Source: Flavobacterium noncentrifugens (GTDB lineage Bacteria > Bacteroidota > Bacteroidia > Flavobacteriales > Flavobacteriaceae). Taken from it: 64,000 bases of DNA. The stretch covers positions 620,001-684,000 of the forward strand of contig NZ_FNEZ01000002.1 of assembly GCF_900100375.1 (NCBI RefSeq). The letters are read 5' to 3'. Shown here piece by piece: positions 1 through 64,000 of the stretch. Position numbers and translations under genes: made by a program. Position 1 is the first letter of the stretch. The number at the start of each line of letters is the position of its first letter. The notes under the pieces were generated by a model. It searched no databases. It was not told where the DNA came from and was given only the letters and a program-made list of their open reading frames with translations.

Positions 1-138
1 GTTCCCGACGAAAATAAAATCGTAACGGCCATTGAATTGTTCATACAAAGAAACATCCTGGGCCGAAATTTTCAGGGAAAACAAACCGAACAAAATAAAT
101 AAACAATATTGTAGTTTTAATCTCACGGCTTTTAGCAT
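1..138 (-). CDS. Secreted protein, N-terminal fragment (window edge)
   Basis: An open frame of 46 codons runs from an ATG at 138 off the left edge. It begins with a basic stretch, a hydrophobic core (CLFILFGLFSL) and a likely cleavage site after KISAQ, so it is exported. The mature start (DVSLYEQFNGRYDFIFVGN) resembles the N-terminus of large Flavobacterium surface proteins with a type IX secretion tail, but that tail lies outside the window, so the family is inference. It is divergent from the next gene. Confidence 0.6.
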   Translation of the reverse strand, partial: MLKAVRLKLQYCLFILFGLFSLKISAQDVSLYEQFNGRYDFIFVGN

Positions 139-241
139 TAAACCTGCTAAAGTTAGGCAATATATTTTAAATCGCTAATTTTGGAGATTACCGATTTGTT
201 AGCAATAAAATGTTTAATTTTCGCAATATTTAAAAGCAGGA

Positions 242-1219
242 GTGAAAAATTACACCGTCAGAACATACGAACCCTCAGATCATACGCAATGGAATGCTTT
301 TGTAAGCAAAGCTAAAAATGCTACTTTCTTGTTTTACAGGGATTTTATGGAATACCATTCAGATCGTTTTTCCGATTTTTCGATGCTTGTTTTTGAAGGG
401 GAAAAACTCATTTCGATCCTTCCGGCAAATAGGTCGGAAGATGCTGTTTTTTCACATCAGGGACTCACTTATGGCGGTTTTGTATTTGACGAAAATATCA
501 AACTGGGTAAGGTGCTGGAAGTTTGCCGTGCGGTTCTTTTCTTTTTGGATCAGAATAAAATTAGCTTGTTGCAGATTAAAATGATTCCCGAAATGTACAA
601 CAGTATGCTTTCAGAAGACATCAAATATGCATTTTTTCTAACGGATTCCAAGCTGATTCGACGCGATTGCCTAGCGGTGATCGATCTTTCAAAGCCGTTT
701 TCTGCAACCAAATCACGAAGGCAAAGCATCCGCCATGGAGCTGCAAACGGACTGGAAATTCGCGAGGAAGCCGAATTTGATTTTTTCTGGAATGACGTCC
801 TGATTCCGAACCTGCATAAAAAGCACCAATCAAAACCGGTTCATACTTTGGAAGAAATCAAGAAACTACAACAACTTTTTCCTCAAAACATCAGACATTT
901 TAATGTCTATCATAAAGGAAATATCGTAGCCGGAACGACGTTGTTTATTACCGAAAATGTCGTGCATCCACAATATATTTCTGCTGATGCGCAGAAGAAC
1001 GAGCTTGAAAGCCTCGATTATTTATATGATTATCTGATAAGTGAAATTTCCAAAGGGAAAAATTATTTTGACTTCGGGCCTTCGCACGAGCAAAACGGAA
1101 AAAAAATCAACAACGGCATTTTATTCTGGAAAGAAAGTTTTGGAGCGAAAATCACCGTTCAGGATTTTTATGAAATCAACACCAGCCGGTTTTCAACGCT
1201 TGACAACATTCTAATATGA
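242..1219 (+). CDS. FemAB-like / GNAT-fold acyltransferase
   Basis: 325 aa, probably cytoplasmic. The N-terminal half matches the FemAB-like proteins found in polysaccharide clusters ([15 protein letters not shown], then LTYGGFVFD). The C-terminal half carries the acyltransferase fold, including [11 protein letters not shown] and YFDFGPSHE. Such proteins transfer an acyl or aminoacyl group to a sugar or peptide acceptor; the substrate cannot be read from sequence. The start is GTG at 242; the next ATG would remove the conserved N-terminus. The stop overlaps the next start by four bases (ATGA), so it is translationally coupled to the aminotransferase. Confidence 0.7.
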
Positions 1220-2316
1220 TCCCATTTCTCGACCTCCATAAAGTTAACCTGCCTTACAACGAGGCGTTTCTGCACAAAACCAAAAGCTTTTTAGACAAAG
1301 GCTGGTACATTCTTGGCGATGAGGTCAAAATATTTGAAAGGGATTTTGCGGAGTATTGCGGAACAAACTACTGTATCGGAACAGCCAACGGACTCGATGC
1401 ATTGGTGCTCATTTTCAAAGCGTATATTACATTAGGGAAACTCAAAAAAGGCGATGAGGTCATCGTGCCGGCAAACACTTACATTGCGAGCATACTTGCG
1501 GTGCTTCAGGCCGATTTGGTTCCGGTTCCGGTCGAGCCGAAAATAGGGACACTTAACATCGACCCAGATCTGATTTCCGAAAAGATCACCAGTAAAACCG
1601 CGGCAATCCTTGCCGTACATTTATACGGGCAACTTGCCGATATGGATGCGATCAACAACATTGCAAAACAAAACGGATTGCTCGTCATTGAAGATGCAGC
1701 CCAGGCTCACGGCGCAGAAAATACCGAAGGTTTCAAAGCCGGAAATTTATCGGATGCGGCCGGATTTAGCTTTTACCCGAGTAAAAACCTTGGCGCTTTG
1801 GGCGATGCCGGAGCCGTTACGACAAACGATCCCGAGCTGGCGAAAATGGTTGCTTCACTTCGGAATTATGGTTCAGAAAAAAGATATTACAACGACTACA
1901 TTGGTTGCAATAGTCGATTGGACGAGCTTCAGGCTGCTTTTTTAAACATCAAATTACCAAATCTTGATGCTGAAAATCTCCAGCGAAAGATCATAGCAAA
2001 CCAGTATTTATCGGCCATTCAAAATTCGAAAATCACACTGCCGGAATACAACGGCGGCAGCCACCATGTTTTTCATTTGTTTGTCATCATGACCGAAGAC
2101 CGGGAGCAACTGAAGCAATTTCTTTATGAAAATGGCATCGAAACACAAATTCATTATCCGGTGGCGCCGCACCATCAGAAAGCCATGGATGGTTGGAAAA
2201 GTTTTTCATTTCCGATTACGGAAAAAATACACCGTGAAGTACTGAGTATTCCGATAAGCCCGGTGATGAATGACGAAGAAACTGCATTTGTAATTCAGAC
2301 TTTAAACCGCTATTAA
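1216..2316 (+). CDS. fdtB: DegT/DnrJ/EryC1/StrS aminotransferase, FdtB/QdtB-like
   Basis: 366-aa PLP enzyme. The lysine that forms the Schiff base is in [15 protein letters not shown]; the cofactor aspartate is in [20 protein letters not shown] near residue 55 binds phosphate. This family aminates sugar nucleotides. The [29 protein letters not shown] stretch is conserved in enzymes that aminate C3 of dTDP-3-keto-6-deoxyhexose (the full stretch lies at about residues 216-242). The FdtA/QdtA-type isomerase at 7255-7647 and the acyltransferase next door fit dTDP-Fuc3NAc or dTDP-Qui3NAc synthesis, and which one is undecided. The next gene follows without a gap. Confidence 0.85.
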
Positions 2317-2886
2317 ATGGGATTGGGAACTAAAATAAAGCAATTTCTTTTTGTAACGCTGCGAATCAGGAAATACCAATGGCTTTCCGACTGCAAAAAA
2401 GTGTCGGGAAAACCAAACTATCACCACCCTTGTTTGCTGGCAGGTAAAGGCCGCATTGTTTTTGGCCAGCAAGTACAAATGGGAGTCATTTATTCACCAA
2501 ATTACTATTCAAATTATTCTTTTATCGAAGCACGTGAAGAAAACAGCGAAATAAAAATCGGAGATCATGTTGCCATAAACAACAATTTTTCGGCAGTCGC
2601 ATTTTCAAAAATAACCATTTCCGATTTCACAGTCATAGGCATCAATTGCTCGATTATGGATTCAGACGGGCATCATCTCGACCCTGCAAAAAGAAGTGCG
2701 GAAGGCTCTGAAAGCGTTGCAGTTTATATAGGCAAAAATGTTTTCTTAGGAGATAATGTAACCATTTTAAAAGGTGTTACCATCGGCGACAATTCAGTCA
2801 TTGGAATTGGATCTGTGGTCACTAAATCAATTCCCGAAAATGTTGTAGCTGCCGGAAATCCCGCACGCGTAATCCGAAATTTATAA
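2317..2886 (+). CDS. Left-handed beta-helix (hexapeptide) acyltransferase
   Basis: 189 aa. Hexapeptide repeats form the C-terminal half (IGDHVAINNNFSAVAF, IGKNVFLGDNVTILKGV, IGDNSVIGIGSVV) and end in the typical VAAGNPARVIR. The insertion with DGHH after the third coil carries the histidine usually assigned as catalytic base. It starts directly at the stop of fdtB and overlaps the flippase by one base. In fdt/qdt pathways the third enzyme is an acetyl-CoA-dependent N-acetyltransferase of this fold, so this is a candidate FdtC/QdtC; a separate O-acetyltransferase of the polysaccharide is the alternative. Confidence 0.75.
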   Translation: MGLGTKIKQFLFVTLRIRKYQWLSDCKKVSGKPNYHHPCLLAGKGRIVFGQQVQMGVIYSPNYYSNYSFIEAREENSEIKIGDHVAINNNFSAVAFSKITISDFTVIGINCSIMDSDGHHLDPAKRSAEGSESVAVYIGKNVFLGDNVTILKGVTIGDNSVIGIGSVVTKSIPENVVAAGNPARVIRNL

Positions 2887-4163
2887 TGCTCAAAACCTTA
2901 AAACAAAACGTACTGCTCAAAGTATTGTCTATGAACGCGGTTTCGGTGGCAGTAAGTTTTGCGACGGGCATTTTTTCAACCAAACTTATTTCTGTTTTCC
3001 TGGGCGCACCGGGTATGGCCATGCTTGGGAGTTTTAAGAATTTTTCTTCGATGCTGCGTTCGGTCGCGACAGTAGGCATCAGCAATTCTGTAGTAAAATT
3101 GTATGTTGAAAATCGCGATGACAAGAAGGAACTGTCGGTAATTTATTCTACTTTTTTTTGGTTTTTTCTTGTGATATCAGTGTTGCTGGGAAGTATTACA
3201 GTATTGTTTTCGAAAACCATTTCGTCCTTTTTGTTTTTTACTGACGCTTACTATTACCCGATTTGCTTTTTTGCGCTTTTTCTGCCGCTGATGGTGCTCA
3301 ATACGTTTTGGACAGCAGTGTATAACGGACTTGAGATGTTTAAAAAGATCATCATCATACAGCTTGTTTCAAATATTGCAGTTTTTGCCATTACCGCTCT
3401 ATTGATTATCAAGGAAAATATTTCCGGTGCCTTGCTGTCGTTTGCTTTTGGAGAGCTGGGGATGGTCGTGGTTACCTTTATTTTTATCCGTGCTGATGGC
3501 GCTTATTTTGCATTCGATCTGCATAAAATCATACAAAGGAAATATGTCTCGGTGATTTTAAGGTTTTCATCGATGGCATTGCTCAGCGCAGTCATCGGGC
3601 CGATGACGCTGATTCTGATCCGCAAGGAAATCGTCACGGCTTTTTCAATGCAGGAAGCCGGGGTTTGGGACGCGGTGACCCGGCTTTCGGGTTTTTATAT
3701 GCTGCTGTTTAATTCGGGCTTGTCGCTGTATTATATGCCAAAGCTTGCGTCACTGAATACAGATGCCGAATTCAGAACGGAGCTCAAGTCCTATTTCAAG
3801 CTTTTTGTGCCCTTGTTCCTACTGATGTTATGCTGCATTTATATTGGCCGCGACATCATTGTAAAAATTGCCTTTACCGATGCGTTTTTAAAGATCAAAG
3901 ACTTGTTGTTCTGGCAATTGGGAGGCGATTTTTTCAGGATTATGACCTTGGCTTTCGGTTATCAGATCGTCATAAAAACCATGGTTCGCAAATATTTTTT
4001 CATTGAGATATTGTTTAATGTTTCGTATTTTTTACTGGCGTTGCTGATGATCAGAACCATGGCTTCCGAAGGTGCGCTGCAGGCCTATTTTTTTGCCAAT
4101 ATGTTTTTATTTGTGGTCATGGCGTTTATGTTCCGGCATACGATTTTAAGACGTACGATTTGA
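2886..4163 (+). CDS. O-antigen / polysaccharide flippase (Wzx-like)
   Basis: 425 aa with about 12 to 14 hydrophobic segments and no signal peptide. The N-terminus (NAVSVAVSFATGIFSTKLI) and the MALLSAVIGPMTLILIRKEI segment near residue 230 are typical of O-antigen translocases of the MOP superfamily, related to WzxE. These move undecaprenyl-linked oligosaccharide across the inner membrane. It is the last gene of the tightly packed block that began at 242, which supports a role in exporting a glycan carrying the amino sugar. Confidence 0.8.
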   Translation: MLKTLKQNVLLKVLSMNAVSVAVSFATGIFSTKLISVFLGAPGMAMLGSFKNFSSMLRSVATVGISNSVVKLYVENRDDKKELSVIYSTFFWFFLVISVLLGSITVLFSKTISSFLFFTDAYYYPICFFALFLPLMVLNTFWTAVYNGLEMFKKIIIIQLVSNIAVFAITALLIIKENISGALLSFAFGELGMVVVTFIFIRADGAYFAFDLHKIIQRKYVSVILRFSSMALLSAVIGPMTLILIRKEIVTAFSMQEAGVWDAVTRLSGFYMLLFNSGLSLYYMPKLASLNTDAEFRTELKSYFKLFVPLFLLMLCCIYIGRDIIVKIAFTDAFLKIKDLLFWQLGGDFFRIMTLAFGYQIVIKTMVRKYFFIEILFNVSYFLLALLMIRTMASEGALQAYFFANMFLFVVMAFMFRHTILRRTI

Positions 4164-4247
4164 GAAAACCAACGCGATAAGTCTTAATTTTGGCCTGCTG
4201 TTATGTGTTTTCAATTATTTAAGTAACTTTGGGAAAACTCTTTGAAA

Positions 4248-4436
4248 ATGATTTCATTATATTTTGATCCCGGTACTGGTGCACTGATCGTTCAGTTTTT
4301 AGCTGCCGCAGTTGCAGGATTTGTTCTTTTTTATAAAACGGCAATCGCAAAAATCAAGTCGGTTTTTGGTATAAAAAACAAAAATGAAGAGGATTATCTT
4401 GACGATATTGATACCAAAGATAGCGACGATAAATGA
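4248..4436 (+). CDS. Small single-span membrane protein, unknown
   Basis: 62 aa. It opens with MISLYFDPGTGALIVQFLAAA, one membrane helix, a basic linker and an acidic tail (NEEDYLDDIDTKDSDD). The YFDPGTG start is shared by many short proteins next to polysaccharide genes in Bacteroidota. ATG 4248 is preferred over the TTG two codons upstream. The last bases overlap the next start (ATGA), so the two are coupled. The function is not known. Confidence 0.65.
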   Translation: MISLYFDPGTGALIVQFLAAAVAGFVLFYKTAIAKIKSVFGIKNKNEEDYLDDIDTKDSDDK

Positions 4437-5809
4437 ATCCGGTAAGAAATACTTCGTCGTTTCGTGATCCTTCGGGTTATGTTTTTTCAGATGGAACGGC
4501 AATCAAAAGAGTTGTTTTTCCGTCGTATTTTAAACAATACAATGCGTTGTCCGACAGTGGATTTTACACGAAATTATTTGACAACCAATTTTTAGTCAGG
4601 CATTTGGAATTGTCACAATCGACAGATCAAATTGTCCTTGAAGCCGAAAAAATCCCATTCATCACCTATCCTTACGAATGGAGTTTCCTGCAATACAAAC
4701 ATGCGGCGTTGCTGACTTTAAAAATCCAAAAATATTGCCTCGAGCACGATTTTACGCTTAAAGATGCTTCAGCGTTCAACATTACTTTTCACGAAGGCAA
4801 GGCAGTTTTCATCGACACGCTGTCGTTTGATTTTTACCAGCAAAACGAACCGTGGAAAGCTTACAAACAATTCATCATGCATTTTCTCGCGCCTTTGGTG
4901 CTTTCGCATTATCATGGTTTGGATTTTTTAAAAACACTGGCGGCAGACATTGATGGAATTTCCTTAAAAAAACTTTCAAAATTACTGCCTGCAAAGAGTT
5001 GGCTTAGCCCAACATTGTTCACAAATATCCATTTGCTGGCAAAATATGAAGGCAAATATTCGGAATCCAAATCGGAAGCAAAAACGAATACGCTTACTAA
5101 ATCGGCACAAATCAAACTGCTCGAATCTTTATACGATTACATCCGCGAACTAAAAGCATTTGAAAATACCGAATGGGATGATTATTACAACCAGACCAAT
5201 TATAACGACGCGGCCTACCTGTTCAAAAAAGCGTTTACAAAAAACTGGTTTGACGGCATTAACGGTTCCTCGCTGATTGACATTGGCGGAAATGACGGTA
5301 CTTTTACACGGGAAATCAGCGGTAAAGCCACTCTGGCAATTGTTGCCGATATTGATCCGAATGCTGTAGAGCAGAATTATAAAAAAGTCCTGAAACAGGG
5401 CGAAAAGAATATTTATCCGCTGGTGGCCGATGTTTTGAATCCCGCAGCAAATTACGGTTTCAACAATGAAGAGCGTTTTTCGTTTATCGACAGGGTAGAA
5501 GCGTTGCAGCTCTCAGGCTGCCTGGCATTAGCAGTCATTCATCACATTACGCTTTCTGGAAATATTCCTTTTGCTTTTTCGGCGAAGTTTTTTTCGAAAA
5601 TGTCTGACAACCTGCTGATTGAATTTCCAACAAGAGAGGATTCATGGGTGCAGTTTTTATTGCAAAGCAAGCGCGATTTTAAAGACCATTTCGATTTTTA
5701 CAACGAAGAAAATTTCGAAAAAGAATACGCTTCTTATTTTGAAATTATCAGTAAGGAAACCATACCCGGCGCACACCGAATTTTATACCGCATGAAAATC
5801 CGAAAATAA
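4433..5809 (+). CDS. SAM-dependent methyltransferase-like protein
   Basis: 458 aa, soluble. Residues about 278-300 contain a SAM-binding motif I (SLIDIGGNDGTFTREI) followed by the acidic strand end VADIDPNA, as in class I methyltransferases. The N-terminal half (ITYPYEWSFLQYKHAALLTL, then FHEGKAVFIDTLSFDF) resembles the nodulation protein NoeA-like family, which has a kinase-like N-terminus. The substrate is unknown; a glycan or lipid-linked sugar is plausible from the position between flippase and sulfatase-like genes. It is coupled to the previous gene by ATGA and lies 2 bp before the next one. Confidence 0.65.
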   Translation: MNPVRNTSSFRDPSGYVFSDGTAIKRVVFPSYFKQYNALSDSGFYTKLFDNQFLVRHLELSQSTDQIVLEAEKIPFITYPYEWSFLQYKHAALLTLKIQKYCLEHDFTLKDASAFNITFHEGKAVFIDTLSFDFYQQNEPWKAYKQFIMHFLAPLVLSHYHGLDFLKTLAADIDGISLKKLSKLLPAKSWLSPTLFTNIHLLAKYEGKYSESKSEAKTNTLTKSAQIKLLESLYDYIRELKAFENTEWDDYYNQTNYNDAAYLFKKAFTKNWFDGINGSSLIDIGGNDGTFTREISGKATLAIVADIDPNAVEQNYKKVLKQGEKNIYPLVADVLNPAANYGFNNEERFSFIDRVEALQLSGCLALAVIHHITLSGNIPFAFSAKFFSKMSDNLLIEFPTREDSWVQFLLQSKRDFKDHFDFYNEENFEKEYASYFEIISKETIPGAHRILYRMKIRK

Positions 5810-5811
5810 TT

Positions 5812-7254
5812 ATGGCTTTCGAACTCAGAAAAAAAATACTCGGTTTTATAGGCAGCGAAAAAGAATATCCGGTGCTTGCGGGTTTCGTTATCGGGTTTTA
5901 CCTGATGGCATTTTATTATTCGCACAACCTTGAATTATTTTCGTGGCAGCAATTTTTGTTTTTTATCGGATATTATGTGGTTTTTCCAACGTTTGTTATT
6001 ACTGCAGCCTGGTATTTTCTAAAAAAAGGCCGATTTAAAAAATATGTAAGGCAAGTGATCTTTGTATTGGCGGCGGCATTCTTTACATTTTTTGTGCTTC
6101 AGAACCTTATTTTAAAGCATTCGTACGTAAAAATATTTTTTCTTGCTTTGTTTTTGATTGTCCTGATATCCTTTAAATTCAACAATTATAAGGCAGGATT
6201 TGTACTGATTTTTTTTATGGCTTTTTTTCCGATGGCAGCAATCGGAAACCAAATCTACACGAATTTTCAAAATTCCCCCGAATGGAACAAGCAGCCTGAT
6301 GCGATTTTGAATGCTAAATTCATACAAAAACCAAACGTATATTACCTGCAGGTTGATGGTTATGCGAGCGTTTCTGCATTTAAAAACAAATATTACCATT
6401 TCGATAACAGTGCCTTTGAACACAAGCTTAGCGAAAAAGGTTTCACGCTTTATGAAGATTTCAGGAGCAACTATAAAAGTACGCTGATGTCCAACGCTTC
6501 GTGCTTTAATATGAAGCATCATTACTCAAGGCAAAATGCGGGTTTTAAAACGGCACGCGATTACATTGTAGGCGAGAATCCGGTACTAGAGATTTTTAAA
6601 AGCAACGGCTATAAAACTTTTTTTATTACCGAACGGCCTTATCTGATCATGAACCGTCCGGATGTAAAATACGATTATGCCAATTTCACACAAGCCGAAC
6701 TTCCGTATTTTAAAGACGGTTGGGATTCTTTTAAGGAAATTGCACCCGAACTGAAACGTCAGATTTTAAAAAACAAACAAACCCGGAATTTTATGTTTGT
6801 TGAGAAACTTACGCCATCACATATCGAATGGAATGAGAACAACAGCAAAGGGGTTGAGGAAGAGCGCAATGCTTATCTGAAAAGAGTTAGGGAAACCAAT
6901 GTTTGGCTTGATGATGTGTTGTCTTTTATTATTTCAAATGAACCAACGGCGATTATTATCCTTGGTGCAGACCATGGCGGAATTGTTGGGTATAGCAGTA
7001 CGAGCAAAACGTATGCGAATATCACCGATCCACAGCAATTGCAGTCGATTTTTGGTGCACAAATGGCGATAAGATGGAACAGTGCGAAAGCAAGCGAATA
7101 TGGCAGCCATTTGAAAACTTCGGTCAATTTATTCCGGGTATTGTTTTCGCATATGAGCGGGGATAAAAAATACCTGAACAGCCTGCAACCCGATATCAGT
7201 TACAACAACAGCACAATTTCAGATGAGCAAAAAATCTACAAAGCGATCGAATAA
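5812..7254 (+). CDS. Membrane-anchored sulfatase/phosphotransferase-like protein
   Basis: 480 aa. About five transmembrane helices fill the first 160 residues, followed by a large extracytoplasmic domain. That domain starts with PNVYYLQVDGYAS, the first metal-binding strand of the alkaline phosphatase/sulfatase superfamily, and later has IIILGADHGG with the expected metal ligands. The layout resembles LtaS/EptA-type enzymes that add phospho-groups to surface polymers. The usual threonine/serine or cysteine nucleophile is not obvious, so the reaction is open. It is convergent with and directly abuts the fdtA-like gene. Confidence 0.6.
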   Translation: MAFELRKKILGFIGSEKEYPVLAGFVIGFYLMAFYYSHNLELFSWQQFLFFIGYYVVFPTFVITAAWYFLKKGRFKKYVRQVIFVLAAAFFTFFVLQNLILKHSYVKIFFLALFLIVLISFKFNNYKAGFVLIFFMAFFPMAAIGNQIYTNFQNSPEWNKQPDAILNAKFIQKPNVYYLQVDGYASVSAFKNKYYHFDNSAFEHKLSEKGFTLYEDFRSNYKSTLMSNASCFNMKHHYSRQNAGFKTARDYIVGENPVLEIFKSNGYKTFFITERPYLIMNRPDVKYDYANFTQAELPYFKDGWDSFKEIAPELKRQILKNKQTRNFMFVEKLTPSHIEWNENNSKGVEEERNAYLKRVRETNVWLDDVLSFIISNEPTAIIILGADHGGIVGYSSTSKTYANITDPQQLQSIFGAQMAIRWNSAKASEYGSHLKTSVNLFRVLFSHMSGDKKYLNSLQPDISYNNSTISDEQKIYKAIE

Positions 7255-7647
7255 TCAGACGCTTTTAAGATAATCGTCATAATCGCGGATGTAATCGCTT
7301 TCCTCAAATACATCAGAAGACATCACCAAACACACGGCGCCCGAGGAAAAATTGTTGAGCTCGCGCCAGATTCCCGTGCCGATGAACAAGCCTTTGTCGG
7401 GTTTATTCAGGGTAAAAGTTTGCTCTTCAGAACCATTTTTCAGGATCACATCAAAACTTCCCGATGCGGCAATCAGAAACTCGCTTTGGTGGATATGGCT
7501 GTGGCCGCCGCGTTCTGCGCCGCTTGGAATGTCATAAAGGTAATACACCCTTTTTACGGCAAACGGGATTGCATCTTCCTGTATGATGGCATAATTGCCG
7601 AAGGCATCTTCAACTTTTGGGATGGTTATAATTTTTGGCGGTATCAT
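7255..7647 (-). CDS. fdtA: dTDP-sugar 3,4-ketoisomerase, FdtA/QdtA (WxcM-like cupin)
   Basis: 130-aa cupin. RGGHSHIHQSEFLIAASGSFDV carries the cupin histidines (residues about 45-65) and is typical of the FdtA/QdtA/WxcM family, which converts dTDP-4-keto-6-deoxyglucose to the 3-keto isomer used by FdtB/QdtB. The C-terminal GIWRELNNFSSGAVCLVM also fits. ATG 7647 is chosen; the TTG three codons upstream is less likely. It is on the opposite strand from fdtB and 5 kb away, whereas these genes usually sit together. Confidence 0.85.
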   Translation of the reverse strand: MIPPKIITIPKVEDAFGNYAIIQEDAIPFAVKRVYYLYDIPSGAERGGHSHIHQSEFLIAASGSFDVILKNGSEEQTFTLNKPDKGLFIGTGIWRELNNFSSGAVCLVMSSDVFEESDYIRDYDDYLKSV

Positions 7648-7732
7648 GGTGAACAAATCTAAACATTTCAGATTTGATATACAAACGGGTGTAATTTGGA
7701 ATCATTTATTGTTAATAACACGACAAATACAA

Positions 7733-7764
7733 GTAAAAAAAAGCCGGTCATTGCTGCCGGCTTT
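7733..7764 (-). terminator. Rho-independent terminator
   Basis: On the minus strand an 8-bp stem (AAAGCCGG/CCGGCTTT) with a 9-base loop is followed by a run of T. It ends the small two-gene unit at 7771-8227. Confidence 0.8.
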
Positions 7765-7770
7765 AATGTC

Positions 7771-8073
7771 TTACAATATTCCGGAACGCAATCCGGCAGC
7801 ATCGCGGTCTTCACGGCCTGTGTCTAAATCATCACCATCTTCATCATCCTCATCATCACTTTCGTAGTCGGTTTCGTTTTCCTGAGTGAAATCGTTTCCG
7901 GCTTCCTCAGTGTTGTAATCCGGCTGAGAATCTTCCTGGCCATCACGGCTGAAATTGCCAGATCCGCTGTTTGCGTTTCCGGTAGTATTGTTTTGAAGTC
8001 TGCCTTCTGACTGCTGCTCATTTTGGTTGGCATTGCCTTCCTGGCTGCCGAAACCACTGTTTGGATTTTCCAT
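7771..8073 (-). CDS. Acidic low-complexity protein, unknown
   Basis: 100 aa, rich in Asn, Gln, Gly and Ser, with a strongly acidic stretch (NETDYESDDEDDEDGDDLD) near residues 70-88. It has no signal peptide or membrane helix and is probably disordered. The start MENPNSGFG at 8073 lies one base after the stop of the upstream Lys-rich 50-aa gene, so the pair is almost certainly co-transcribed. A longer reading from 8169 in this frame would overlap that gene and looks less natural. The function is unknown; acidic/basic partners suggest a nucleic-acid or chaperone role, as inference only. Confidence 0.55.
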   Translation of the reverse strand: MENPNSGFGSQEGNANQNEQQSEGRLQNNTTGNANSGSGNFSRDGQEDSQPDYNTEEAGNDFTQENETDYESDDEDDEDGDDLDTGREDRDAAGLRSGIL

Positions 8074-8074
8074 C

Positions 8075-8227
8075 TTATTTTTTTGTTTTTTTAGAATCGC
8101 TTTCGCTTTTCGATGTTGATTTTTTATCGCTGCTTTTTTCGGTCGCTGCTTTGTCCGATTTTTTTTCATCTGCTTTTGCAGCAGGCTTAGCAGCAGTTTT
8201 GCTGTCTTTAGAACTTGTGGTTTTCAT
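8075..8227 (-). CDS. Short Lys/Ala/Ser-rich basic protein
   Basis: 50 aa, found by reading the minus strand by hand: MKTTSSKDSKTAAKPAAKAD, then Lys/Ser/Asp-rich to KKTKK. Its composition resembles the histone-H1-like C-terminal tails and Lys-rich small proteins of Bacteroidota. It has no fold signature and is probably disordered. A TAATTTTG -7-type element lies at 8251-8258, 23 bp upstream. The stop is followed one base later by the ATG of the acidic protein. Whether it is translated is not proven, but the clean frame and close spacing support it. Confidence 0.5.
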   Translation of the reverse strand: MKTTSSKDSKTAAKPAAKADEKKSDKAATEKSSDKKSTSKSESDSKKTKK

Positions 8228-8250
8228 AATTAAATTTTTTAGTATACAAC

Positions 8251-8258
8251 CAAAATTA
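8251..8258 (-). promoter_or_regulatory. Candidate -7 promoter element (TAATTTTG)
   Basis: It fits the Bacteroidota TAnnTTTG consensus on the minus strand upstream of the 8227 start. No clear TTG -33 partner is visible at the usual distance. Confidence 0.35.
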
Positions 8259-8448
8259 GCCCAGTGGCTAAAGAAAAAATTACAAGATGTTGGCGTAAAG
8301 CTTGCACAATTTTCTGGAGTATTTGTATAAAAGTCAGCACGTTGCCAGCATTTTTAATTTACAGCGCTGCAAATCGTAGCAATTTTACCGTGAAAAGTAT
8401 AAGAAGATGCCAACAATCATTTGGTAGTTTTGTAAAAAAGCAACTACC

Positions 8449-9246
8449 ATGGAAAAATATATTTATACCTTTAAACTTAACGCCGATTTGCATATTGAAA
8501 ATAATGAAGTGAATGCTGCGCAAAGCAAGCACCTGAAACATCAAATCCTTAAAATGCTGAAATCGGGAGAAACAGCGTTTGTTGCATTGGGTAAAGTTTC
8601 TGATGAGGTACAGTTAAAAACAGAAATGGACCAGACTGATGGCACATTTATAAGCATTGTCCTGCCGGCGCATCCCGACAATATCAAAGGCAGTGACGGA
8701 AATCCTAAGAAAGCCACCGCCATCGTATTGGAATCTTACAATACCGATTTGAAATCCATCGAACGCAAGGCCAATATTTTAAAGATCAAATTCGAATATA
8801 CCGGTGAAGTGCATTACGCCATCGAAGAAAAAAAGGAACCGAACCATTACGAAGCTTATACTTTTGTTGCTAAAGGTGATTTCGGAATTCCGGCGTTGCA
8901 TCATACCTATAAGAATGAAATCGTTCGGCTTTGCCTCGAAGCACTGAACAATCCGGACACTGTGCTTTACGAAAAGTCGAAACACACAACAGATTTCGAA
9001 CCGGATTTGCCTGACGAATTGCCACGGCACGAATTTGAGCACCTTGTGATTCAGCTCAGTATTCCGACAGGCGACGCCGAATTTGATGACGGAACTCAAA
9101 ATCCTATGGCACAAAATTTAAAGCTGCAGCATTTTGATATCAACGTATTCAATGCCGAGGGAATTTTCAGGCCTGAGAAAATCACTTACGACGATGGCGA
9201 TGGCATCAAAAAGCTGATCGTTTCGCTTTATTACCAAATCGCCTAG
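8449..9246 (+). CDS. Conserved-looking protein of unknown function
   Basis: 265 aa, soluble, no signal peptide. It seems to have two similar-sized halves of alternating strands: an N-terminal part around FVALGKVSDEV and a C-terminal part around EHLVIQLSIPTGDAEFDDGTQ and IKKLIVSLYYQIA. I do not recognise a family. It stands alone between the small low-complexity pair and an aldo/keto reductase. The ATG is preceded by an A-rich stretch and the frame is uninterrupted, so it is very likely a real gene. Confidence 0.6.
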   Translation: MEKYIYTFKLNADLHIENNEVNAAQSKHLKHQILKMLKSGETAFVALGKVSDEVQLKTEMDQTDGTFISIVLPAHPDNIKGSDGNPKKATAIVLESYNTDLKSIERKANILKIKFEYTGEVHYAIEEKKEPNHYEAYTFVAKGDFGIPALHHTYKNEIVRLCLEALNNPDTVLYEKSKHTTDFEPDLPDELPRHEFEHLVIQLSIPTGDAEFDDGTQNPMAQNLKLQHFDINVFNAEGIFRPEKITYDDGDGIKKLIVSLYYQIA

Positions 9247-9250
9247 TCAT

Positions 9251-9272
9251 ATTGAATTCATTTGAATTCAAT
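9251..9272. repeat. Perfect 9-bp inverted repeat (hairpin)
   Basis: ATTGAATTC and GAATTCAAT flank a 4-base loop five bases after the stop of the 265-aa gene. It has no T-run and may be an mRNA 3' end structure or an operator. Confidence 0.4.
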
Positions 9273-9427
9273 TGTCATCAGGAAATTCGCCGGTTTTCAG
9301 CAGGTTATTTTAAACAGGCAAATGGGTTCCTGCATTTCAAACAACCTTGATTCGCACACAAACTTTCTGCATTTGCATACATTTTGTCGCGGCATCACAA
9401 CGAACTTTGCTCCATAAAATCAACATT

Positions 9428-10432
9428 ATGGAAATTGAAAAAAAAACATTGGGAAGCCAGGGATTAATTGTTCCGGCAATTGGATTGGGCTGTATGGGCA
9501 TGACGGGTTTTGAAGATGCCAATATGTATGGCCCTGCGGATGAACAGGAAGCCATCGCAACGATTCACCGCTCGCTCGAGCTGGGTGGAAATTTTTTAGA
9601 TACCGCCGATTTGTACGGACCGTTTAAAAATGAGCAGTTGATCGCAAAAGCCATCCGCGGCAAACGGGACAAATACATTCTCGCAACCAAATTCGGATGG
9701 GAAATCAATGACGAAAACAAAGTGACCTGGGCGATCAATGGCAAAAAGGAATATGTCAAAAAATCGGTAGAACGTTCACTGAAAAATCTGAATACCGATT
9801 ATATTGATCTGTTTTACATGCACCGACTCGACAAAAACACGCCAATTGAAGAAACTGTCGAAGCAATGGGCGAGTTGGTCAAAGAAGGGAAAGTAGGATA
9901 CATCGGCTTATCGGAAGTGTCTTCAGAAACAGTTAGAAGAGCACATGCCGTACATCCGGTTACCGCCGTACAAAGTGAATATTCGTTGTTTGAGCGCACC
10001 GTAGAAGAACGCGGCGTCCTGAAAACATTAAATGAACTCGGAATTGGTTTTGTAGCCTATTCACCGCTAGGGCGCGGATTTTTATCGGGACAGATCAAAA
10101 GCATCGACGATTTGCCGGAAAACGATTTCCGACGCAACATTCCGCGTTTCCAGGGCGACTATTTCAGTAAAAATATCGAATTGGTCAAAGCCATCGAAAC
10201 ATTGGCCGAAGCTAAAAATATTTCCGCATCCCAATTGGCATTAGCCTGGATCATCAGCAAAGGCATTCTTCCGATACCGGGAACCAAGCGCAGGAAATAC
10301 CTCGAACAGAATATTGCCGCTACAGCGATTCACCTCAGCGAAGCCGATCTTTCCAGGCTTGAAAGCATCGTGCCGTTAGGAACAGATACCGGGAAACCGT
10401 ATGATGAATTCAGCATGGGGCTGATCGATTAA
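9428..10432 (+). CDS. Aldo/keto reductase (YghZ/AKR13-like)
   Basis: 334 aa, NAD(P)H-dependent reductase of aldehydes and ketones with a TIM barrel. The catalytic tetrad residues are visible: Asp and Tyr in FLDTADLYG, Lys in ILATKFG and His in LFYMHRLD. The C-terminal PIPGTKRRKYLEQN binds cofactor phosphate. ATG 9428 (MEIEKKTLG) is chosen because the family starts there; the frame is open further upstream without homology. It is followed by a terminator and then an AraC-type regulator on the same strand. Confidence 0.88.
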   Translation: MEIEKKTLGSQGLIVPAIGLGCMGMTGFEDANMYGPADEQEAIATIHRSLELGGNFLDTADLYGPFKNEQLIAKAIRGKRDKYILATKFGWEINDENKVTWAINGKKEYVKKSVERSLKNLNTDYIDLFYMHRLDKNTPIEETVEAMGELVKEGKVGYIGLSEVSSETVRRAHAVHPVTAVQSEYSLFERTVEERGVLKTLNELGIGFVAYSPLGRGFLSGQIKSIDDLPENDFRRNIPRFQGDYFSKNIELVKAIETLAEAKNISASQLALAWIISKGILPIPGTKRRKYLEQNIAATAIHLSEADLSRLESIVPLGTDTGKPYDEFSMGLID

Positions 10433-10440
10433 CAAATTTA

Positions 10441-10470
10441 GCAGCTGCATTTATTGTGCAGCTGTTTTTT
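10441..10470 (+). terminator. Rho-independent terminator
   Basis: CAGCTGCA and TGCAGCTG form an 8-bp stem with a 7-base loop followed by six T, directly after the aldo/keto reductase. Confidence 0.85.
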
Positions 10471-10498
10471 CACTTAAACTAATGCTTAAATTCGCCTC

Positions 10499-11395
10499 AT
10501 GAACGCCATTAATTCCATTTCTGAATTCCACCGATTGTTGTCTCTGCCCGAGCCGCGTCACCCGCTGGTTAGTGTGATCAATCTTGCCGAAAGCATTTTC
10601 CTCGAAGATGAAGTCTGGAAAGGTTTTGTAAACCGGTTTTACTGCGTCGCCCTGAAAAGGGAAGCCACGGGCAAGATCAAATACGGTCAGCAGCATTACG
10701 ATTATGACAAAGGCGTGTTAAGCTTTACGGCGCCAAACCAGGTGCAATATCTCGATGTACAAAACATGGAATGCGGTTCGGGCTATTTGCTGATCTTTCA
10801 TCCGGATTTCCTATTGAAACATCCGTTGGCGAATACCATTCATGCCTATGGATTTTTTTCTTATGCAGTAAATGAAGCCTTGCATTTGTCTGCCGATGAA
10901 GAAGATGACCTGATCGAAATTCTGTATAAAATAGACAAAGAATGCGTCCATATCGACAGGCATACACAGGAAATTGTGCTGTCGCAGATTGAACTGCTGC
11001 TGAATTATTCGAATCGGTTTTATGAACGGCAGTTTTTCACACGGAAAAACAACAACCACCAGTTGCTGACCAAATTTGAGCAGCTTGTGGACCAGTATTT
11101 CGAGGCTGGCGATACTGCCGAAAAAGGATTGCTGACAGTACATTACATCGCAGGCAGAATGAACCTGTCGCCAAACTACCTCAGCGATTTGCTGCGCGTG
11201 CACACCGGGCAAAATACGCAGCAGCACATCCATGAAAAGCTGATTGGAAAAGCGAAGGAAAAACTGTCAACGACAAATTTGTCTGTTGGTGAAATCGCAC
11301 ATTCGCTGGGTTTTGAGCATCCACAGTCGTTCAGTAAATTATTCCGGACGAAGACCAGTTTGTCGCCATTAGAGTTTAGGCAGTCGTTTAATTGA
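10499..11395 (+). CDS. AraC family transcriptional regulator
   Basis: 298 aa. The C-terminal ~100 residues form the double helix-turn-helix of AraC/XylS proteins (YIAGRMNLSPNYLSDLLRVHTG, then VGEIAHSLGFEHPQSFSKLF). The N-terminal ~180 residues resemble a cupin-like sensing domain. It lies just downstream of an aldo/keto reductase, a common pairing; it may respond to a carbonyl or stress signal. It is separated from the reductase by a terminator, so it has its own promoter. Confidence 0.85.
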   Translation: MNAINSISEFHRLLSLPEPRHPLVSVINLAESIFLEDEVWKGFVNRFYCVALKREATGKIKYGQQHYDYDKGVLSFTAPNQVQYLDVQNMECGSGYLLIFHPDFLLKHPLANTIHAYGFFSYAVNEALHLSADEEDDLIEILYKIDKECVHIDRHTQEIVLSQIELLLNYSNRFYERQFFTRKNNNHQLLTKFEQLVDQYFEAGDTAEKGLLTVHYIAGRMNLSPNYLSDLLRVHTGQNTQQHIHEKLIGKAKEKLSTTNLSVGEIAHSLGFEHPQSFSKLFRTKTSLSPLEFRQSFN

Positions 11396-11645
11396 CGCTT
11401 GATTCAGAAAAGTGATTTTTAGCAATTCTCCGGATGGCTCTGGATACTAAAAGGTTTTAACGGTTGATCGACTTTACCACTGTTTTTATTGGTTTAAGAT
11501 TTTTCGGTTTTTGATGCGATGCCCAAAAACCAGCATCCACAAATCAGTTCTTCAAAAAATAGAAACATGCGTTGAAAGATTATACGTTATACGTACTGGG
11601 AGGTAAAAGGCAGAAGTGCTTTTAGATTCGCAATCTTTAAAAAAA

Positions 11646-12455
11646 TTACGCCAGCGCAGTCGGTGCCACGCCAAACTTTTTCTTAAAAGAACGCGAGAAG
11701 TGCGACAGGCTTTCAAAACCCAGGTCGAGATAGATTGCCGAAGGCTTTTGGTGTTTGGTTTCGATGAGGTATTTCGCTGCCTGAAGCCGTTTGTCCTGCA
11801 GCCATTGTCGCGGCGGTAAACCGAATACTTTCTGGAAATCACGTTTGAATCCTGCCAGGCTTCTGCCGGTTAATTGTGCAAATCTTTCTATAGGAATGTT
11901 AAAATGAAAATTGCTGAGCATGAACCTTTCAAGGTCAATCTTAAAAGGTTCTGAAAAGTCAAATAAAAAATTGCGAAGTTCGGGTAAGGCAAGCAGCAAT
12001 AATTTCACGGCTTCTTTCACTTTAAGCATTCCCAGTTCATCTGTCATATCGGCTCCTGAACTTCTGGCGTACGGAACAATAGATTGGAAATACCCTTGCA
12101 GGAATTCGTTTGACGGAATCAATACATTTGGCAATCCGTTATATTTCCGATTCATTTCGATCTTTTCCTCTAACACGATCTGGCGCAACAAATCTTCCTG
12201 TAACGAGATGACGATTGTCTCATAGTTCGCTCCGGGCAACGGGGTTTTGGTTAGCGTACCCACCTGGTTTTTTCCAATCAGCAGCATTTCTCCTCCGGTC
12301 ATGGAAATACGCTGGTCGGAGGTTTCTAAGATAAACTGTCCTGAAACCTGCAACACGAGCGTATGGTTTTTCCAGAAACAAACTTTTTCCCTGCGCTCAG
12401 CAGAGAGGTAAGAATAGAAGATCACTCCCGGTACAATTTCTGCTGGACTGGTCAT
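11646..12455 (-). CDS. AraC family transcriptional regulator
   Basis: 269 aa. The C-terminal AraC domain includes IERFAQLTGRSLAGFKRDFQ and the second helix-turn-helix LGFESLSHFSRSFKKKFG. The N-terminal half is a beta-rich cupin-like domain (GQFILETSDQRISMTGGEML). Its ATG lies right after the stop of the aldo/keto reductase at 12456, so they form an operon. It probably controls that reductase. Confidence 0.85.
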   Translation of the reverse strand: MTSPAEIVPGVIFYSYLSAERREKVCFWKNHTLVLQVSGQFILETSDQRISMTGGEMLLIGKNQVGTLTKTPLPGANYETIVISLQEDLLRQIVLEEKIEMNRKYNGLPNVLIPSNEFLQGYFQSIVPYARSSGADMTDELGMLKVKEAVKLLLLALPELRNFLFDFSEPFKIDLERFMLSNFHFNIPIERFAQLTGRSLAGFKRDFQKVFGLPPRQWLQDKRLQAAKYLIETKHQKPSAIYLDLGFESLSHFSRSFKKKFGVAPTALA

Positions 12456-13427
12456 TTAGCGTTGCAAATAAGTGCCGCCTGTGATGGCGCCTACTGCAAA
12501 TGTAGTGTTTAAAGCATTCATTTCTTCAGGCGTAAATGCAATATCCATCGCTGCAATGTTTTCCGGCAGGCGTGACCTGCGGCTCATGCTCACCAATGGC
12601 ATGATGTGATCGCCCTGACGGTTCACCCAGGCAATTGCAACCTGTGTTGGTGTAACGCCTTTATCGCTTGCCAGTTGCTTCAGGACTTTGACTTTTTCAA
12701 GGTTGTGAATTAAGTCTTCACCCTGGAAACGAGAAAAATGGTTCCGGTAGTCATTTGCTGCAAGAGGTGCTTTCAGGTCACCTGTTAACAGACCTTCGGC
12801 GGTATTAGCAAACGCTACAACAGGAATACCAAGTTCCCTTGCGGTTGGCAGCAGTTCGTTCTCAATCTGGCGTTCGGCTAAAGAATAACCAATTTCAAGA
12901 GCACTTACAGGATGAACGTTGTTGGCTTTGCGGAGTTGATCTGCCGTAATTTCGGATACGCCAATGTGGCGCACTTTTCCTTCTTTAACCAGGTCTGCAA
13001 CTGTTCCGATAATATCTTCTACCGGCACGCTGCCGTCCATACGGCTCGGCTGGTAAAGATCGATGGTTTCAATACCCAAACGGGTTAACGAATAGTTGAT
13101 GAAATTTTTGATGGCAATGGGGCGCAAGTCCATGCCCAGCCATTGGCCGTTGTGGAAAATAGCGCCGAATTTTACACTGATAAACGCATCGTCGCGTCGC
13201 CCTCTAATGGCTTTCCCGATCAGCATTTCGTTATGGCCGGCGCCATAAAAGTCCCCGGTATTCAGGAAATTAATACCGCTGTCCAAAGCCTGGTGAATGG
13301 TCGCAATACTTTCTGTTTCGTCTGGTGTGGCGCCGCCCCAGACGGACGACATGCGCATACAGCCCAAGCCAAGTTTGGAAACGAATGGGCCATTATGGCC
13401 TAACTGAATTTGTTTGGTGTTTTTCAT
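12456..13427 (-). CDS. Aldo/keto reductase
   Basis: 323 aa. The tetrad residues are in FLNTGDFYG (Asp and Tyr), SVKFG (Lys) and IDLYQPSRMD, where the usual His is replaced by Pro-Ser, an oddity within this branch. LGCMRMSSVWGGATPDE at the start is typical of AKR13-like enzymes. ATG 13427 (MKNTKQIQLG) is preferred to the TTG seven codons upstream. First gene of a two-gene operon with an AraC regulator. Confidence 0.85.
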   Translation of the reverse strand: MKNTKQIQLGHNGPFVSKLGLGCMRMSSVWGGATPDETESIATIHQALDSGINFLNTGDFYGAGHNEMLIGKAIRGRRDDAFISVKFGAIFHNGQWLGMDLRPIAIKNFINYSLTRLGIETIDLYQPSRMDGSVPVEDIIGTVADLVKEGKVRHIGVSEITADQLRKANNVHPVSALEIGYSLAERQIENELLPTARELGIPVVAFANTAEGLLTGDLKAPLAANDYRNHFSRFQGEDLIHNLEKVKVLKQLASDKGVTPTQVAIAWVNRQGDHIMPLVSMSRRSRLPENIAAMDIAFTPEEMNALNTTFAVGAITGGTYLQR

Positions 13428-13481
13428 AGGACAAAGATCAAACTTCAAAGTAAATTACAGTTGTTTCCACGGCTCAAATAA

Positions 13482-13697
13482 TTTGCCTGTACGGCTCATG
13501 CAATTGTGGCTGAAATTGCCGATTCTTCACATCCAAAACGCACTATTAAAGGCGATATCAGTAGTGTTGAAAGTATCAGAACTGCGGTTGAGCAAATTAA
13601 GGCACCTGAAATTAAATTTGATTGTCTTGTTGTTGCCAATAGCCCTGGTGTAAATTCCAGCAGCTACAATCGGTTTTTATTAGATTATCTGTCTTAA
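13482..13697 (+). pseudogene. Possible short-chain dehydrogenase remnant
   Basis: An open stretch of 71 codons has no ATG at its start. It reads IKGDISSVESIRTAVEQI and then KFDCLVVANSPG, which looks like the middle of an SDR Rossmann fold (acidic residue after beta-4, then the NNAG strand). The nucleotide-binding GxxxGxG part and the catalytic YxxxK are both missing. It is probably a decayed fragment at the left edge of the accessory region; chance similarity cannot be excluded. Confidence 0.35.
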
Positions 13698-14044
13698 TAT
13701 TTACATGTTTAAATAATAACGTGTTATTTTACCAATAACCGTGACGGTAATTTTTTAGGAGCGTTTGCAAGGACTGGCAATTGGAATGTAAAACAGCCGG
13801 CTTAACTATACGAAAGTAATGTGTCGTTAGATTAACAATTTATTCGTTTTACTGCTTTATGTTTTTAAAATATCAATTTTACTAAAAGAATATCCATTTT
13901 ACCGCAATTTTTTAAAATACAATTATAGCTAGGATTTTTATTAGACGATTTTGTAAAATTAAATTCTTACTTTAAAATTGCATAAAAAAGACTGCAAATA
14001 TTAAGTATTATAAAAAACACTAGTAATAAAAATCTACTACAAAA
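13698..14044. other. A/T-rich gap without recognisable genes
   Basis: Very A/T-rich, no open frame of note. I see only short palindromes such as CCGTGACGG near 13740. It marks the change from the G/C-richer core to the accessory region. Confidence 0.5.
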
Positions 14045-14539
14045 TTACATGAATCGGATCAACACCATTTTTAGTTCCTTTTTCAACAAAGACATATTTG
14101 TGTCAAGTTTTTTCTTAGTGACAACGGAGCTTAACAAATCAAGTTTTTGAAGGATTGTTTCTCTAAAAAAATCGTAACGCTCAGATTCGCTCTTGCTGAA
14201 AAAGTTGTCATCATTTACTATAATAGGGATTCCAATCGGTTTTTCATTTTTTCTATAGTTTTCAATCTCCTTTAGATTATTTAGCAAGTAAGGGATTGGA
14301 TTTACATAAAATTGTAACAATATTAATTTAAGATCTTCTCCATATTTACTGTCTTGAAGCTTTTTTAAAGGCTCACAAATTCCATTTTTACCCCAAATGG
14401 AGGATCTAAATAATTCTCCTTTATAACTTGCCGCTTCTCTAATAGCAGGAGCACCATCTGTAAGTGCAGACGGCCCTGAGGAATAGCATCCGAAAATATT
14501 TTGGTTTATAGTCTCTATAGAAGTTCTAATTAAAGTTGT
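14045..14539 (-). pseudogene. 5'-truncated gene behind SUKH, unknown
   Basis: The frame is open from a TAA at 14540 to the stop at 14045 (164 codons) but contains no ATG or GTG in its first half; only a late TTG at 14320. The whole stretch looks coding (CYSSGPSALTDGAPAIREAA, then LILLQFYVNPIPYLLNNLKE). It starts 18 bp behind the SUKH gene. I read it as a gene that lost its 5' end. The family is not recognised; a second immunity-like protein is possible from context. Confidence 0.45.
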
Positions 14540-14557
14540 TTATACGTAATTTCTATC

Positions 14558-14947
14558 CTATAAACTTTCTAAAAATTCTGGAAAAGAATACGAAATATAT
14601 TTTGGTGATTCATAGCCTAAATCAAAAAAATCAATACTTATAATGCTACTGCCGGTTTTTAAAAAGGCATATCCAATATTTGATCCATTACTGCCGAAAA
14701 ACATCATATTCTTACACTCTTCAATTTCGGGATAATATGGATTCAATTCTATAATATCTGAAAGAGTCCAAATTATTAAGAACTCTCCTGAATTTAATTC
14801 ACCTTGGACACCATTAGAAGATTTTAATAGACTAATAAAATTTTTATCGACATTAAAATCGATAAAATTTGTAAACTTTTCGAAAAGTATTTCATCAGGT
14901 TCAGCATTCTTTTCAAAGCTTGAAACTATATTTAATATTTTTTCCAT
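14558..14947 (-). CDS. SMI1/KNR4 (SUKH) family immunity-like protein
   Basis: 129 aa. Hallmarks of the SUKH fold are visible: FISLLKSSNGVQGELNSGEF, LSDIIELN, MMFFGSNGSNIGYAFLKTG and SFPEFLESL. SUKH proteins are known as immunity proteins against contact-dependent or polymorphic toxins (often nucleases). No matching toxin gene is seen next to it, so it may be an orphan. It is A/T-rich compared with the core genes. It sits beside copy 1 of the three-copy cassette. Confidence 0.8.
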   Translation of the reverse strand: MEKILNIVSSFEKNAEPDEILFEKFTNFIDFNVDKNFISLLKSSNGVQGELNSGEFLIIWTLSDIIELNPYYPEIEECKNMMFFGSNGSNIGYAFLKTGSSIISIDFFDLGYESPKYISYSFPEFLESL

Positions 14948-15120
14948 ACCAAGATTTAATTTATTAAGCGTTTTGCTATTATATCGAAAATGACTTAAAT
15001 GCTAAATGCTTAAGTTAAAAAGTTCATATGAAAATCAATGCAAGTGCGTCAAAACTTTATCGGTTGTACTTTAACAATATTATTCATATAAATTTTTTTG
15101 TTTAGATCAAATCTAAAGTT

Positions 15121-15192
15121 TGGACCGGTGCTGTCGTAAGCTTCGCAGCAACACTTATTTTAAAAATGTTCACGAAAATGAGAAAGCAATAA
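15121..15192 (+). pseudogene. Cassette copy 1: 3' remnant of small membrane protein
   Basis: The last 23 codons (WTGAVVSFAATLILKMFTK, then MRKQ and stop) match the end of the intact protein at 23664-23840 (LGAIVSFTATLFLKMFTKVKKK). The match continues past the stop through a hairpin and a terminator to about 15262. Everything upstream of 15121 is lost or unrelated. Confidence 0.7.
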
Positions 15193-15230
15193 TCCGGTTT
15201 TGACTGGTAACCTTTTCCGGATTAATACAG

Positions 15231-15262
15231 AAAGCCAGTTTCATTTGAAGCAGGCTTTTTTT
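15231..15262 (+). terminator. Terminator of cassette copy 1
   Basis: AAAGCC and GGCTTT pair around GTTTCATTTGAAGC, followed by seven T. The same structure ends copies 2 and 3. Confidence 0.7.
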
Positions 15263-15310
15263 GTATACGATCTGATCTGTTATACCTGGTGCTTTAATGG
15301 TTTACATAGT

Positions 15311-15940
15311 CTAATCCCTTAGGCAACGAATAGAAATGCCCATACCTTTATCGAAGTTGTGACTGAGTAAGTAATCACTACTGTAACTGATGTAGTAGAA
15401 CCAAGCGTTATAAGTATCACCTTCGGTATGCCTCCACCAACCTCCACCTTTGCCAACATTAGTAAAACCACTATTTGCATAACGAAGGCCGCCCAGAAGA
15501 CCTAAGAAACCACTTTCGTTAGTACCATTGCCATCTACTGTGATTTTTATTTTCTTACCTGCAATTTTATCGCCTCCCAGATAAGATATTAAGCTATCCC
15601 ATTCTGCTTTACTTGGCAAATGATACCCCTTTGGAGCTATCCCTCTGGGGTCATTCAATGCATACCAATTGTATAGTTTACCATATTTTTGGCCATTTTT
15701 AGGGTCATTATCATAATAACACCAAGCTGGCTTGCTTTCCTCCCAAGAATTTTTCCAGTCTGAATCACTTTTCGATTCGGGTATGGTATCGCCATTTCTA
15801 AACGTGACTACATCTAGGTTTTTGGTAGTCCATTCCTGGTTGCCTATTTTTATTGTGGTAGGCTCTTGGGATTTTGAACAACCAAATAATATAATAAAAA
15901 ATGACGTAAAAAAAATTGTGTGGAAAAATGAAGGATTCAT
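15311..15940 (-). CDS. FISUMP-domain lipoprotein
   Basis: 209 aa. The N-terminus is a lipoprotein signal (FFIILFGCS, Cys at residue 21), so it is exported and lipid-anchored. The mature part is the Fibrobacter succinogenes major paralogous (FISUMP) domain: IGNQEWTTKNLDVVTFRNGD, CYYDNDPKNGQKYGKLYNWYA, GYHLPSKAEWDSLI and the closing SIRCLRD. These domains are abundant in surface proteins of Bacteroidota; the role is not known. Single gene, flanked by remnants. Confidence 0.85.
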   Translation of the reverse strand: MNPSFFHTIFFTSFFIILFGCSKSQEPTTIKIGNQEWTTKNLDVVTFRNGDTIPESKSDSDWKNSWEESKPAWCYYDNDPKNGQKYGKLYNWYALNDPRGIAPKGYHLPSKAEWDSLISYLGGDKIAGKKIKITVDGNGTNESGFLGLLGGLRYANSGFTNVGKGGGWWRHTEGDTYNAWFYYISYSSDYLLSHNFDKGMGISIRCLRD

Positions 15941-15995
15941 AAATATTGTTTTAGATGCATTAAGTTATTGAATTGTCCCGTCAGTTTTTGTATTA

Positions 15996-16130
15996 GTATA
16001 ACGTTTGGCCTGTAACCGCAGTCGCGGATCGAAGCGGACTGAGTTCTCTCAGCTAAGATAGATTTTCTTCGTGAAAAAAGAATTTCATTTTACCGAAATC
16101 TCCGCGATTGCGGTTAAAGGAGGTTATGTG
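15996..16130. repeat. Long imperfect inverted repeat, attC-like
   Basis: The left arm (15996-16028) and right arm (16101-16130) share TAACCGCAgTCGCGGA in inverted form with one mismatch, plus ATAAC/GTTAT at the outer ends. About 70 bases lie between the arms. Size and ends (TATAACG...GTTATG) recall integron attC sites and attC-like palindromes of Bacteroidota. The stop of the HsdR remnant lies inside the right arm. Confidence 0.45.
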
Positions 16131-16426
16131 GTCCTTCAATCCGGAGATCCAAAATTTCTCTTCTTAAAGGCTCCCGCTCGGTAAAAAGATAGTTTTCTAT
16201 TATTCTTTCTGTTTTTTTCCTCTGACAAGCTTTCGGTTTTTATCAAATCTTTTAGTGCCTTTTCCTGTTCGAGATTCCAAAATTTTTCGAACTCCTCTGA
16301 GATAGTATCCGTATCGTCGATATTTGGCAAGCTTTCCTGAATAAATTTTTCAATCAGTTGACGGTAAATTATTCTTTTAAAAATTTTCCAAAACCAATTT
16401 CCTTTGTCCGTTTTTAAAACCAAGTT
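16113..16426 (-). pseudogene. HsdR (type I restriction) C-terminal remnant
   Basis: The frame reads LIEKFIQESLPNIDD, FEKFWNLEQEKALKDLI and LSEEK. Removing one A from an A-run near 16215 continues it as TERIIENYLFTEREPLRREI, then a stop at 16113. The LFTEREPLR ending is a hallmark of the C-terminus of type I restriction R subunits. Only about 100 codons of roughly 1000 remain, with one frameshift. It is in the same frame as the RteC-like fragment upstream, separated by a TAG. Confidence 0.6.
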
Positions 16427-16818
16427 CTATAATCCCGGAGCAAAGTTGAAGGTAGGTACTTGCGAATCACCTTTATCACTTTCAAAGATTTCATATGCCT
16501 GCAATCTCTTCCCTTCGGCGGCATGATATTTCTTAATCGCTTTTTTTGACGTAACAGGCTTATTGGCCGCGATGTTGTAAACGTCATTGTAATACATCAG
16601 TTTCGCTGCAAATTTTGGCTTTATCTCCCTAAAGAAGAAAATTTCTTTGACCTTGCTGCCAAATTTGTATTTCATAAAATATGCCTTCAGTTTACCCAGC
16701 GCCGGAATTAAAACTTTAATCGCTTCTTCAGCGTATTGGATGGGAACGGTATTTTCTGAATAAATTTGCTGAAGCTGCGTTCGAGTTCAGATGTGAGGGA
16801 TGCTGAAAATTTCATCAT
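16427..16818 (-). pseudogene. rteC: RteC-like fragment (conjugative transposon regulator), frameshifted
   Basis: From ATG 16818 the frame reads SELERSFSKFIQKI. It then shifts near 16740 into AEEAIKVLIPALGKLKAYF, followed by VKEIFFFREIKPKFAAKLMY and YNDVYNIAANKPV, and ends with TAG at 16427. The E-I-x-F-F-x-x-I-K-P and YY-x-x-Y-N-I pattern is that of RteC, the regulator of CTnDOT-type conjugative transposons. About half the protein is left. It suggests that an integrative conjugative element once occupied this site. Confidence 0.6.
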
Positions 16819-16994
16819 GGCCTACAAATTTCAAAATTTGACTGAATGCATGACAAATCTATCGGACTGCTTGTATTGTACCAAATGGTGTGTTTGTGGA
16901 TTCCCGAATGGAATAGTTAAATTCCCGAATTGCATAGTGAACTTTTAAGGCAGGTACATTGGAAAGACTACCTTTACCTCATACAATATCTCAT

Positions 16995-17159
16995 ATGCTA
17001 TCATTACTTCCGGGCATTGCCCTCTTTATTTATTGTGTTTTTTCTTTTCGTCGGGAAACTAAACTTGACTATCTCCGCTTCCTCGAGCAGGACCGTTTGG
17101 GCGATGAGCACATTTTGCGTGAAATTAAAAAATTTAAGATGCAAGACTTTATTAAGTAA
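16995..17159 (+). CDS. Possible small membrane protein
   Basis: 54 codons from ATG 16995: one hydrophobic helix (LLPGIALFIYCVFSF) and a charged tail (FLEQDRLGDEHILREIKKFK). No family is recognised. It could be a real small protein or the end of a decayed gene; the surrounding DNA is rich in remnants. Confidence 0.25.
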   Translation: MLSLLPGIALFIYCVFSFRRETKLDYLRFLEQDRLGDEHILREIKKFKMQDFIK

Positions 17160-17398
17160 GAGTCTTTAAAACCATTAAGCCTTAGCAAAAAAATGCAATT
17201 TTGCCAAAGCCTGATTTCAAAATCTTTTAAAAAGACCAGATAATATAATTTATATTCGTTTAAAGTGATGGATTATAATCTTCAGATAATTGTCCAAAAC
17301 ACCAGCAAGACGAATTCCCGCATTTAATAACAGCGTTCTATTCGTAAGGAATAAATCAAGGTATGAATTCGTATTCCGCAAACGATAGTAAAACCCAA

Positions 17399-17545
17399 GC
17401 GCGTCATGGAATTTTGTTTTGGAAGCTGAGCAATCCTATAAATTAGACCCAAGTCAAAAAAATCATTAAAGTTTCTAGCCATTCTTACCAAGAATTAGGA
17501 AATACTGAAAAGGCAAATTATTACCCAGAGTTTATTATAAAATAG
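17399..17545 (+). pseudogene. Possible TPR-protein remnant
   Basis: One frame reads EAEQSYKLDPSQKN up to a stop at about 17466, and the next frame reads SYQELGNTEKANYY up to a stop at 17545. Both match the helix pattern of tetratricopeptide repeats, so a frameshifted 3' end is likely. A terminator follows at once. The stretch from 17160 to 17398 shows nothing else. Confidence 0.35.
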
Positions 17546-17577
17546 AAGAGGCCTCATTTTATTGAGACCTCTTTTTT
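17546..17577 (+). terminator. Rho-independent terminator
   Basis: AGAGG and CCTCT with an inner CTCA/TGAG stem and loop TTTTAT, then TTTTTT. It follows the TPR-like remnant and supports a former gene here. Confidence 0.75.
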
Positions 17578-17684
17578 AATTACTGAATTTTAGTTAGATA
17601 TTCACTAAATTAGAAACCAGAAGAATTATCGAGCTTATTCGAGAATACTCTTCTTTTAGTAACGGATATATTAATTTAATCTAT

Positions 17685-17720
17685 AAAAAAAGGGTTGCTA
17701 TGCGCTGGCATAACAACCCT
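17685..17720 (-). terminator. Terminator of the giant surface protein gene
   Basis: On the minus strand a stem of GGGTTG/CAACCC with an inner ATG/CAT pairing is followed by seven T, nine bases beyond the stop at 17729. Confidence 0.8.
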
Positions 17721-17728
17721 CTTATGTG

Positions 17729-20700
17729 TTACTTTTTTATTATTAGCTTTTGACAACTTATTTTTGTTCCATTTGTTCCTTTGATATAATAAATACCATC
17801 AGCAAAATTTTCAACATTGATATTATTTTCTAAGTTAGCAGATACTTTAAATGTTTTAATAGTTTGCCCCAATTGATTAACAATTAAAAACTCACCATCA
17901 AAATTAGTATTGATATATAGCAGTCCGCTTGTTGGATTTGGATATATCATAAATTGTGTTTTGACGAAAGCAGGTGTGTCTAAAGTACTAACGGTATAAC
18001 AAGCCGATTCAACTGTACATGCTCCAAAGGTTATCTTAACTTTATAATCACCTGGACTTGTTGGTGTAAAATTCTGATTTGTTTCACCAGTTAATAAAGT
18101 GTTTGGACATTCATACCATTGGAAAGTAGCGCCCACTTCATTGGCAGTTAAAGTACCAGTAGTTACTTCTGCTATGGTATTATCGATAGCTGTTGGCTGC
18201 GTTACCGTAAAGCTTTGGGAAGCCGTACAAGAATTGGTATCGGTCACCGTACAGGTCCAGGTTCCGGCAGTTAATCCGGAAACAGAAGCCGTTCCGTCAC
18301 CTGTTGGATTACCAGGAGTCCAGTTGTATGTATATCCGCCAGCACCACCAGTTGCAGTATTCACAGCAGCAGCACCATTAGAACCCCCATTACAAGAAAT
18401 ATTGGTTTGCGAAGCAGGTGTCATTGAAATGGCTGTTGGTTGCGTTACTGTAAAGCTTTGAGAAGCCGTACATGAGTTAGCATCGGTTACCGTACAGGTC
18501 CAGGTTCCAGCAGTAAGTCCAGTAACCGAAGTTGTTCCGTCACCTGATGGATTACCAGGAGTCCAGTTGTATGTATATCCGCCAGCACCACCAGTTGCAG
18601 TATTCACAGCAGCAGCACCATTAGAACCCCCATTACAAGAAATATTGGTTTGCGAAGCAGGTGTCATTGAAATGGCTGTTGGTTGCGTTACTGTAAAGCT
18701 TTGAGAAGCCGTACACGAATTGGCATCGGTCACCGTACAGGTCCAGGTTCCAGCAGTAAGTCCGGAAACCGAAGTCGTTCCGTCACCTGATGGATTACCA
18801 GGAGTCCAGTTATAAGTATATCCGCCGACACCACCAGTTGCAGCATTCACAGCAGCGGCTCCATTAGAACCACCGTTACAGGAAATATTGGTTTGCGAAG
18901 CAGCTGTCATTGAAATGGTAGTTGGCTGCGTTACCGTAAAGCTTTGAGAAGCCGTACATGAATTGGCATCGGTCACTGTACAGATCCAGGTTCCGGCAGT
19001 TAATCCGGAAACCGAAGTCGTTCCGTCACCTGTTGGTGTTCCGGGAGTCCAGTTATAAGTATATCCGCCAGCACCACCAGTTGCAGCATTCACAGCAGCA
19101 GCTCCATTAGATCCTCCAAAACAAGAAATGTTTGTTTGCGAAGCAGCTGTTGTCACTAAAGCTGTTGGTTGTGTGATTGTAAAGTTTTTGGAAATTTGTG
19201 TAGATGCGCTATCTGTTATCGTGCAAGTATAAGATCCAGAAGTTAATCCAATTGCCGTTGCACCAGTTCCCCCAGCCGGACTCCATACATAGCTATAAGG
19301 AGAGACCCCTCCAGAAGGATTTACAGTAGCTGTTCCATTAGAACCTGCAAAGCAAGACACATTTGTTTGACTGGAACTTGCAGATAAAGCAGCAACCGCA
19401 GTACAAGAGACAAATGTCAGCGTATTTCTATCCACTAATGTACCGTCTCCTATTTGTCCTGCCGAGTTATCGCCGGCACCAAATAAATTTCCATTGGTAG
19501 AGATAATATGTGTGTTTTTTCGGCCTACTGCTATACTTTGCCTGTCAGTAGCTGTACCGATAAGTGTCGGTACATTTCTATTGACCAATGTACCGTCTCC
19601 CAATTCTCCGTCGGAATTAGCACCCCAGGTCCATAGCGTGCCGTCAGATTTTATTCCGGCAGAATGAAAATCACCAATTTCGGCACTTCGCCAGTTTGTG
19701 GCTGTTCCCACCTGGCCAGGATAAGTTCTGGAACCACCTCCGGTTCCCAGTTCCCCGCTGAAGTTAGTACCCCAAGCCCAAAGCGTATTATCAGTTTTTA
19801 TTCCTAAAGAGTGAGTTCCCCCCGCATCAATAGTCTTCCAGGTTGTGCCGAATGCTACTTGTACAGGAGTAGTCCGATTGGTCGTAGATTGATCCCCAAC
19901 TTGTCCGCTATAATTCTGACCCCAGCCCCAAAGCGTTCCATCAGTTCTTATTGCCAAAGAATGATAACCTCCTGCGGCAACACTTTTCCAGGTCGTAAGC
20001 GTTCCGATCTGTATTGGAGTAGTGCTGTCGGAAGTGCTCCCGTTTCCGAATTGACCATAGGTATTATGACCCCACGCCCATAAAGTTCCATTGGCTTTTA
20101 CCGCTAATGTAAAATAGTCTCCAACGGCTATACTTTGCCAGTCGGTTGCAGTTCCTATCCTTACCGGAGCAGTCCTATTGGTTGTAGTCCCATTTCCTAA
20201 TTGTCCGAATTGGTTACTTCCCCACGCCCATAACGTTCCATCTAATTTGATGGCTAATGCATGGTTAGCTCCGGCAGCCATCTTCCAGACGTTAGTGATT
20301 GCGATTTGCGTTGGAACCGCCTTGTTGTTTGTAGTTCCATCTCCTAATTGACCAAATTCATTATTCCCCCATGCCCATGTTGTTCCATCTGCTTTTGTCG
20401 CTACCACATAATCCGATCCGCCACTCACAGCAGTCCAACAGCCGGCAGCAGCGGGTGTAGTAAATGTTCCTCCCCCAATCCAGTTGCTTTGGCTAAACCC
20501 GCAATGGGATGCTACCCAGTAATAGTAAGTAGTACCTGGTGATAAATTGGTCAGATTGATTGTAGTAGAAAGCGTCGTTCCATTGTTACCTCCGATAATT
20601 GGATTGGTGCTGTAGGCATACATATAACCACTAGCGGGTGCCGGTGTTGCTGCTGTCCAGCTAAGGGTCGCCGTTGATGCAGTTACGTTAGACGCGGAAG

Positions 20701-22711
20701 GTTGCGTCGGAGTACTGCAATTTGAAGGGCAAACTACTGCGGTGAAACTGTTTTTTTGAGTATTGGTATTATCCCCTAACTGGCCATTGCTGTTATATCC
20801 TGAAGCGCTCAGCGAACCGCTAAAATTTACTTCAAGACTATGATACTGTCCTGCGGCAACCAGCATACTGTTTGTAGTGGTACCCACTTGCACAGGTGCC
20901 GTGGTGTTTGTAACGCCACTTGTACCATTTCCGAGTTGTCCTTCAGAATTGGCACCCCATGACCAAAGTGTTCCGTTTGTTTTTATTCCTAACGAATGCG
21001 TCGATGCTGCATCAATACTGCTCCAATTGGAAGCTGTCCCAATTTGTACCGGAGCATAGCTATTTGTCGTAGTTCCATTCCCTAATTGCCCATATTCATT
21101 ATAAGCCCATCCCCAAAGGGTTCCGTTCGATTTTATAGCTAATGTATGAAAACTTCCCGCAGCTATCTTCAGCCAGTTCGTAGCAGTTCCTACCTGTCTT
21201 GGAGAAACATCATATATAGTTGCAGTATTGGTTCCGTTTCCTAATTCTCCCCTGGTATTATTACCCCAGGTCCAAAGGGTTCCGTCTGCTTTAATGCCGA
21301 CTGAATGAGCGTTTCCGGCAGCTATTTTCACCCAATTCGTGGCTGTTCCTATTCTGAATGGCGTACTTCTTTGGACTGTAGATCCATCTCCTAACTGGCC
21401 ATCAGTATTATCGCCCCAACCATATAGGCTTCCATCTGTTCTGATTGCCAATGAGTGAGAATGTCCGGCACTTATGCTTTTCCAGTTTGTGGCTGTTCCA
21501 ATTTGTATTGGAGTAAGCCTGGCCGTCGTAGTATTATCGCCTAATTGGCTGTCTGAATTATTGCCCCAGGCCCATAACGTTCCGTCTGTTTTGATGGCTA
21601 ATGTATGATTACCTCCGGCACTTACCGTTTTCCAATTTGTGGCTGTTCCTATCTGGACTGCGGCGTTTCTTGCGACAACTGCTCCATCTCCCAACTGGCT
21701 GTCGCTATCCCTGCCCCAGGCCCATAAAGTGCCGTCTGCTTTTATTCCAACCGAATATTCAAATCCTGCACTGATCTCCTGCCAGCAGCCAGTAGCATTT
21801 TGTGGTGTTGACTTGATCAGTCCCAGCGATAAATGACCTAGCCAGACAGTACCTGAATTTTGGGTTCTTATCGCGTTTAAAGTGTTGCTTGGAAGACCAG
21901 AATTTGTTGTGGTATAGGTAGCGCAATCACTAAAGTTTTGCAATCCGCTTCCATTAAATGCAATCCATGCTGCACCATCACTGTCCACGTCAAGCGCATT
22001 CGGCTGACTTCCGGCAAGGCAGGAATTACTTTGGTCATAAGTGCTGAGCAAGGTACCTGAAGTAGCGTAAGTATACATTTCACCACCATTCCCGTCAACA
22101 TAAATTGTACCCGCAGAAGTGTCTAACAATTTTTCTGCATTTTGCCCAATGAAAGTAAAGTCTGTGCCATTAAATTTGTACAATACGCCATTATTGGTAA
22201 CCCAAACACCATTACTACCATCAATCTCGAGTGAATTTATATTTGGAAGTGCGTCATAAGTTGTCCAAGTGGTTCCATTAAATTTTAGAAGTGCGCCGAT
22301 TGTAGTCACCCATAAATTATTGGCACTGTCTACAGCGATATTTCTGATAGCATTGCCCGGAAGATCAGAATTGGAGGTCGTATAGTTAGTCCAGGTTGTT
22401 CCGTTAAACATTACAATTCCATTATTCTGGGTAGCCATCCATTTTCTTCCCAAGCCATCAATTTCTATTTCTGTTACAGCATTGGATGCAATACCCGAAT
22501 TGCCCGTAGTATAATTGGTAAAAGCGGTTCCATTGTAGGTAGAAACACCCGCAGGAGTAGCGATCCAGAGTGATCCATTTGAATCGACCTTAATATCATT
22601 AATCGTATTGCTTACAATCCCTGAATTGGAGGTATTATAAACTGTAAAGTTGTATTGCGCTGAGGCAATCACAGAAATTAAAGTTAGTAATAAAGTGTAA
22701 ATTTTTTTCAT
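17729..22711 (-). CDS. Giant RCC1/SprB-repeat surface protein with type IX secretion signal
   Basis: 1660 aa. A Sec signal (MKKIYTLLLTLISVIASAQ) is followed by Reg_prop propeller-like repeats with SLWIATPAGV and SNTINDIKVDS patterns (about 20-305). Then come RCC1 beta-propeller repeats of the LAIKTDGTLWAWGNN type (about 310-655), a fibronectin-III-like domain (about 670-755), a second RCC1 block (about 757-1105), five SprB repeats (about 1107-1515), and a type A T9SS sorting domain (IYPNPTSGLLYI at about 1583 to LIIKK). It is therefore sent to the cell surface or medium. SprB repeats occur in gliding adhesins. ATG 22711 is chosen because the signal peptide begins there. Function beyond adhesion is not shown. 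Confidence 0.88.
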   Translation of the reverse strand: MKKIYTLLLTLISVIASAQYNFTVYNTSNSGIVSNTINDIKVDSNGSLWIATPAGVSTYNGTAFTNYTTGNSGIASNAVTEIEIDGLGRKWMATQNNGIVMFNGTTWTNYTTSNSDLPGNAIRNIAVDSANNLWVTTIGALLKFNGTTWTTYDALPNINSLEIDGSNGVWVTNNGVLYKFNGTDFTFIGQNAEKLLDTSAGTIYVDGNGGEMYTYATSGTLLSTYDQSNSCLAGSQPNALDVDSDGAAWIAFNGSGLQNFSDCATYTTTNSGLPSNTLNAIRTQNSGTVWLGHLSLGLIKSTPQNATGCWQEISAGFEYSVGIKADGTLWAWGRDSDSQLGDGAVVARNAAVQIGTATNWKTVSAGGNHTLAIKTDGTLWAWGNNSDSQLGDNTTTARLTPIQIGTATNWKSISAGHSHSLAIRTDGSLYGWGDNTDGQLGDGSTVQRSTPFRIGTATNWVKIAAGNAHSVGIKADGTLWTWGNNTRGELGNGTNTATIYDVSPRQVGTATNWLKIAAGSFHTLAIKSNGTLWGWAYNEYGQLGNGTTTNSYAPVQIGTASNWSSIDAASTHSLGIKTNGTLWSWGANSEGQLGNGTSGVTNTTAPVQVGTTTNSMLVAAGQYHSLEVNFSGSLSASGYNSNGQLGDNTNTQKNSFTAVVCPSNCSTPTQPSASNVTASTATLSWTAATPAPASGYMYAYSTNPIIGGNNGTTLSTTINLTNLSPGTTYYYWVASHCGFSQSNWIGGGTFTTPAAAGCWTAVSGGSDYVVATKADGTTWAWGNNEFGQLGDGTTNNKAVPTQIAITNVWKMAAGANHALAIKLDGTLWAWGSNQFGQLGNGTTTNRTAPVRIGTATDWQSIAVGDYFTLAVKANGTLWAWGHNTYGQFGNGSTSDSTTPIQIGTLTTWKSVAAGGYHSLAIRTDGTLWGWGQNYSGQVGDQSTTNRTTPVQVAFGTTWKTIDAGGTHSLGIKTDNTLWAWGTNFSGELGTGGGSRTYPGQVGTATNWRSAEIGDFHSAGIKSDGTLWTWGANSDGELGDGTLVNRNVPTLIGTATDRQSIAVGRKNTHIISTNGNLFGAGDNSAGQIGDGTLVDRNTLTFVSCTAVAALSASSSQTNVSCFAGSNGTATVNPSGGVSPYSYVWSPAGGTGATAIGLTSGSYTCTITDSASTQISKNFTITQPTALVTTAASQTNISCFGGSNGAAAVNAATGGAGGYTYNWTPGTPTGDGTTSVSGLTAGTWICTVTDANSCTASQSFTVTQPTTISMTAASQTNISCNGGSNGAAAVNAATGGVGGYTYNWTPGNPSGDGTTSVSGLTAGTWTCTVTDANSCTASQSFTVTQPTAISMTPASQTNISCNGGSNGAAAVNTATGGAGGYTYNWTPGNPSGDGTTSVTGLTAGTWTCTVTDANSCTASQSFTVTQPTAISMTPASQTNISCNGGSNGAAAVNTATGGAGGYTYNWTPGNPTGDGTASVSGLTAGTWTCTVTDTNSCTASQSFTVTQPTAIDNTIAEVTTGTLTANEVGATFQWYECPNTLLTGETNQNFTPTSPGDYKVKITFGACTVESACYTVSTLDTPAFVKTQFMIYPNPTSGLLYINTNFDGEFLIVNQLGQTIKTFKVSANLENNINVENFADGIYYIKGTNGTKISCQKLIIKK
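18192..19163. repeat. Tandem 243-bp repeats (SprB units)
   Basis: The GTTGG(C/T)TGCGTTAC landmark recurs at 18192, 18435, 18678 and 18921, exactly 243 bp (81 codons) apart. The four units are nearly identical in DNA, differing at scattered positions, and a fifth more divergent unit follows to about 19390. Such identity points to recent duplication or gene conversion and can change repeat number. Confidence 0.9.
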
Positions 22712-22796
22712 GTTTTTTCTAAATGTTCCGTTTGTTAGCACCGGAAATTGGTTAAAATAATTGTTTTTAATAGTAAATGATCCGAAAGCAGGGATG

Positions 22797-22804
22797 CAAA
22801 CATA
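22797..22804 (-). promoter_or_regulatory. Candidate -7 element (TATGTTTG) of the surface protein gene
   Basis: It matches TAnnTTTG on the minus strand, 86 bp upstream of the ATG. No perfect -33 TTG is seen. The rest of 22805-23142 is A/T-rich with no gene. Confidence 0.45.
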
Positions 22805-23142
22805 AAATTATATTTAGTTTCTTTATGTGTTTGACTATTATTTTATTAACAATATTGCCGGAATCACCCTACAATAATAATATAAAATAAAATGCCAATT
22901 TTACGCGATGTATATTCGTTGGAGTTTATACTATAATCGGTGGTCTGAAGTACAAATTCGTTTTAAGACATATTGAAACAGTTTCTTCAATGTAGCTGCC
23001 TCTACACGCACTCATTATTTTGATTTAAATGTTTTATTGTTGTCTGTAACATCTTCTCCAATACAGAAATGTTGATATCGAACAACTTGTTACATAGATA
23101 CAAGCTTTACAAATTTTGTATTTCCCGAAATTAGTTTGATAA

Positions 23143-23412
23143 GTTCCTGAAGGGAAATATTTTTTACGGAAACTTTATACGAAGAAGTACCAATGGCATA
23201 TTGAAATTTTGAACGTGAAAGGCCGAAGCGGCATTTTATTTCATCCGGCGAACAACGCGCTGGCGGAATTGAATGGCTGCATTGCTCCTGTAACAAAGAT
23301 TTCAGGTGCGGGTTTGGGGCTTATGTCGAGAAAGGCTTGTGCGGCTTTGAAAACTTTGGTTTATAAAGCTTTGACACAAAATGAAAAAGTAGTTTTAATT
23401 ATCCAATCTTAA
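23143..23412 (+). pseudogene. DUF5675-like protein, 5'-truncated
   Basis: The frame is open from 23143 and reads VPEGKYFLRKL, WHIEILNVKGRSGILFHPAN and LNGCIAPVTKISGAG. The order P-E-G-x-Y, G-R-S-G-I-L-x-H-P-x-N and G-C-I is that of DUF5675, a small domain often linked to phage-like or effector modules. The N-terminal ~40 residues are missing because of an upstream stop (TAA 23140), so it is probably inactive. It leads cassette copy 2, eleven bases before the next gene. Confidence 0.6.
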
Positions 23413-23422
23413 ATTTATCGTT

Positions 23423-23674
23423 ATGAATATCATAAACAGGGCGCAAGCGCCAACACCAAAATTTTTTAAAGTTCTTCGTACCATCGGAATTGTAATGCTG
23501 GCCATTAGTGGCAGCGTACTTACGGCACCAGTTGCATTGCCTGCCGCTGTGATTAGTGTGGCCGGATATGTTGCAGTTGCCGGAGGCGTTTTATCGGCAG
23601 TAAGCCAGGTTACTGTGGAAGATGCTACAAAATCGTTTCAGGAAACTGAAAATAATGCGCGCGATGGAAACTAA
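23423..23674 (+). CDS. Cassette copy 2: small membrane protein A
   Basis: 83 aa. Two hydrophobic helices (IGIVMLAISGSVLTAPVALP, then AVISVAGYVAVAGGVLSAVS) precede a polar tail. It looks holin-like in size and layout, but no family is recognised. It overlaps protein B by 11 bases. A decayed copy of its 3' part is at 25191-25290. Confidence 0.6.
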   Translation: MNIINRAQAPTPKFFKVLRTIGIVMLAISGSVLTAPVALPAAVISVAGYVAVAGGVLSAVSQVTVEDATKSFQETENNARDGN

Positions 23675-23840
23675 CATTTCCCTGAAAGCGGGAACCGCTG
23701 CCGGAACACTGTTAAGCATTTTGCCGAATTTGCATTCGGAGGATTTTGCCAAGACAATCATATTGGCCATTTTGGGAGCAATTGTAAGTTTTACTGCAAC
23801 TTTGTTTTTAAAAATGTTTACGAAAGTTAAAAAGAAATAA
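23664..23840 (+). CDS. Cassette copy 2: small membrane protein B
   Basis: 58 aa from ATG 23664 (METNISLKAGTAAGTLLSIL). It ends with one membrane helix (IILAILGAIVSFTATLFL) and a basic tail (KMFTKVKKK). This is the only intact copy of the three; copies 1 and 3 are truncated or frameshifted. The size and charged tail resemble phage holins or the small partner of a lysis or effector module. It overlaps gene A, so both are probably translated together. Confidence 0.6.
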   Translation: METNISLKAGTAAGTLLSILPNLHSEDFAKTIILAILGAIVSFTATLFLKMFTKVKKK

Positions 23841-23910
23841 TCCGGCTTTGATTGGTAACCTTACCGGATTAAGCGAAGAAAGCCCGCTTTTATAGCAGGC
23901 TTTCTTATTT
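23838..23910 (+). terminator. Conserved hairpin and terminator of cassette copy 2
   Basis: First hairpin: AATCCGG (23839-23845) pairs with CCGGATT (23864-23870). Second: AAAGCC and GGCTTT at 23879-23903, followed by a T-rich stretch. Both hairpins also occur after copy 1 and, in weaker form, copy 3. Confidence 0.75.
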
Positions 23911-24023
23911 TAGGTCGTTTCCAAAATCACTTACTAATCCGATAAAATATTAAATAGATTTTTAGGGATATCTATAGCCTATGGATTTTAAAAACAATCA
24001 AGTATTTATTTGGAAAATATTTG

Positions 24024-24521
24024 CTATATAATAACAGACTTTTGAACTTTATCCATAAAAATTCCATTAATTAACGTCCATAGAAGTACAGAAAAAGCTA
24101 ATTCAAATCCACTTCCATGTAAAACCAACATTGGCAAAAAACTGAATCCACTGATTACACTTATCAAAAAAACATTTTTATAGTGTATGTCCAATTTTAA
24201 AAGATACTTCGTAGGTATTAGATAAGCAAAAGAACCAACACCGCCAGCAATAGCCATTCCGATAAATTTACTTCCGGAAACATAGATTAATACACATGCG
24301 TAGTACGTTACCATCGAGCATAGTATATGTAAAAAAATCTTTCCCATATTCGTTCCAACTTTTCCGTATTTCGTAGTTGAAAGTGGAAATGTTAATCCTG
24401 GCAATATCATCATCATCAGAACATACATATGTCTATATTGATGTGTATAATTCCTACTTAAAATAATCAGGAAATAAATCAATCCAAATATTATCGAATT
24501 TATAATAATGTTTATTTTCAT
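24024..24521 (-). CDS. Multi-span membrane protein, unknown
   Basis: 165 aa with about five hydrophobic segments and short loops (IIFGLIYFLIILSRNY at the start). No family is recognised. It is A/T-rich and lies in the opposite direction to cassette copies 2 and 3, with no partner gene. Small membrane proteins in such places are sometimes immunity proteins for pore-forming toxins; that is context only. Confidence 0.55.
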   Translation of the reverse strand: MKINIIINSIIFGLIYFLIILSRNYTHQYRHMYVLMMMILPGLTFPLSTTKYGKVGTNMGKIFLHILCSMVTYYACVLIYVSGSKFIGMAIAGGVGSFAYLIPTKYLLKLDIHYKNVFLISVISGFSFLPMLVLHGSGFELAFSVLLWTLINGIFMDKVQKSVII

Positions 24522-24655
24522 GTCATGTTTTGTAGTTACAAATCTCTTATGTGTAATTCTTTATTAACAAAACTGGTAAATAAATTCGAGTGCTTGCTAT
24601 TACTGTAACGATCATATTGCTTCAACTTAGCAATCTTCTGTTTAACAACCAAAGC

Positions 24656-25165
24656 CTAATACAAATCAAAATCCTCAAACTTCAATAAACCATTAGATCG
24701 AAAATCATATAAATTTCCTTTTTGACTATTAATTTCCCCTTCAATGTCAAAGCCTTTTTTTGTAATTAAGTCTTTTACATACAATCCAATTTCAGTAATG
24801 TCATTACCACTAGGATCCGCTTCCGCCAAATATGATGTGTAAAGTATATATCTGTAATTTTTATTTTCAAACATTACATTGCAGATAGCCATGCCGTTGT
24901 TTTCTTTGCCGCCATGGCGCTCAACGCCGTTAAATTTAAACTTTTCCCAACTTTCTTTATCTTTTTTTGGAAACTCTAATTCAATTTTTTCCTTTGTACC
25001 GTATCTGTAAACTATATATTCGTCATCTTTATCTTTTGACAGGGAGACAATTTTACCCTTTTTAGTTGTAAAGCTAAAAATGCTGATTTCGTTATCAAGC
25101 ATTAAATTCTGGGCTGAAACTGTTAAAGTGGCCAGCAATAAAAGGATGGTAATATATTTTTGCAT
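24656..25165 (-). CDS. Secreted protein, unknown
   Basis: 169 aa. A clear Sec signal (MQKYITILLLLATLTVSAQ) is followed by a beta-rich, charged domain (ISIFSFTTKKGKIVSLSKDK, FNGVERHGGKENNGMAICNV). No lipobox, so it is periplasmic or secreted. I do not recognise the family. Its 5' end faces cassette copy 3, 25 bp away, on the other strand. Confidence 0.6.
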   Translation of the reverse strand: MQKYITILLLLATLTVSAQNLMLDNEISIFSFTTKKGKIVSLSKDKDDEYIVYRYGTKEKIELEFPKKDKESWEKFKFNGVERHGGKENNGMAICNVMFENKNYRYILYTSYLAEADPSGNDITEIGLYVKDLITKKGFDIEGEINSQKGNLYDFRSNGLLKFEDFDLY

Positions 25166-25190
25166 AATGTCGCGGATCTTAATATAATAA

Positions 25191-25450
25191 TTGCTAAGTT
25201 ATGCAAAAACAGTAAGCCAAGTTATTGTGGAAGATATGGCAAATTATTCCAGGAACCGAAAATTAATGCGCGTAATGGAAACTAATATTTCTCTGAAGGC
25301 GGGAACTACTGGCGAAACTTTGTTGAGCATCTTGCCGAATTTGCATTCGGAGGGTTTGCTAAGACAATCATACTGGCGGTTTTCGGAGCAATTGTAAGCT
25401 TACTGCTACTTTGCTTTTAAAGGTGCTTATTAAAGTTAAAAATAAATAGT
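25191..25450 (+). pseudogene. Cassette copy 3: degraded copy of proteins A and B
   Basis: The frame VSQVIVEDMANYSRN matches the tail of protein A (VSQVTVEDATKSF). METNISLKAGTTGETLLSIL matches protein B, but a lost base near 25352 shifts the frame, and another change breaks the membrane helix. DNA identity continues to the stop at about 25449. It is clearly a decayed relative of 23560-23840. Confidence 0.75.
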
Positions 25451-25486
25451 CCGTTTTTGATTGGAAACCTTTTCGGATTATATAAA

Positions 25487-25522
25487 AGAAGCCCGCTTCA
25501 TTTGAAGTAGGCTTCGATTTTA
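25487..25522 (+). terminator. Terminator of cassette copy 3
   Basis: GAAGCC and GGCTTC pair around CGCTTCATTTGAAGTA, then a T-rich run. It is closest to the terminator of copy 1. Confidence 0.7.
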
Positions 25523-25548
25523 TAAACCCGCTGTTACCTGCTGGCACT

Positions 25549-27351
25549 TTATCTAAATCTTTCATCTCTTATATAACCATTATCCTTTAACTCCTGTTTA
25601 AATTTTGCTTCAGATTCAAAAGATTCGACTGCATTTTTTAATTTTTCTTTCATAGTATCAACAACTTGATAGTCAATTGCATCTTGATAAAGTTTTTTTA
25701 AATTATCCAGTAGTTTTAAATAAATGTCCTTTTTTTCTTCGCCGTCACTATCTTTGATTTTTTTAGAAATGTCTATTAATTTTTCGATGCCTTTTTCAAC
25801 TAGTTCATAATTCTTTTTCTCTTGAAGAATCATTGCTATCTCTATGCATATTTGATTGATAGCTATTGCATTAAGTTTATTAACTGCAAATAATAAATCT
25901 AAAATATTTAATGATCCTAAAAATGGAATCTTACAATCAATTTTTTGATAGTAAGTCGCTGAATGTTTAAAAGGAAAGTTGAGATAAGTAATTCGCTTTA
26001 CCTCGGATAACTCAATATAATCCTGAAACGTATTTTCTTTGTAATTATGAACAATATTCAGCAACAAGCATTTTGTACTATTTGTTGTATTCAGTTCTAA
26101 TATTTTCAATTCTACACAATAATAAGTATTAAAAATTTCAGTAAAAAGATGCACTTTTTTGCTAGAAATTAGAATTTCTGCGAATTTACTCAGAACACCA
26201 AGTGGCTCTGTAACTATTTCTGATTTTGTAATGACGTCAATCCGGTTTGATGTTATATAATTTATATTTTCAGGATAAAGCTTTACAATTGCATTTGTGA
26301 TAAATGAATTGTAACCTGAAAGAATTTCCTTTGCCACTTCATCTTCGTTAAACTGTATAGCTTTTTTAAAAAATTTTTCTAGTGTGAAATTTAAATTCCA
26401 AAATTTATATTTTTTTCCAATTAACAGAAAATTAAAATCTTCATCTTCAATATTATTAATAACGATATATTCAAGTTTCAACTGCGCGTACACAATTGAT
26501 GTCGCTAAGTTTTCATTTTTTTCTTTAACTGATAAGTGATAGTAATTGGAAAGGAGGTCGTCAAATTTGTTATAAATTCTTTGAAAATCGATGTAACCTT
26601 TTTTTTTAGTTTTATTCTTAATATTAGTTTCAAAAAAACTGTTGATATTGTCTGTGATTAATTCTAAAGTATAATTGTCATAATCTTTGATTGCGGCTAA
26701 CCCGATTTCATTTAAAATATTAATAGGATCTTTTTGATAAAAAGTTTGAACCTGATTTTCCATCTTCGCGACAAATTCATTAATTACCCAATCTTCATTC
26801 AATTTTTCAAATAATCTTAAAATATGTTTTCTATTTTGAGAACTTCGCAGTAAATAAATTAGACATGGAAAAATCGAAAATGAACTTGTTATAGAAAGCG
26901 TAATTGAGAAAATAAATAAAAAGTTAGTGTAACTATTACCAACTCTAACCTCATTGATGAAAGAAACTGAATATATTAGCAAAGCTACCGTTGAAGTTAA
27001 TAGCGTGAAACAAATTTTAGCGCTTCTACTTTTGAAAAAATCCAAAAAAGCATAACGCCCAAAATATTTATAAAAGATATTAAAAGATAATATTATAAAC
27101 GAAAATGAAATACCTATAAAGATACTTACTGTTCTTAAAATAGATTCAAGTATAAAACTTTGGCTTTTTAAAACAGGGATTACTAATATGAATTCTTGTG
27201 GTAAAAACAATGCTAAACCAATAACAAATACAAAAATTAAGAGAAAAAAAACTTTCCAATCAAAAAAAATATAATCTAAAGGCTTTTCTCTATTGAGTTT
27301 TTCCATATAGTAAGCATAAAATTTCTTTTTGAAAAGATCTTCAATTTCCAT
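25549..27351 (-). CDS. Large membrane protein with long helical cytoplasmic domain, unknown
   Basis: 600 aa from ATG 27351 (MEIEDLFKKKF). Four membrane helices lie in the first ~190 residues (FFLLIFVFVIGLALFLP, VSIFIGISFSFIILSFNIF, ICFTLLTSTVALLIYSVSF, FLFIFSITLSITSSFSIFP). The remaining ~400 residues are soluble, charged and mostly helical. The plan recalls DUF2254-like proteins, but I cannot assign a family. It is very A/T-rich and alone in its transcription unit. An abortive-infection-type membrane effector is possible but unsupported by any motif. Confidence 0.6.
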   Translation of the reverse strand: MEIEDLFKKKFYAYYMEKLNREKPLDYIFFDWKVFFLLIFVFVIGLALFLPQEFILVIPVLKSQSFILESILRTVSIFIGISFSFIILSFNIFYKYFGRYAFLDFFKSRSAKICFTLLTSTVALLIYSVSFINEVRVGNSYTNFLFIFSITLSITSSFSIFPCLIYLLRSSQNRKHILRLFEKLNEDWVINEFVAKMENQVQTFYQKDPINILNEIGLAAIKDYDNYTLELITDNINSFFETNIKNKTKKKGYIDFQRIYNKFDDLLSNYYHLSVKEKNENLATSIVYAQLKLEYIVINNIEDEDFNFLLIGKKYKFWNLNFTLEKFFKKAIQFNEDEVAKEILSGYNSFITNAIVKLYPENINYITSNRIDVITKSEIVTEPLGVLSKFAEILISSKKVHLFTEIFNTYYCVELKILELNTTNSTKCLLLNIVHNYKENTFQDYIELSEVKRITYLNFPFKHSATYYQKIDCKIPFLGSLNILDLLFAVNKLNAIAINQICIEIAMILQEKKNYELVEKGIEKLIDISKKIKDSDGEEKKDIYLKLLDNLKKLYQDAIDYQVVDTMKEKLKNAVESFESEAKFKQELKDNGYIRDERFR

Positions 27352-27492
27352 AATAACAAGGTTTATGCGCAATTTAATTACGCTTGCAGGGAACTATTTA
27401 TAAGCGAACACAATATCGCTTACACGAATATACACATCTATTCGCAGACAATATTTACAAACCACTATATTCAACTAGCAACCGCTTCAGAA

Positions 27493-27521
27493 AACAAAAA
27501 AAGACCGCAACGCAGTCTTTA
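27493..27521 (-). terminator. Terminator of the XRE gene
   Basis: On the minus strand AAAGAC and GTCTTT pair with an 8- to 9-base loop and a following T-run, about 30 bp beyond the stop at 27549. Confidence 0.75.
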
Positions 27522-27548
27522 AAAATGGGCAAAGGTAATATTGGTTGG

Positions 27549-27926
27549 TTATTTTTTGTTTTTTTCGGCTTCAAGTAATCGCTCATAAAGTTTTTTATTT
27601 TCTTCGTAAGCATCAACTAGTTTGTCTAAAGGGTTGAATGTGCAATGGTGTCCGAAATTTACCTGACTGTTTTTCGTATCATTAAAACTATTAAAATAAT
27701 TTATCACTCCTTCTTCTGAGAAGTTTTTTATTGCCTCAACGCTAACACCAAGTGCTTTTGCCACCTCCTCTAGTTTTTCTTCATCAATTGTCTCACTGTT
27801 TTCCATCATAGAAATTGCCTGTTGATTTGTGCCCAGCGCTACTGCCAAAGCTTCCTGTTTCATATCTTTTAATTCGCGAATGCGACTGATTTTTCGGCCT
27901 ATATGGTTTTTGGATGGAGTGTTCAT
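27549..27926 (-). CDS. XRE-family transcriptional regulator
   Basis: 125 aa. The helix-turn-helix covers about residues 10-65 (ISRIRELKDMKQEALAVALG, then QQAISMMENSETIDEEKLEE). The C-terminal ~50 residues contain a coiled-coil-like end (AYEENKKLYERLLEAEKNK) for dimerisation. Single gene with its own terminator. A TACTTTTG motif at 27931-27938 ends only four bases before the ATG, which would give a leaderless or nearly leaderless mRNA. Confidence 0.85.
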   Translation of the reverse strand: MNTPSKNHIGRKISRIRELKDMKQEALAVALGTNQQAISMMENSETIDEEKLEEVAKALGVSVEAIKNFSEEGVINYFNSFNDTKNSQVNFGHHCTFNPLDKLVDAYEENKKLYERLLEAEKNKK

Positions 27927-28092
27927 AATTCAAAAGTATTAATTGTGGTTGAAACGCAGTAAATGTAAAAAACATAAATGAAAATGTAGGATACAGATGG
28001 AAATGATTCGGTACATGAACCGGTCTTTTTTACTTGCAGCCTTTAACAAAAATACAATTTTTCAAATATGTTTTACTTTAAAATTACAAATT

Positions 28093-29811
28093 ATGGATTT
28101 TACTTTGAGAATTCCAAATGACTTGCCGCAGCGGCAGACGTTGGAGCAGGCCATTAAGATTTTACTGACTTATGTTGATGTAGGATCGGTTTACGTTTCC
28201 CGTGGCCATGAGAACGGTATCCCTATCATGGTCACCTTTATACTGAAAAAGAATTGCGGACAAAGCGGCGATGCGGTAGCGCGACTTTCACAGAAAGTAA
28301 CGCGGGCTTATCCTGATTTTACCTTTCATTTCTTTAATGCTACGGTAGCTTCGCAAGAATTTAAAGAGGGCAGGCCGTATTTTTACCGGCATTGTACTTT
28401 GTTAGAGTTGGTATATCACGAGCCTGGCAGTAAAGTGTATTATCCTACTTTTTTCAATGCAAATAAGGTGATTAAGAAGGCTTTTGAGTATACCGGAGAT
28501 AAAAGCATTGCTAAAGACTACGTCATAAAAGCTGATGTCTATATCACTATGGACGATAATCTTGCCGCCGCCAATTATCTCCATAGTGCGTTATGGTATT
28601 TGTATTCGTGTGTCTGCGAAATGACATTGCCTGAAGGGGAAGGCCAGGAAAGTTTGTTGCAACATTATGAACTAGCAGTTGGTGTTGCTCCATCACTCAA
28701 GGCATTCCTTGATAAGCAAGATCCGGATGATAATCAAATCCTCGAAACATTATGCACAGCCGAGCGTTGCTCCAAAGGAAATTATAATATGGCTGCTATT
28801 CCGGTCTCCCTTCTTGAAAAAGCGAAAAGCAAAATCCGATCCATTAAGTGGGAAGCTAGCAAGATTATCAAAAATTATTCAAAGACAATCAAGGCGAAAG
28901 CTGATTACATGAACAACCAATTGTTCCTTGGCAAAGCATTTACAGCAGGCCACCTGCAACTCAATTATATCATGGCGCAGGTGCTGGCAGAAATATGCGG
29001 CATCATTGCCGAATTGCTACCAACGCGTGCCATTTACTGTTTTGGATATACTACTTGCCCTATAAATGAAGAGGGCAAAAAAAGCGGATTCACGAAAGAC
29101 TTTCCGGGCTATCATTTTTATGTATTGGTACACTCCAGGGAAAACCGCGAAGATATAACGGCTTTAATCCAGGCTGCGGTAAGAGACCGATTTGAAGGCA
29201 AACATCGGGTGACTATCCTTATCCACCGGATAAAAAATATTCGGAAGCAAAGCCATAACCAAATGTATTTCTTTGAAAATGTAGTAAACAGAGGCTTGCT
29301 TGTTTACAACGACACGCAGCTACCGGTAAATTTCATACCTGAAGGATTGACCAAGGATCATGACCATTCCAAAACTTTTTGGCAGAATCGTATCATGGCG
29401 GCGACGCAACTGTTGGATTCCGCTGCTGAATTAACCACAAATGACCAGGCACTTTTAAAGAACACTTTATTACACCAGGCCACGGAGCAGGTTGCGTTAG
29501 GGATTATTGAATTGTTTTTGGGCTACCATCCCGCAACACATTCCCTTGCTTGTTTGTTATCGCTTGTTGCATTTACGCAGGAAATTGAAATTCCGTTTGG
29601 TAATACGACCGAGCAGGAGCAACGGCTTTACCAACTGCTTACCGCGCATGTTGGTGCATTGCGCCACTACGACCTGAAGCTTTACCATATCGCCGACAGC
29701 AATGTGCTTTTCGTCCAATGCCAGACTTTTCTTGAAGATGCCAGGCGAATTGGCAACACAGCAATCAAACTTTTAGAATCAACAAATATTCAACTTACTC
29801 AATTATCATAG
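28093..29811 (+). CDS. Tandem NT-HEPN-like protein (degenerate nucleotidyltransferase)
   Basis: 572 aa from ATG 28093 (MDFTLRIPND). It holds two units of the same plan. Unit 2 is clearer: a nucleotidyltransferase-like part (AIYCFGYTTCPINEE, then YHFYVLVHS and FFENVVNRGLLVYND), followed by a HEPN helix bundle (LLHQATEQVALGIIELFLGY, HPATHSL, RLYQLLTAHVGALRHYDLKL). In active relatives the first motif is FGSYARGD and the strand is YDLLVV; here the GS and DxD residues are lost, so catalysis is unlikely. HEPN proteins include RNases of toxin-antitoxin and defence systems. Unit 1 (VYVSRGHENGIPIMVTFIL) is more divergent. Two bases separate it from the next, related gene. Confidence 0.65.
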   Translation: MDFTLRIPNDLPQRQTLEQAIKILLTYVDVGSVYVSRGHENGIPIMVTFILKKNCGQSGDAVARLSQKVTRAYPDFTFHFFNATVASQEFKEGRPYFYRHCTLLELVYHEPGSKVYYPTFFNANKVIKKAFEYTGDKSIAKDYVIKADVYITMDDNLAAANYLHSALWYLYSCVCEMTLPEGEGQESLLQHYELAVGVAPSLKAFLDKQDPDDNQILETLCTAERCSKGNYNMAAIPVSLLEKAKSKIRSIKWEASKIIKNYSKTIKAKADYMNNQLFLGKAFTAGHLQLNYIMAQVLAEICGIIAELLPTRAIYCFGYTTCPINEEGKKSGFTKDFPGYHFYVLVHSRENREDITALIQAAVRDRFEGKHRVTILIHRIKNIRKQSHNQMYFFENVVNRGLLVYNDTQLPVNFIPEGLTKDHDHSKTFWQNRIMAATQLLDSAAELTTNDQALLKNTLLHQATEQVALGIIELFLGYHPATHSLACLLSLVAFTQEIEIPFGNTTEQEQRLYQLLTAHVGALRHYDLKLYHIADSNVLFVQCQTFLEDARRIGNTAIKLLESTNIQLTQLS

Positions 29812-29813
29812 CC

Positions 29814-31058
29814 ATGGAACATACAATCAAAATACCTGAAAACCATCCGGAGCATGCACTTTTATTAAAAACGGTAACTACCTTACTGGAATTTCTTCCA
29901 TTGCATTCGGTTTACGTTTCGACAAACAGTGATTTAACAGATAAAACTATTGTTACCCTGTTTCTTTCGGAATACTGTGAAGAGGAGTCCAATACCATTT
30001 CTCCTTTGGTTGCGAGAGTGTTCGAACCCCTGCCAAACTTTTCGTTTACGCTTTTTGAATATTGGTGGGCAGAATGTCTTTGGAAAGAAGGCAGTCCGTT
30101 TTTTATGCGCCACGCTACAGCGGACGAACTTGTGTATTGTTCGGATCCTGACAACAGGATTTTTAGTACTAAAGATCCCGACATCAAAAAGCGGCTCAGG
30201 AAAGCCACCGTATTTTACGACAACCAACATGTGGAAGCCTCCGGGTTTTTACGGCATGTCACCTTTTACAGCCGTTACGGAAAGCTTGCCGAAGCTGCGT
30301 TCCATCTGCACCAAACATTGCAGGCTACATATTTTATCGTGTCATGGCTGACGACCGGTGATACTTTTACAAATGAAAGTCTGATGGAACAACAGCGGCA
30401 CGTCGCGGATTTTGCACCGTACTTTGGAAAACTGTTTGATCCTGAAAATGCGGAAGAATGGGAGGCGTTGATACAGCTGGACAATTCGTGTAAAGTGGTC
30501 CGTTATGACCACACGCATGAGTTTACGGTGGAAGCAATTGTACTTGCAACAGAAAAAACTGAACTGATGAGAAAGGAGGCTTATAAATTGTTTAAGGAAA
30601 TTATTGCGAAGTGTAAGGCAAAAGGCAATGACGAAGCTAAAGTGATATTGGATGCGCCAGACAGCAATGCGGAAACGACAACAGATGAGCCCGATCGTAT
30701 TGACCTTAATCCCGACGTCCAAAAATTCGCTGATGATTTGACAAGAATTGCATATTTCAGAACCCTGATGCCACACAATTGGAAGCCGGGAATTTTTCAG
30801 GCGAGACTGGAATTTTACAGCTATTCTAATTTGGGCTATGTAATCGGCGACCTTATGAAAATTGCCATGCACACGATTTATAATGATGGCTCACAGAATT
30901 CAGGTGAAGTAATAGATCCGAGCAGCCATGTTGCAAGCTTGCTGGAAGTTATCGATCAGTTGTTGCCGCTAAGTGAATTTGAAATGCTGGATGGCTGCCA
31001 TGAATTGTATTTGAAGCTTGAGGCGGAGAAAAAGACTAAAGAATCAGATTGTCAATAG
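29814..31058 (+). CDS. NT-HEPN-like protein, paralogue of the upstream gene
   Basis: 414 aa. The first ~270 residues follow unit 1 of the upstream protein: LLEFLPLHSVYVSTNSDL, EGSPFFMRHATADELVY (compare GRPYFYRHCTLLELVY), a HEPN-like helix set (AAFHLHQTLQATYFIVSWL) and CKVVRYDHTHEFTVEAIVL. A shorter third helical part completes it. The nucleotidyltransferase residues are missing here as well. The pair is an operon and probably acts as a complex; the target is unknown. Confidence 0.6.
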   Translation: MEHTIKIPENHPEHALLLKTVTTLLEFLPLHSVYVSTNSDLTDKTIVTLFLSEYCEEESNTISPLVARVFEPLPNFSFTLFEYWWAECLWKEGSPFFMRHATADELVYCSDPDNRIFSTKDPDIKKRLRKATVFYDNQHVEASGFLRHVTFYSRYGKLAEAAFHLHQTLQATYFIVSWLTTGDTFTNESLMEQQRHVADFAPYFGKLFDPENAEEWEALIQLDNSCKVVRYDHTHEFTVEAIVLATEKTELMRKEAYKLFKEIIAKCKAKGNDEAKVILDAPDSNAETTTDEPDRIDLNPDVQKFADDLTRIAYFRTLMPHNWKPGIFQARLEFYSYSNLGYVIGDLMKIAMHTIYNDGSQNSGEVIDPSSHVASLLEVIDQLLPLSEFEMLDGCHELYLKLEAEKKTKESDCQ

Positions 31059-31275
31059 CAATCAATAGAATTTGCGTGGCATGAAACTGGATAAATTCGC
31101 CGGTTAAATAAAACCCGCCTTTTTTGTAAACAATCGTCAATAATCCTATTGGGCTAAAACAAAACAAATCAATTTAATATCAATAACAACATAAATTTTT
31201 TGGCGTCAGTCATTACTCTAAGTTAATAAAATTTAATTATTTTCCACTTTTAGTAACTCAGAGTAATTTTTTTTA

Positions 31276-31283
31276 TATATTTG
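31276..31283 (+). promoter_or_regulatory. Candidate -7 element (TATATTTG) of the retron-like unit
   Basis: A perfect TAnnTTTG match directly upstream of the structured leader. It would place the RNA start near 31290. No clear TTG -33 is seen. Confidence 0.5.
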
Positions 31284-31289
31284 TACCAG

Positions 31290-31770
31290 TTCTTTGAAAT
31301 TGTTTCGAGTCTGATATGAGTGAAGTATCCTTATAGCTTAATTTTTTTAAGCAACCCGTATGGGTGAAGTAACGACAACAGCTGTACAGTATCACCGCGC
31401 GACCGCCCTCAAAGCGTGAACCGCCATCGATTCAGAAGGACGCCTCGTGCGAACGTCTGAGGAGAAGCCTGCATTTGAGCAAGTAGTGAAGTAGCCGGAA
31501 ATAAGCGATTAAACGCTTTCCGATGCCGAAATGCCTACAATGAAGCAAGGCTGATGATCTGTTATAAAGCGATTTACATTTAAGCCGCATTTTGAAGTAT
31601 TTCAATTTGACCAAATCGCATTAAAGTTTAAGTCATTGTTCCAAAGTTTTTAATAGGAGCAGAATTTTTAAGGTTGTGAATAGAGAACATTGTCTACGCA
31701 CAGAGTATCAGGCGTTTTTCCGGCATGAGCAGGAACGGAATAGTCCGTTCTGATAACTCAAAAAAAAATA
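31290..31770 (+). ncRNA. Candidate structured RNA (msr-msd-like) of the retron-like unit
   Basis: About 480 bases without a convincing gene but with many perfect stems: GCTTAA/TTAAGC (31336-31352), ACCC/GGGT (31354-31365), CGGAAA..GCG/CGC..TTTCCG (31496-31522), GCGATTT/AAATCGC (31569-31619) enclosing TTGAA/TTCAA (31592-31605), and GAACGGA/TCCGTTC (31733-31750). TGAAGTA recurs at 31321, 31365 and 31486. It is G/C-richer than its flanks. A promoter-like motif precedes it and the reverse transcriptase operon follows, which is the place of a retron RNA template. The boundaries, branching G and msd hairpin are not determined. Confidence 0.5.
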
Positions 31771-31775
31771 CAATT

Positions 31776-32021
31776 ATGTCGAGATTAAAAAGAAATCGAA
31801 ACATTGATGACCTCGTGAACGCGATCGAGGCCGTCAAATCAAAGTGCCAGTGTTCTCTTTCGGAACAAGACTTAACAGTTTTAAATGATGCTATAGCAAG
31901 GCTGCGGCCGCTGAAAAGTAGGAAGGGGTTAACAGACAAACATCTCAAACAAGAGGTTGAAAAAATTGTCGAAGTAATTCTAGTTTATTTTCTACCCACG
32001 CGAAACCAAAGTTCCATTTAG
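31776..32021 (+). CDS. Small charged helical protein of the retron-like unit
   Basis: 81 aa from ATG 31776 (MSRLKRNRNIDDLVNAIEAV). It contains a KCQC pair and alternating charged helices (DAIARLRPLKSRKGL, KHLKQEVEKIVEVIL). Not a known family to me. It lies between the structured leader and the XRE gene (31 bp upstream of it). A longer reading from 31725 would start inside a perfect hairpin and is rejected. Accessory subunit or regulator of the unit is the likely role. Confidence 0.5.
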   Translation: MSRLKRNRNIDDLVNAIEAVKSKCQCSLSEQDLTVLNDAIARLRPLKSRKGLTDKHLKQEVEKIVEVILVYFLPTRNQSSI

Positions 32022-32052
32022 ATTCCGACACACCTTATTTATTTTTTATATC

Positions 32053-32343
32053 ATGGATTTAGGCACAGTCATAAAAAACATTAGAAAAGATCGGCAGCAT
32101 ACTCAATCTGAGCTCGCTGCTCTATGCGATATAACTCAAACTTATTTATCACAGATCGAATCTAACAAAAAAGAACCCAATCTCTCTACCTTGAAGGAGA
32201 TCAGTAGACAGTTGAATATCCCGTTGCCGGTGATGTTTTACATGTCGATAAATGAACAAGACGTTTCTCCCGAGAAAAGAGAAGCGTTCAATTTAATAAA
32301 TTCACCACTTAAAAATTTGATCGGTGACGTCTTCGGATTATAA
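32053..32343 (+). CDS. XRE-type helix-turn-helix protein coupled to the reverse transcriptase
   Basis: 96 aa. The HTH_3 domain fills residues about 5-60 (IRKDRQHTQSELAALCDITQ, then YLSQIESNKKEPNLSTLKEI, LNIPLPVMFYMS). Its last 20 bases overlap the GTG start of the reverse transcriptase, a sign of translational coupling. Published retron surveys describe a type in which an XRE-like protein accompanies the RT (type VI from memory). It could repress the unit or act as its effector or antitoxin part. Confidence 0.8.
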   Translation: MDLGTVIKNIRKDRQHTQSELAALCDITQTYLSQIESNKKEPNLSTLKEISRQLNIPLPVMFYMSINEQDVSPEKREAFNLINSPLKNLIGDVFGL

Positions 32344-33178
32344 GAAAAATCAATTCAAAAGGGTTGCAGCTCTCATAAATATGTCCGTTGATCGGGTTGC
32401 ATTCATCATAGGAAATATTGAAGATTTTTACCGTGAAAAAAGTGAAAAAAAGATCGATAAAAAAACCGGTGATTTTAAATGTTATAAAGACGGTACACTA
32501 AAAATACGCACCATCCACCCGTCACAAGGTGAATTGAAACTGGCACAGCAAAGGTTAAAAAACCGATTTTTTGCGGGAATTCCATTGCCGCATAATGTTC
32601 ATGGAGGTATACGAAAAAAAAGCAATATAACAAATTCTAAAACTCACCAAGGCAATAAATATATTTTGGCTACCGACCTACAAGAGTTTTACCCTTCGAT
32701 TTCTTCAAAAATGGTTTACGATTGTCTTTTGTCGCTTGGAAATAACAGTCACGTTGCAAGTCAAATTACTAAGTTAGTTACCTATAGGCATAAAGTTCCA
32801 CAAGGTGCGCCGACAAGTACGCATGTTTCAAATGTTGTATTTCTAAAAACAGATCTGCTTTTAATCGACTTTTGCAAAAAGCACGGAATTACTTATACGC
32901 GTTATGTTGATGATCTTACATTTTCTTCGCAGCAGGACTTCAGACATTTAATTGCACAAATTCTAGGCATAGTACTTTCAGGCGGTTTTAAATTAAGCTT
33001 TCGCAAAACTCTATACTCAAACGAACAGACAATTACAGGGATTGAAGTGTTTTTGAATAAAATCGATGCCCCGTTAAAAATTATAGAGCGTGCCTTGACG
33101 GAAATAGATATGCCAATCAAACCAGTTACTAATTATTTGGAAAGCATTAGAAGGACTAATAATAAGATCTGGAGATAA
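32324..33178 (+). CDS. Retron-type reverse transcriptase
   Basis: 284 aa. The motifs come in order: a region-X-like NSKTH (residues 104-108, retron consensus NAxxH), motif A with catalytic Asp (ATDLQEFYPSIS, D118), PQGAPTS (159-165), the YVDD catalytic box (194-197) and ITG (237-239), matching the retron region-Y VTG. These set it apart from group II intron and DGR enzymes; no maturase domain follows. The GTG start at 32324 keeps the usual N-terminal helix; ATG 32381 would lose it. Retron RTs reverse-transcribe a neighbouring structured RNA into msDNA and mostly act in anti-phage defence. It is short for the family but complete. Confidence 0.88.
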   Translation: MTSSDYKKNQFKRVAALINMSVDRVAFIIGNIEDFYREKSEKKIDKKTGDFKCYKDGTLKIRTIHPSQGELKLAQQRLKNRFFAGIPLPHNVHGGIRKKSNITNSKTHQGNKYILATDLQEFYPSISSKMVYDCLLSLGNNSHVASQITKLVTYRHKVPQGAPTSTHVSNVVFLKTDLLLIDFCKKHGITYTRYVDDLTFSSQQDFRHLIAQILGIVLSGGFKLSFRKTLYSNEQTITGIEVFLNKIDAPLKIIERALTEIDMPIKPVTNYLESIRRTNNKIWR

Positions 33179-33200
33179 ATCAAATCCTCAGCAAACTCAT

Positions 33201-33390
33201 GTTCCGGTTTTTCTTCGCGTAGAAAAAGGGATTATTACATGATCCCAAAAAGGGAGTTCTGCAAAGAAAAACCAACCCTTTGGCAGCGCTTGTGTTTTTT
33301 TTTTCGGCCGCTTAGGAAAGTGCGCTATCGACGTCTTCGTAAAAAAAAACCGAAACGTGAGTTTCGGTTTTTTTTCCGCGTAGAAAGAGG
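33201..33390. repeat. Left ~190-bp direct repeat of the tRNA-Ser-flanking DNA
   Basis: This stretch aligns with 36931-37128: both start with a GCG(G/T)AGAAAAAGGGATT box, continue with a GATCCCA..GGGAGT(C/T)CTGCAAAG block and CCAACC, and end with a CCGAAAC..GTTTCGG hairpin and AGAAAGAGG. The last box equals the 3' end of tRNA-Ser. It is the likely left att duplicate of the helicase insertion. The open frame at 33239-33463 lies in this repeat and is not a gene. Confidence 0.75.
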
Positions 33391-33391
33391 C

Positions 33392-33473
33392 TGCACTGAC
33401 CTTATTTTGACCCCAGCTATTACTGGTAATTTTAGCATTTTTTTAAACTTGGTACAGCCATAGGTGCAGTGCA
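33392..33473. repeat. Inverted repeat next to the left att copy
   Basis: TGCACTGACCTTAT (33392-33405) and ATAGGTGCAGTGCA (33460-33473) are inverted with two mismatches. They begin one base after the left tRNA-like box and may be a recombinase binding site or a hairpin. Confidence 0.4.
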
Positions 33474-33626
33474 AATTTAAATCTCAAATTTTCTGTAAAA
33501 GTATAAATTTCCGTCAAAAAAGCCCAATGAATTTATTGACTTTTTATGTGGTTTTATGGTTAATATATTAATTAGCAATAGTGTATGTAAATTTTTAATT
33601 TAGCAGGATCAATTAACTTTCTAAAA

Positions 33627-36600
33627 ATGAACCAACCGCAACAGTTTAGCCTCGAAATACCATTTGAGGCAAGTTTTAAATTAGACGAACCGCTTTATTA
33701 TTTTAAAGATTCTAAAGATTGCGGCAGCTTTCGCCAAGTAGCCCTTAAAGCTGGATCGCATAATTTAACATTAACACATAAGAAAGATTCTGTTTATCTG
33801 GTACTTGATGTTGAAGGAAATTCCTTTACAGCTTCGGTTACTTTTAAACAAGGGATTTATAAATTTAGTGGCTTAGCCGAGCATTCTATTGAATATTCGA
33901 AACAAGATTTTAATTTATATAGGAATGGAACAAATGGTTATTCTTTAAGACCTGCTCAGTCTGGAGCTTTGTATTCTCTATTGTCCCATTGGTCTTTAAG
34001 TTATGATGCATGCACTATCGTACTTCCAACTGGGACTGGAAAGACGGAAACCATGTTGGTAGCGGTATTAGCGGATAATGCGCAAAGGGTATTGGTAGTC
34101 GTTCCGACAAAGGATTTAAAAAGGCAGTTGTCTCAAAAATTTGAAACTTGGGGTATGCTGCGACAACTAGGAGTAATAAGCGGCGCTACTTCAAACCCCA
34201 AAGTGCTTATATTGGATAAAATTATTTCCAGTCCTAGGGATATATTAGATATACAATCAGCAGAAATAATTGTCACTACTCCGGGCTTAATTGCGAGGGC
34301 AAGTTTCTCACTACTGGAAGCATTGAAAGGTACTTTTTCCCATATTTTCTTTGATGAGGCACATCATGTTGCAGCGACGGGCTGGGAAAGAATAAAGACA
34401 CAATTTGGAGATTCAAAAATTGTGCAATTTACGGCAACTCCATTTAGAAATGACAAGAAGCCAATAGAAGGCAAAATTCTCTATAATTATTCTCTAGCAA
34501 GAGCATTAAAGGACAATTGTTTTTCAAAAATTTCTTTGATATCGGTTGATGAAAGACATCCTAAAAGAAAAGATAAAGCAATCGCTGACGCTGCGATACA
34601 AAAACTTAGAGAAGACAGGTCAAATGGATGGACCAGGCATAAGGTTATGGTCAGGACTGAAAAGAGCAAACATGCGGAAGAACTATATAAGAGCTATAAA
34701 GAATGGTTTCCTGATGAGAGAATTGTTGTAGTTCACAATGAAACGAAAGCGCAGGCAAAGATTGTTGAAGAAATAAAAAGAGGCCTATATGATATTGTCA
34801 TATGTGTTGATATGCTTAAAGAGGGTTTTGACTATCCTGATTTTAAAATTGCAGCTGTACACAAGCTTCATAAATCTTTGGCTGTCCTGCTCCAGTTTAT
34901 TGGGCGATTTACCAGGACGCAGGAAGGTTTGGGAGATGCCTCATTTGTTGTAAATTTTGCAGATGAAAACTTATCTGTGGAATTGGAGAATTTATTGCAG
35001 GAAGGTTCTGGATGGGAAGAAGTTATCAGTGAAATAGCAGATGCCAGAAAGGCAGACGCGGAATCTTTGTTATCTTTTTTACAGGGTTGCAAACCTTTTT
35101 CAGGTTTTGATTCTCCTGATACAAAGTTAAACCCGAAGCTTGTTTATCCTGCCTTAAGTTGTATGTGCTACAGAGCAGCGAAGGTTGATTGGAATAATTT
35201 TAAATTTGCATTCAATCTTTCTAAATACGCTATTGCTCAGCCATATTATAACCCTGATGAAAACGTTTTTTATTTTACCACTCAGAAAAGAGAGAAGGTA
35301 AAATGGGCCAGAACAGATAAGCTGCGTGATCAGACTTGGAATTTAGTAGTAATACATTTTGATGCTGTGTCGCAATTGCTTTATATCGGATTTTCAGAAA
35401 AAACGCTGGAAATAGATAAATTAGTAGAATGCCTCACCGGATCCAAGCCAGATCGCGTGTCGGGAGATCCTGTTTTCAGAGCATTTGACTCGATAAATCG
35501 ACTAAGTATAGTGCATGCAGGGATTTTTAAGCCAGCTAGTCATTTGCATCGTTATTCAAGATTAAGCGGTTCAGATGTTACCACAGAACTAAGCAGGTGG
35601 AAAAGCGGAACAAGATGCCAGAAATCCGATTTTGTAGGAGTGGGGTTTAGAGATGGTTTTCCTGTAAGTGTTGGCGCCTCGGTTAAAGGGAAAATTTGGA
35701 GCCCGGCAAGAGTTGGTGATTTAAAGCAATGGAAATCATGGTGTATTCAGATAGGTAAACTTATTACTGATGATTCGATAGATTCGAATAAGTTACTGGA
35801 AGATTCTGCTGAAAAGACTGAGTTGAAGCTTTATCCTGACAACCTAATTGTAATGGCTTGTGATTGGTCAGAGGAACTTTATGATAAAATACATAAAATT
35901 ACAGTCAGTTCAGGTTCAGTTTCTTATCTGCTTAGCGAGGCATATATTAAGCTTTTAAGTGCTAAGGATGATAAGGCACATTTTGTTTTTTATCTTCAGA
36001 ATGAGAAGATAGAATTTAGCATCAGGCTAGGAGGTGAAAGAGGGCATAGTATTGAGGGATTGGATAAGAGCCGTTTTTTTGTTGAAGGATTAAGAAGCGA
36101 GCCAATGGAGTTAAAAGAATTCTTTGAAAAGTATCCGCCCACGATGTTCCTATTAAATGGCGACACTATCGCGGGATGTATTTGGACTCAATATACCCAA
36201 GTTTCTGCTGTCAGGATTCCTGATGACAGAATTGAATCCCTAAGATGGGAAGAAGTCCAATACAGTACTGAGTCGATGTACAAAGGAAGCTTACAGCGTA
36301 AAAATTCTGTGCAGGAGTATATGATGAAAAGATTAGTTAGCCAAGGAGCAAAAGTAGTTTTTAATGATGATAATTCAGGGGAGTCAGCTGATGTAGTTGC
36401 AATATTTCATGATGCAGATACCATCAGATTTGAAATGGTGCATTGTAAATATTCAAAAAATACTGCCGGTTCCAGGCTTTCAGATTTATATGAAGTCTGC
36501 GGACAGGCTATTGTGTCCTTACGGTATAAATGGAAACCAGAAGAATTGTTAAAACATATGGAAAGGCGTGATAATACAGGCGTTTTAAAAGGAAGAAGAT

Positions 36601-36803
36601 TTTATTATGGAACTAAAGATGATATTGAGAATATTAGAAAGGCGCTTCGATATAGCGAGGTAAAGTTTGAATTTGCAGTAGCGCAACCAGGTGTAAATAT
36701 TAAACAATTAAACGATGAGATGACGGATTTCTTAAGTTCTGTATATTCAACGGTTGTTGACATGACAGAAACCAAATTGAAATGTTATTTTAATAGTAAA
36801 TAG
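33627..36803 (+). CDS. DEAD/DEAH helicase with C-terminal nuclease-like domain
   Basis: 1058 aa. Superfamily 2 motifs: I LPTGTGKT (133-140), Ia VVPTKDLKRQL, II FFDEAHH (DEAH 243-246), III QFTATPFRND, V DMLKEGFDYPDFKIAAVH and VI QFIGRFTRT. After a long middle region a restriction-endonuclease-like fold seems to follow (about 890-960): VQEYMMKRLVSQG, ESADVVAIF and FEMVHCKYS, which gives an E/D..E.x.K-type core. The plan fits restriction or anti-phage helicases acting on DNA. It is the only gene between the two ~190-bp direct repeats, so it arrived as a one-gene island. Family and target remain open. Confidence 0.75.
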   Translation: MNQPQQFSLEIPFEASFKLDEPLYYFKDSKDCGSFRQVALKAGSHNLTLTHKKDSVYLVLDVEGNSFTASVTFKQGIYKFSGLAEHSIEYSKQDFNLYRNGTNGYSLRPAQSGALYSLLSHWSLSYDACTIVLPTGTGKTETMLVAVLADNAQRVLVVVPTKDLKRQLSQKFETWGMLRQLGVISGATSNPKVLILDKIISSPRDILDIQSAEIIVTTPGLIARASFSLLEALKGTFSHIFFDEAHHVAATGWERIKTQFGDSKIVQFTATPFRNDKKPIEGKILYNYSLARALKDNCFSKISLISVDERHPKRKDKAIADAAIQKLREDRSNGWTRHKVMVRTEKSKHAEELYKSYKEWFPDERIVVVHNETKAQAKIVEEIKRGLYDIVICVDMLKEGFDYPDFKIAAVHKLHKSLAVLLQFIGRFTRTQEGLGDASFVVNFADENLSVELENLLQEGSGWEEVISEIADARKADAESLLSFLQGCKPFSGFDSPDTKLNPKLVYPALSCMCYRAAKVDWNNFKFAFNLSKYAIAQPYYNPDENVFYFTTQKREKVKWARTDKLRDQTWNLVVIHFDAVSQLLYIGFSEKTLEIDKLVECLTGSKPDRVSGDPVFRAFDSINRLSIVHAGIFKPASHLHRYSRLSGSDVTTELSRWKSGTRCQKSDFVGVGFRDGFPVSVGASVKGKIWSPARVGDLKQWKSWCIQIGKLITDDSIDSNKLLEDSAEKTELKLYPDNLIVMACDWSEELYDKIHKITVSSGSVSYLLSEAYIKLLSAKDDKAHFVFYLQNEKIEFSIRLGGERGHSIEGLDKSRFFVEGLRSEPMELKEFFEKYPPTMFLLNGDTIAGCIWTQYTQVSAVRIPDDRIESLRWEEVQYSTESMYKGSLQRKNSVQEYMMKRLVSQGAKVVFNDDNSGESADVVAIFHDADTIRFEMVHCKYSKNTAGSRLSDLYEVCGQAIVSLRYKWKPEELLKHMERRDNTGVLKGRRFYYGTKDDIENIRKALRYSEVKFEFAVAQPGVNIKQLNDEMTDFLSSVYSTVVDMTETKLKCYFNSK

Positions 36804-36930
36804 TTCATATTTATAATCATAAAAAAACACAGTAATTGCCCTGAAATCCGAAGTTCAATATATTAAACTTAAAGTAGATTCAGGAGTTTTTGGATCCGTA
36901 TAAAACAAGAAAAATTCCTGTATCTACAGG

Positions 36931-37128
36931 GGCTTTTTATTCAGCGGAGAAAAAGGGATTATTTTCATTGATCCCAATGAGGGGAGTCCTGCAAAGAAAA
37001 ACCAACCGCCTGTCGGCGCTTACGTTTTTTTGTTTTCTGTCCGCTTACGAAAGCGAGCTTTCGACGCAGTCATAAAACAAAAAAACCGAAACTCACGTTT
37101 CGGTTTTTCTTTGCGGAGAAAGAGGGAT
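36931..37128. repeat. Right ~190-bp direct repeat, ends inside tRNA-Ser
   Basis: The partner of 33201-33390. It contains a GCGGAGAAAAAGGGATT box at 36944-36960 and ends in the tRNA-Ser 3' end (GCGGAGAAAGAGGGATT at 37112-37128). Four such boxes (33216, 33378, 36944, 37112) lie in the same orientation, pointing to at least two integration events at this tRNA. Confidence 0.75.
37072..37108 (-). terminator. Terminator of tRNA-Ser
   Basis: CCGAAAC (37085-37091) pairs with GTTTCGG (37096-37102); on the minus strand a run of T follows. The same hairpin is duplicated at 33350-33367. Confidence 0.7.
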
Positions 37129-37198
37129 TCGAACCCCCGGACCTGTTACAGTCAACAGTTTTCAAGACTGCCGCAATCGACCACTCTGCCATTTCTCC
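37113..37198 (-). tRNA. tRNA-Ser (anticodon UGA)
   Basis: 86 nt. The acceptor stem GGAGAAA/TTTCTCC, discriminator G, D-arm with GGCAGAGTGGTCGA, anticodon stem CAGTC/GACTG-like around CTTGAAAA (TGA anticodon), long variable arm typical of Ser and GGTTCGAATCC T-arm are all visible. CCA is not encoded. Its 3' end is the integration site of the neighbouring island. Confidence 0.95.
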
Positions 37199-37230
37199 AA
37201 TAAGGTCGCGCTAATTGTTCTTAGCGGTTG

Positions 37231-37262
37231 CAAATATAGCAACCTTTTCCATTCTGCAAAAA
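37231..37262 (-). promoter_or_regulatory. Promoter of tRNA-Ser
   Basis: TATATTTG (-7) and TTG (-33) with an 18-base spacer on the minus strand, about 33 bp from the tRNA 5' end. It matches the Bacteroidota sigma-A consensus well. Confidence 0.75.
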
Positions 37263-37404
37263 CTATTTGTCTAAAAAATCATTTTATTTTTTGAAAGAAA
37301 TTTAACTGTTTCATATTCTATGCTTTAGCATTTGGAAAGCCGCACAGCAAATTTGGCATTGGGTATTCGTGAATAAACAACCTTAGAAATGGTACGATAA
37401 CTTA

Positions 37405-37448
37405 AGTGAGTGCATAGTGAGTGCATAGTCCAAGCATAGTAAATGCAT
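37405..37448. repeat. Four tandem 11-bp repeats
   Basis: Units AGTGAGTGCAT, AGTGAGTGCAT, AGTCCAAGCAT and AGTAAATGCAT follow without gaps. The period of 11 bp is about one helical turn. They lie 110 bp upstream of the DUF6266 gene. The remaining bases of 37263-37559 are A/T-rich and hold no gene. Confidence 0.7.
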
Positions 37449-37559
37449 TAAAAACAAATTTTTTATGTATGTAATATGTATTTTATATTCATTTTTTTTG
37501 GTTAAAGTGTTTTTTATTTAGAAAATTATTTATAATTTTAGTCTGTAAATCAAAGCATT

Positions 37560-38288
37560 ATGGCTAAAATTACTTCTTCAGGACAAATCAAAGGAACCGT
37601 AGGTCCGGTTTCATACCGTTCCATAAACGGACAGGCAATCGTGCAAAGCAGGCCCGGCACCATTAAACAATCCAAAGCGACAAAAGCCAGTGGTTTTGAC
37701 TTTGGCCGTGCCAGCCGCACCTCAAAAGCAATCCGTACCGCCTTGTTTCCGGTGCTGCGTGATTTTGAGGATTCGGCTTTTTACAGGCGGTTTACAGGAT
37801 TGGTTACGAAGGCAACGCTTGCAGCAAACAGCGGGATTTCAGGACGAAGAATTTTGAAGGATGGGGATTTATCTTTGTTGGCGAATACCGATTGCAACAA
37901 TAGCAGCCCTTTTTCACGCTACTGCCTTGTTGAGGTGCACGGCGGAATCGAAAACCACCGCATGTCGCTTTCGCTTCCGGCATTCGACATCAAACAGCAG
38001 CTGGTGCAGTTGCCGAACGCCACACATGCCACATTGTGCTACCTGGTCGTTGCCATCAATCCTGAAACCTTGGCGGAAACGCATGCTGAAATGTTTGAGC
38101 TGCCATTGTCTTTCACAGCGGTTTCAACGGAGGCAGTTGCATGGCTTACAGGACCGCTGCCTGAAAACCAGCTGCTGGTCATTGCCTCTGCCATATTCTA
38201 TTTCAGGAAAAACAAGCTTGCAGGCATGATCGGGCAAAACAGCAGGGATTTCCATCCTTGTGAAATTACTGCGGTTTTGCTTACATAA
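37560..38288 (+). CDS. DUF6266 family protein
   Basis: 242 aa. The N-terminus (MAKITSSGQIKGTVGPVSYR, then NGQAIVQSRPG) and SRTSKAIRTALFPVLRDFED are typical of DUF6266, a family found in many paralogous copies in Bacteroidota. No signal peptide. The function is unknown. The single gene sits directly at the end of the tRNA-Ser island, and its upstream 11-bp repeats may take part in control. Confidence 0.8.
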   Translation: MAKITSSGQIKGTVGPVSYRSINGQAIVQSRPGTIKQSKATKASGFDFGRASRTSKAIRTALFPVLRDFEDSAFYRRFTGLVTKATLAANSGISGRRILKDGDLSLLANTDCNNSSPFSRYCLVEVHGGIENHRMSLSLPAFDIKQQLVQLPNATHATLCYLVVAINPETLAETHAEMFELPLSFTAVSTEAVAWLTGPLPENQLLVIASAIFYFRKNKLAGMIGQNSRDFHPCEITAVLLT

Positions 38289-38341
38289 GATCGGCTGGAA
38301 ATGTAGGGCAGGGCATAGGATTCCGGTCAATTGATGATTGA

Positions 38342-39313
38342 TCAGATCAAAACAACCAAACGCTTTCCACTGTCAATATCTGCTTCCCAGGCGTTTTCAA
38401 TTTCCGCCAGGCCAACAGTCACCGTTTCAATTTTTAATTTCCTGTCGGCGGCGAGCTGGAAGGCTTCGGGAAGTATTTCGGAGATCAGCAGCTTCATTTC
38501 TTCCGGTGTCCAGCTTCCCAACCCCGAACCTGAGATTTGGATGTCGGTCCCACGCAAAATAGAAGATGATAAAGTAATCGTATCACCCGTAATTCCGCCA
38601 ACGGTAACATACCGCGTCCGGTTTGAAAATCCGCCGTTTCCTTTTAATGCTGACAGGATCAGTTCTGCACTATGTCCCCAAAGGTAATCGACTACAACGG
38701 CAATCGGATTTTGTTTGTGAACGGTTTTGATCTGTGAAACGAAAGCAGCATCCTCTTGACTCAGCGAAATAATGTCATCCGCGCCCAAGGGCAATAAAGC
38801 TTCCAATGCTTGTTGGTTTCTGCCCGTCACAATGATCTTTTTCGCACCATAATGCCTGGCAAGCTGTACGGCAATTTTTCCGGTAACGCCTGTGGCGCCA
38901 TTTATCAAAACAGTTTCTCCTTTTTGCAGGTTTCCCCTGAACCGCAACGCCATAGCCGAACCCATTACTGCATTGGGCAGGGCTGCCGCAGTTGCATTGT
39001 CGAGATGTTCAGGCAGCCTTACGATCCGGTCTTTCCCAACAATTGCTTTCTCGGCAATCATGCCGCTGATACCGATTCCGTAAACCCGCGTCCCGTCTTC
39101 GAGCAGGCCAACACCGTCACCGCCAACAACTTTTGCCGTCCATGCTTCATTTTGGGTCGAATAATGTTTGCCGCTCGCGCGCATTTTGTCTAGGTTTTTT
39201 ACGGCCGACGCTTTTACTGAAATCTGTAATTCGTTTTCGTTTTGCACCTGTGGTGCTGCAAAATCTGCATATTTTGGCATGTCACCGGGATGGAATACTA
39301 CTGCTGCTTTCAT
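38342..39313 (-). CDS. Zinc-independent MDR alcohol dehydrogenase / quinone oxidoreductase-like
   Basis: 323 aa, medium-chain dehydrogenase fold. The GroES-like N-terminus (VVGGDGVGLLEDGTRVYG) and the Rossmann part (TVLINGATGVTGKIAVQLAR, IIVTGRNQQALEAL) are clear. The catalytic zinc cysteine and histidine are missing, which matches NADPH-dependent quinone oxidoreductase-like members. A Crp-like gene precedes it 59 bp upstream on the same strand, so they may share a transcript. Confidence 0.82.
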   Translation of the reverse strand: MKAAVVFHPGDMPKYADFAAPQVQNENELQISVKASAVKNLDKMRASGKHYSTQNEAWTAKVVGGDGVGLLEDGTRVYGIGISGMIAEKAIVGKDRIVRLPEHLDNATAAALPNAVMGSAMALRFRGNLQKGETVLINGATGVTGKIAVQLARHYGAKKIIVTGRNQQALEALLPLGADDIISLSQEDAAFVSQIKTVHKQNPIAVVVDYLWGHSAELILSALKGNGGFSNRTRYVTVGGITGDTITLSSSILRGTDIQISGSGLGSWTPEEMKLLISEILPEAFQLAADRKLKIETVTVGLAEIENAWEADIDSGKRLVVLI

Positions 39314-39372
39314 GGTTTAAATTTTATACAAAGCTACGGTGCAGCAGAGCGGGCTTGCAATAACATTTGTTA

Positions 39373-39960
39373 TCAAATTGGCTTACCGCTTTGTTTTGCA
39401 AGTTTGCTTTTTATCCTGCTGAGGTGCACAGTAGAAATTCCGAGATAAGAAGCAATGTAATGTTGCGGAACCCGCTTTACAATTTCCGGCCTTTCGGACA
39501 TTAAATTAATATAGCGCTGTTGCGGACTGTCTTTGATCGACGAAAAGAAATATTTCATATAATCGAATGTCCGCTCAAAAATTTTGTCAATGAACACATT
39601 CCGGAGTTGTGGAATTTCGTTGATTTCCTCAATGATCCTGTCGAGATCGTTTTTATGGATCCACCACAATATGCTGGGTTCAATAGTCTCAATGGTAGTT
39701 TGGCTTGGAATGTCTTTCCTGAAACTTTCAATAGAACCGACCATTTCGTTCTCGAAGAAAAACTGCGAAGTGGCTTCTTTTCCGTTGTTGTTGAACCATA
39801 CCCGGATGCATCCTTTTTCAATCAGGAACATCTTTTTTGAAATTTTGCCTTCTTCCAAAAGCACGGTTTTAGCTGGCACGGCAACACGGATGAAGCAACT
39901 TTTATAGTCGTTCCATTTCTCGTCTCCAATCTGGAATTTCTTTCTAAATTGTTCAAACAT
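39373..39960 (-). CDS. Crp/Fnr family transcriptional regulator
   Basis: 195 aa. The cyclic-nucleotide-binding-like beta-roll (VLLEEGKISKKMFLIEKGCI, WFNNNGKEATSQFFFENEM) is followed by helices (RYINLMSERPEIVKRVPQHY) and a winged helix (IASYLGISTVHLSRIKSKL). Such small Crp-like proteins are common in Bacteroidota next to oxidoreductases and probably control the downstream MDR enzyme. The cAMP-contacting residues are not conserved. Confidence 0.85.
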   Translation of the reverse strand: MFEQFRKKFQIGDEKWNDYKSCFIRVAVPAKTVLLEEGKISKKMFLIEKGCIRVWFNNNGKEATSQFFFENEMVGSIESFRKDIPSQTTIETIEPSILWWIHKNDLDRIIEEINEIPQLRNVFIDKIFERTFDYMKYFFSSIKDSPQQRYINLMSERPEIVKRVPQHYIASYLGISTVHLSRIKSKLAKQSGKPI

Positions 39961-40315
39961 GATTTTACGGTATATTCAAATTGTTTTTCATTCCGATAAA
40001 TCTAATTAATTAAACCGGAATTCGTTTAGGACTAAAAGACAAATGATTGAAAATGACAAAACCAGGAGGTTGTAAAAAAGCACATCAATGAAATACGTTC
40101 TGAATCTTATAAATCTGAACCCATAAATATTTAATACGGATACGAAACTCAAATTAAAGCAAACTATTTATTCATGTTCCGGGTTGTAAACCGGTTCCGG
40201 CCAAAAAGGATTGGCATTTGAGCTTTACGAGTGTTCCCTGGATAAGCCATAGATACGCCCTTATACTTTATGAAGAGCCATGAACAGGCTACCTGAAAAT
40301 GGCGTGCGGCCAGCA
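39961..40315. other. Intergenic stretch without recognised genes
   Basis: 355 bases between a Crp-like gene and the rib operon terminator. No open frame or RNA structure stands out; it should hold the promoter of the Crp-like gene, but no TAnnTTTG with a good -33 was found. Confidence 0.4.
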
Positions 40316-40345
40316 TAAAAAAAACCGGACGCTATGCCGGTTTAT
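40316..40345 (-). terminator. Terminator of the ribB operon
   Basis: On the minus strand AAACCGG and CCGGTTT pair with an 8-base loop and are followed by a run of T. Confidence 0.85.
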
Positions 40346-40355
40346 CCTGTAAAAT

Positions 40356-41489
40356 TTAGTAATTCACGTATTCCGTGATCTCCAAACCGTATCCAATCAT
40401 CCCGACCCTTTTGGTATGCTCTGAATTCGAAACGAGCCTGATCTTTGAAATGTCGATGTCGTGCAGGATCTGTGCGCCAATACCGAAATCTTTTGCATCC
40501 ATTTTAATTTCCGGCGCTTTGTGTTGGCCTTGTGCCTGCAATGATTTAAGTTCAGATAGTCTGTTCAGCAAATTGCTTGAAGCTTCTTCCTGGTTGATAA
40601 ACAAAATAGCGCCTTTGCCTTCTTCGTTGATCCTTTGAAACATCTGCTCCAATTTTTTATCGGGATTGTTGGTCAGCGTGCCGAGGATGTCATTGTTCAC
40701 CTGTGTCGAGTTGACCCTTGTCAGGACTGGTTCACCTGCACTCCAGCTTCCTTTTGTTAAAGCAACGTGAACCTGTTTGTTCGTAGTCTGTAAGTAAGCG
40801 CGCAGGCGGAAAGTACCGAAACGCGTTTCTATGTCAAAATCTTCTTTTTTTACGATCAGGCTGTCGTGCTGCATTCTGTAAGCCACCAAATCTTCAATGG
40901 ATACAATCTTGAGGTCGAATTTTTTAGCGACAACCATCAGTTCCGGCAATCTGGCCATCGAACCGTCTTCATTCAGGATTTCAACAAGGATTCCGGCCGG
41001 TTTAAAACCTGCAAGTCGCGCCAGGTCAATCGATGCTTCTGTGTGGCCGGTACGTCTTAAAACACCGCCCTGTTTGGCTTGCAGCGGAAAGATATGCCCA
41101 GGCCGCCCAAGATCTTCAGGCTTGGTATTCTCGTCGGTTAAAAATTGGATGGTTTTAGCACGGTCGTGGACAGAAATCCCGGTCGTACAACCGTGTCCGA
41201 TCAAATCAACTGAAACTGTAAATTGGGTTTGGTGCAACACGGTATTGTTAGTCACCATTAAGTTGAGTTCAAGCTCTTTGCATCGGCTTTCCGTTAACGG
41301 CGCACAAATGAGTCCGCGGCCGTTGGTTGCCATAAAGTTGATCATTTCAGGTGTCACTTTTTCCGCAGCAGCGATAAAATCACCTTCGTTTTCACGGTCT
41401 TCGTCATCTACGACTATAATGATTTTTCCCTGGCGGATGTCTTCTATGGCTTCCTCTATGGTGTTGAGTTGTATGTTGTCAGTAATCAT
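40356..41489 (-). CDS. ribB: 3,4-dihydroxy-2-butanone 4-phosphate synthase with degenerate GTP cyclohydrolase II domain
   Basis: 377 aa. Residues 1-205 are RibB: VVDDEDRENEGDFI with metal ligands, LICAPL, CTTGISVHDRA and HTEASIDLARLAGF. It makes the four-carbon unit of riboflavin from ribulose 5-phosphate. Residues 206-377 align in position with RibA, but the zinc cysteines (C-x-D-C-G region) are replaced by NSTQVNNDILG, so GTP cyclohydrolase II activity should be absent. A separate RibA must exist. The start overlaps the lptG stop by four bases (ATGA). Confidence 0.9.
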   Translation of the reverse strand: MITDNIQLNTIEEAIEDIRQGKIIIVVDDEDRENEGDFIAAAEKVTPEMINFMATNGRGLICAPLTESRCKELELNLMVTNNTVLHQTQFTVSVDLIGHGCTTGISVHDRAKTIQFLTDENTKPEDLGRPGHIFPLQAKQGGVLRRTGHTEASIDLARLAGFKPAGILVEILNEDGSMARLPELMVVAKKFDLKIVSIEDLVAYRMQHDSLIVKKEDFDIETRFGTFRLRAYLQTTNKQVHVALTKGSWSAGEPVLTRVNSTQVNNDILGTLTNNPDKKLEQMFQRINEEGKGAILFINQEEASSNLLNRLSELKSLQAQGQHKAPEIKMDAKDFGIGAQILHDIDISKIRLVSNSEHTKRVGMIGYGLEITEYVNY

Positions 41490-42928
41490 TGTTTTGTTTT
41501 TTTGGGAGGAAAAATTTTCTGAAATAATTTTTGGAAGGGCAGTAAAACCACATCCATATTTATCAATCCGATATCATTTGTAGCACGATACGTAAGCAGC
41601 AGCGCAAGTGGTGTCAGTATGAAAGATGACATCCAGGCACCAAGAAATGGCGGAATTCCGTTTTCCTGTGCTACTTTTCTTCCAAATGTATTGATAAAGT
41701 GGTAGATGATAAAGATCAATATTGCAAATACGATGGGAAGCCCAAGTCCGCCTTTTCGGATGATCGCCCCGAGCGGTGCGCCGATAAAAAACATCAGTAC
41801 GCAGGCATACGCGATCACAAATTTTTCATACAGCGCGATCCAGTGGCTGTTGATGGTTTTTTGTTTGTTTTCCAATTCGAATTTTGATCCGTCGATTGAA
41901 AAATTAGAACTCGAAATATTGGCAGAAGCCATCTTCAGGATCTGCGCTTTTTCTTCAGGCGCAACATCGGAAAGCAATTCTTTTTTTGGATCCAGCTTTA
42001 CATTTCCTTCGCTTTTAGACCTGATATTATTGATGCCGGTGCGTTGGTAAATATTGTCTGCAAACGAAACCACATCTTTGCGATAGCTTTTATTCAGGGA
42101 ATCTAAAGTGTATTTTAGTTCTCTGACATTCAGCATGTTGTTGGTGTTTGAAATTTCCTGGTCGGCACCTTCAACATTATTTAATTTAGACAGATCAAGA
42201 TTGATCGTGTAGTGTTTGAAAGAACTTTTCGCAAAAGGAAGCTTGTTGCGTTCTTCATATTTTTTAGGCACGACATCTTCATAGTAATAACCGTCGTTCA
42301 ATACTAATTTTAAGATGTTCGATTTTTCGTTGCTTAAGAGTTCGCCAGTCTTGGCTTTGATGACGTTTTTAGTACCGTCGTAGAGATTCGTTTTTTTATG
42401 GATCGTGACGCCGGTAAGGAAATTTCCGTTTTCACCAGACTTTTTATTCACCTTAATATTGTAAATGCCCACATCGCTGAATTGTCCTTCGGCAATCGCC
42501 ATCGCAGGTTTCATCTGGGCGATGTCTTTCCTGAAATTAATGAATTTGTATTCGGCAAACGGAATCACATTATTCGCAAAAAAGAAAGCGCAAACGCTTA
42601 AGATCAGAATGAAATAGGTGAGGCTTCGCATCGCGCGCTGCAGCGAAATTCCTGAAGATTTCATTGCGGCAAATTCATAATTCTCGGCTAAATTCCCAAA
42701 AGTCATGATCGAAGCGAGCAAGATCGAAAGCGGCAAAACCAGCGGAATGATCCGTGGCATGGCAAATAATAAAAATTTAAGGACCAAAATCAGGTCAAGG
42801 TCTTTTCCGGCAAGTTCCGAAATGAAAAGCCAAACCGTCTGTAAAATGAAGATAAAAAACAGGATTACAAATACCGATGCAAATGTCGATATAAAAGTTT
42901 TTAAAAGGTACTTGTCGAGGATTTTCAC
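41486..42928 (-). CDS. LptF/LptG family permease
   Basis: 480 aa. Three N-terminal helices (FISTFASVFVILFFIFILQ, LLFAMPRIIPLVLPLSILLAS), a large periplasmic beta-jellyroll, and three C-terminal helices (LPIVFAILIFIIYHFINTFG). This is the inner-membrane partner of LptB that drives lipopolysaccharide from the membrane to the LptA bridge. Long for the family because of an insertion in the periplasmic domain. It lies between lolA and ribB in one envelope-related transcription unit. Confidence 0.88.
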   Translation of the reverse strand: MKILDKYLLKTFISTFASVFVILFFIFILQTVWLFISELAGKDLDLILVLKFLLFAMPRIIPLVLPLSILLASIMTFGNLAENYEFAAMKSSGISLQRAMRSLTYFILILSVCAFFFANNVIPFAEYKFINFRKDIAQMKPAMAIAEGQFSDVGIYNIKVNKKSGENGNFLTGVTIHKKTNLYDGTKNVIKAKTGELLSNEKSNILKLVLNDGYYYEDVVPKKYEERNKLPFAKSSFKHYTINLDLSKLNNVEGADQEISNTNNMLNVRELKYTLDSLNKSYRKDVVSFADNIYQRTGINNIRSKSEGNVKLDPKKELLSDVAPEEKAQILKMASANISSSNFSIDGSKFELENKQKTINSHWIALYEKFVIAYACVLMFFIGAPLGAIIRKGGLGLPIVFAILIFIIYHFINTFGRKVAQENGIPPFLGAWMSSFILTPLALLLTYRATNDIGLINMDVVLLPFQKLFQKIFPPKKTKQ

Positions 42929-42934
42929 TACAAA

Positions 42935-43576
42935 TTAATCTAACTTATTGATGATGTAATTTGGATATTTACTTTCGGTAAAGGTAAATTGATTTTTGGA
43001 TAATGGCTGATTGGTTTTAAAAGAATTAACAGTGAGCGTGGTTTTTGTACCGTTTTTGCCAATTTCAATCAAATTGTAGATGTTTTTAGTCTGGCTGTCA
43101 ATGCCTAAGAGGATTTCTTTTCGCTGGTCTTTCGAACTGATCGGGATCAATTTAATGTATTGGATTTTGCGGCCTTTTACATTCTGTACAATGTCCCACG
43201 CAAATTTATAGCCTGAATTGAAGAATGTCAGCATTTTCGATGGCGTGATCGCATTTTCGTCTTTCTCATTAAATTTCGTCACCGAAACTTCTTCATCCTC
43301 AGGATTGATCGTATACGTCTTTTTTCCGTCGAAGATCTTGGTCACGCCCATCAGGTTCAAAACATACATATTGCCTTGCAGCGTCACGTTTCCTTTGCTT
43401 TCCTGATTGATATTTTCCTTAGCGTTGTTGAGTGTGTATTTAAAGTCGATGACAATATTATCATAACTTTTGACTTTCGCAGTTACCTGGTCTAAAAGCT
43501 CTTTTGCCTTTTTATCCTGTGCCTGGATCGTAAAACCGAAAAGAAGTAATAAGGTAATTTGAAGGAACTTGCTCAT
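42935..43576 (-). CDS. lolA: Outer-membrane lipoprotein carrier LolA
   Basis: 213 aa from ATG 43576 (MSKFLQITLLLLFGFTIQAQ, a Sec signal). The half-barrel LolA domain carries AKVKSYDNIVIDFKYTLNN, SKGNVTLQGNMYVLNLMG and FDGKKTYTINPEDEEV. It carries lipoproteins through the periplasm. ATG 43576 is one base from the ftsK stop. The longer reading from 43621 would overlap ftsK and loses the signal peptide logic. Confidence 0.88.
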   Translation of the reverse strand: MSKFLQITLLLLFGFTIQAQDKKAKELLDQVTAKVKSYDNIVIDFKYTLNNAKENINQESKGNVTLQGNMYVLNLMGVTKIFDGKKTYTINPEDEEVSVTKFNEKDENAITPSKMLTFFNSGYKFAWDIVQNVKGRKIQYIKLIPISSKDQRKEILLGIDSQTKNIYNLIEIGKNGTKTTLTVNSFKTNQPLSKNQFTFTESKYPNYIINKLD

Positions 43577-43577
43577 T

Positions 43578-46094
43578 TTAAAAATTGTTTTGTTCATTAT
43601 TAAAAAACTGATCAAGAGCACTTAAATCGGTAATATTTACACCCCGGGCTTTGCTTCCTTCAAATGGGCCAACGATCCCGGCTGCTTCGAGCTGATCAAT
43701 CAGCCTTCCGGCGCGGTTGTAACCGAGTTTGAGTTTTCGCTGGAGCAAAGAAGCCGAGCCTTGCTGTGCAGTCACAATTATTTCTGCTGCTTCCCTGAAT
43801 AAGGCATCTCTGTCAGAAATGTCCATATCAAGATTGATGCCACTTTCATTGTCTCCAACGAATTCAGGCAGCAGATACGCATCTGGATAGGCTTTTTGCG
43901 AACCAATGAATTCCGTGATTTTTTCGACTTCGGGCGTGTCGACGAAGGCGCATTGCACACGCACGATGTCGTTTCCATTGGTATACAACATATCTCCGCG
44001 TCCGATCAATTGGTCTGCACCCTGTGTATCCAAAATGGTTCTCGAATCGATCTTGGAAGTTACGCGGAAAGCAATCCTCGCCGGGAAATTCGCTTTAATG
44101 ATACCGGTAATGACGTTTACGGATGGACGTTGTGTAGCGATAATTAAATGAATTCCGATCGCACGTGCCAATTGTGCCAGCCTTGCAATCGGGGTTTCCA
44201 CTTCTTTTCCTGCGGTCATGATCAAATCGGCAAACTCATCGACCACCAAAACGATATAAGGTAGAAACCGGTGGCCATTTTCAGGATTTAATTTCCGATT
44301 TTTAAATTTGTCATTGTATTCTTTAATGTTCCGAACCATCGCATCTTTGAGCAACGTGTAGCGGTTGTCCATTTCGACGCAAAGCGAATTTAAAGTATTG
44401 ATTACTTTGGTGTTATCTGTAATAATCGCATCTCCGGCATCGGGCAGTTTCGCGAGGTAATGCCTTTCGATTTTATTGAATAAGGTCAGCTCTACTTTTT
44501 TCGGGTCAACCAATACAAATTTGACTTCCGCCGGATGTTTCTTGTACAACAACGATGTCAATACCGCATTCAAACCAACGGATTTTCCTTGTCCTGTTGC
44601 ACCAGCCATCAGCAAGTGCGGCATTTTAGCCAAATCGACTACGAACGTTTCATTCGAAATAGTTTTCCCCAAAGCAATCGGAAGTTCCATTTCGGCTTCC
44701 TGGAATTTGGCTGAGCCGATGACACTTTTCATCGAAACCATTGTTGGGTTTTTGTTCGGAACCTCAATACCAATGGTTCCTTTTCCGGGAATAGGAGCGA
44801 TGATCCGGATTCCTAAAGCCGACAATGACAACGCAATGTCGTCCTCCAGGCTTTTGATTTTTGAGATCCGGATTCCGGCTTCGGGTACAATTTCGTATAA
44901 CGTTACCGATGGACCAACGGTTGCTTTAATTTGTGCAATTTCTATTTTATAATTCCGAAGCGTTTCTACGATCCGGTTTTTGTTTTCTTCTAATTCTTCC
45001 TGATTGATTGTAATGCCGCCGGTTGAATATTCTTTCAGCAAATCTAAAGTTGGAAATTTAAAGTTTGATAAATCTAAAGTCGGGTCAAACAATCCAAAAT
45101 CAGCCACCAGTCGCGATGCTAAATTTTCTTCGATGGTTGGTTCTTCAGCTGCTTTTTCGATGACAAAAGCTTCATCACTGGTATGGATAATTTCCTTCGC
45201 CTGCGCGCTAACAATCGGATGCGGTTCTACTACAATTTGCGGTGTAACGGTCAGCGGCATGCTTTTTAAAACAGGCTCTTTCTGGATTTCAGACGCGTGA
45301 GAAATCGTTGGTTTTAGAGCTTCGCGGTCAATTTCAAATTTCGGGGCAGGCTTTAAAACAGGCTCCGGAATCTCTTCTTCATCTTCTTGTTCCGGAATAA
45401 ATTCCTCATCGTCACTCACAGCAAATTCTTCGAGATTGTAAGCGGCATTGTCTGAATTAATTGGTTTTATCGAGGCCAAATCTTCATCGATGTCTTTTTT
45501 GCTTTTTTCAAAGAATGATTTTACAGCGTCAGGAGACACTTTGACTTTGAAGATCAGGTAAATCACAATCCCGAAAATCAGCACCAATAAAGTTCCGGTT
45601 TTTCCGATGTAATCCTGAGAAAACTGGTTCATTTCATAACCGATCGTTCCGCCAAGTTCAGGAAGCGAAGTCGCAAAAAATCCGAAAAGGATTGAAATGA
45701 TTACAATTGCGAATAAATCCCAAAACCAGATGCTTTTTAATTTTCTAAGTGAAATGTCGAGTGCTAAAAAAGATCCGGTGAGGAAAAATAATTTTACGAA
45801 CAAGAATGAAGCAGCGCCAAATCCCCGGTAAATGAAGAAATCGGCTAAAACAGCGCCAAATTTCCCGAGCCAGTTGCCCACTTTTTCATTGCGGTCGGCC
45901 AGGGCATTTACAGCACTTTGATCCTGTGTTCCGTAAACAAAAAACGAGATAAAAGCCACGAGCAGCGCAATGGAAAATAAGACCAAAAGGCTGCCCAAAA
46001 GCATTTTCTGCTGGCGGGTTACTTTCCACGACCTTTTTGGTTTTTCGGTTCCGTCTGCTTTTGCTGTTGTTTCTTTCTTGACCGTTTTTGCCAT
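43578..46094 (-). CDS. ftsK: DNA translocase FtsK
   Basis: 838 aa. Four N-terminal helices (LLGSLLVLFSIALLVAFISF and others), an acidic linker (about 220-300), then the motor with Walker A MAGATGQGKSVGLNAVL and Walker B PYIVLVVDEFADLI, QRPSVNVITG, and a C-terminal gamma winged helix (LLQRKLKLGYNRAGRLIDQL). It pumps DNA at the septum and activates XerCD recombination at dif. Shares an operon with lolA, lptG and ribB. Confidence 0.95.
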   Translation of the reverse strand: MAKTVKKETTAKADGTEKPKRSWKVTRQQKMLLGSLLVLFSIALLVAFISFFVYGTQDQSAVNALADRNEKVGNWLGKFGAVLADFFIYRGFGAASFLFVKLFFLTGSFLALDISLRKLKSIWFWDLFAIVIISILFGFFATSLPELGGTIGYEMNQFSQDYIGKTGTLLVLIFGIVIYLIFKVKVSPDAVKSFFEKSKKDIDEDLASIKPINSDNAAYNLEEFAVSDDEEFIPEQEDEEEIPEPVLKPAPKFEIDREALKPTISHASEIQKEPVLKSMPLTVTPQIVVEPHPIVSAQAKEIIHTSDEAFVIEKAAEEPTIEENLASRLVADFGLFDPTLDLSNFKFPTLDLLKEYSTGGITINQEELEENKNRIVETLRNYKIEIAQIKATVGPSVTLYEIVPEAGIRISKIKSLEDDIALSLSALGIRIIAPIPGKGTIGIEVPNKNPTMVSMKSVIGSAKFQEAEMELPIALGKTISNETFVVDLAKMPHLLMAGATGQGKSVGLNAVLTSLLYKKHPAEVKFVLVDPKKVELTLFNKIERHYLAKLPDAGDAIITDNTKVINTLNSLCVEMDNRYTLLKDAMVRNIKEYNDKFKNRKLNPENGHRFLPYIVLVVDEFADLIMTAGKEVETPIARLAQLARAIGIHLIIATQRPSVNVITGIIKANFPARIAFRVTSKIDSRTILDTQGADQLIGRGDMLYTNGNDIVRVQCAFVDTPEVEKITEFIGSQKAYPDAYLLPEFVGDNESGINLDMDISDRDALFREAAEIIVTAQQGSASLLQRKLKLGYNRAGRLIDQLEAAGIVGPFEGSKARGVNITDLSALDQFFNNEQNNF

Positions 46095-46134
46095 TTTTTA
46101 ATTGGAATTGGAATAAAATTTAATGCGGTACAAA

Positions 46135-46509
46135 TTATAAAAATTTCGGGACATAAATGATAAGGCCGATTGTGATAGCTGTCAGTGCTGCGAAAAATAC
46201 AGCTCCGGCGGCAATGTCTTTGATGAACCCGATGCGTTCGTGGTAATTTGGATGGATGAAATCGGCAATTTTCTCCACAGCAGTGTTCAATCCCTCAATC
46301 GCGAGTACAAAACCGATTGCGAGTGTCTGGAACATCCATTCGGTTGCGGTGATCTTGAAATAAAATCCGGCAATGACGAGTAAAACGGCGAGTGAAAACT
46401 GCACCATGACGCTGTGTTCGGTCGTGATGAGCTTGATCGCGCCTTTGACGGCAAAGCCAACGCTTTTAAAACGCCCGGTAAAAAAGGTATTGTCTTTTTC
46501 GAATTCCAT
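46135..46509 (-). CDS. dgkA: Diacylglycerol/undecaprenol kinase family protein
   Basis: 124 aa with three membrane helices. The signature ALNTAVEKIAD-like segment (EGLNTAVEKIADFI) carries the conserved Glu and Asn of prokaryotic DgkA. FKSVGFAVKGAIKLITTEHS is the usual amphipathic start. It phosphorylates a lipid alcohol, most likely undecaprenol or diacylglycerol. It stands 9 bp after tpx and 40 bp before ftsK, so it may be in one unit with either. Confidence 0.88.
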   Translation of the reverse strand: MEFEKDNTFFTGRFKSVGFAVKGAIKLITTEHSVMVQFSLAVLLVIAGFYFKITATEWMFQTLAIGFVLAIEGLNTAVEKIADFIHPNYHERIGFIKDIAAGAVFFAALTAITIGLIIYVPKFL

Positions 46510-46518
46510 ACGCGGTAT

Positions 46519-47016
46519 TTAAAGGGCTGCGAGCGCTGCTTCGTAATTTGGCTCGTCGGCGATTTCAGCGACTTGCTCCGTATAAACAATGTCACCTTTT
46601 TCGTCGATGACAATCACAACTCTTGAATTTAAACCTGCCAATGGGCCGTCGGTGATTTCAAGTCCGTAATCCTTTCCGAATTTTCCGTCCTGGAAATCGG
46701 ACAAGTTCACGACGTTTTCAAGTCCTTCAGCACCGCAAAAACGTTTTTGGGCAAAAGGCAAATCGCGAGAAATGCACAAAACAGTCGTATTTTGAAGCCC
46801 ACTTGCTTTTTCATTGAATTTTCTAACCGATGCCGCACAAGTTCCGGTGTCGACACTCGGAAAAATGTTCAGGACTAACTTTTTGCCTGCAAAATCGGCT
46901 AAAGTCGCTACTGATAAATCGTTTTTTACGAGTTTAAAATCGATTGCTTTGGTGTGTGTTTTCGGCAGTTCGCCGTTGGTATGTACCGGATTTCCTCCTA
47001 AAGTGATGGTCGCCAT
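46519..47016 (-). CDS. tpx: Thiol peroxidase (Tpx)
   Basis: 165 aa. The peroxidatic Cys is in [15 protein letters not shown] (about 60) and the resolving Cys in [11 protein letters not shown] (about 94), as in atypical 2-Cys peroxiredoxins. It reduces hydroperoxides with thioredoxin. The start METH lies at GCCAT 47016. A TACTTTTG element at 47039-47046 is 22 bp upstream. Confidence 0.93.
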
Positions 47017-47038
47017 TTGTGGTTTTTTTATTAAGGTT

Positions 47039-47046
47039 CAAAAGTA
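47039..47046 (-). promoter_or_regulatory. Candidate -7 element of tpx (TACTTTTG)
   Basis: TAnnTTTG match 22 bp upstream of the tpx start; a clear -33 TTG is missing. Confidence 0.4.
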
Positions 47047-47089
47047 TAAAATATATTTGGAATAGCAGGCAGTTGTTTGCTGCGGTTGG

Positions 47090-47277
47090 AAAAGGAATTT
47101 TGTCGTTGGTTTTGCGCCCGCGTTAGGGATGGAAGCGAAAATCCTTTTTAAATTTGTAATCCTAGCATTTGAAATTAAAAGAAGAATATCCGGCAGAGGT
47201 TTAGGCATCTGGGGCGAAAAGACTTTTACAAATTTAAAAAGATTGCAGCGGACAGCCCGGCCGCAGGCAACGCCCAA
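47090..47277. repeat. Dispersed Flavobacterium-type intergenic repeat with 16-bp inverted arms
   Basis: CTTTTTAAATTTGTAA (47144-47159) and TTACAAATTTAAAAAG (47226-47241) are perfect inverted copies, 66 bases apart. They lie in a G/C-rich frame (GCGCCCGCGTTAGGGATGG.. and GCAGCGGACAGCCCGGCCGC) that I recall from many Flavobacterium intergenic regions. The open frame 47038-47277 is only this repeat. Confidence 0.65.
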
Positions 47278-47278
47278 A

Positions 47279-47313
47279 TAAAAAAAAACGCTTCCATTGC
47301 TGAAAGCGTTTTC
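47279..47313 (-). terminator. Terminator of the peroxiredoxin-thioredoxin-DUF6952 operon
   Basis: AAAACGCTTTC and the matching GAAGCGTTTT form a stem with a 7-base loop on the minus strand, followed by nine T. Confidence 0.8.
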
Positions 47314-47331
47314 GGGTAAAAATATTGGAAA

Positions 47332-47589
47332 CTATTTATCGATAGAACCCAAAACACGCTGCATGAACGCGTTTAAGGCTTCTTTTTTATCGGTTCCGGT
47401 CTGGATCATTTTGTGGACTTCGAGCGCGCCGTACATATTTGAAATGAGTTCGCCGATGACGTCGAGTTCTTCGTCTTTAAGCGACGGAACCTCGGTTAAC
47501 GCTTCGAGCACTTCAATGGTTTCAATCAGGTAATCCTGGTCGTTTGCTTCAATGAACTGCGTGAGTTGTTTGATTACGGGTAGTTTCAT
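47332..47589 (-). CDS. DUF6952 family protein
   Basis: 85 aa, helical, soluble (MKLPVIKQLTQFIEANDQDY, then ALTEVPSLKDEELDVIGELI). This small family is typical of Bacteroidota and usually sits behind a thioredoxin-like gene, as here. Its ATG overlaps the stop of the thioredoxin gene (ATGA). The function is unknown; a partner of the redox proteins is plausible. Confidence 0.8.
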   Translation of the reverse strand: MKLPVIKQLTQFIEANDQDYLIETIEVLEALTEVPSLKDEELDVIGELISNMYGALEVHKMIQTGTDKKEALNAFMQRVLGSIDK

Positions 47590-47894
47590 AGGATTTCGGC
47601 TACGAGTTCATTCAACACTTCGGTTTTGTTGGTTTGCGTTTCATTTTTGAGAATTCCACCCACGAAAGTTGCGAAAGTCGGCAGGTTTGAAACATTCGCC
47701 AGTTTTCTGGATTCAGGATACAATTCGGCATCCACAATCACGAAAGCCGTTCCTTCATTTTCAGACGCCAGTTTCTTGAATTTTGGTTTCATAATGCGGC
47801 AGTTTCCGCACCAGGAAGCCGAATATTGCACGACCACTTTTTCGTTGCTGGCGACAATATCTTTTAAAGTATCTTCAGTTAATTCGATTAACAT
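47586..47894 (-). CDS. Thioredoxin family protein
   Basis: 102 aa. The active site is WCGNCR in SASWCGNCRIMKPKF, a CGNC variant of the CGPC of classical thioredoxin. VSNLPTFATFVGG supplies the cis-Pro loop. It probably reduces the peroxiredoxin encoded just upstream (12 bp apart). Confidence 0.9.
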   Translation of the reverse strand: MLIELTEDTLKDIVASNEKVVVQYSASWCGNCRIMKPKFKKLASENEGTAFVIVDAELYPESRKLANVSNLPTFATFVGGILKNETQTNKTEVLNELVAEIL

Positions 47895-47906
47895 ATTTGA
47901 TATTTA

Positions 47907-48542
47907 TTAGTTGTTTAAATAAGAAGCGACGCCTTCTCTTGTTGCAAACATCGCTTCTTTTCCTTCTTCCCAGTTTGCAGGACAAACTTCGCCTTTGGTT
48001 TGGACATGCGTGTAAGCATCAACCAAACGAATGTATTCGGCAACGTTTCTTCCTAGTGGCATGTCGTTTACGCTTTCGTGGAAGATTTTTCCGGTTTCGT
48101 CGATCAAATAAGTCGCTCTGTAAGTAACATTTGAGCCTTCGATGATAATTGAATCGGTTTCTTCGCTATAACCTGTAGATTCGATGTCAAGGATTCCGAG
48201 GATGTTTGACAGGTTTCTGTTCGTATCGGCTAGGATTGGATAGGTTACACCTTCGATTCCGCCGTTATTTTTTGGGGTGTTCAACCAGGCAAAGTGTACT
48301 TCGTTGGTGTCGCAAGAAGCGCCGATTACAATGGTATTTCTTTTTTCAAATTCTGGCAAAGCAGCCTGGAACGCGTGCAATTCGGTTGGGCAAACGAAAG
48401 TAAAATCTTTTGGATACCAGAACAAAAGCACTTTTTTGTTGTTGTTTACGGCTTCTTCGAAAATGTTGATTTTCAAATTGTCACCCATTTCAGAAATGGC
48501 GTCAACTACAATGCTTGGAAATTTTTTACCTACTAAAGACAT
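47907..48542 (-). CDS. 2-Cys peroxiredoxin (AhpC/Tsa family)
   Basis: 211 aa from ATG 48542 (MSLVGKKFPS). The peroxidatic Cys is in FTFVCPTELHAF and the resolving Cys in GEVCPANWEEG near the C-terminus, with the GxxxP/YF-like tail at EGVASYL. It reduces hydrogen and organic peroxides. First gene of a three-gene redox operon with a good promoter upstream. The longer frame from 48581 would cover the promoter. Confidence 0.93.
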   Translation of the reverse strand: MSLVGKKFPSIVVDAISEMGDNLKINIFEEAVNNNKKVLLFWYPKDFTFVCPTELHAFQAALPEFEKRNTIVIGASCDTNEVHFAWLNTPKNNGGIEGVTYPILADTNRNLSNILGILDIESTGYSEETDSIIIEGSNVTYRATYLIDETGKIFHESVNDMPLGRNVAEYIRLVDAYTHVQTKGEVCPANWEEGKEAMFATREGVASYLNN

Positions 48543-48578
48543 AATTATATGGTTTTTAATGTTATCAATTTTGTTTGG

Positions 48579-48607
48579 CAAAAATAGGGTATGAAGTCAT
48601 ATGGCAA
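48579..48607 (-). promoter_or_regulatory. Promoter of the peroxiredoxin operon
   Basis: TATTTTTG (-7) and TTG (-33) with an 18-base spacer on the minus strand, 37 bp upstream of the ATG. Confidence 0.7.
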
Positions 48608-48762
48608 CAATCAATTATCATTATATAATCTGATTTTAAAATAGCTTTGGGTTATACTTTAATATGTGCTGAGAATCTCATAATTCCATTTAAATAAAAT
48701 TATTGATATCGCAACAAATGCAATTTTTTATTCGATGAATCCTATTTTTACGTTTGCTTTTA

Positions 48763-48770
48763 TATATTTG
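48763..48770 (+). promoter_or_regulatory. Candidate -7 element of the permease gene (TATATTTG)
   Basis: TAnnTTTG match 62 bp upstream of the permease start; no exact -33 TTG at 18-19 bases. Confidence 0.45.
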
Positions 48771-48832
48771 TTTGGCGTTAAAATTTTCTGGCTTTTTGCC
48801 TGGATTGCCAACAATCAAACAGCAAAGTACAT

Positions 48833-50764
48833 ATGAGTTTTTCCAGTTTATTCAGAAAAAAAACAGTCCAGGATATTTTAAAACAGGTGGCAAAAAATGA
48901 AGCCGATGGACATAATGCTTTGGGCAAACATTTAACCACACGCGATTTGACTGCTTTCGGAATTGCAGCCATTGTAGGAGCAGGAATTTTCAGTACAATC
49001 GGAAAAGCAAGTTCCGATGGCGGCCCGGCAGTGATTTTTCTCTTCCTCTTTACCGCTTTGGCGTGCGGATTTGCTGCTTTCGCTTATGCGGAATTTGCTT
49101 CAATGGTTCCGGTTTCAGGAAGCGCATATACCTATTCTTATGTCGCTTTTGGAGAAATCATAGCCTGGATCATTGGCTGGGCTTTGATTATGGAGTATGC
49201 AATCGGGAACATTACCGTCGCCATTTCATGGAGCGATTACTTTACCGGATTGCTCGAAAGTGGCGGAATCCACTTGCCGCAATGGGTGCAAATGGACTAT
49301 TTAACCGCTTCCAACGGATTTAAAGATGCCACGGCTTTAATGCAGGGCGGAAAATCATACGAGAATTTAAGTTCCGGATTGCAGGCTGCTTACACGGCCT
49401 GGACGACTTCGCCAACAATCGGTTCCTTTCATTGTGTTGCCGATTTGCCCGCTTTATTTATCATTATTTTGATTACGGCTTTGGTTTACCGCGGCATGAA
49501 AGAATCGCGAAATGCCAGCAATATGATGGTTGTCGTGAAATTGTGCATCATACTTCTGGTGATCGCAGTCGGTGTTTTTTATGTCGATACAAACAATTGG
49601 CAGCCTTTTGCGCCAAATGGTGTCAGCGGTGTTTTGAAAGGCGTGTCGGCGGTGTTCTTTGCGTATATCGGTTTTGACGCGATTTCAACCACGGCAGAAG
49701 AATGTAAGAATCCGCAACGCGATTTGCCGCGCGGCATGATGTGGGCGATTATCATTTGTACGGTTTTATACGTCATCATTGCATTGGTTTTAACCGGAAT
49801 GGTCAATTACAGTGAGCTCAATGTTGGCGATCCGTTGGCATTTGTATTCGATAAACTGAATTTAAAATGGATGTCGGGAATTATCGCCGTTAGCGCAGTC
49901 GTTGCGATGGCGAGTGTTTTATTGGTTTTCCAAATGGGACAGCCGAGAATCTGGATGAGTATGAGCCGCGACGGTTTGCTGCCAAAACGCTTTTCAAAAG
50001 TGCACCCGAAATTCAAAACACCTTCTTATGCCACGATCGTCACCGGATTTGTAGTCGCGATCCCAGCCTTGTTTTTAAACCTGACGATGGTGACCGATTT
50101 GTGCAGCATCGGGACGTTATTTGCATTCGTGCTCGTGTGCGCCGGCGTTTTAGTGCTACAGAACAAACCCGATATTCCAAGGGGAAAATTCAAAACGCCT
50201 TACATCAATTCGAAATTCGTATTTCCGGTTTTATTGGTCATCGGACTCGTTTTTGCTTTCGGTTACAACCAAAAAGCAACGATGGATTTCATCACAAATG
50301 AAAAGCAGATCAATACACCCGAAACGATTGTCATGTCATTAAACAAAGAACAAAGCCAACTCGTTTATGAATATTTATTAAGCCGAGATGCAGCAAACGG
50401 AAAAATCGCAAACCCTGATTTAGAGCACATCCTAAGCCATTATGAGGATAACGCTTACGCAAATGTGGTCGCATCGTTGCCGATTGACAATGCATTGAAA
50501 TATGAATCGGGTTTCAGTTTGTTCAAGCATAAAATTCCAATGTGGATTTTTCTGATCGTACTTGCAGGTTTGACAGTTTGGTCGATCAGGCAGAATTTAT
50601 CGTTGATTCCGCTGCTCGGATTGGTTTGCTGCCTGTATATGATGGCCGAACTCAGCGTTTGGAACTGGATTTATTTTACTTGCTGGCTGTTGATCGGATT
50701 GCTGATTTACTTTGGCTTCAGCCGGAAAAACAGCAAATTGAACCTTCCAAAAGAAACGGTTTAG
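48833..50764 (+). CDS. APC family amino acid permease
   Basis: 643 aa with 12 to 14 membrane helices. The start TRDLTAFGIAAIVGAGIFST holds the G-[AI]-G-I-F motif of helix 1 in the amino acid-polyamine-organocation family, and FFAYIGFDAISTTAEECKNP that of helix 6. The C-terminal ~150 residues add an extra soluble loop and two more helices, as in cationic amino acid transporter-like (YfnA/CAT) members. Substrate not known. Confidence 0.88.
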   Translation: MSFSSLFRKKTVQDILKQVAKNEADGHNALGKHLTTRDLTAFGIAAIVGAGIFSTIGKASSDGGPAVIFLFLFTALACGFAAFAYAEFASMVPVSGSAYTYSYVAFGEIIAWIIGWALIMEYAIGNITVAISWSDYFTGLLESGGIHLPQWVQMDYLTASNGFKDATALMQGGKSYENLSSGLQAAYTAWTTSPTIGSFHCVADLPALFIIILITALVYRGMKESRNASNMMVVVKLCIILLVIAVGVFYVDTNNWQPFAPNGVSGVLKGVSAVFFAYIGFDAISTTAEECKNPQRDLPRGMMWAIIICTVLYVIIALVLTGMVNYSELNVGDPLAFVFDKLNLKWMSGIIAVSAVVAMASVLLVFQMGQPRIWMSMSRDGLLPKRFSKVHPKFKTPSYATIVTGFVVAIPALFLNLTMVTDLCSIGTLFAFVLVCAGVLVLQNKPDIPRGKFKTPYINSKFVFPVLLVIGLVFAFGYNQKATMDFITNEKQINTPETIVMSLNKEQSQLVYEYLLSRDAANGKIANPDLEHILSHYEDNAYANVVASLPIDNALKYESGFSLFKHKIPMWIFLIVLAGLTVWSIRQNLSLIPLLGLVCCLYMMAELSVWNWIYFTCWLLIGLLIYFGFSRKNSKLNLPKETV

Positions 50765-50770
50765 CCAAAA

Positions 50771-50808
50771 TAAAAATCCGTCTGAAGATGGCGCTTCAAA
50801 CGGATTTC
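50771..50808. terminator. Bidirectional terminator
   Basis: AAATCCGT and ACGGATTT with an inner TGAAG/CTTCA stem lie between the convergent permease and PLP enzyme genes; A- and T-runs are on both sides. Confidence 0.7.
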
Positions 50809-50827
50809 ATCACAAAAAAAATTAAAA

Positions 50828-52048
50828 CTATACCATTTCTGCCGACATTTTTAAAACACCGGTTTCTACCATGCACTTTTTCATCATTTGATATGTGCGT
50901 TCAATATCATTGTCAAGCCCGATCGAAAAACGGATCAGTCCTTCTGTCAGTCCCATTTCGATTTGCTCGTCCATCGGGATTTCCGACGAAGTCGAACTGC
51001 CCGGAGCGCTAAACAATGTTTTGTAAAATCCGAGGCTTACCGCTAAATATCCGAGGTTTTTTTGCTGCATCAGTTCCATCAGCTCATTCGCTTTATCGGC
51101 ACTTCCCGCATCAATTGTCATCATGCCGCCAAATCCATATTCTGGATTGATCATGTTTTTATACAATTCATGGCTCGGATGACTTTTGAGTCCGGGATAA
51201 ACCGTTTTCAAACCATCCTTTTCAAATCGTTCAGCCAAAAATAAAGCGTTGTAACTGTGTTGTTTCATCCGAATATGAAGCGTTCTCAAATTCTTCATCA
51301 CACTCGCCGAACGCAAACTATCCATCGTCGGCCCAAGCAGCATCGAAGCACCCGAATTCACATTTTTTAACGCATCGATAAATTCGCGGGACGCACAAGT
51401 CACCCCGCCAACCGTATCGCTGCTTCCGTTGATGTATTTCGTAAGGCTGTGGATCACAACATCGGCGCCCATTTTCGCAGGAGCAACAGACAGCGGTGAA
51501 AACGTATTATCGACCACCAGTTTTAAGTTGTGCTTTTTTGCAATCTTCGCCAAACCGGCAATATCTGCCACTTCAAGCAACGGATTGCTGACGGTTTCAC
51601 AATACAAAACCTTTGTTTCTGGCGTTATTGCAGCTTCAACCAAGTCAAGTTTCGTAATGTCAACAAAGCTGGTTTTAATCCCGAAGCGCGGTGTAAAATT
51701 CTTTAAAAACGCATACGTTCCGCCATAAATCGTGCGGCTCGAAACGATATGATCGCCACTTCCGCACAATTGCAAAAGCGTTGGCGTAATTGCGCCCATG
51801 CCCGAAGCCGAAACATTTGCAGTTTCGGTGCCTTCCATCGCAGCCATCGCCTTGTCAAGGTATAAATTGCTCGGCGACGAATGCCGCGAATACAAATAAC
51901 AGCCTTCGGCGTTGCCTTCAAAAGTGTCGAACATCGTTTTTGCTGATAGGAAAGTGTAAGTCGAAGAATCTGAAATAGAAGGATTTACACCTCCAAATTC
52001 ACCAAAATATTGCAAGTCCTGAATGTTGTCTGCGGGGTTGAATTCCAT
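50828..52048 (-). CDS. Cys/Met metabolism PLP enzyme (methionine gamma-lyase-like)
   Basis: 406 aa. The PLP lysine is in VIHSLTKYINGSSDTVGG; SRHSSPSNLYLDKAMAAMEG binds the phosphate of the neighbouring subunit, and VVDNTFSPLS holds the PLP aspartate. Cystathionine gamma-synthase, O-acetylhomoserine sulfhydrylase and methionine gamma-lyase share this fold; the sequence alone does not decide. A divergent Lrp/AsnC gene (52298) suggests control by amino acids. Confidence 0.85.
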   Translation of the reverse strand: MEFNPADNIQDLQYFGEFGGVNPSISDSSTYTFLSAKTMFDTFEGNAEGCYLYSRHSSPSNLYLDKAMAAMEGTETANVSASGMGAITPTLLQLCGSGDHIVSSRTIYGGTYAFLKNFTPRFGIKTSFVDITKLDLVEAAITPETKVLYCETVSNPLLEVADIAGLAKIAKKHNLKLVVDNTFSPLSVAPAKMGADVVIHSLTKYINGSSDTVGGVTCASREFIDALKNVNSGASMLLGPTMDSLRSASVMKNLRTLHIRMKQHSYNALFLAERFEKDGLKTVYPGLKSHPSHELYKNMINPEYGFGGMMTIDAGSADKANELMELMQQKNLGYLAVSLGFYKTLFSAPGSSTSSEIPMDEQIEMGLTEGLIRFSIGLDNDIERTYQMMKKCMVETGVLKMSAEMV

Positions 52049-52069
52049 TGTTTTATTTTTAGGAGCATA

Positions 52070-52140
52070 TTCCTGCTTTCGCCTTTATCTCTTCACTGCG
52101 TTGCGAGGATATCGGCTCTATCAGGGCTAGGCATTTGATT
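52070..52140. repeat. Possible dispersed Flavobacterium intergenic repeat
   Basis: The stretch contains TATTCCTGCTTTCGCCTTTAT, a CACTGCGTTGCGAGGAT middle, and CTATCAGGGCTAGGCA, an arrangement I recall from repeats between Flavobacterium genes. The remaining gap to 52297 is A/T-rich and should hold the two divergent promoters. Confidence 0.45.
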
Positions 52141-52297
52141 ACAGAAGAAGCATTAAATTACCATCCAAAACAAAACAATTCCAGTTATAAAATCAACAGA
52201 TGTATAAATATTCAGACTTTTAATCTATTAAATTGATTTTTATCAGATATATTTGCTTTCATTTTTGAATTTCAATCTTTCAAACCGAAAATCTCAC

Positions 52298-52756
52298 ATG
52301 ACCTTAGATGCCACCGATAAGAAACTGCTGCAATTCCTGCAATCCGACAGCAAGCGAACAACAAAAGAATTGTCCTTAAAGCTCAATTTGTCAGTAACTG
52401 CCGTTTACGAACGCATTAAAAAGCTTGAGCGCGAAGGCATTATCGATAAATATGTGGTATTGATTAACCGCAACAAAATCCAGAAAGGCTTTGTTGTTTT
52501 TTGCCACATCAAACTCATTCAGCATTCTAAAGATTTCCTGACTACTTTCGAAAGCGAAGTCGTAAAGCTTTCCGAAGTACTCGAATGTTTTCACGTGAGC
52601 GGCGATTATGATTACATACTTAAAGTTTGCGTGGAGAACATGGAAGCATACCGCGAATTCATGGTGACCAAACTCACGACTTTACAGCACATCGGCAGCA
52701 CGCACAGCACTTTTATGATTTCGGAAGTGAAAAACACGACAGCTTATTCGTTGTAA
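52298..52756 (+). CDS. Lrp/AsnC family transcriptional regulator
   Basis: 152 aa from ATG 52298 (MTLDATDKKLLQFLQSDSK). The winged HTH (LKLNLSVTAVYERIKKLERE) and the C-terminal RAM domain (ECFHVSGDYDYILKVCVENM, HIGSTHSTFMIS) are complete. Such proteins sense amino acids. Divergent from the PLP lyase, which it probably controls. Confidence 0.92.
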   Translation: MTLDATDKKLLQFLQSDSKRTTKELSLKLNLSVTAVYERIKKLEREGIIDKYVVLINRNKIQKGFVVFCHIKLIQHSKDFLTTFESEVVKLSEVLECFHVSGDYDYILKVCVENMEAYREFMVTKLTTLQHIGSTHSTFMISEVKNTTAYSL

Positions 52757-52771
52757 ACTTTAAAAAAATGA

Positions 52772-52817
52772 GCCACGAATTCACAAATTTTTAAAAATCA
52801 TTCGTGAATTCATGGCC
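52772..52817. repeat. Inverted repeat with GAATTC arms
   Basis: GCCACGAATTCAC and GTGAATTCATGGC pair over about 20 bases. It is a frequent intergenic motif type in Flavobacterium and may serve as transcript end between the two convergent genes. Confidence 0.6.
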
Positions 52818-52836
52818 TAAAAATTATGATTGCTTA

Positions 52837-54180
52837 TTAATTCCAGTCAATCTTTCTCGAGAAATACATCACAGCACCCAAAATCAGGAACAATCCGATG
52901 CTTCCAAAAAGCAGCGCATAATTTTCAAGCTGGATGATGACATAGATAAAGGAGTACAAAACCGCCAGCGATGTTCCGATAAAAGCCGGGAATTTCCTGT
53001 TTTTCAGGATCGAAATAGAATACAATGCAATCATCAGCACGACTGAAATGCCCGAGATCAAATACGCTTTTAGAAAGCTCGAATGTTCGGTAATTGAAAT
53101 CAGTAACGTATAAAACATAATCAGCGCGAGGCCAATCATCGAATACTGGAAAATATGGATTTTAATTTTGCTGATGCTCTGGATCAGAAAAAAGATTAAA
53201 AACGTCAATCCAATGACGAGGAAACCATATTTTGCCGCACGCTCATTTTGCTGGTATTGGTTCACCGGAATGATAAAATCGACGCCGAAAGCATACTTTG
53301 CCAAATCGGGAAGAAATTCAAAGGATTGTTGCGAAAAAGCGCGGTTGATGTGCAGGATTTTCCAGTCGGCGCGAAAGCCTTTATCTGAAACCGTTTTCGT
53401 TTTGTCATCCGGAAGGAAATTCCCGTCAAACTTTGGTGAATGCCAGTTCGAAGTAATTTTGGCAGTAGTCGTTTTTCCAATCGGAACCATCCGGATTTGC
53501 TGGCTTCCGTTGTACACCAGGTCAAAATGAAACGGCGTTTGCCCGCCACTCTGAAAAGCTGCGGAATTTATAAATCCGGTTTCAAGCGCCTCAACCGAAT
53601 CTTTTTTAGTGCTGTAAACCGGCTCAAAAGTGTAAGCTGCATTGCCAAGGTTGATCTTGACTTCGTCGCGAATGCTTTTTAAATTCGTGGTTTGGATCAA
53701 GATCGTCGCTTCATCCCAGAGAATATCGGCATCGGGAATATTTTTCGAACTGAAATCGGGCTTTGAATATTTCCCGTCAAATTTCATGTCTGAAGTAAAA
53801 ACAACCGATTCATAATTGCTGCGTTTCAGGACTTTGGTCTTTACATTGGAGCTGTTTTTAAGCTCGTCCGGAAAAAAATAAGCATATTCGGTTGATGCCG
53901 TTTTTTCAGTAGTGCGCTCTTTCGTTTTCTCGTTTACAGAAATGGTTTCGGTATACGTTTTATACGGAACTTTGACGATCGGGCCATAGAAATAAACGCT
54001 TTCGCCCCATTTTTCACCAGTTTCTGAGATGACTTCTTTCTGCCGCAAAGCGCGTTCTTCAATGAGGCTTTTAACAAATTGCAGCGGGATTAATAATACG
54101 AGCGTTAAAAGCCCGACCATGATCATTTTTGCCGTGTTCGACTGTAAAAACGAGGTGTTTTCTTCTTGTGGAGTTTCCAT
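52837..54180 (-). CDS. creD: Cell envelope integrity protein CreD
   Basis: 447 aa. One N-terminal helix (TAKMIMVGLLTLVLLIPLQF), a large periplasmic part with GEKWGESVYFYGPIVKVPY and a block of five or six C-terminal helices (PVNQYQQNERAAKYGFLVIG before them). This is the CreD inner-membrane family linked to envelope stress. Last gene of the unit that starts near 55976. Confidence 0.88.
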   Translation of the reverse strand: METPQEENTSFLQSNTAKMIMVGLLTLVLLIPLQFVKSLIEERALRQKEVISETGEKWGESVYFYGPIVKVPYKTYTETISVNEKTKERTTEKTASTEYAYFFPDELKNSSNVKTKVLKRSNYESVVFTSDMKFDGKYSKPDFSSKNIPDADILWDEATILIQTTNLKSIRDEVKINLGNAAYTFEPVYSTKKDSVEALETGFINSAAFQSGGQTPFHFDLVYNGSQQIRMVPIGKTTTAKITSNWHSPKFDGNFLPDDKTKTVSDKGFRADWKILHINRAFSQQSFEFLPDLAKYAFGVDFIIPVNQYQQNERAAKYGFLVIGLTFLIFFLIQSISKIKIHIFQYSMIGLALIMFYTLLISITEHSSFLKAYLISGISVVLMIALYSISILKNRKFPAFIGTSLAVLYSFIYVIIQLENYALLFGSIGLFLILGAVMYFSRKIDWN

Positions 54181-54215
54181 GATTTTAGATTTAAAGATTA
54201 AAAAATTATAAGGAT

Positions 54216-54530
54216 TTAAAGATTAAAAGGTTCGAATACGAAATAGGCGTAAAGTGCTGCTATCGGAATGTTGACCAATAAAATCAGCATTTTGACAGCA
54301 AAATATTCGCGGTAATTTTTTTGTGTGATGAAATAATACAGCAGGTGAAAAAAGACGAGGCTGTTCAGGACAAATGCAATGACGATGTAAGCCAATCCAA
54401 TCAGGAGCATGTCGAAATTATAGGGAATCATTTTATAAAGGAGCAGAATTAATGTGCCGATTGTAAACGAACCAATCGCCATGTGCGTAGAGAATTCGCC
54501 GGCTTTTCTGAGGTAGTACATTGGTGACAT
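54216..54530 (-). CDS. Small membrane protein, unknown
   Basis: 104 aa with three membrane helices (GSFTIGTLILLLYKMIPYNF, IVIAFVLNSLVFFHLLYYF, MLILLVNIPIAALYAYFVF). No known family. It is in one direction with creD (35 bp) and two bases behind the next gene, so it belongs to the creD unit. Confidence 0.6.
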   Translation of the reverse strand: MSPMYYLRKAGEFSTHMAIGSFTIGTLILLLYKMIPYNFDMLLIGLAYIVIAFVLNSLVFFHLLYYFITQKNYREYFAVKMLILLVNIPIAALYAYFVFEPFNL

Positions 54531-54532
54531 AT

Positions 54533-54979
54533 TTATCGGATTAAAAAGGTTTCACGGATTTTTGAGAGTGGCTGGTTTAGCATTTTTGTAAATTCCAATG
54601 AATGGAAGAGCAATGCATTTTTGCCTTTTTTATATTTTTTGAAAAAGAAAGGCAAACTGTGCAGATAAAACATCGAGCCTAAAATTGCAGCAAGACATGT
54701 TGTGATGCTTTTTTTTCCGTTTCCGATGAGGTAAAACTGCAGCCCGATTTGCGCCCGCGCCGATATTCCGGTATTGGTGAGCACGTGAAAAATGTCTCGT
54801 TTCTCTAAAATTGGATCTTTGCTGAAATGATGCTGCTGCAGAAATTCCGCAAGAGCGAACCCCAGGCTTTCCTCGGAAAAATTGATCAGGTCTGCAATCC
54901 TGAAATCGGTTTGAACCGTTCGTAAATTCGCATAAAAATTCTCGGATTCATAAAATCCGGGTACACTCAGTGTTTTCAT
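54533..54979 (-). CDS. Protein of unknown function in the creD unit
   Basis: 148 aa, helical, with one weak hydrophobic stretch (TTCLAAILGSMFYLHSLPFF). The N-terminus MKTLSVPGFYESENFYANL and the ending PLSKIRETFLIR are not known to me. Eight bases after the DUF1361 gene and two bases before the next one. Confidence 0.6.
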   Translation of the reverse strand: MKTLSVPGFYESENFYANLRTVQTDFRIADLINFSEESLGFALAEFLQQHHFSKDPILEKRDIFHVLTNTGISARAQIGLQFYLIGNGKKSITTCLAAILGSMFYLHSLPFFFKKYKKGKNALLFHSLEFTKMLNQPLSKIRETFLIR

Positions 54980-54987
54980 AATGTGGT

Positions 54988-55626
54988 TTATTTAGCCGAA
55001 TTAAATTTAAAAAAAAAGTAGGCGAGCAGCAGGAACATGCCGTAGCCGAGTGAAAATCCGATCGTTCGGAGCTGCAATAAAAGCAACGGAATATCGGTCA
55101 GGAGTTCAAGCGGATTGCTGATAATGTCCCAGCTGTTGTAGCGCAGAAACCGTCCAAGGTAAATCCCGAATCCTGAAAGCAAACAGCATAAAACAATAAA
55201 TATCCACCCGGTTTTATTTCCAAATCGTGTTTGCCAGATGTGATGCATGTCTGCTATCGATATGAATCCGAATGCGATTCCGCTCCACGAAAACGACATC
55301 AGCAAAAGCAAGTCAAACCAGTCCGGCATTCCGTCCGAATTTTTAAAATGAAGAAAATCGGTGATGATGTAAGGCGCGTTTGGCAGAAACAACAGCCAGA
55401 TTGCAGTGAAGATAAAAAGCTTTTTATTTTGACAGAAGTTCGGATTTTCGACCAGCCAGTTGCTAACAATCATAGGCACGCCGGCGAGAATCAGATTCCA
55501 GATCAGAAATCCGTAAAATAACGATTCAGTCGTAAAAATCCGGATCGCGAGCAGTCCGAAATTAAAAGCAGCGAGTATGAAAAGCGTGGTTGCTGTGCGG
55601 TTGTTGGTTAAGATTGAAATATTCAT
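54988..55626 (-). CDS. DUF1361 family membrane protein
   Basis: 212 aa with six to seven helices. FLPNAPYIITDFLHF and the long LRYNSWDIISNP stretch are typical of DUF1361. It is an integral membrane protein of unknown role. It is 53 bp behind the winged-helix regulator and thus probably controlled by it. Confidence 0.82.
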   Translation of the reverse strand: MNISILTNNRTATTLFILAAFNFGLLAIRIFTTESLFYGFLIWNLILAGVPMIVSNWLVENPNFCQNKKLFIFTAIWLLFLPNAPYIITDFLHFKNSDGMPDWFDLLLLMSFSWSGIAFGFISIADMHHIWQTRFGNKTGWIFIVLCCLLSGFGIYLGRFLRYNSWDIISNPLELLTDIPLLLLQLRTIGFSLGYGMFLLLAYFFFKFNSAK

Positions 55627-55679
55627 AATTTAATTTTAAAAGTACTTTGTTTTTCAAAGTGAATAAGTAAAAAAATAGT

Positions 55680-55976
55680 TTAACTTTTCTGGATTAATTT
55701 TTCAAGGGCTTCAATATGATCACGAAATGCTTTTTTTCCTTCTTTGGTGGCGCTGTAACTGGTGTTTGGTTTTTTTCCGATGAACTGTTTTTCGATGGCA
55801 ATGTAATTTTCTAATTCGAGTGCCTTGGTATGGCTGGCAAGATTTCCGTCGGTCACGCCGAGCAGTTCCTTCAGTGTATTAAAATCGGCGGAATCATTGA
55901 CCATCAGCACCGACATAATGCCGAGCCGGATGCGGTGATCAAAAGCCTTGTTGATATTTTGGATGATGTTTTTCAA
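55680..55976 (-). CDS. Winged-helix transcriptional regulator (HTH_34 type)
   Basis: 98 aa. FDHRIRLGIMSVLMVNDSAD, FNTLKELLGVTDGNLASHTK and YIAIEKQFIGKKPNTSYSAT are the three parts of this winged-helix family, which has MarR/ArsR-like DNA binding. It probably controls the membrane genes that follow, ending with creD. Confidence 0.88.
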   Translation of the reverse strand: MKNIIQNINKAFDHRIRLGIMSVLMVNDSADFNTLKELLGVTDGNLASHTKALELENYIAIEKQFIGKKPNTSYSATKEGKKAFRDHIEALEKLIQKS

Positions 55977-56061
55977 ATGATCATATATTAGATACGATTT
56001 TCAGATGTACGATTTACGTGAAGTGCAGCGTAAATCAAAAACCCTAAATCGTAAATCAAAA

Positions 56062-56670
56062 TTATTTCCTGTCGTATTTAAAATGCATGATGCTGCCGTA
56101 AATAATGTGGCAAAGGCCGAAACCAAGCGCCCAGAATTCGAGTGTATAACCGTAAACCGCCGCTGACAAAAGACCCAAAATTACAACAGTTATTCCGAGA
56201 TAGCGCACATCCCGTAAAGTATATTTGCTCGCATTGATGCAAGAAAGCCCGTAAAAAATTAGCGTGGCCGGGCCAATTAATTCATAATATTTCCTGTCAA
56301 GCAGAATGAGTGAAAAAATTCCTCCGGTAACCAGCGGAATTAAAAAATTGACTGTCATTCTTTTAGAAGTGCTGTTCCAGATTTTTTCATTTTCTTTTTT
56401 GGCTTTAAAATACGTCATGATAAAAGCCGTCGCAAGTGAAAGCACCAAAACCGAAAATGCCGTTGTTAGGATCCATTTAAAAGTGTCACTTTCCAAAGTC
56501 ACTTCGTAGCCGCGGTTTGAAGCCAGCAGCATTTTTGCGATGTATGCGCCAACGAGTGCATAAATTCCGGCCAGAATCCCAGATAATCCGCTCAGCGAAA
56601 TAAACTGCGAAGATTTGTCCATCATGCTTTTGATGTCCTGGATGTCTTTTAAATAATTTCTTTCTACCAT
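56062..56670 (-). CDS. Membrane protein upstream of the winged-helix regulator
   Basis: 202 aa from ATG 56670 (MVERNYLKDIQDIKSMMDKS). Six membrane helices follow a short amphipathic start (SLSGLSGILAGIYALVGAYI). The family is one often paired with this type of winged-helix regulator; the function is unknown. A longer frame to 56733 enters the repeat region and is not used. Confidence 0.7.
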   Translation of the reverse strand: MVERNYLKDIQDIKSMMDKSSQFISLSGLSGILAGIYALVGAYIAKMLLASNRGYEVTLESDTFKWILTTAFSVLVLSLATAFIMTYFKAKKENEKIWNSTSKRMTVNFLIPLVTGGIFSLILLDRKYYELIGPATLIFYGLSCINASKYTLRDVRYLGITVVILGLLSAAVYGYTLEFWALGFGLCHIIYGSIMHFKYDRK

Positions 56671-56750
56671 ATTTAAAGTACTTTGAATTGCAAAGTAAAT
56701 GTAAATCTTTTTTCCGGCAAAACTTTTTCCCAATTATTTTTACAGTTCCT

Positions 56751-56815
56751 TGTCATTTCGACTGTAGGGAGAAATCTTCTATCGGTTGGAATTTCTCCCG
56801 GCGGTCGAAATGACA
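56751..56815. repeat. Intergenic palindromic repeat (TGTCATTTCGAC type)
   Basis: TGTCATTTCGAC and GTCGAAATGACA form the ends; GGGAGAAAT and ATTTCTCCC pair inside. A second, less perfect member is at 58352-58417, on the other side of lpd. Such elements are frequent in Flavobacterium. Confidence 0.8.
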
Positions 56816-56890
56816 ATTCAAGGACACACTTTTCAACAAAAAACCGTAATTTTGTGCAGCAAAAATAAAAACACACAAAACATACATATT

Positions 56891-58294
56891 ATGAGTGCAT
56901 TTGACGTTGTCGTTATCGGTTCAGGTCCAGGCGGTTATGTGGCTGCGATCCGTTGTGCCCAATTGGGTTTCAAAACAGCCATTATTGAAAAATACTCCAC
57001 TTTGGGCGGAACATGCCTCAATGTGGGCTGCATTCCGTCAAAAGCATTGCTCGATTCTTCACACCATTATTATGATGCGGTTTCGCATTTCAAGGAGCAT
57101 GGAATTGATATCAGTGGTGAGATCAAAGTCAACATCGAGCAAATGATCGCCAGAAAAGCATCAGTTGTAGATCAAAACGTCAGCGGAATCAAATACCTGA
57201 TGGACAAAAATAAAATCACCGTTTTCGAAGGATTGGGTTCTTTTGAAGACGCGACACACATCAAAGTTTCAAAAGCCGACGGTTCATCTGAAATTCTTGA
57301 AGCTAAAAATACGATCATTGCAACAGGTTCAAAACCATCAACATTACCATTCATCAAAATCGACAAGCAAAGAATCATCACTTCAACTGAAGCGTTGAAA
57401 CTGACTGAAGTGCCGAAACACCTAATCGTTATTGGCGGCGGCGTCATCGGATTGGAACTCGGACAGGTTTATTTAAGACTCGGTGCACAGGTTTCTGTTG
57501 TTGAATATTTAGACCGAATTATTCCGGGAATGGATGCCGGTTTGTCAAAAGAACTGACGAAAGTCCTCAAAAAGCAAGGCATGAAATTCTACACGTCTCA
57601 CAAAGTGAAATCGGTGGAAAGAAACGGCGGCGTTGTTGTTCAGGCTGAAAATGCCAAAGGCGAAACGATTACGCTCGAAGGCGATTATGCGTTGGTTTCT
57701 GTCGGAAGAAAAGCATATACTGAAGGTTTGGCTGCCGATAAAGCCGGAGTAAAGATCTCAGACCGAGGTTTGGTGGAAGTTAACGATCATCTGCAAACAA
57801 ATGTTCCGAATATCTACGCGATCGGCGATGTCATTAAAGGCGCTATGCTTGCTCATAAAGCCGAAGAAGAAGGCGTTTTCGTTGCTGAAACGTTAGCGGG
57901 ACAAAAACCGCACATCGACTACAATTTAATTCCAGGCGTAGTATATACGTGGCCCGAAGTGGCGGCTGTCGGAAAAACCGAAGAGCAATTGAAAGCAGCC
58001 GGAATCGAATACAAAACAGGAAGTTTCCCAATGAAAGCGCTCGGTAGATCACGCGCGAGCGGCGACACCGATGGTTTCGTAAAGATATTGGCCGACGCCA
58101 AAACAGACGAAGTTTTAGGTGTTCACATGATTGGCGCAAGGGTTGCCGATTTGATTGCCGAAGCCGTGACTGCAATGGAGTTCAAAGCGTCTGCTGAAGA
58201 CATCGCAAGAATGTCGCACGCACATCCAACATACGCGGAAGCGGTGAAAGAAGCAGCTTTAGACGCGACTGAAAAACGTTCAATTCACATGTAA
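56891..58294 (+). CDS. lpd: Dihydrolipoyl dehydrogenase
   Basis: 467 aa from ATG 56891 (MSAFDVVVIGSGPGGYVAAI). FAD binding at GSGPGG, the redox disulfide in GGTCLNVGCIPSKALL (Cys pair near 40-45), NAD binding in VIGGGVIGLELGQVYLRLG and the active-site His in SHAHPTYAEAVKEAA are all present. It is the E3 of 2-oxo acid dehydrogenases. The upstream open frame is only the palindromic repeat. Confidence 0.96.
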   Translation: MSAFDVVVIGSGPGGYVAAIRCAQLGFKTAIIEKYSTLGGTCLNVGCIPSKALLDSSHHYYDAVSHFKEHGIDISGEIKVNIEQMIARKASVVDQNVSGIKYLMDKNKITVFEGLGSFEDATHIKVSKADGSSEILEAKNTIIATGSKPSTLPFIKIDKQRIITSTEALKLTEVPKHLIVIGGGVIGLELGQVYLRLGAQVSVVEYLDRIIPGMDAGLSKELTKVLKKQGMKFYTSHKVKSVERNGGVVVQAENAKGETITLEGDYALVSVGRKAYTEGLAADKAGVKISDRGLVEVNDHLQTNVPNIYAIGDVIKGAMLAHKAEEEGVFVAETLAGQKPHIDYNLIPGVVYTWPEVAAVGKTEEQLKAAGIEYKTGSFPMKALGRSRASGDTDGFVKILADAKTDEVLGVHMIGARVADLIAEAVTAMEFKASAEDIARMSHAHPTYAEAVKEAALDATEKRSIHM

Positions 58295-58310
58295 TTTCAG
58301 AATAATAATG

Positions 58311-58343
58311 TAAAAAGCCCGTTCGATTGAGCGGGCTTTTTTA
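58311..58343 (+). terminator. Terminator of lpd
   Basis: AAAGCCC (58314-58320) and GGGCTTT (58333-58339), then TTTTT. Confidence 0.88.
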
Positions 58344-58351
58344 TTGTTATC

Positions 58352-58417
58352 TGTCATTTCGACTGCGGGGAGAAATGTGTTTTATAATCGGGATTTTTCT
58401 CTGCGGTCTAAATGACA
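58352..58417. repeat. Intergenic palindromic repeat (second copy)
   Basis: TGTCATTTCGACTGCGGGGAG with the matching CTCTGCGGTCTAAATGACA; one mismatch breaks the outer stem. Same family as 56751-56815. Confidence 0.75.
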
Positions 58418-58446
58418 AAAGTCTGGTTGATATGACAATTGAAGTC

Positions 58447-59358
58447 TCAAACCGGTTTTACGCTCTTAAGGAATTTCCGGTAAATGAAAATACCGAGTAA
58501 TGCCAGTAAAATAATCGACCACAATTGCACAACAAATGCAATGATAGAAGCTAAAATAGACCAGCCGGTTTTTAATCCGTCAAGAATTTCCAATCCGAAA
58601 TTTCCATAAGCCTGATTGTCTTTTTCGATGGCAACCAATTCCTGTTTGATCGTTTCATTCTGGTAAATCGCCAAGGTAATCGTGCTATAAGCAATTTGGT
58701 CCCGCATCGCCAGGTTCTGGATTTTTGCATTCTCGCTTTGTTGTTTTTTGTTCAGGACATCATTTTCGGCATCGGCAATATCATTAAGTTTTTTTCCTTT
58801 TTGATCGATGTCGTTCTGCAGTCTTTTCGTATGGTCTGAAAGGCGCTGCTGCGACAAATCGGCGGCAAGCAATTGCAGGGAAACGTCATCGGCTTTGATA
58901 ACTCGGAAATCCAGGTAATCGATTTCTTTTGCAATGGATTTGATTACGGTGTCGAGTTTCGTATTTGGAATGCGGAGTATAATGTTGTTTTCAACCGAAT
59001 ATTTAATCGTTTGCAACGTGCTGTCGGCGCTGATTTTTGTTTGCTTTTTACCTGTAAGATGGCTTTGCAGATCGGTATTGGTTACAATTCCACCAAATTT
59101 ATTAACGGCATTTTCAATTTTATAAGTCGATTGCGCGACGTTTTTGACTTTAAATTTGATGTCGGCCTTTTGGATGAATTTTCGTTTGTCATCGGGATTC
59201 TGCACGGCTGCATTGGAACTCAGCACATTTTTCATCGATTCATCAGCGGAAGTTTTTTCAGATAAGGCGGCTTCTTCCTGCGGAGATTCTCCCTGTTTAC
59301 AAGAAATTACCAAAATAGCAAACAATGCCGCAACACCAAACAAGAACGTTGTTTTCAT
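58447..59358 (-). CDS. DUF4349 domain lipoprotein
   Basis: 303 aa. The lipobox is VISCKQG (Cys near residue 20). DUF4349 occupies the body (IENAVNKFGGIVTNTDLQSH, IILRIPNTKLDTVIKSIAKE, YLDFRVIKADDVSLQ), with a coiled coil (RLQNDIDQKGKKLNDIADAE), and one C-terminal membrane helix (ASIIAFVVQLWSIILLALLG). Unknown envelope function. Confidence 0.85.
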   Translation of the reverse strand: MKTTFLFGVAALFAILVISCKQGESPQEEAALSEKTSADESMKNVLSSNAAVQNPDDKRKFIQKADIKFKVKNVAQSTYKIENAVNKFGGIVTNTDLQSHLTGKKQTKISADSTLQTIKYSVENNIILRIPNTKLDTVIKSIAKEIDYLDFRVIKADDVSLQLLAADLSQQRLSDHTKRLQNDIDQKGKKLNDIADAENDVLNKKQQSENAKIQNLAMRDQIAYSTITLAIYQNETIKQELVAIEKDNQAYGNFGLEILDGLKTGWSILASIIAFVVQLWSIILLALLGIFIYRKFLKSVKPV

Positions 59359-59512
59359 AAAGATTGATTTTAAAGATTACTAATTATTAATGGATTCGCG
59401 TCATTTTAAATCAAAAGTGATGGTTTTTAAGATTTTTAACAGAATCGCAGCGCACTAATAACTGTGCCAAAAAAATATCCAAAAGCCATCCGACGAAAAT
59501 TTTATTGTAATT

Positions 59513-60823
59513 TTGAAATCCGAAACCAATATTTCATTGAGAACATCCGTATTTAAAGACATTTCCGATCCTCAAAAAATTAAAGCGCAACTGCTTTTAT
59601 GGGCGCAGCAATTTCGGGAAATCACTTTTCTGGACAGCAACAATTATCCGCAGCACTATTCAAATGTGGATTGCATACTGGCTGTTGATGCGCTAACTTC
59701 CATAAAAACAGATTATCCAAACGCTTTTGAAGATTTAAAACAATACCAGCAAACGACAAAAGACTGGCTTTTCGGCTATTTGTCATACGACCTGAAAAAC
59801 GATACTGAAGATTTAAAATCCAGGAATTTCGACGGTTTGCATTTTCCAGATCTTTATTTTTTCCAACCGAAGAAATTGTTTTTTCTGAAAGGAAACCAGC
59901 TGGAGATTTGTTATCTGAAGATGTGTGATGATGAATTGGAGTCGGATTGGAACGAAATAGAGCAAGTCGAAAGTCAAAAGCCGAAAGTCGAAAGTCTTCT
60001 GAAAATCAAGCAGCGGATTTCCAAAGATGATTATCTGAAAAAAGTGTCAAAAATGCTTAATCACATTCACCGCGGAGATATTTATGAAGCCAATTTCTGT
60101 ATGGAATTTTATGCTGAAAACGCGACGATCAATCCATTCGAAAAGTATCAGAAACTTAATGCAATTTCAGAACCGCCGTTTGCTGTTTTTTTTAAAAACC
60201 ACAAGCAATTCCTTATTTCTGCGTCACCCGAAAGGTACTTGAAAAAAGAAGGAAATAAAATCATTTCCCAGCCAATTAAAGGCACAGCAAAGCGAAGTTC
60301 CGATGCAATTGAAGACGAACGACTCAAAAACGAACTATTTTCCAATGCAAAAGAACGTTCTGAAAATATCATGATCGTCGATCTTGTCCGAAATGATTTG
60401 TCGCACACGGCAACAAAAGGTTCTGTAGCAGTTGAGGAATTGTGCGGCGTGTATTCTTTTAAGCAAGTGCACCATTTGATTTCTACAGTTATTTCTGAAC
60501 TCGATCCGCAATATGCTGCAGCCGATGTGTTGAAAACGACTTTTCCAATGGGAAGCATGACCGGCGCGCCCAAAGTTTCAGCGATGAAAATCATCGAAAA
60601 CCTCGAAGAAACCAAACGCGGATTGTACAGCGGTGCTGTTGGATATTTTACGCCAAATGGCGATTTCGATTTCAACGTCGTGATCCGAAGCATTTTATAC
60701 AACCATCAAAATCAATATTTGTCGTTTTCTGTTGGAAGTGCGATTACGTCTTTATCCGATCCTGAAATGGAATACGAGGAATGTTTGCTGAAAGCGAAAG
60801 CGATGTTTGAAGTTTTGAGTTAG
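59513..60823 (+). CDS. pabB: Aminodeoxychorismate synthase component I (PabB-like)
   Basis: 436 aa. The chorismate-binding domain has HRGDIYEANFCMEF, SASPERYLKKEG, SQPIKGTAKR, MIVDLVRNDLS and GSMTGAPKVSAMKI. The PIKGT motif (rather than PIAGT) marks PabB, the folate branch enzyme, not TrpE. The start is TTG at 59513; there is no ATG before the N-terminal domain is well under way, so a non-ATG start is required. It lies 51 bp upstream of tilS. Confidence 0.87.
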   Translation: MKSETNISLRTSVFKDISDPQKIKAQLLLWAQQFREITFLDSNNYPQHYSNVDCILAVDALTSIKTDYPNAFEDLKQYQQTTKDWLFGYLSYDLKNDTEDLKSRNFDGLHFPDLYFFQPKKLFFLKGNQLEICYLKMCDDELESDWNEIEQVESQKPKVESLLKIKQRISKDDYLKKVSKMLNHIHRGDIYEANFCMEFYAENATINPFEKYQKLNAISEPPFAVFFKNHKQFLISASPERYLKKEGNKIISQPIKGTAKRSSDAIEDERLKNELFSNAKERSENIMIVDLVRNDLSHTATKGSVAVEELCGVYSFKQVHHLISTVISELDPQYAAADVLKTTFPMGSMTGAPKVSAMKIIENLEETKRGLYSGAVGYFTPNGDFDFNVVIRSILYNHQNQYLSFSVGSAITSLSDPEMEYEECLLKAKAMFEVLS

Positions 60824-60874
60824 GCATAAGACATAAGAGCGTTTGATTGTCGTAAATTGCTTATTTTTGACAGC

Positions 60875-62185
60875 ATGAAAACTGCTTTCCAAAACTTACT
60901 CTACCCAAAACTAGATTTTCTTAAAGGAAAAAAACTCCTTCTCGCAACGAGCGGCGGCATCGACAGCATGGTTTTGGTTGATTTATTGCTGAAGGAAAAC
61001 TTCGAAATCGCCATCGCACACTGCAATTTCCAGCTTCGCGGGATCGAGAGTTTTGAAGACCAGAAATTCATAGAAAACTTCGCCCAAAAAAACAACATTC
61101 CGGTTTTCATTACCCAATTTGATACCAAGGCTTTTGCCGAAGATTATAAACTGTCTACCCAGGTTGCGGCGCGTGAATTAAGATACAATTGGTTTTACGA
61201 ACTGCTGGAAACCGAAAATTTTGATTACATTTTAACCGCTCACCACGCCGATGACAACCTCGAAACGTTCCTGATCAATTTATCACGTGGCACCGGAATT
61301 GAAGGACTAACCGGTATTCCGCAGCAAAATGAAAAAATTATCCGGCCATTATTGGCGTTCAGCCGAAATGAAATCGAAGCTTACGCCAATGAAAATCAGA
61401 TCGAATGGCGCGAAGACAGTAGCAATGCATCGGATAAATATTTGCGGAATAAAGTACGCCACCACATTGTTCCGTTGTTGAAAGATTTAAATCCCGGATT
61501 TTTATCAGCATTTCAAAAAACGCAGGATTATCTGCAGCAAACGCAAGGAATGGCTGAAGATGCGGCGATTATGGTTTACCAACAAGTGGCGCAGGAAGCA
61601 AATGATGAAATTCATTTCAACCTGAAAAAGCTCAAAAAGCTGTCGAATTACCATTCGTATTTGTACCAATGGCTCAGCGAATTTGGCTTTTCTGCATGGA
61701 AAGACATTTATGCATTGGCCGACAGCCAGAGCGGAAAGCAGGTCTTTTCACCGGAATTTCGCCTGGTCAAAAACCGCGATTTCCTGATTTTATCACCATT
61801 GAAAAATCTAAAAGAAACTTCCGAGTTTTTGATTAACGAAAATACTACAGACGTTAATTTTCCTATAAAACTGTCATTTTCGAAAGTAGATTCGGTTATC
61901 GAAACATCAAATAAAACTATCTTTACGGACGTTGATAAACTGAAGTTTCCATTAATTTTGAGGCGCTGGAATGAAGGCGACGTTTTCGAGCCGTTTGGAA
62001 TGGACGGAAAGTCGAAAAAAGTCAGTAAATTTTTCAAGGACGAGAAATTTTCATTGGCCGAAAAAGAAAAAACCTGGCTGCTTTGTTCTGGAAATAAAAT
62101 TATCTGGATCGTTGGAAAGCGCGCGGACGAACGCTTTAAAGTTTCAGAAACTACTAAAAACATACTACAAATCGCATTGTCATAA
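60875..62185 (+). CDS. tilS: tRNA(Ile)-lysidine synthase
   Basis: 436 aa from ATG 60875 (MKTAFQNLLYPKL). The PP-loop SGGIDS in LLATSGGIDSMVLVDLL, AIAHCNFQLRG, and TAHHADDNLETFLINLSRG mark TilS. The C-terminal part (RRWNEGDVFEPFGMDGK-KKVSKFFKDEK) completes it. It makes lysidine at C34 of tRNA-Ile(CAU). Its stop overlaps the next start by one base (TAATG). Confidence 0.95.
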   Translation: MKTAFQNLLYPKLDFLKGKKLLLATSGGIDSMVLVDLLLKENFEIAIAHCNFQLRGIESFEDQKFIENFAQKNNIPVFITQFDTKAFAEDYKLSTQVAARELRYNWFYELLETENFDYILTAHHADDNLETFLINLSRGTGIEGLTGIPQQNEKIIRPLLAFSRNEIEAYANENQIEWREDSSNASDKYLRNKVRHHIVPLLKDLNPGFLSAFQKTQDYLQQTQGMAEDAAIMVYQQVAQEANDEIHFNLKKLKKLSNYHSYLYQWLSEFGFSAWKDIYALADSQSGKQVFSPEFRLVKNRDFLILSPLKNLKETSEFLINENTTDVNFPIKLSFSKVDSVIETSNKTIFTDVDKLKFPLILRRWNEGDVFEPFGMDGKSKKVSKFFKDEKFSLAEKEKTWLLCSGNKIIWIVGKRADERFKVSETTKNILQIALS

Positions 62186-64000
62186 TGAAGAAAATATACT
62201 TTTTACTGCTCGCTTTTTTTGGATTGCTCCAGATGAATGCCCAAATTTTAAATCCTGTAAAATGGTCGACGCGAACCGAAAAAATCTCAGCTACCGAATT
62301 CAACCTGGTTTTCGAAGGAATTATTGAAGACGAATGGCATGTGTATTCGCAGTTTACTCCGGATGGCGGCCCGCTTCCGATGGAAATTAAATTTAAAAAC
62401 GCCAAAGGCAATTTCGATTTAATCGGAAAAGCGACTGAAACCGGAACGAAAAAAGAATTTAATGACGTTTTTGGGGTTGACGAGCTTTTCTTCGCGAAGA
62501 AATTATTGATCAAACAAAAGGTAAAAATCACCAATCAGAATGGTTTTAAGATCGATGCCAATGTTGATTACCAGGTATGCAAAAGTAGTTGCATTAATGA
62601 CAAGAAGAACTTCACTTTTGACATCCCGAAAATCACGGCAGCGGCAATAATTCCTGCTGCACCAGAAAAAAATACTGTTTTAAAAGATACTATTTCAATA
62701 GTTCCTGATACTGCAGCTGCACAAAAAGCAACTGCAACGGAAAAAAAATCCGTAGTTTCGGAAACCAAAATACCGCCAAAGCAACCCGAACAGCAAAAAG
62801 GATTGTTGTCTATTTTTATCATCGCGTTCCTATCTGGATTCGCTGCATTGCTGACACCCTGCGTATTTCCATTGATCCCGATGACTGTGAGCTTTTTTAC
62901 TAAGCAAAGTAAAAATAAAAGAGAAGGCAAGAAAAATGCGATCATTTACGGCATTTCGATTATCGTGATTTATGTGGCGCTTGGCTTTTTCGTTTCATGG
63001 GCTTTTGGTGCAGATGCATTGAATTCACTGGCTACAAACGTGTATTTCAATATTATTTTCTTCATTCTACTGGTAATTTTCGCTGCGTCGTTCTTAGGCG
63101 CTTTTGAAATCATGCTCCCAAATTCGTGGGCAAATAAAGTTGACAAACAAGCCGATCGCGGCGGAATTTTCGGGATTTTATTCATGGCATTGGCATTGGC
63201 GATCGTATCGTTTTCATGCACCGGGCCAATTGTCGGGACGTTGTTGTTTGAAGCGGCTTCAAAAGGTGTTGTTGGGCCAATTGTGGGCATGTTCGGATTT
63301 TCATTGGCTTTAGCCTTGCCGTTTATGCTGTTTGCGATGTTTCCGGGCTGGCTAAATTCCCTGCCGAAATCGGGCGGATGGCTCAATACCGTAAAAGTAT
63401 TTTTAGGATTTTTAGAATTGGCTTTGGCGTTTAAATTCTTATCGAATGCCGATTTGGTTTTGCAGATGCATTTGCTTGAAAGAGAGGTTTTCTTAGCCAT
63501 TTGGATTGCGATTTTCGGAGTTTTGGCTTTGTATCTTTTTGGAAAAATTACCATGCCGCATGACAGTCCGCTGCCATTTATTTCGGTTGGAAGGTTGTTT
63601 TTAGGATTGCTGGTTTTGTCTTTTACCGTGTATTTGATTCCCGGACTTTGGGGCGCACCTTTGAAGGTGATTAGCGCTTTTCCACCTCCAATTGAGTACA
63701 GTGAAAATCCACGCGGAATTGGAAAAACAAACCAGGCAATTGGAGTTTTGCCAGAAGGCGCAGAATATGGCCCACACGACATTGTAACATTCCACGATTA
63801 TGATAAAGGAATGGCCTACGCAAAATCGGTCAACAAACCGGTTATGCTGGATTTTACGGGTCATGCATGCGTAAATTGCAGGAAGATGGAAATTAATGTC
63901 TGGTCTGATAAAAGCATATTGCCGATTTTAAATACCCAAATTGTGTTGATTTCGTTATATGTTGATGAAGATATCGACTTGCCCCTGAAAGACCAATTTG
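62185..64000 (+). CDS. dsbD: Thiol:disulfide interchange protein DsbD-like, cut by the window end
   Basis: 605 codons are visible and the frame is still open. A Sec signal (FLLLAFFGLLQMNAQ) leads into the DsbD-alpha-type domain (EGIIEDEWHVYSQFTPDGG, DYQVCKSSCINDKKNF with a Cys pair). The membrane part (LSGFAALLTPCVFPLIPMTV, FSCTGPIVGTLLFEAA) has the two transmembrane Cys, and a thioredoxin-like end (DFTGHACVNCRKMEINVW) with CVNC. It passes electrons to the periplasm. Coupled to tilS by TAATG. The C-terminal ~70 residues should lie beyond 64000. Confidence 0.9.
   Translation, partial: MKKIYFLLLAFFGLLQMNAQILNPVKWSTRTEKISATEFNLVFEGIIEDEWHVYSQFTPDGGPLPMEIKFKNAKGNFDLIGKATETGTKKEFNDVFGVDELFFAKKLLIKQKVKITNQNGFKIDANVDYQVCKSSCINDKKNFTFDIPKITAAAIIPAAPEKNTVLKDTISIVPDTAAAQKATATEKKSVVSETKIPPKQPEQQKGLLSIFIIAFLSGFAALLTPCVFPLIPMTVSFFTKQSKNKREGKKNAIIYGISIIVIYVALGFFVSWAFGADALNSLATNVYFNIIFFILLVIFAASFLGAFEIMLPNSWANKVDKQADRGGIFGILFMALALAIVSFSCTGPIVGTLLFEAASKGVVGPIVGMFGFSLALALPFMLFAMFPGWLNSLPKSGGWLNTVKVFLGFLELALAFKFLSNADLVLQMHLLEREVFLAIWIAIFGVLALYLFGKITMPHDSPLPFISVGRLFLGLLVLSFTVYLIPGLWGAPLKVISAFPPPIEYSENPRGIGKTNQAIGVLPEGAEYGPHDIVTFHDYDKGMAYAKSVNKPVMLDFTGHACVNCRKMEINVWSDKSILPILNTQIVLISLYVDEDIDLPLKDQF

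What the first reader, a model, noticed from the sequence alone, without database searches (positions are those of the whole stretch)
31276..33178. Retron-like unit with an unclassified two-protein accessory set
Seen: a TATATTTG promoter motif, a ~480-base leader with at least five perfect stems, an 81-aa protein, an XRE protein and an RT with NSKTH, D118, YVDD and ITG at retron-like positions. Known: retron RTs carry NAxxH before motif A and VTG after YxDD and lie behind a structured RNA. Inference: the leader is msr-msd and the two small proteins are effector or regulator. I recall a retron type with an XRE partner (type VI), but the 81-aa protein is new to me.
Basis: partly seen in the sequence, partly recalled or inferred. 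Interest (0 to 1): 0.85.

Follow-up and report, generated by a model that had tools for sequence, protein, structure and literature searches.

The report
Type VI retron with antisense-wired gene
This is a bacterial retron (a reverse-transcriptase immune element) of an already catalogued type, and comparison of its relatives shows that its non-coding RNA base-pairs with the message of its own small partner protein, which suggests a way that this poorly understood retron type could control that protein.

Summary
The unit is real and is a type VI retron. Its three proteins hit PADLOC's three type VI models: the 81-aa protein SP_VI (3e-29), the XRE protein HTH_VI (1e-28), the RT RT_VI (8e-62). The leader is not unusually stable (z -0.42), but relatives show a retron ncRNA: its 5' arm pairs with its 3' arm (a1:a2) with strong covariation (0 of 5000 row swaps reach it). 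Two further links tie this ncRNA to the small-protein mRNA. First, a 10-nt leader element (b) pairs with fixed codons of the small protein (b'), and the pairing survives sequence change (all ten pairs canonical in 36 of 43 loci; 20 same-branch co-changes). Second, a repeat (r1) in the predicted template recurs as r2 in the small-protein 5' UTR and the two change together (0 of 5000), so msDNA reaching r1 would be antisense to that UTR. I infer that RNA and msDNA gate the small protein, a type-I-toxin-antitoxin-like retron. msDNA, toxicity and phage defence are untested.

The parts
31253..31283 (+). promoter with TATATTTG -7-like box (31276-31283); upstream an imperfect palindrome (window AGTAACTCAGAGTAAT, close relatives about TATTAACTGnCAGTAATA), possible HTH operator
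   Evidence: sequence; upstream stretches listed, where by eye ATTAAC is present in 21 of 25 close loci with sequence there (not in the window, L099, L102, L109); operator role is inference
31289..31713 (+). predicted type VI retron ncRNA (msr-msd), 5' end GTTCTTTGA to end of a2
   Evidence: conserved 5' end and a1:a2 covariation in relatives; energy alone not better than shuffles
31309..31322 (+). a1 arm (GTCTGATATGAGTG)
   Evidence: pairs with a2; 22 thinned loci, own mean -15.7 against swapped -9.35 kcal/mol, 0 of 5000 swaps reach own
31657..31663 (+). r1 repeat (GAGCAGA), in the predicted template, 3' arm of a local hairpin in relatives
   Evidence: direct repeat of r2, co-varying over loci; hairpin r1':r1 covaries
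31683..31692 (+). b element (GAGAACATTG), just 5' of a2, first bases of the predicted cDNA template
   Evidence: complementary to b'
31699..31713 (+). a2 arm (CACAGAGTATCAGGC), end of ncRNA
31727..31734 (+). r2 repeat (GAGCAGGA) in the 5' UTR of the small protein, start of a hairpin 31730-31752
31776..32021 (+). small protein SP_VI, 81 aa, predicted three-helix bundle, probable effector
   Evidence: PADLOC SP_VI 3.3e-29; AlphaFold pLDDT 86.3, pTM 0.73
31848..31857 (+). b' element (CAGTGTTCTC) inside the small-protein CDS (Gln-Cys-Ser codons)
   Evidence: pairs with b; codon-level constraint; covariation
32053..32343 (+). HTH_VI, XRE-family protein, 96 aa, probable autorepressor
   Evidence: PADLOC HTH_VI 1e-28, Pfam HTH_3 4.6e-15
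32324..33178 (+). retron reverse transcriptase RT_VI, 284 aa (GTG start, overlaps the HTH end)
   Evidence: PADLOC RT_VI 8.4e-62; best PDB relative Ec86 RT 2e-24

Best explanation
A type VI retron. One promoter probably drives an ncRNA leader, a small protein (SP), an XRE protein and the RT. Supported by comparison: (1) the ncRNA is closed by a1:a2 with the SP gene just behind it; (2) element b, next to a2 where reverse transcription should begin, is complementary to fixed SP codons (b'); (3) repeat r1, further along the template, recurs as r2 in the SP 5' UTR. Inferred: SP is the effector. Before reverse transcription the ncRNA acts through b as an antisense RNA on SP codons. Reverse transcription consumes b and makes msDNA whose r1 copy is antisense to r2 near the SP start, blocking translation or guiding RNase H. 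The b:b' duplex also masks the template start, so translation of SP would free the template and trigger the msDNA that shuts SP off (a feedback loop). Phage interference with RT, msDNA or RNase H would release SP and arrest the cell; the XRE protein represses the promoter. My odds by layer: type VI membership 0.97, b:b' pairing 0.93, r1/r2 link as nucleic-acid homology 0.75, antisense control of SP 0.45.
For: Type models. a1:a2: own -15.7 against swapped -9.35 kcal/mol, 0 of 5000; control stretch 1385 of 5000. b:b': the unbiased best complement between the last 150 nt of the leader and the first 180 nt of SP starts exactly at the motif codon in 33 of 43 loci, 9 of 14 in distant loci; the HTH gene as control has no constant site and a lower score, 19.05 against 23.41, SP higher in 37 of 41; all ten pairs canonical in 36 of 43; on an RT tree of 38 loci 376 of 380 pairs canonical and 20 same-branch changes over ten pairs, against 5, 1, 0 over nine, eight, seven pairs in shifted registers, with pair 9 changing 7 times in b and 7 in b', all 7 on the same branch. 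The idea came from close loci and was then met in distant ones with other letters. Codons at b' in 28 close loci, near-identical ones included: Ser TCT 28 of 28, Cys TGT 27 of 27, Gln CAG 20 of 21, and a nearby Ser TCG 26 of 27, although TCG is 31 of 378 Ser codons in the RT stretches counted. r1/r2: 40 loci own 8.47 against swapped 6.53, 0 of 5000; 12 distant loci 1 of 5000; upstream control windows 1533 and 4588 of 5000. Engineered retron msDNA aimed at a start region lowered that protein by about 75% (Mao 1995 as told in PMC6868368; passages).
Against: No msDNA, toxicity or defence data. Seven of 43 loci (L037, L038, L044, L045, L118, L120, L140) lack a full ten-pair b:b', and L120 has lost the leader pattern. 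a2 can also pair with a stretch before the SP start (0 of 5000, but weak in several loci), so other RNA switches are possible. In the window the r1/r2 repeat is only six identical nt, the shortest of 28 close loci; in L119, L036, L038 and L050 the best-scoring match is not the repeat seen by eye or is very short. SP has no significant fold match (best Foldseek E 1.4) and no known toxin family.
Confidence: 0.5

Rival explanations
1. b:b' and r1/r2 serve ncRNA folding, processing or RT control rather than SP silencing: SP codons form a pseudoknot with the template start and regulate when reverse transcription begins; SP then acts on, or is held by, the RT-msDNA complex as a protein, as in other retrons.
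For: The order a1<b<a2<b' makes b:b' a pseudoknot with a1:a2 (positions); b adjoins the predicted start of cDNA; effectors of known retrons are described as held by the RT-msDNA complex (PMC12548924, start of abstract in the listing; PMC12948488, passages).
Against: Does not explain r2 at a nearly fixed place, 40-51 nt before the SP start in 25 of 28 close loci.
Confidence: 0.25
2. r1 and r2 are two copies of a binding site for one protein (RT, SP or HTH); SP or RT binds r1 in the ncRNA and r2 in the SP leader, a translational feedback by mimicry.
For: Part of the repeat, GCAGG, is a common core; SP is a small helical protein with more K and R than D and E (by eye; for the helices).
Against: The copies share up to 14 identical nt (L107), and in the Bacteroidales group L049 and L124 differ by the same one-base indel in both copies (read by eye), which fits nucleic-acid homology better.
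Confidence: 0.17
3. r1/r2 allow template jumping, giving tandem cDNA copies as in DRT2.
For: Direct repeats flank a template of 54-117 nt; in 7 of 11 distant loci the repeated unit would be an endless open frame on one strand or the other (one of them, L050, rests on a chance match and is closed with its visible repeat).
Against: In the window (unit 70 nt) and in 26 of 28 close loci no endless frame exists, and only 7 of 28 units are a multiple of three; the RT is of retron, not DRT2, type.
Confidence: 0.08
4. An ordinary retron in which the leader-CDS complementarity is a by-product of protein conservation.
For: The SP motif (N-R/Q-C/S-S) is conserved as protein.
Against: Pair 9 swaps the amino acid (Q against R in close loci) together with the leader base, 7 of 7 changes on shared branches; synonymous sites are frozen; distant loci keep pairing with other letters.
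Confidence: 0.03

Closest known systems
Type VI retron (PADLOC models RT_VI, HTH_VI, SP_VI; classification of Mestre et al. 2020, which the PADLOC paper cites; the typing paper itself is not held)
   Same: All three protein models, same gene order, ncRNA upstream.
   Different: Nothing tested sets this locus apart except a longer leader (488 nt from AGTTCTTTGA to the SP start; 279-434 nt in the 26 other close loci where the start was found). The RNA links to SP were in no text I could find.
Retron Ec86 and other solved retrons
   Same: RT relative (E 2e-24), a1/a2-closed ncRNA.
   Different: Their effectors are described as held by RT-msDNA as proteins; here SP appears wired to the ncRNA by base pairing.
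Engineered antisense retron (Mao 1995, told in PMC6868368, passages)
   Same: msDNA antisense to an mRNA start region.
   Different: That one was man-made; here the arrangement would be natural and aimed at its own operon (inference).
Type I toxin-antitoxin systems (recalled)
   Same: Small-protein mRNA paired by an antisense RNA of the same locus.
   Different: Antisense element lies upstream on the same strand, with a reverse transcriptase and a DNA copy.
DRT2
   Same: RT with a structured RNA and repeats near the template.
   Different: Different RT group; no endless open frame in the window or in 26 of 28 close loci.

Membership tests
Type VI retron | RT of the type VI group | tested here: met
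   RT_VI 8.4e-62, next RT_III-A 4e-47
Type VI retron | HTH (XRE) partner | tested here: met
   HTH_VI 1e-28
Type VI retron | small protein partner | tested here: met
   SP_VI 3.3e-29; SP ORF with the motif found by script in 45 of 61 loci examined, Bacteroidales-type SP of another sequence in ten more
Retron | NAxxH in region X and VTG in region Y | tested here: inconclusive
   window has NSKTH and ITG, so the letters differ at one place each; N104, H108 and T238 are invariant and G239 nearly so in 14 RTs; PMC6868368 passages allow similar outliers
Retron | 8-30 nt complementary 5' and 3' ends of the ncRNA (a1/a2) | tested here: met
Retron | priming guanosine at the end of the a1 arm in TAGC, CAGA, CAGC, GAGC or ACGC | tested here: inconclusive
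   an AG (GAGT, AAGT, CAGT, GAGC, GAGA) lies within three bases behind a1 in relatives, AAGT in the window; priming base not mapped
Retron | msDNA produced, 2'-5' linked | not testable with these tools
   -
Retron | anti-phage effect | not testable with these tools
   -
DRT2-like concatemer system | repeat-flanked template giving an endless open frame | tested here: not met
   window unit 70 nt, closed; closed in 26 of 28 close loci; open in 7 of 11 distant loci, so not excluded there
Type I toxin-antitoxin (works like) | antisense nucleic acid pairs with the small-protein mRNA | tested here: met
   pairing by covariation only; effect on translation not tested
Type I toxin-antitoxin (works like) | small protein is toxic | not testable with these tools
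   three-helix bundle, no significant fold match

The most novel reading that the evidence does not exclude
Type VI retrons are natural antisense-DNA/RNA toxin-antitoxin systems: the ncRNA silences the small-protein mRNA through b:b' before reverse transcription, and the msDNA silences it through r1-copy:r2 afterwards, with translation of the small protein itself licensing reverse transcription. This would be a retron whose antitoxin acts on the effector's message, not on the effector protein.
Probability: 0.38. Interest if true: 0.88.

Novelty: new member of a known kind. Interest (0 to 1): 0.64.

Why it matters
I found no account of how type VI retrons work in the papers I could search (the typing paper and the experimental census are not held). 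The comparison gives the ncRNA ends, named pairing elements and single-base predictions, so the type becomes directly testable. If msDNA really is antisense to the effector message, retrons would have a second mode of control besides holding an effector protein, and there would be a natural precedent for antisense DNA made in the cell.

Tried and rejected
Rfam, gathering and permissive: no family for the leader reached its gathering score. Single-sequence folding: not better than shuffles. Repetitive-gene (DRT2-like) reading of r1/r2: no endless frame in the window or in 26 of 28 close loci; open in 7 of 11 distant ones, so rejected only for this clade. RNA switch in which the 5' hairpin arm pairs with r2: no covariation (2808 of 5000). 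SP fold search: nothing under E 0.001; PDB profile search: best E 0.0054, to 14-3-3 helices, taken as chance. GTTCTTTGA as an rRNA boxA-like element (recalled): the primer-like 16S pattern had no match and the 16S record begins inside the gene at a contig end; no match in the stretch seen; left open. Phage collection: 47 and 48 records, best identity under 60%. Viral contigs: 41 and 2 loci; only L052 was examined for SP and HTH, and has both.

Rows dropped before counts: L123 and L133 as duplicates of L040 and L039. L037, L044 and L120, all poor pairers, were left out, which favours the reading; L131 and L134 were left out of the tree because no full RT frame was recovered. In some searches b was picked as the best complement in the leader, which inflates the pair count in distant loci; one search is the unbiased version. 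Near-identical loci (L100/L104, L101/L106/L111, L107/L110/L115, L112/L114) stay; searches used 22 and one search used 23 thinned loci (L107 and L115 both kept). Row swaps do not remove relatedness between loci.

Full report
What is there. The window holds, in order on the + strand, a TATATTTG promoter box (31276-31283), a leader of about 490 nt, an 81-aa ORF (31776-32021), a 96-aa XRE ORF (32053-32343) and a 284-aa RT (32324-33178, GTG start, overlapping the XRE end). The RT has one match in the 4.03-Mb genome. PADLOC models assign the three proteins to SP_VI (3.3e-29), HTH_VI (1e-28) and RT_VI (8.4e-62, next best RT model 4e-47). So this is a type VI retron, and the 81-aa protein is a catalogued part of that type. 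The nearest solved RT is that of retron Ec86 (2e-24). NCBIfam's best RT model is a retron family (7.6e-40, below its curated cut-off); its DRT and group II models score 9e-10 or worse.

Relatives. SP_VI is rare: 11 of 395 genomes across the phylum, 8 of 397 in the family and 7 of 395 in the order at E 0.001 or better, the window's own genome included and several of these weak and probably false. Searches with the RT alone or with a close RT alignment brought plasmid loci from Riemerella anatipestifer, Bacteroides uniformis and Aureispira anguillae and 50 loci from named genomes. Of 61 loci examined by script, 45 carry a motif-bearing SP ORF upstream of the RT. The other 16 are ten Bacteroidales-type loci with an SP of different sequence and no XRE gene in between, and six in which the script found none.

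The ncRNA. Close relatives share the promoter, the 5' end GTTCTTTGA and two small hairpins, then a variable part, then a conserved block before SP. A 5' arm a1 pairs with an arm a2 behind the conserved block. In 22 thinned loci the locus's own a1:a2 duplex averages -15.7 kcal/mol against -9.35 for swapped partners, 0 of 5000 permutations reach it, and a neighbouring stretch used as control gives 1385 of 5000. In 13 of 22 rows no swapped partner is better than the own one. A second helix (c1:c2, 5 of 5000) and a local hairpin around r1 (0 of 5000) are also supported. The unconstrained fold of the window leader contains the a1:a2 stem, but its energy is no better than shuffled sequence (z -0.42, 34 of 100 shuffles). 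By the description in PMC6868368 (passages) such paired ends, with a priming guanosine at or just behind the first arm, belong to a retron msr-msd. In the window a1 is 31309-31322 and a2 is 31699-31713, so the ncRNA ends about 60 nt before the SP start.

First link to the SP message. Just 5' of a2 lies b (31683-31692, GAGAACATTG). It is complementary to b' (31848-31857, CAGTGTTCTC), which spans the Q-C-S codons of SP; the repeat finder also lists this pair (I3). In 28 close loci (near-identical ones included) the b' codons are almost frozen at synonymous sites: TCT 28 of 28, TGT 27 of 27, CAG 20 of 21, then TCG 26 of 27, although TCG is 31 of 378 Ser codons in the RT stretches counted. In seven close loci b has C for T and b' has G for A, which swaps the amino acid, R for Q. 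After seeing this in close loci I looked at 14 distant ones. Many have the same pairing with other letters, such as ACGAACAACG:CGTTGTTCGT in L052, ATGAACTACG:CGTAGTTCAT in L050 and ACGAATCACG:CGTGATTCGT in L126. An unbiased search for the best complement between the last 150 nt of the leader and the first 180 nt of SP puts it exactly at the motif codon in 33 of 43 loci (9 of 14 distant ones); own pairs beat swaps (0 of 5000; distant loci alone 3 of 5000). The XRE gene as control gives lower scores, no constant place, and loses to SP in 37 of 41. All ten pairs are canonical in 36 of 43 loci; the misses are L037, L038, L044, L045, L118, L120 and L140. On an RT tree of 38 loci there are 32 changes in b, 29 in b' and 20 on the same branch, against 5, 1 and 0 for registers shifted by 1, 2 and 3 (which hold nine, eight and seven column pairs); pair 9 changed 7 times on both sides, each time together (dropped rows are named under Tried and rejected).

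Second link. A repeat r1 in the predicted template (31657-31663) recurs as r2 in the SP 5' UTR (31727-31734). The two copies change together: AGCAGG with AGCAGG, CGCAGG with CGCAGG, TGCAGG with TGCAGG, CACAGG with CACAGG, up to 14 identical nt in L107. Over 40 loci the repeat score is 8.47 against 6.53 for swaps (0 of 5000); over 12 distant loci 7.50 against 5.96 (1 of 5000). Two control windows further upstream give 1533 and 4588 of 5000. In close loci r1 ends 16-20 nt before b in 27 of 28 and r2 begins 40-51 nt before the SP start in 25 of 28; in distant loci these hold in 5 of 11 and 4 of 11. Since reverse transcription copies r1 into its complement, msDNA reaching r1 would be antisense to r2. 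The 5' arm of the r1 hairpin does not covary with r2 (2808 of 5000), so a simple RNA switch does not explain the repeat. In the window the repeat is short (six identical nt, the shortest of the 28 close loci).

The Bacteroidales group. In L049 the copies read TTTTAGGCACGTG twice and in L124 TTTTAGCACGTG twice, so even a one-base indel is shared (by eye). The best leader:SP complement is ACAATGGA:TCCATTGT in six of nine loci examined, near-identical to each other, with score 19, which is no more than the HTH control mean of 19.05; L135 has a 13-nt match at the same codons with score 28.0, and in L136 and L138 the best match lies elsewhere. This group is therefore weak support for b:b' and better support for r1/r2.

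How it may work. Supported by comparison: ncRNA ends, b:b' pairing, co-variation of r1 and r2. Inferred: cDNA starts beside a2, so b is the first part copied. Before copying, b can act as antisense RNA on SP codons and b' masks the template start. Copying removes b and yields msDNA carrying the complement of r1, which can bind the SP leader. That an msDNA antisense to a start region lowers the protein made by about 75% was shown with an engineered retron (Mao 1995 as told in PMC6868368, passages). SP is then the effector, freed when a phage disturbs RT, msDNA or RNase H. SP is predicted as a three-helix bundle (pLDDT 86.3, pTM 0.73) with no significant fold match, so its target is open. The XRE protein probably represses the promoter at an imperfect palindrome.

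Novelty. The locus is a further member of type VI. The RNA links were in none of the papers that nine searches brought up, of which I saw listings and, for a few, passages (passages). The library lacks the typing paper and the experimental census and says that it holds no bioRxiv preprints of its own, so they may be in print elsewhere.

Noticed in passing
window 31315-31600: The window's leader is longer than in close relatives and repeats the stretch behind a1: TATGAGTGAAGTA (31315), TATGGGTGAAGTA (31359), AGTGAAGTAGCC (31485) and TGAAGTAT (31593). Possible duplication of the priming region.
   Followed up: no
leader starts of type VI loci, window 31289-31297: GTTCTTTGA directly behind the promoter recurs in close and distant loci; it resembles an rRNA boxA-type antitermination signal (recalled), or could pair with b.
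   Followed up: partly
window 33627-36803: Large protein of 1058 aa with ResIII/helicase domains, RadD-like in its helicase part but far below that model's cut-off, directly behind the retron; a tRNA-Ser lies at 37113-37198. Possible defence or repair gene in an insertion site.
   Followed up: no
window 27997-31058: Two consecutive ORFs (604 and 414 aa) before the retron with no Pfam or PADLOC match up to E 0.1 and no NCBIfam match over a cut-off.
   Followed up: no
L049 and other Bacteroidales loci: A type VI-like group without the XRE gene and with a lysine-rich SP (MAKKKKKPSKRGKK...), sharing near-identical sequence between different genera, one copy on plasmid pBUN2 with a site-specific integrase gene nearby: probably mobile.
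   Followed up: partly
L048 (Riemerella anatipestifer plasmid, NZ_CP073240.1): Type VI retron on a plasmid between an IS30-family element with floR and an IS1 element; the upstream part of its leader was not recognised and may be cut by the IS.
   Followed up: no
distant type VI loci L032, L039, L040, L052, L126, L131: The r1-to-r2 unit is a multiple of three and endlessly open on one strand or both; may be chance, but a tandem-copy product is not excluded in that part of the family.
   Followed up: partly
window 47111-47266: Flavo-1 RNA match (49.9 bits), consistent with a Bacteroidota host.
   Followed up: no
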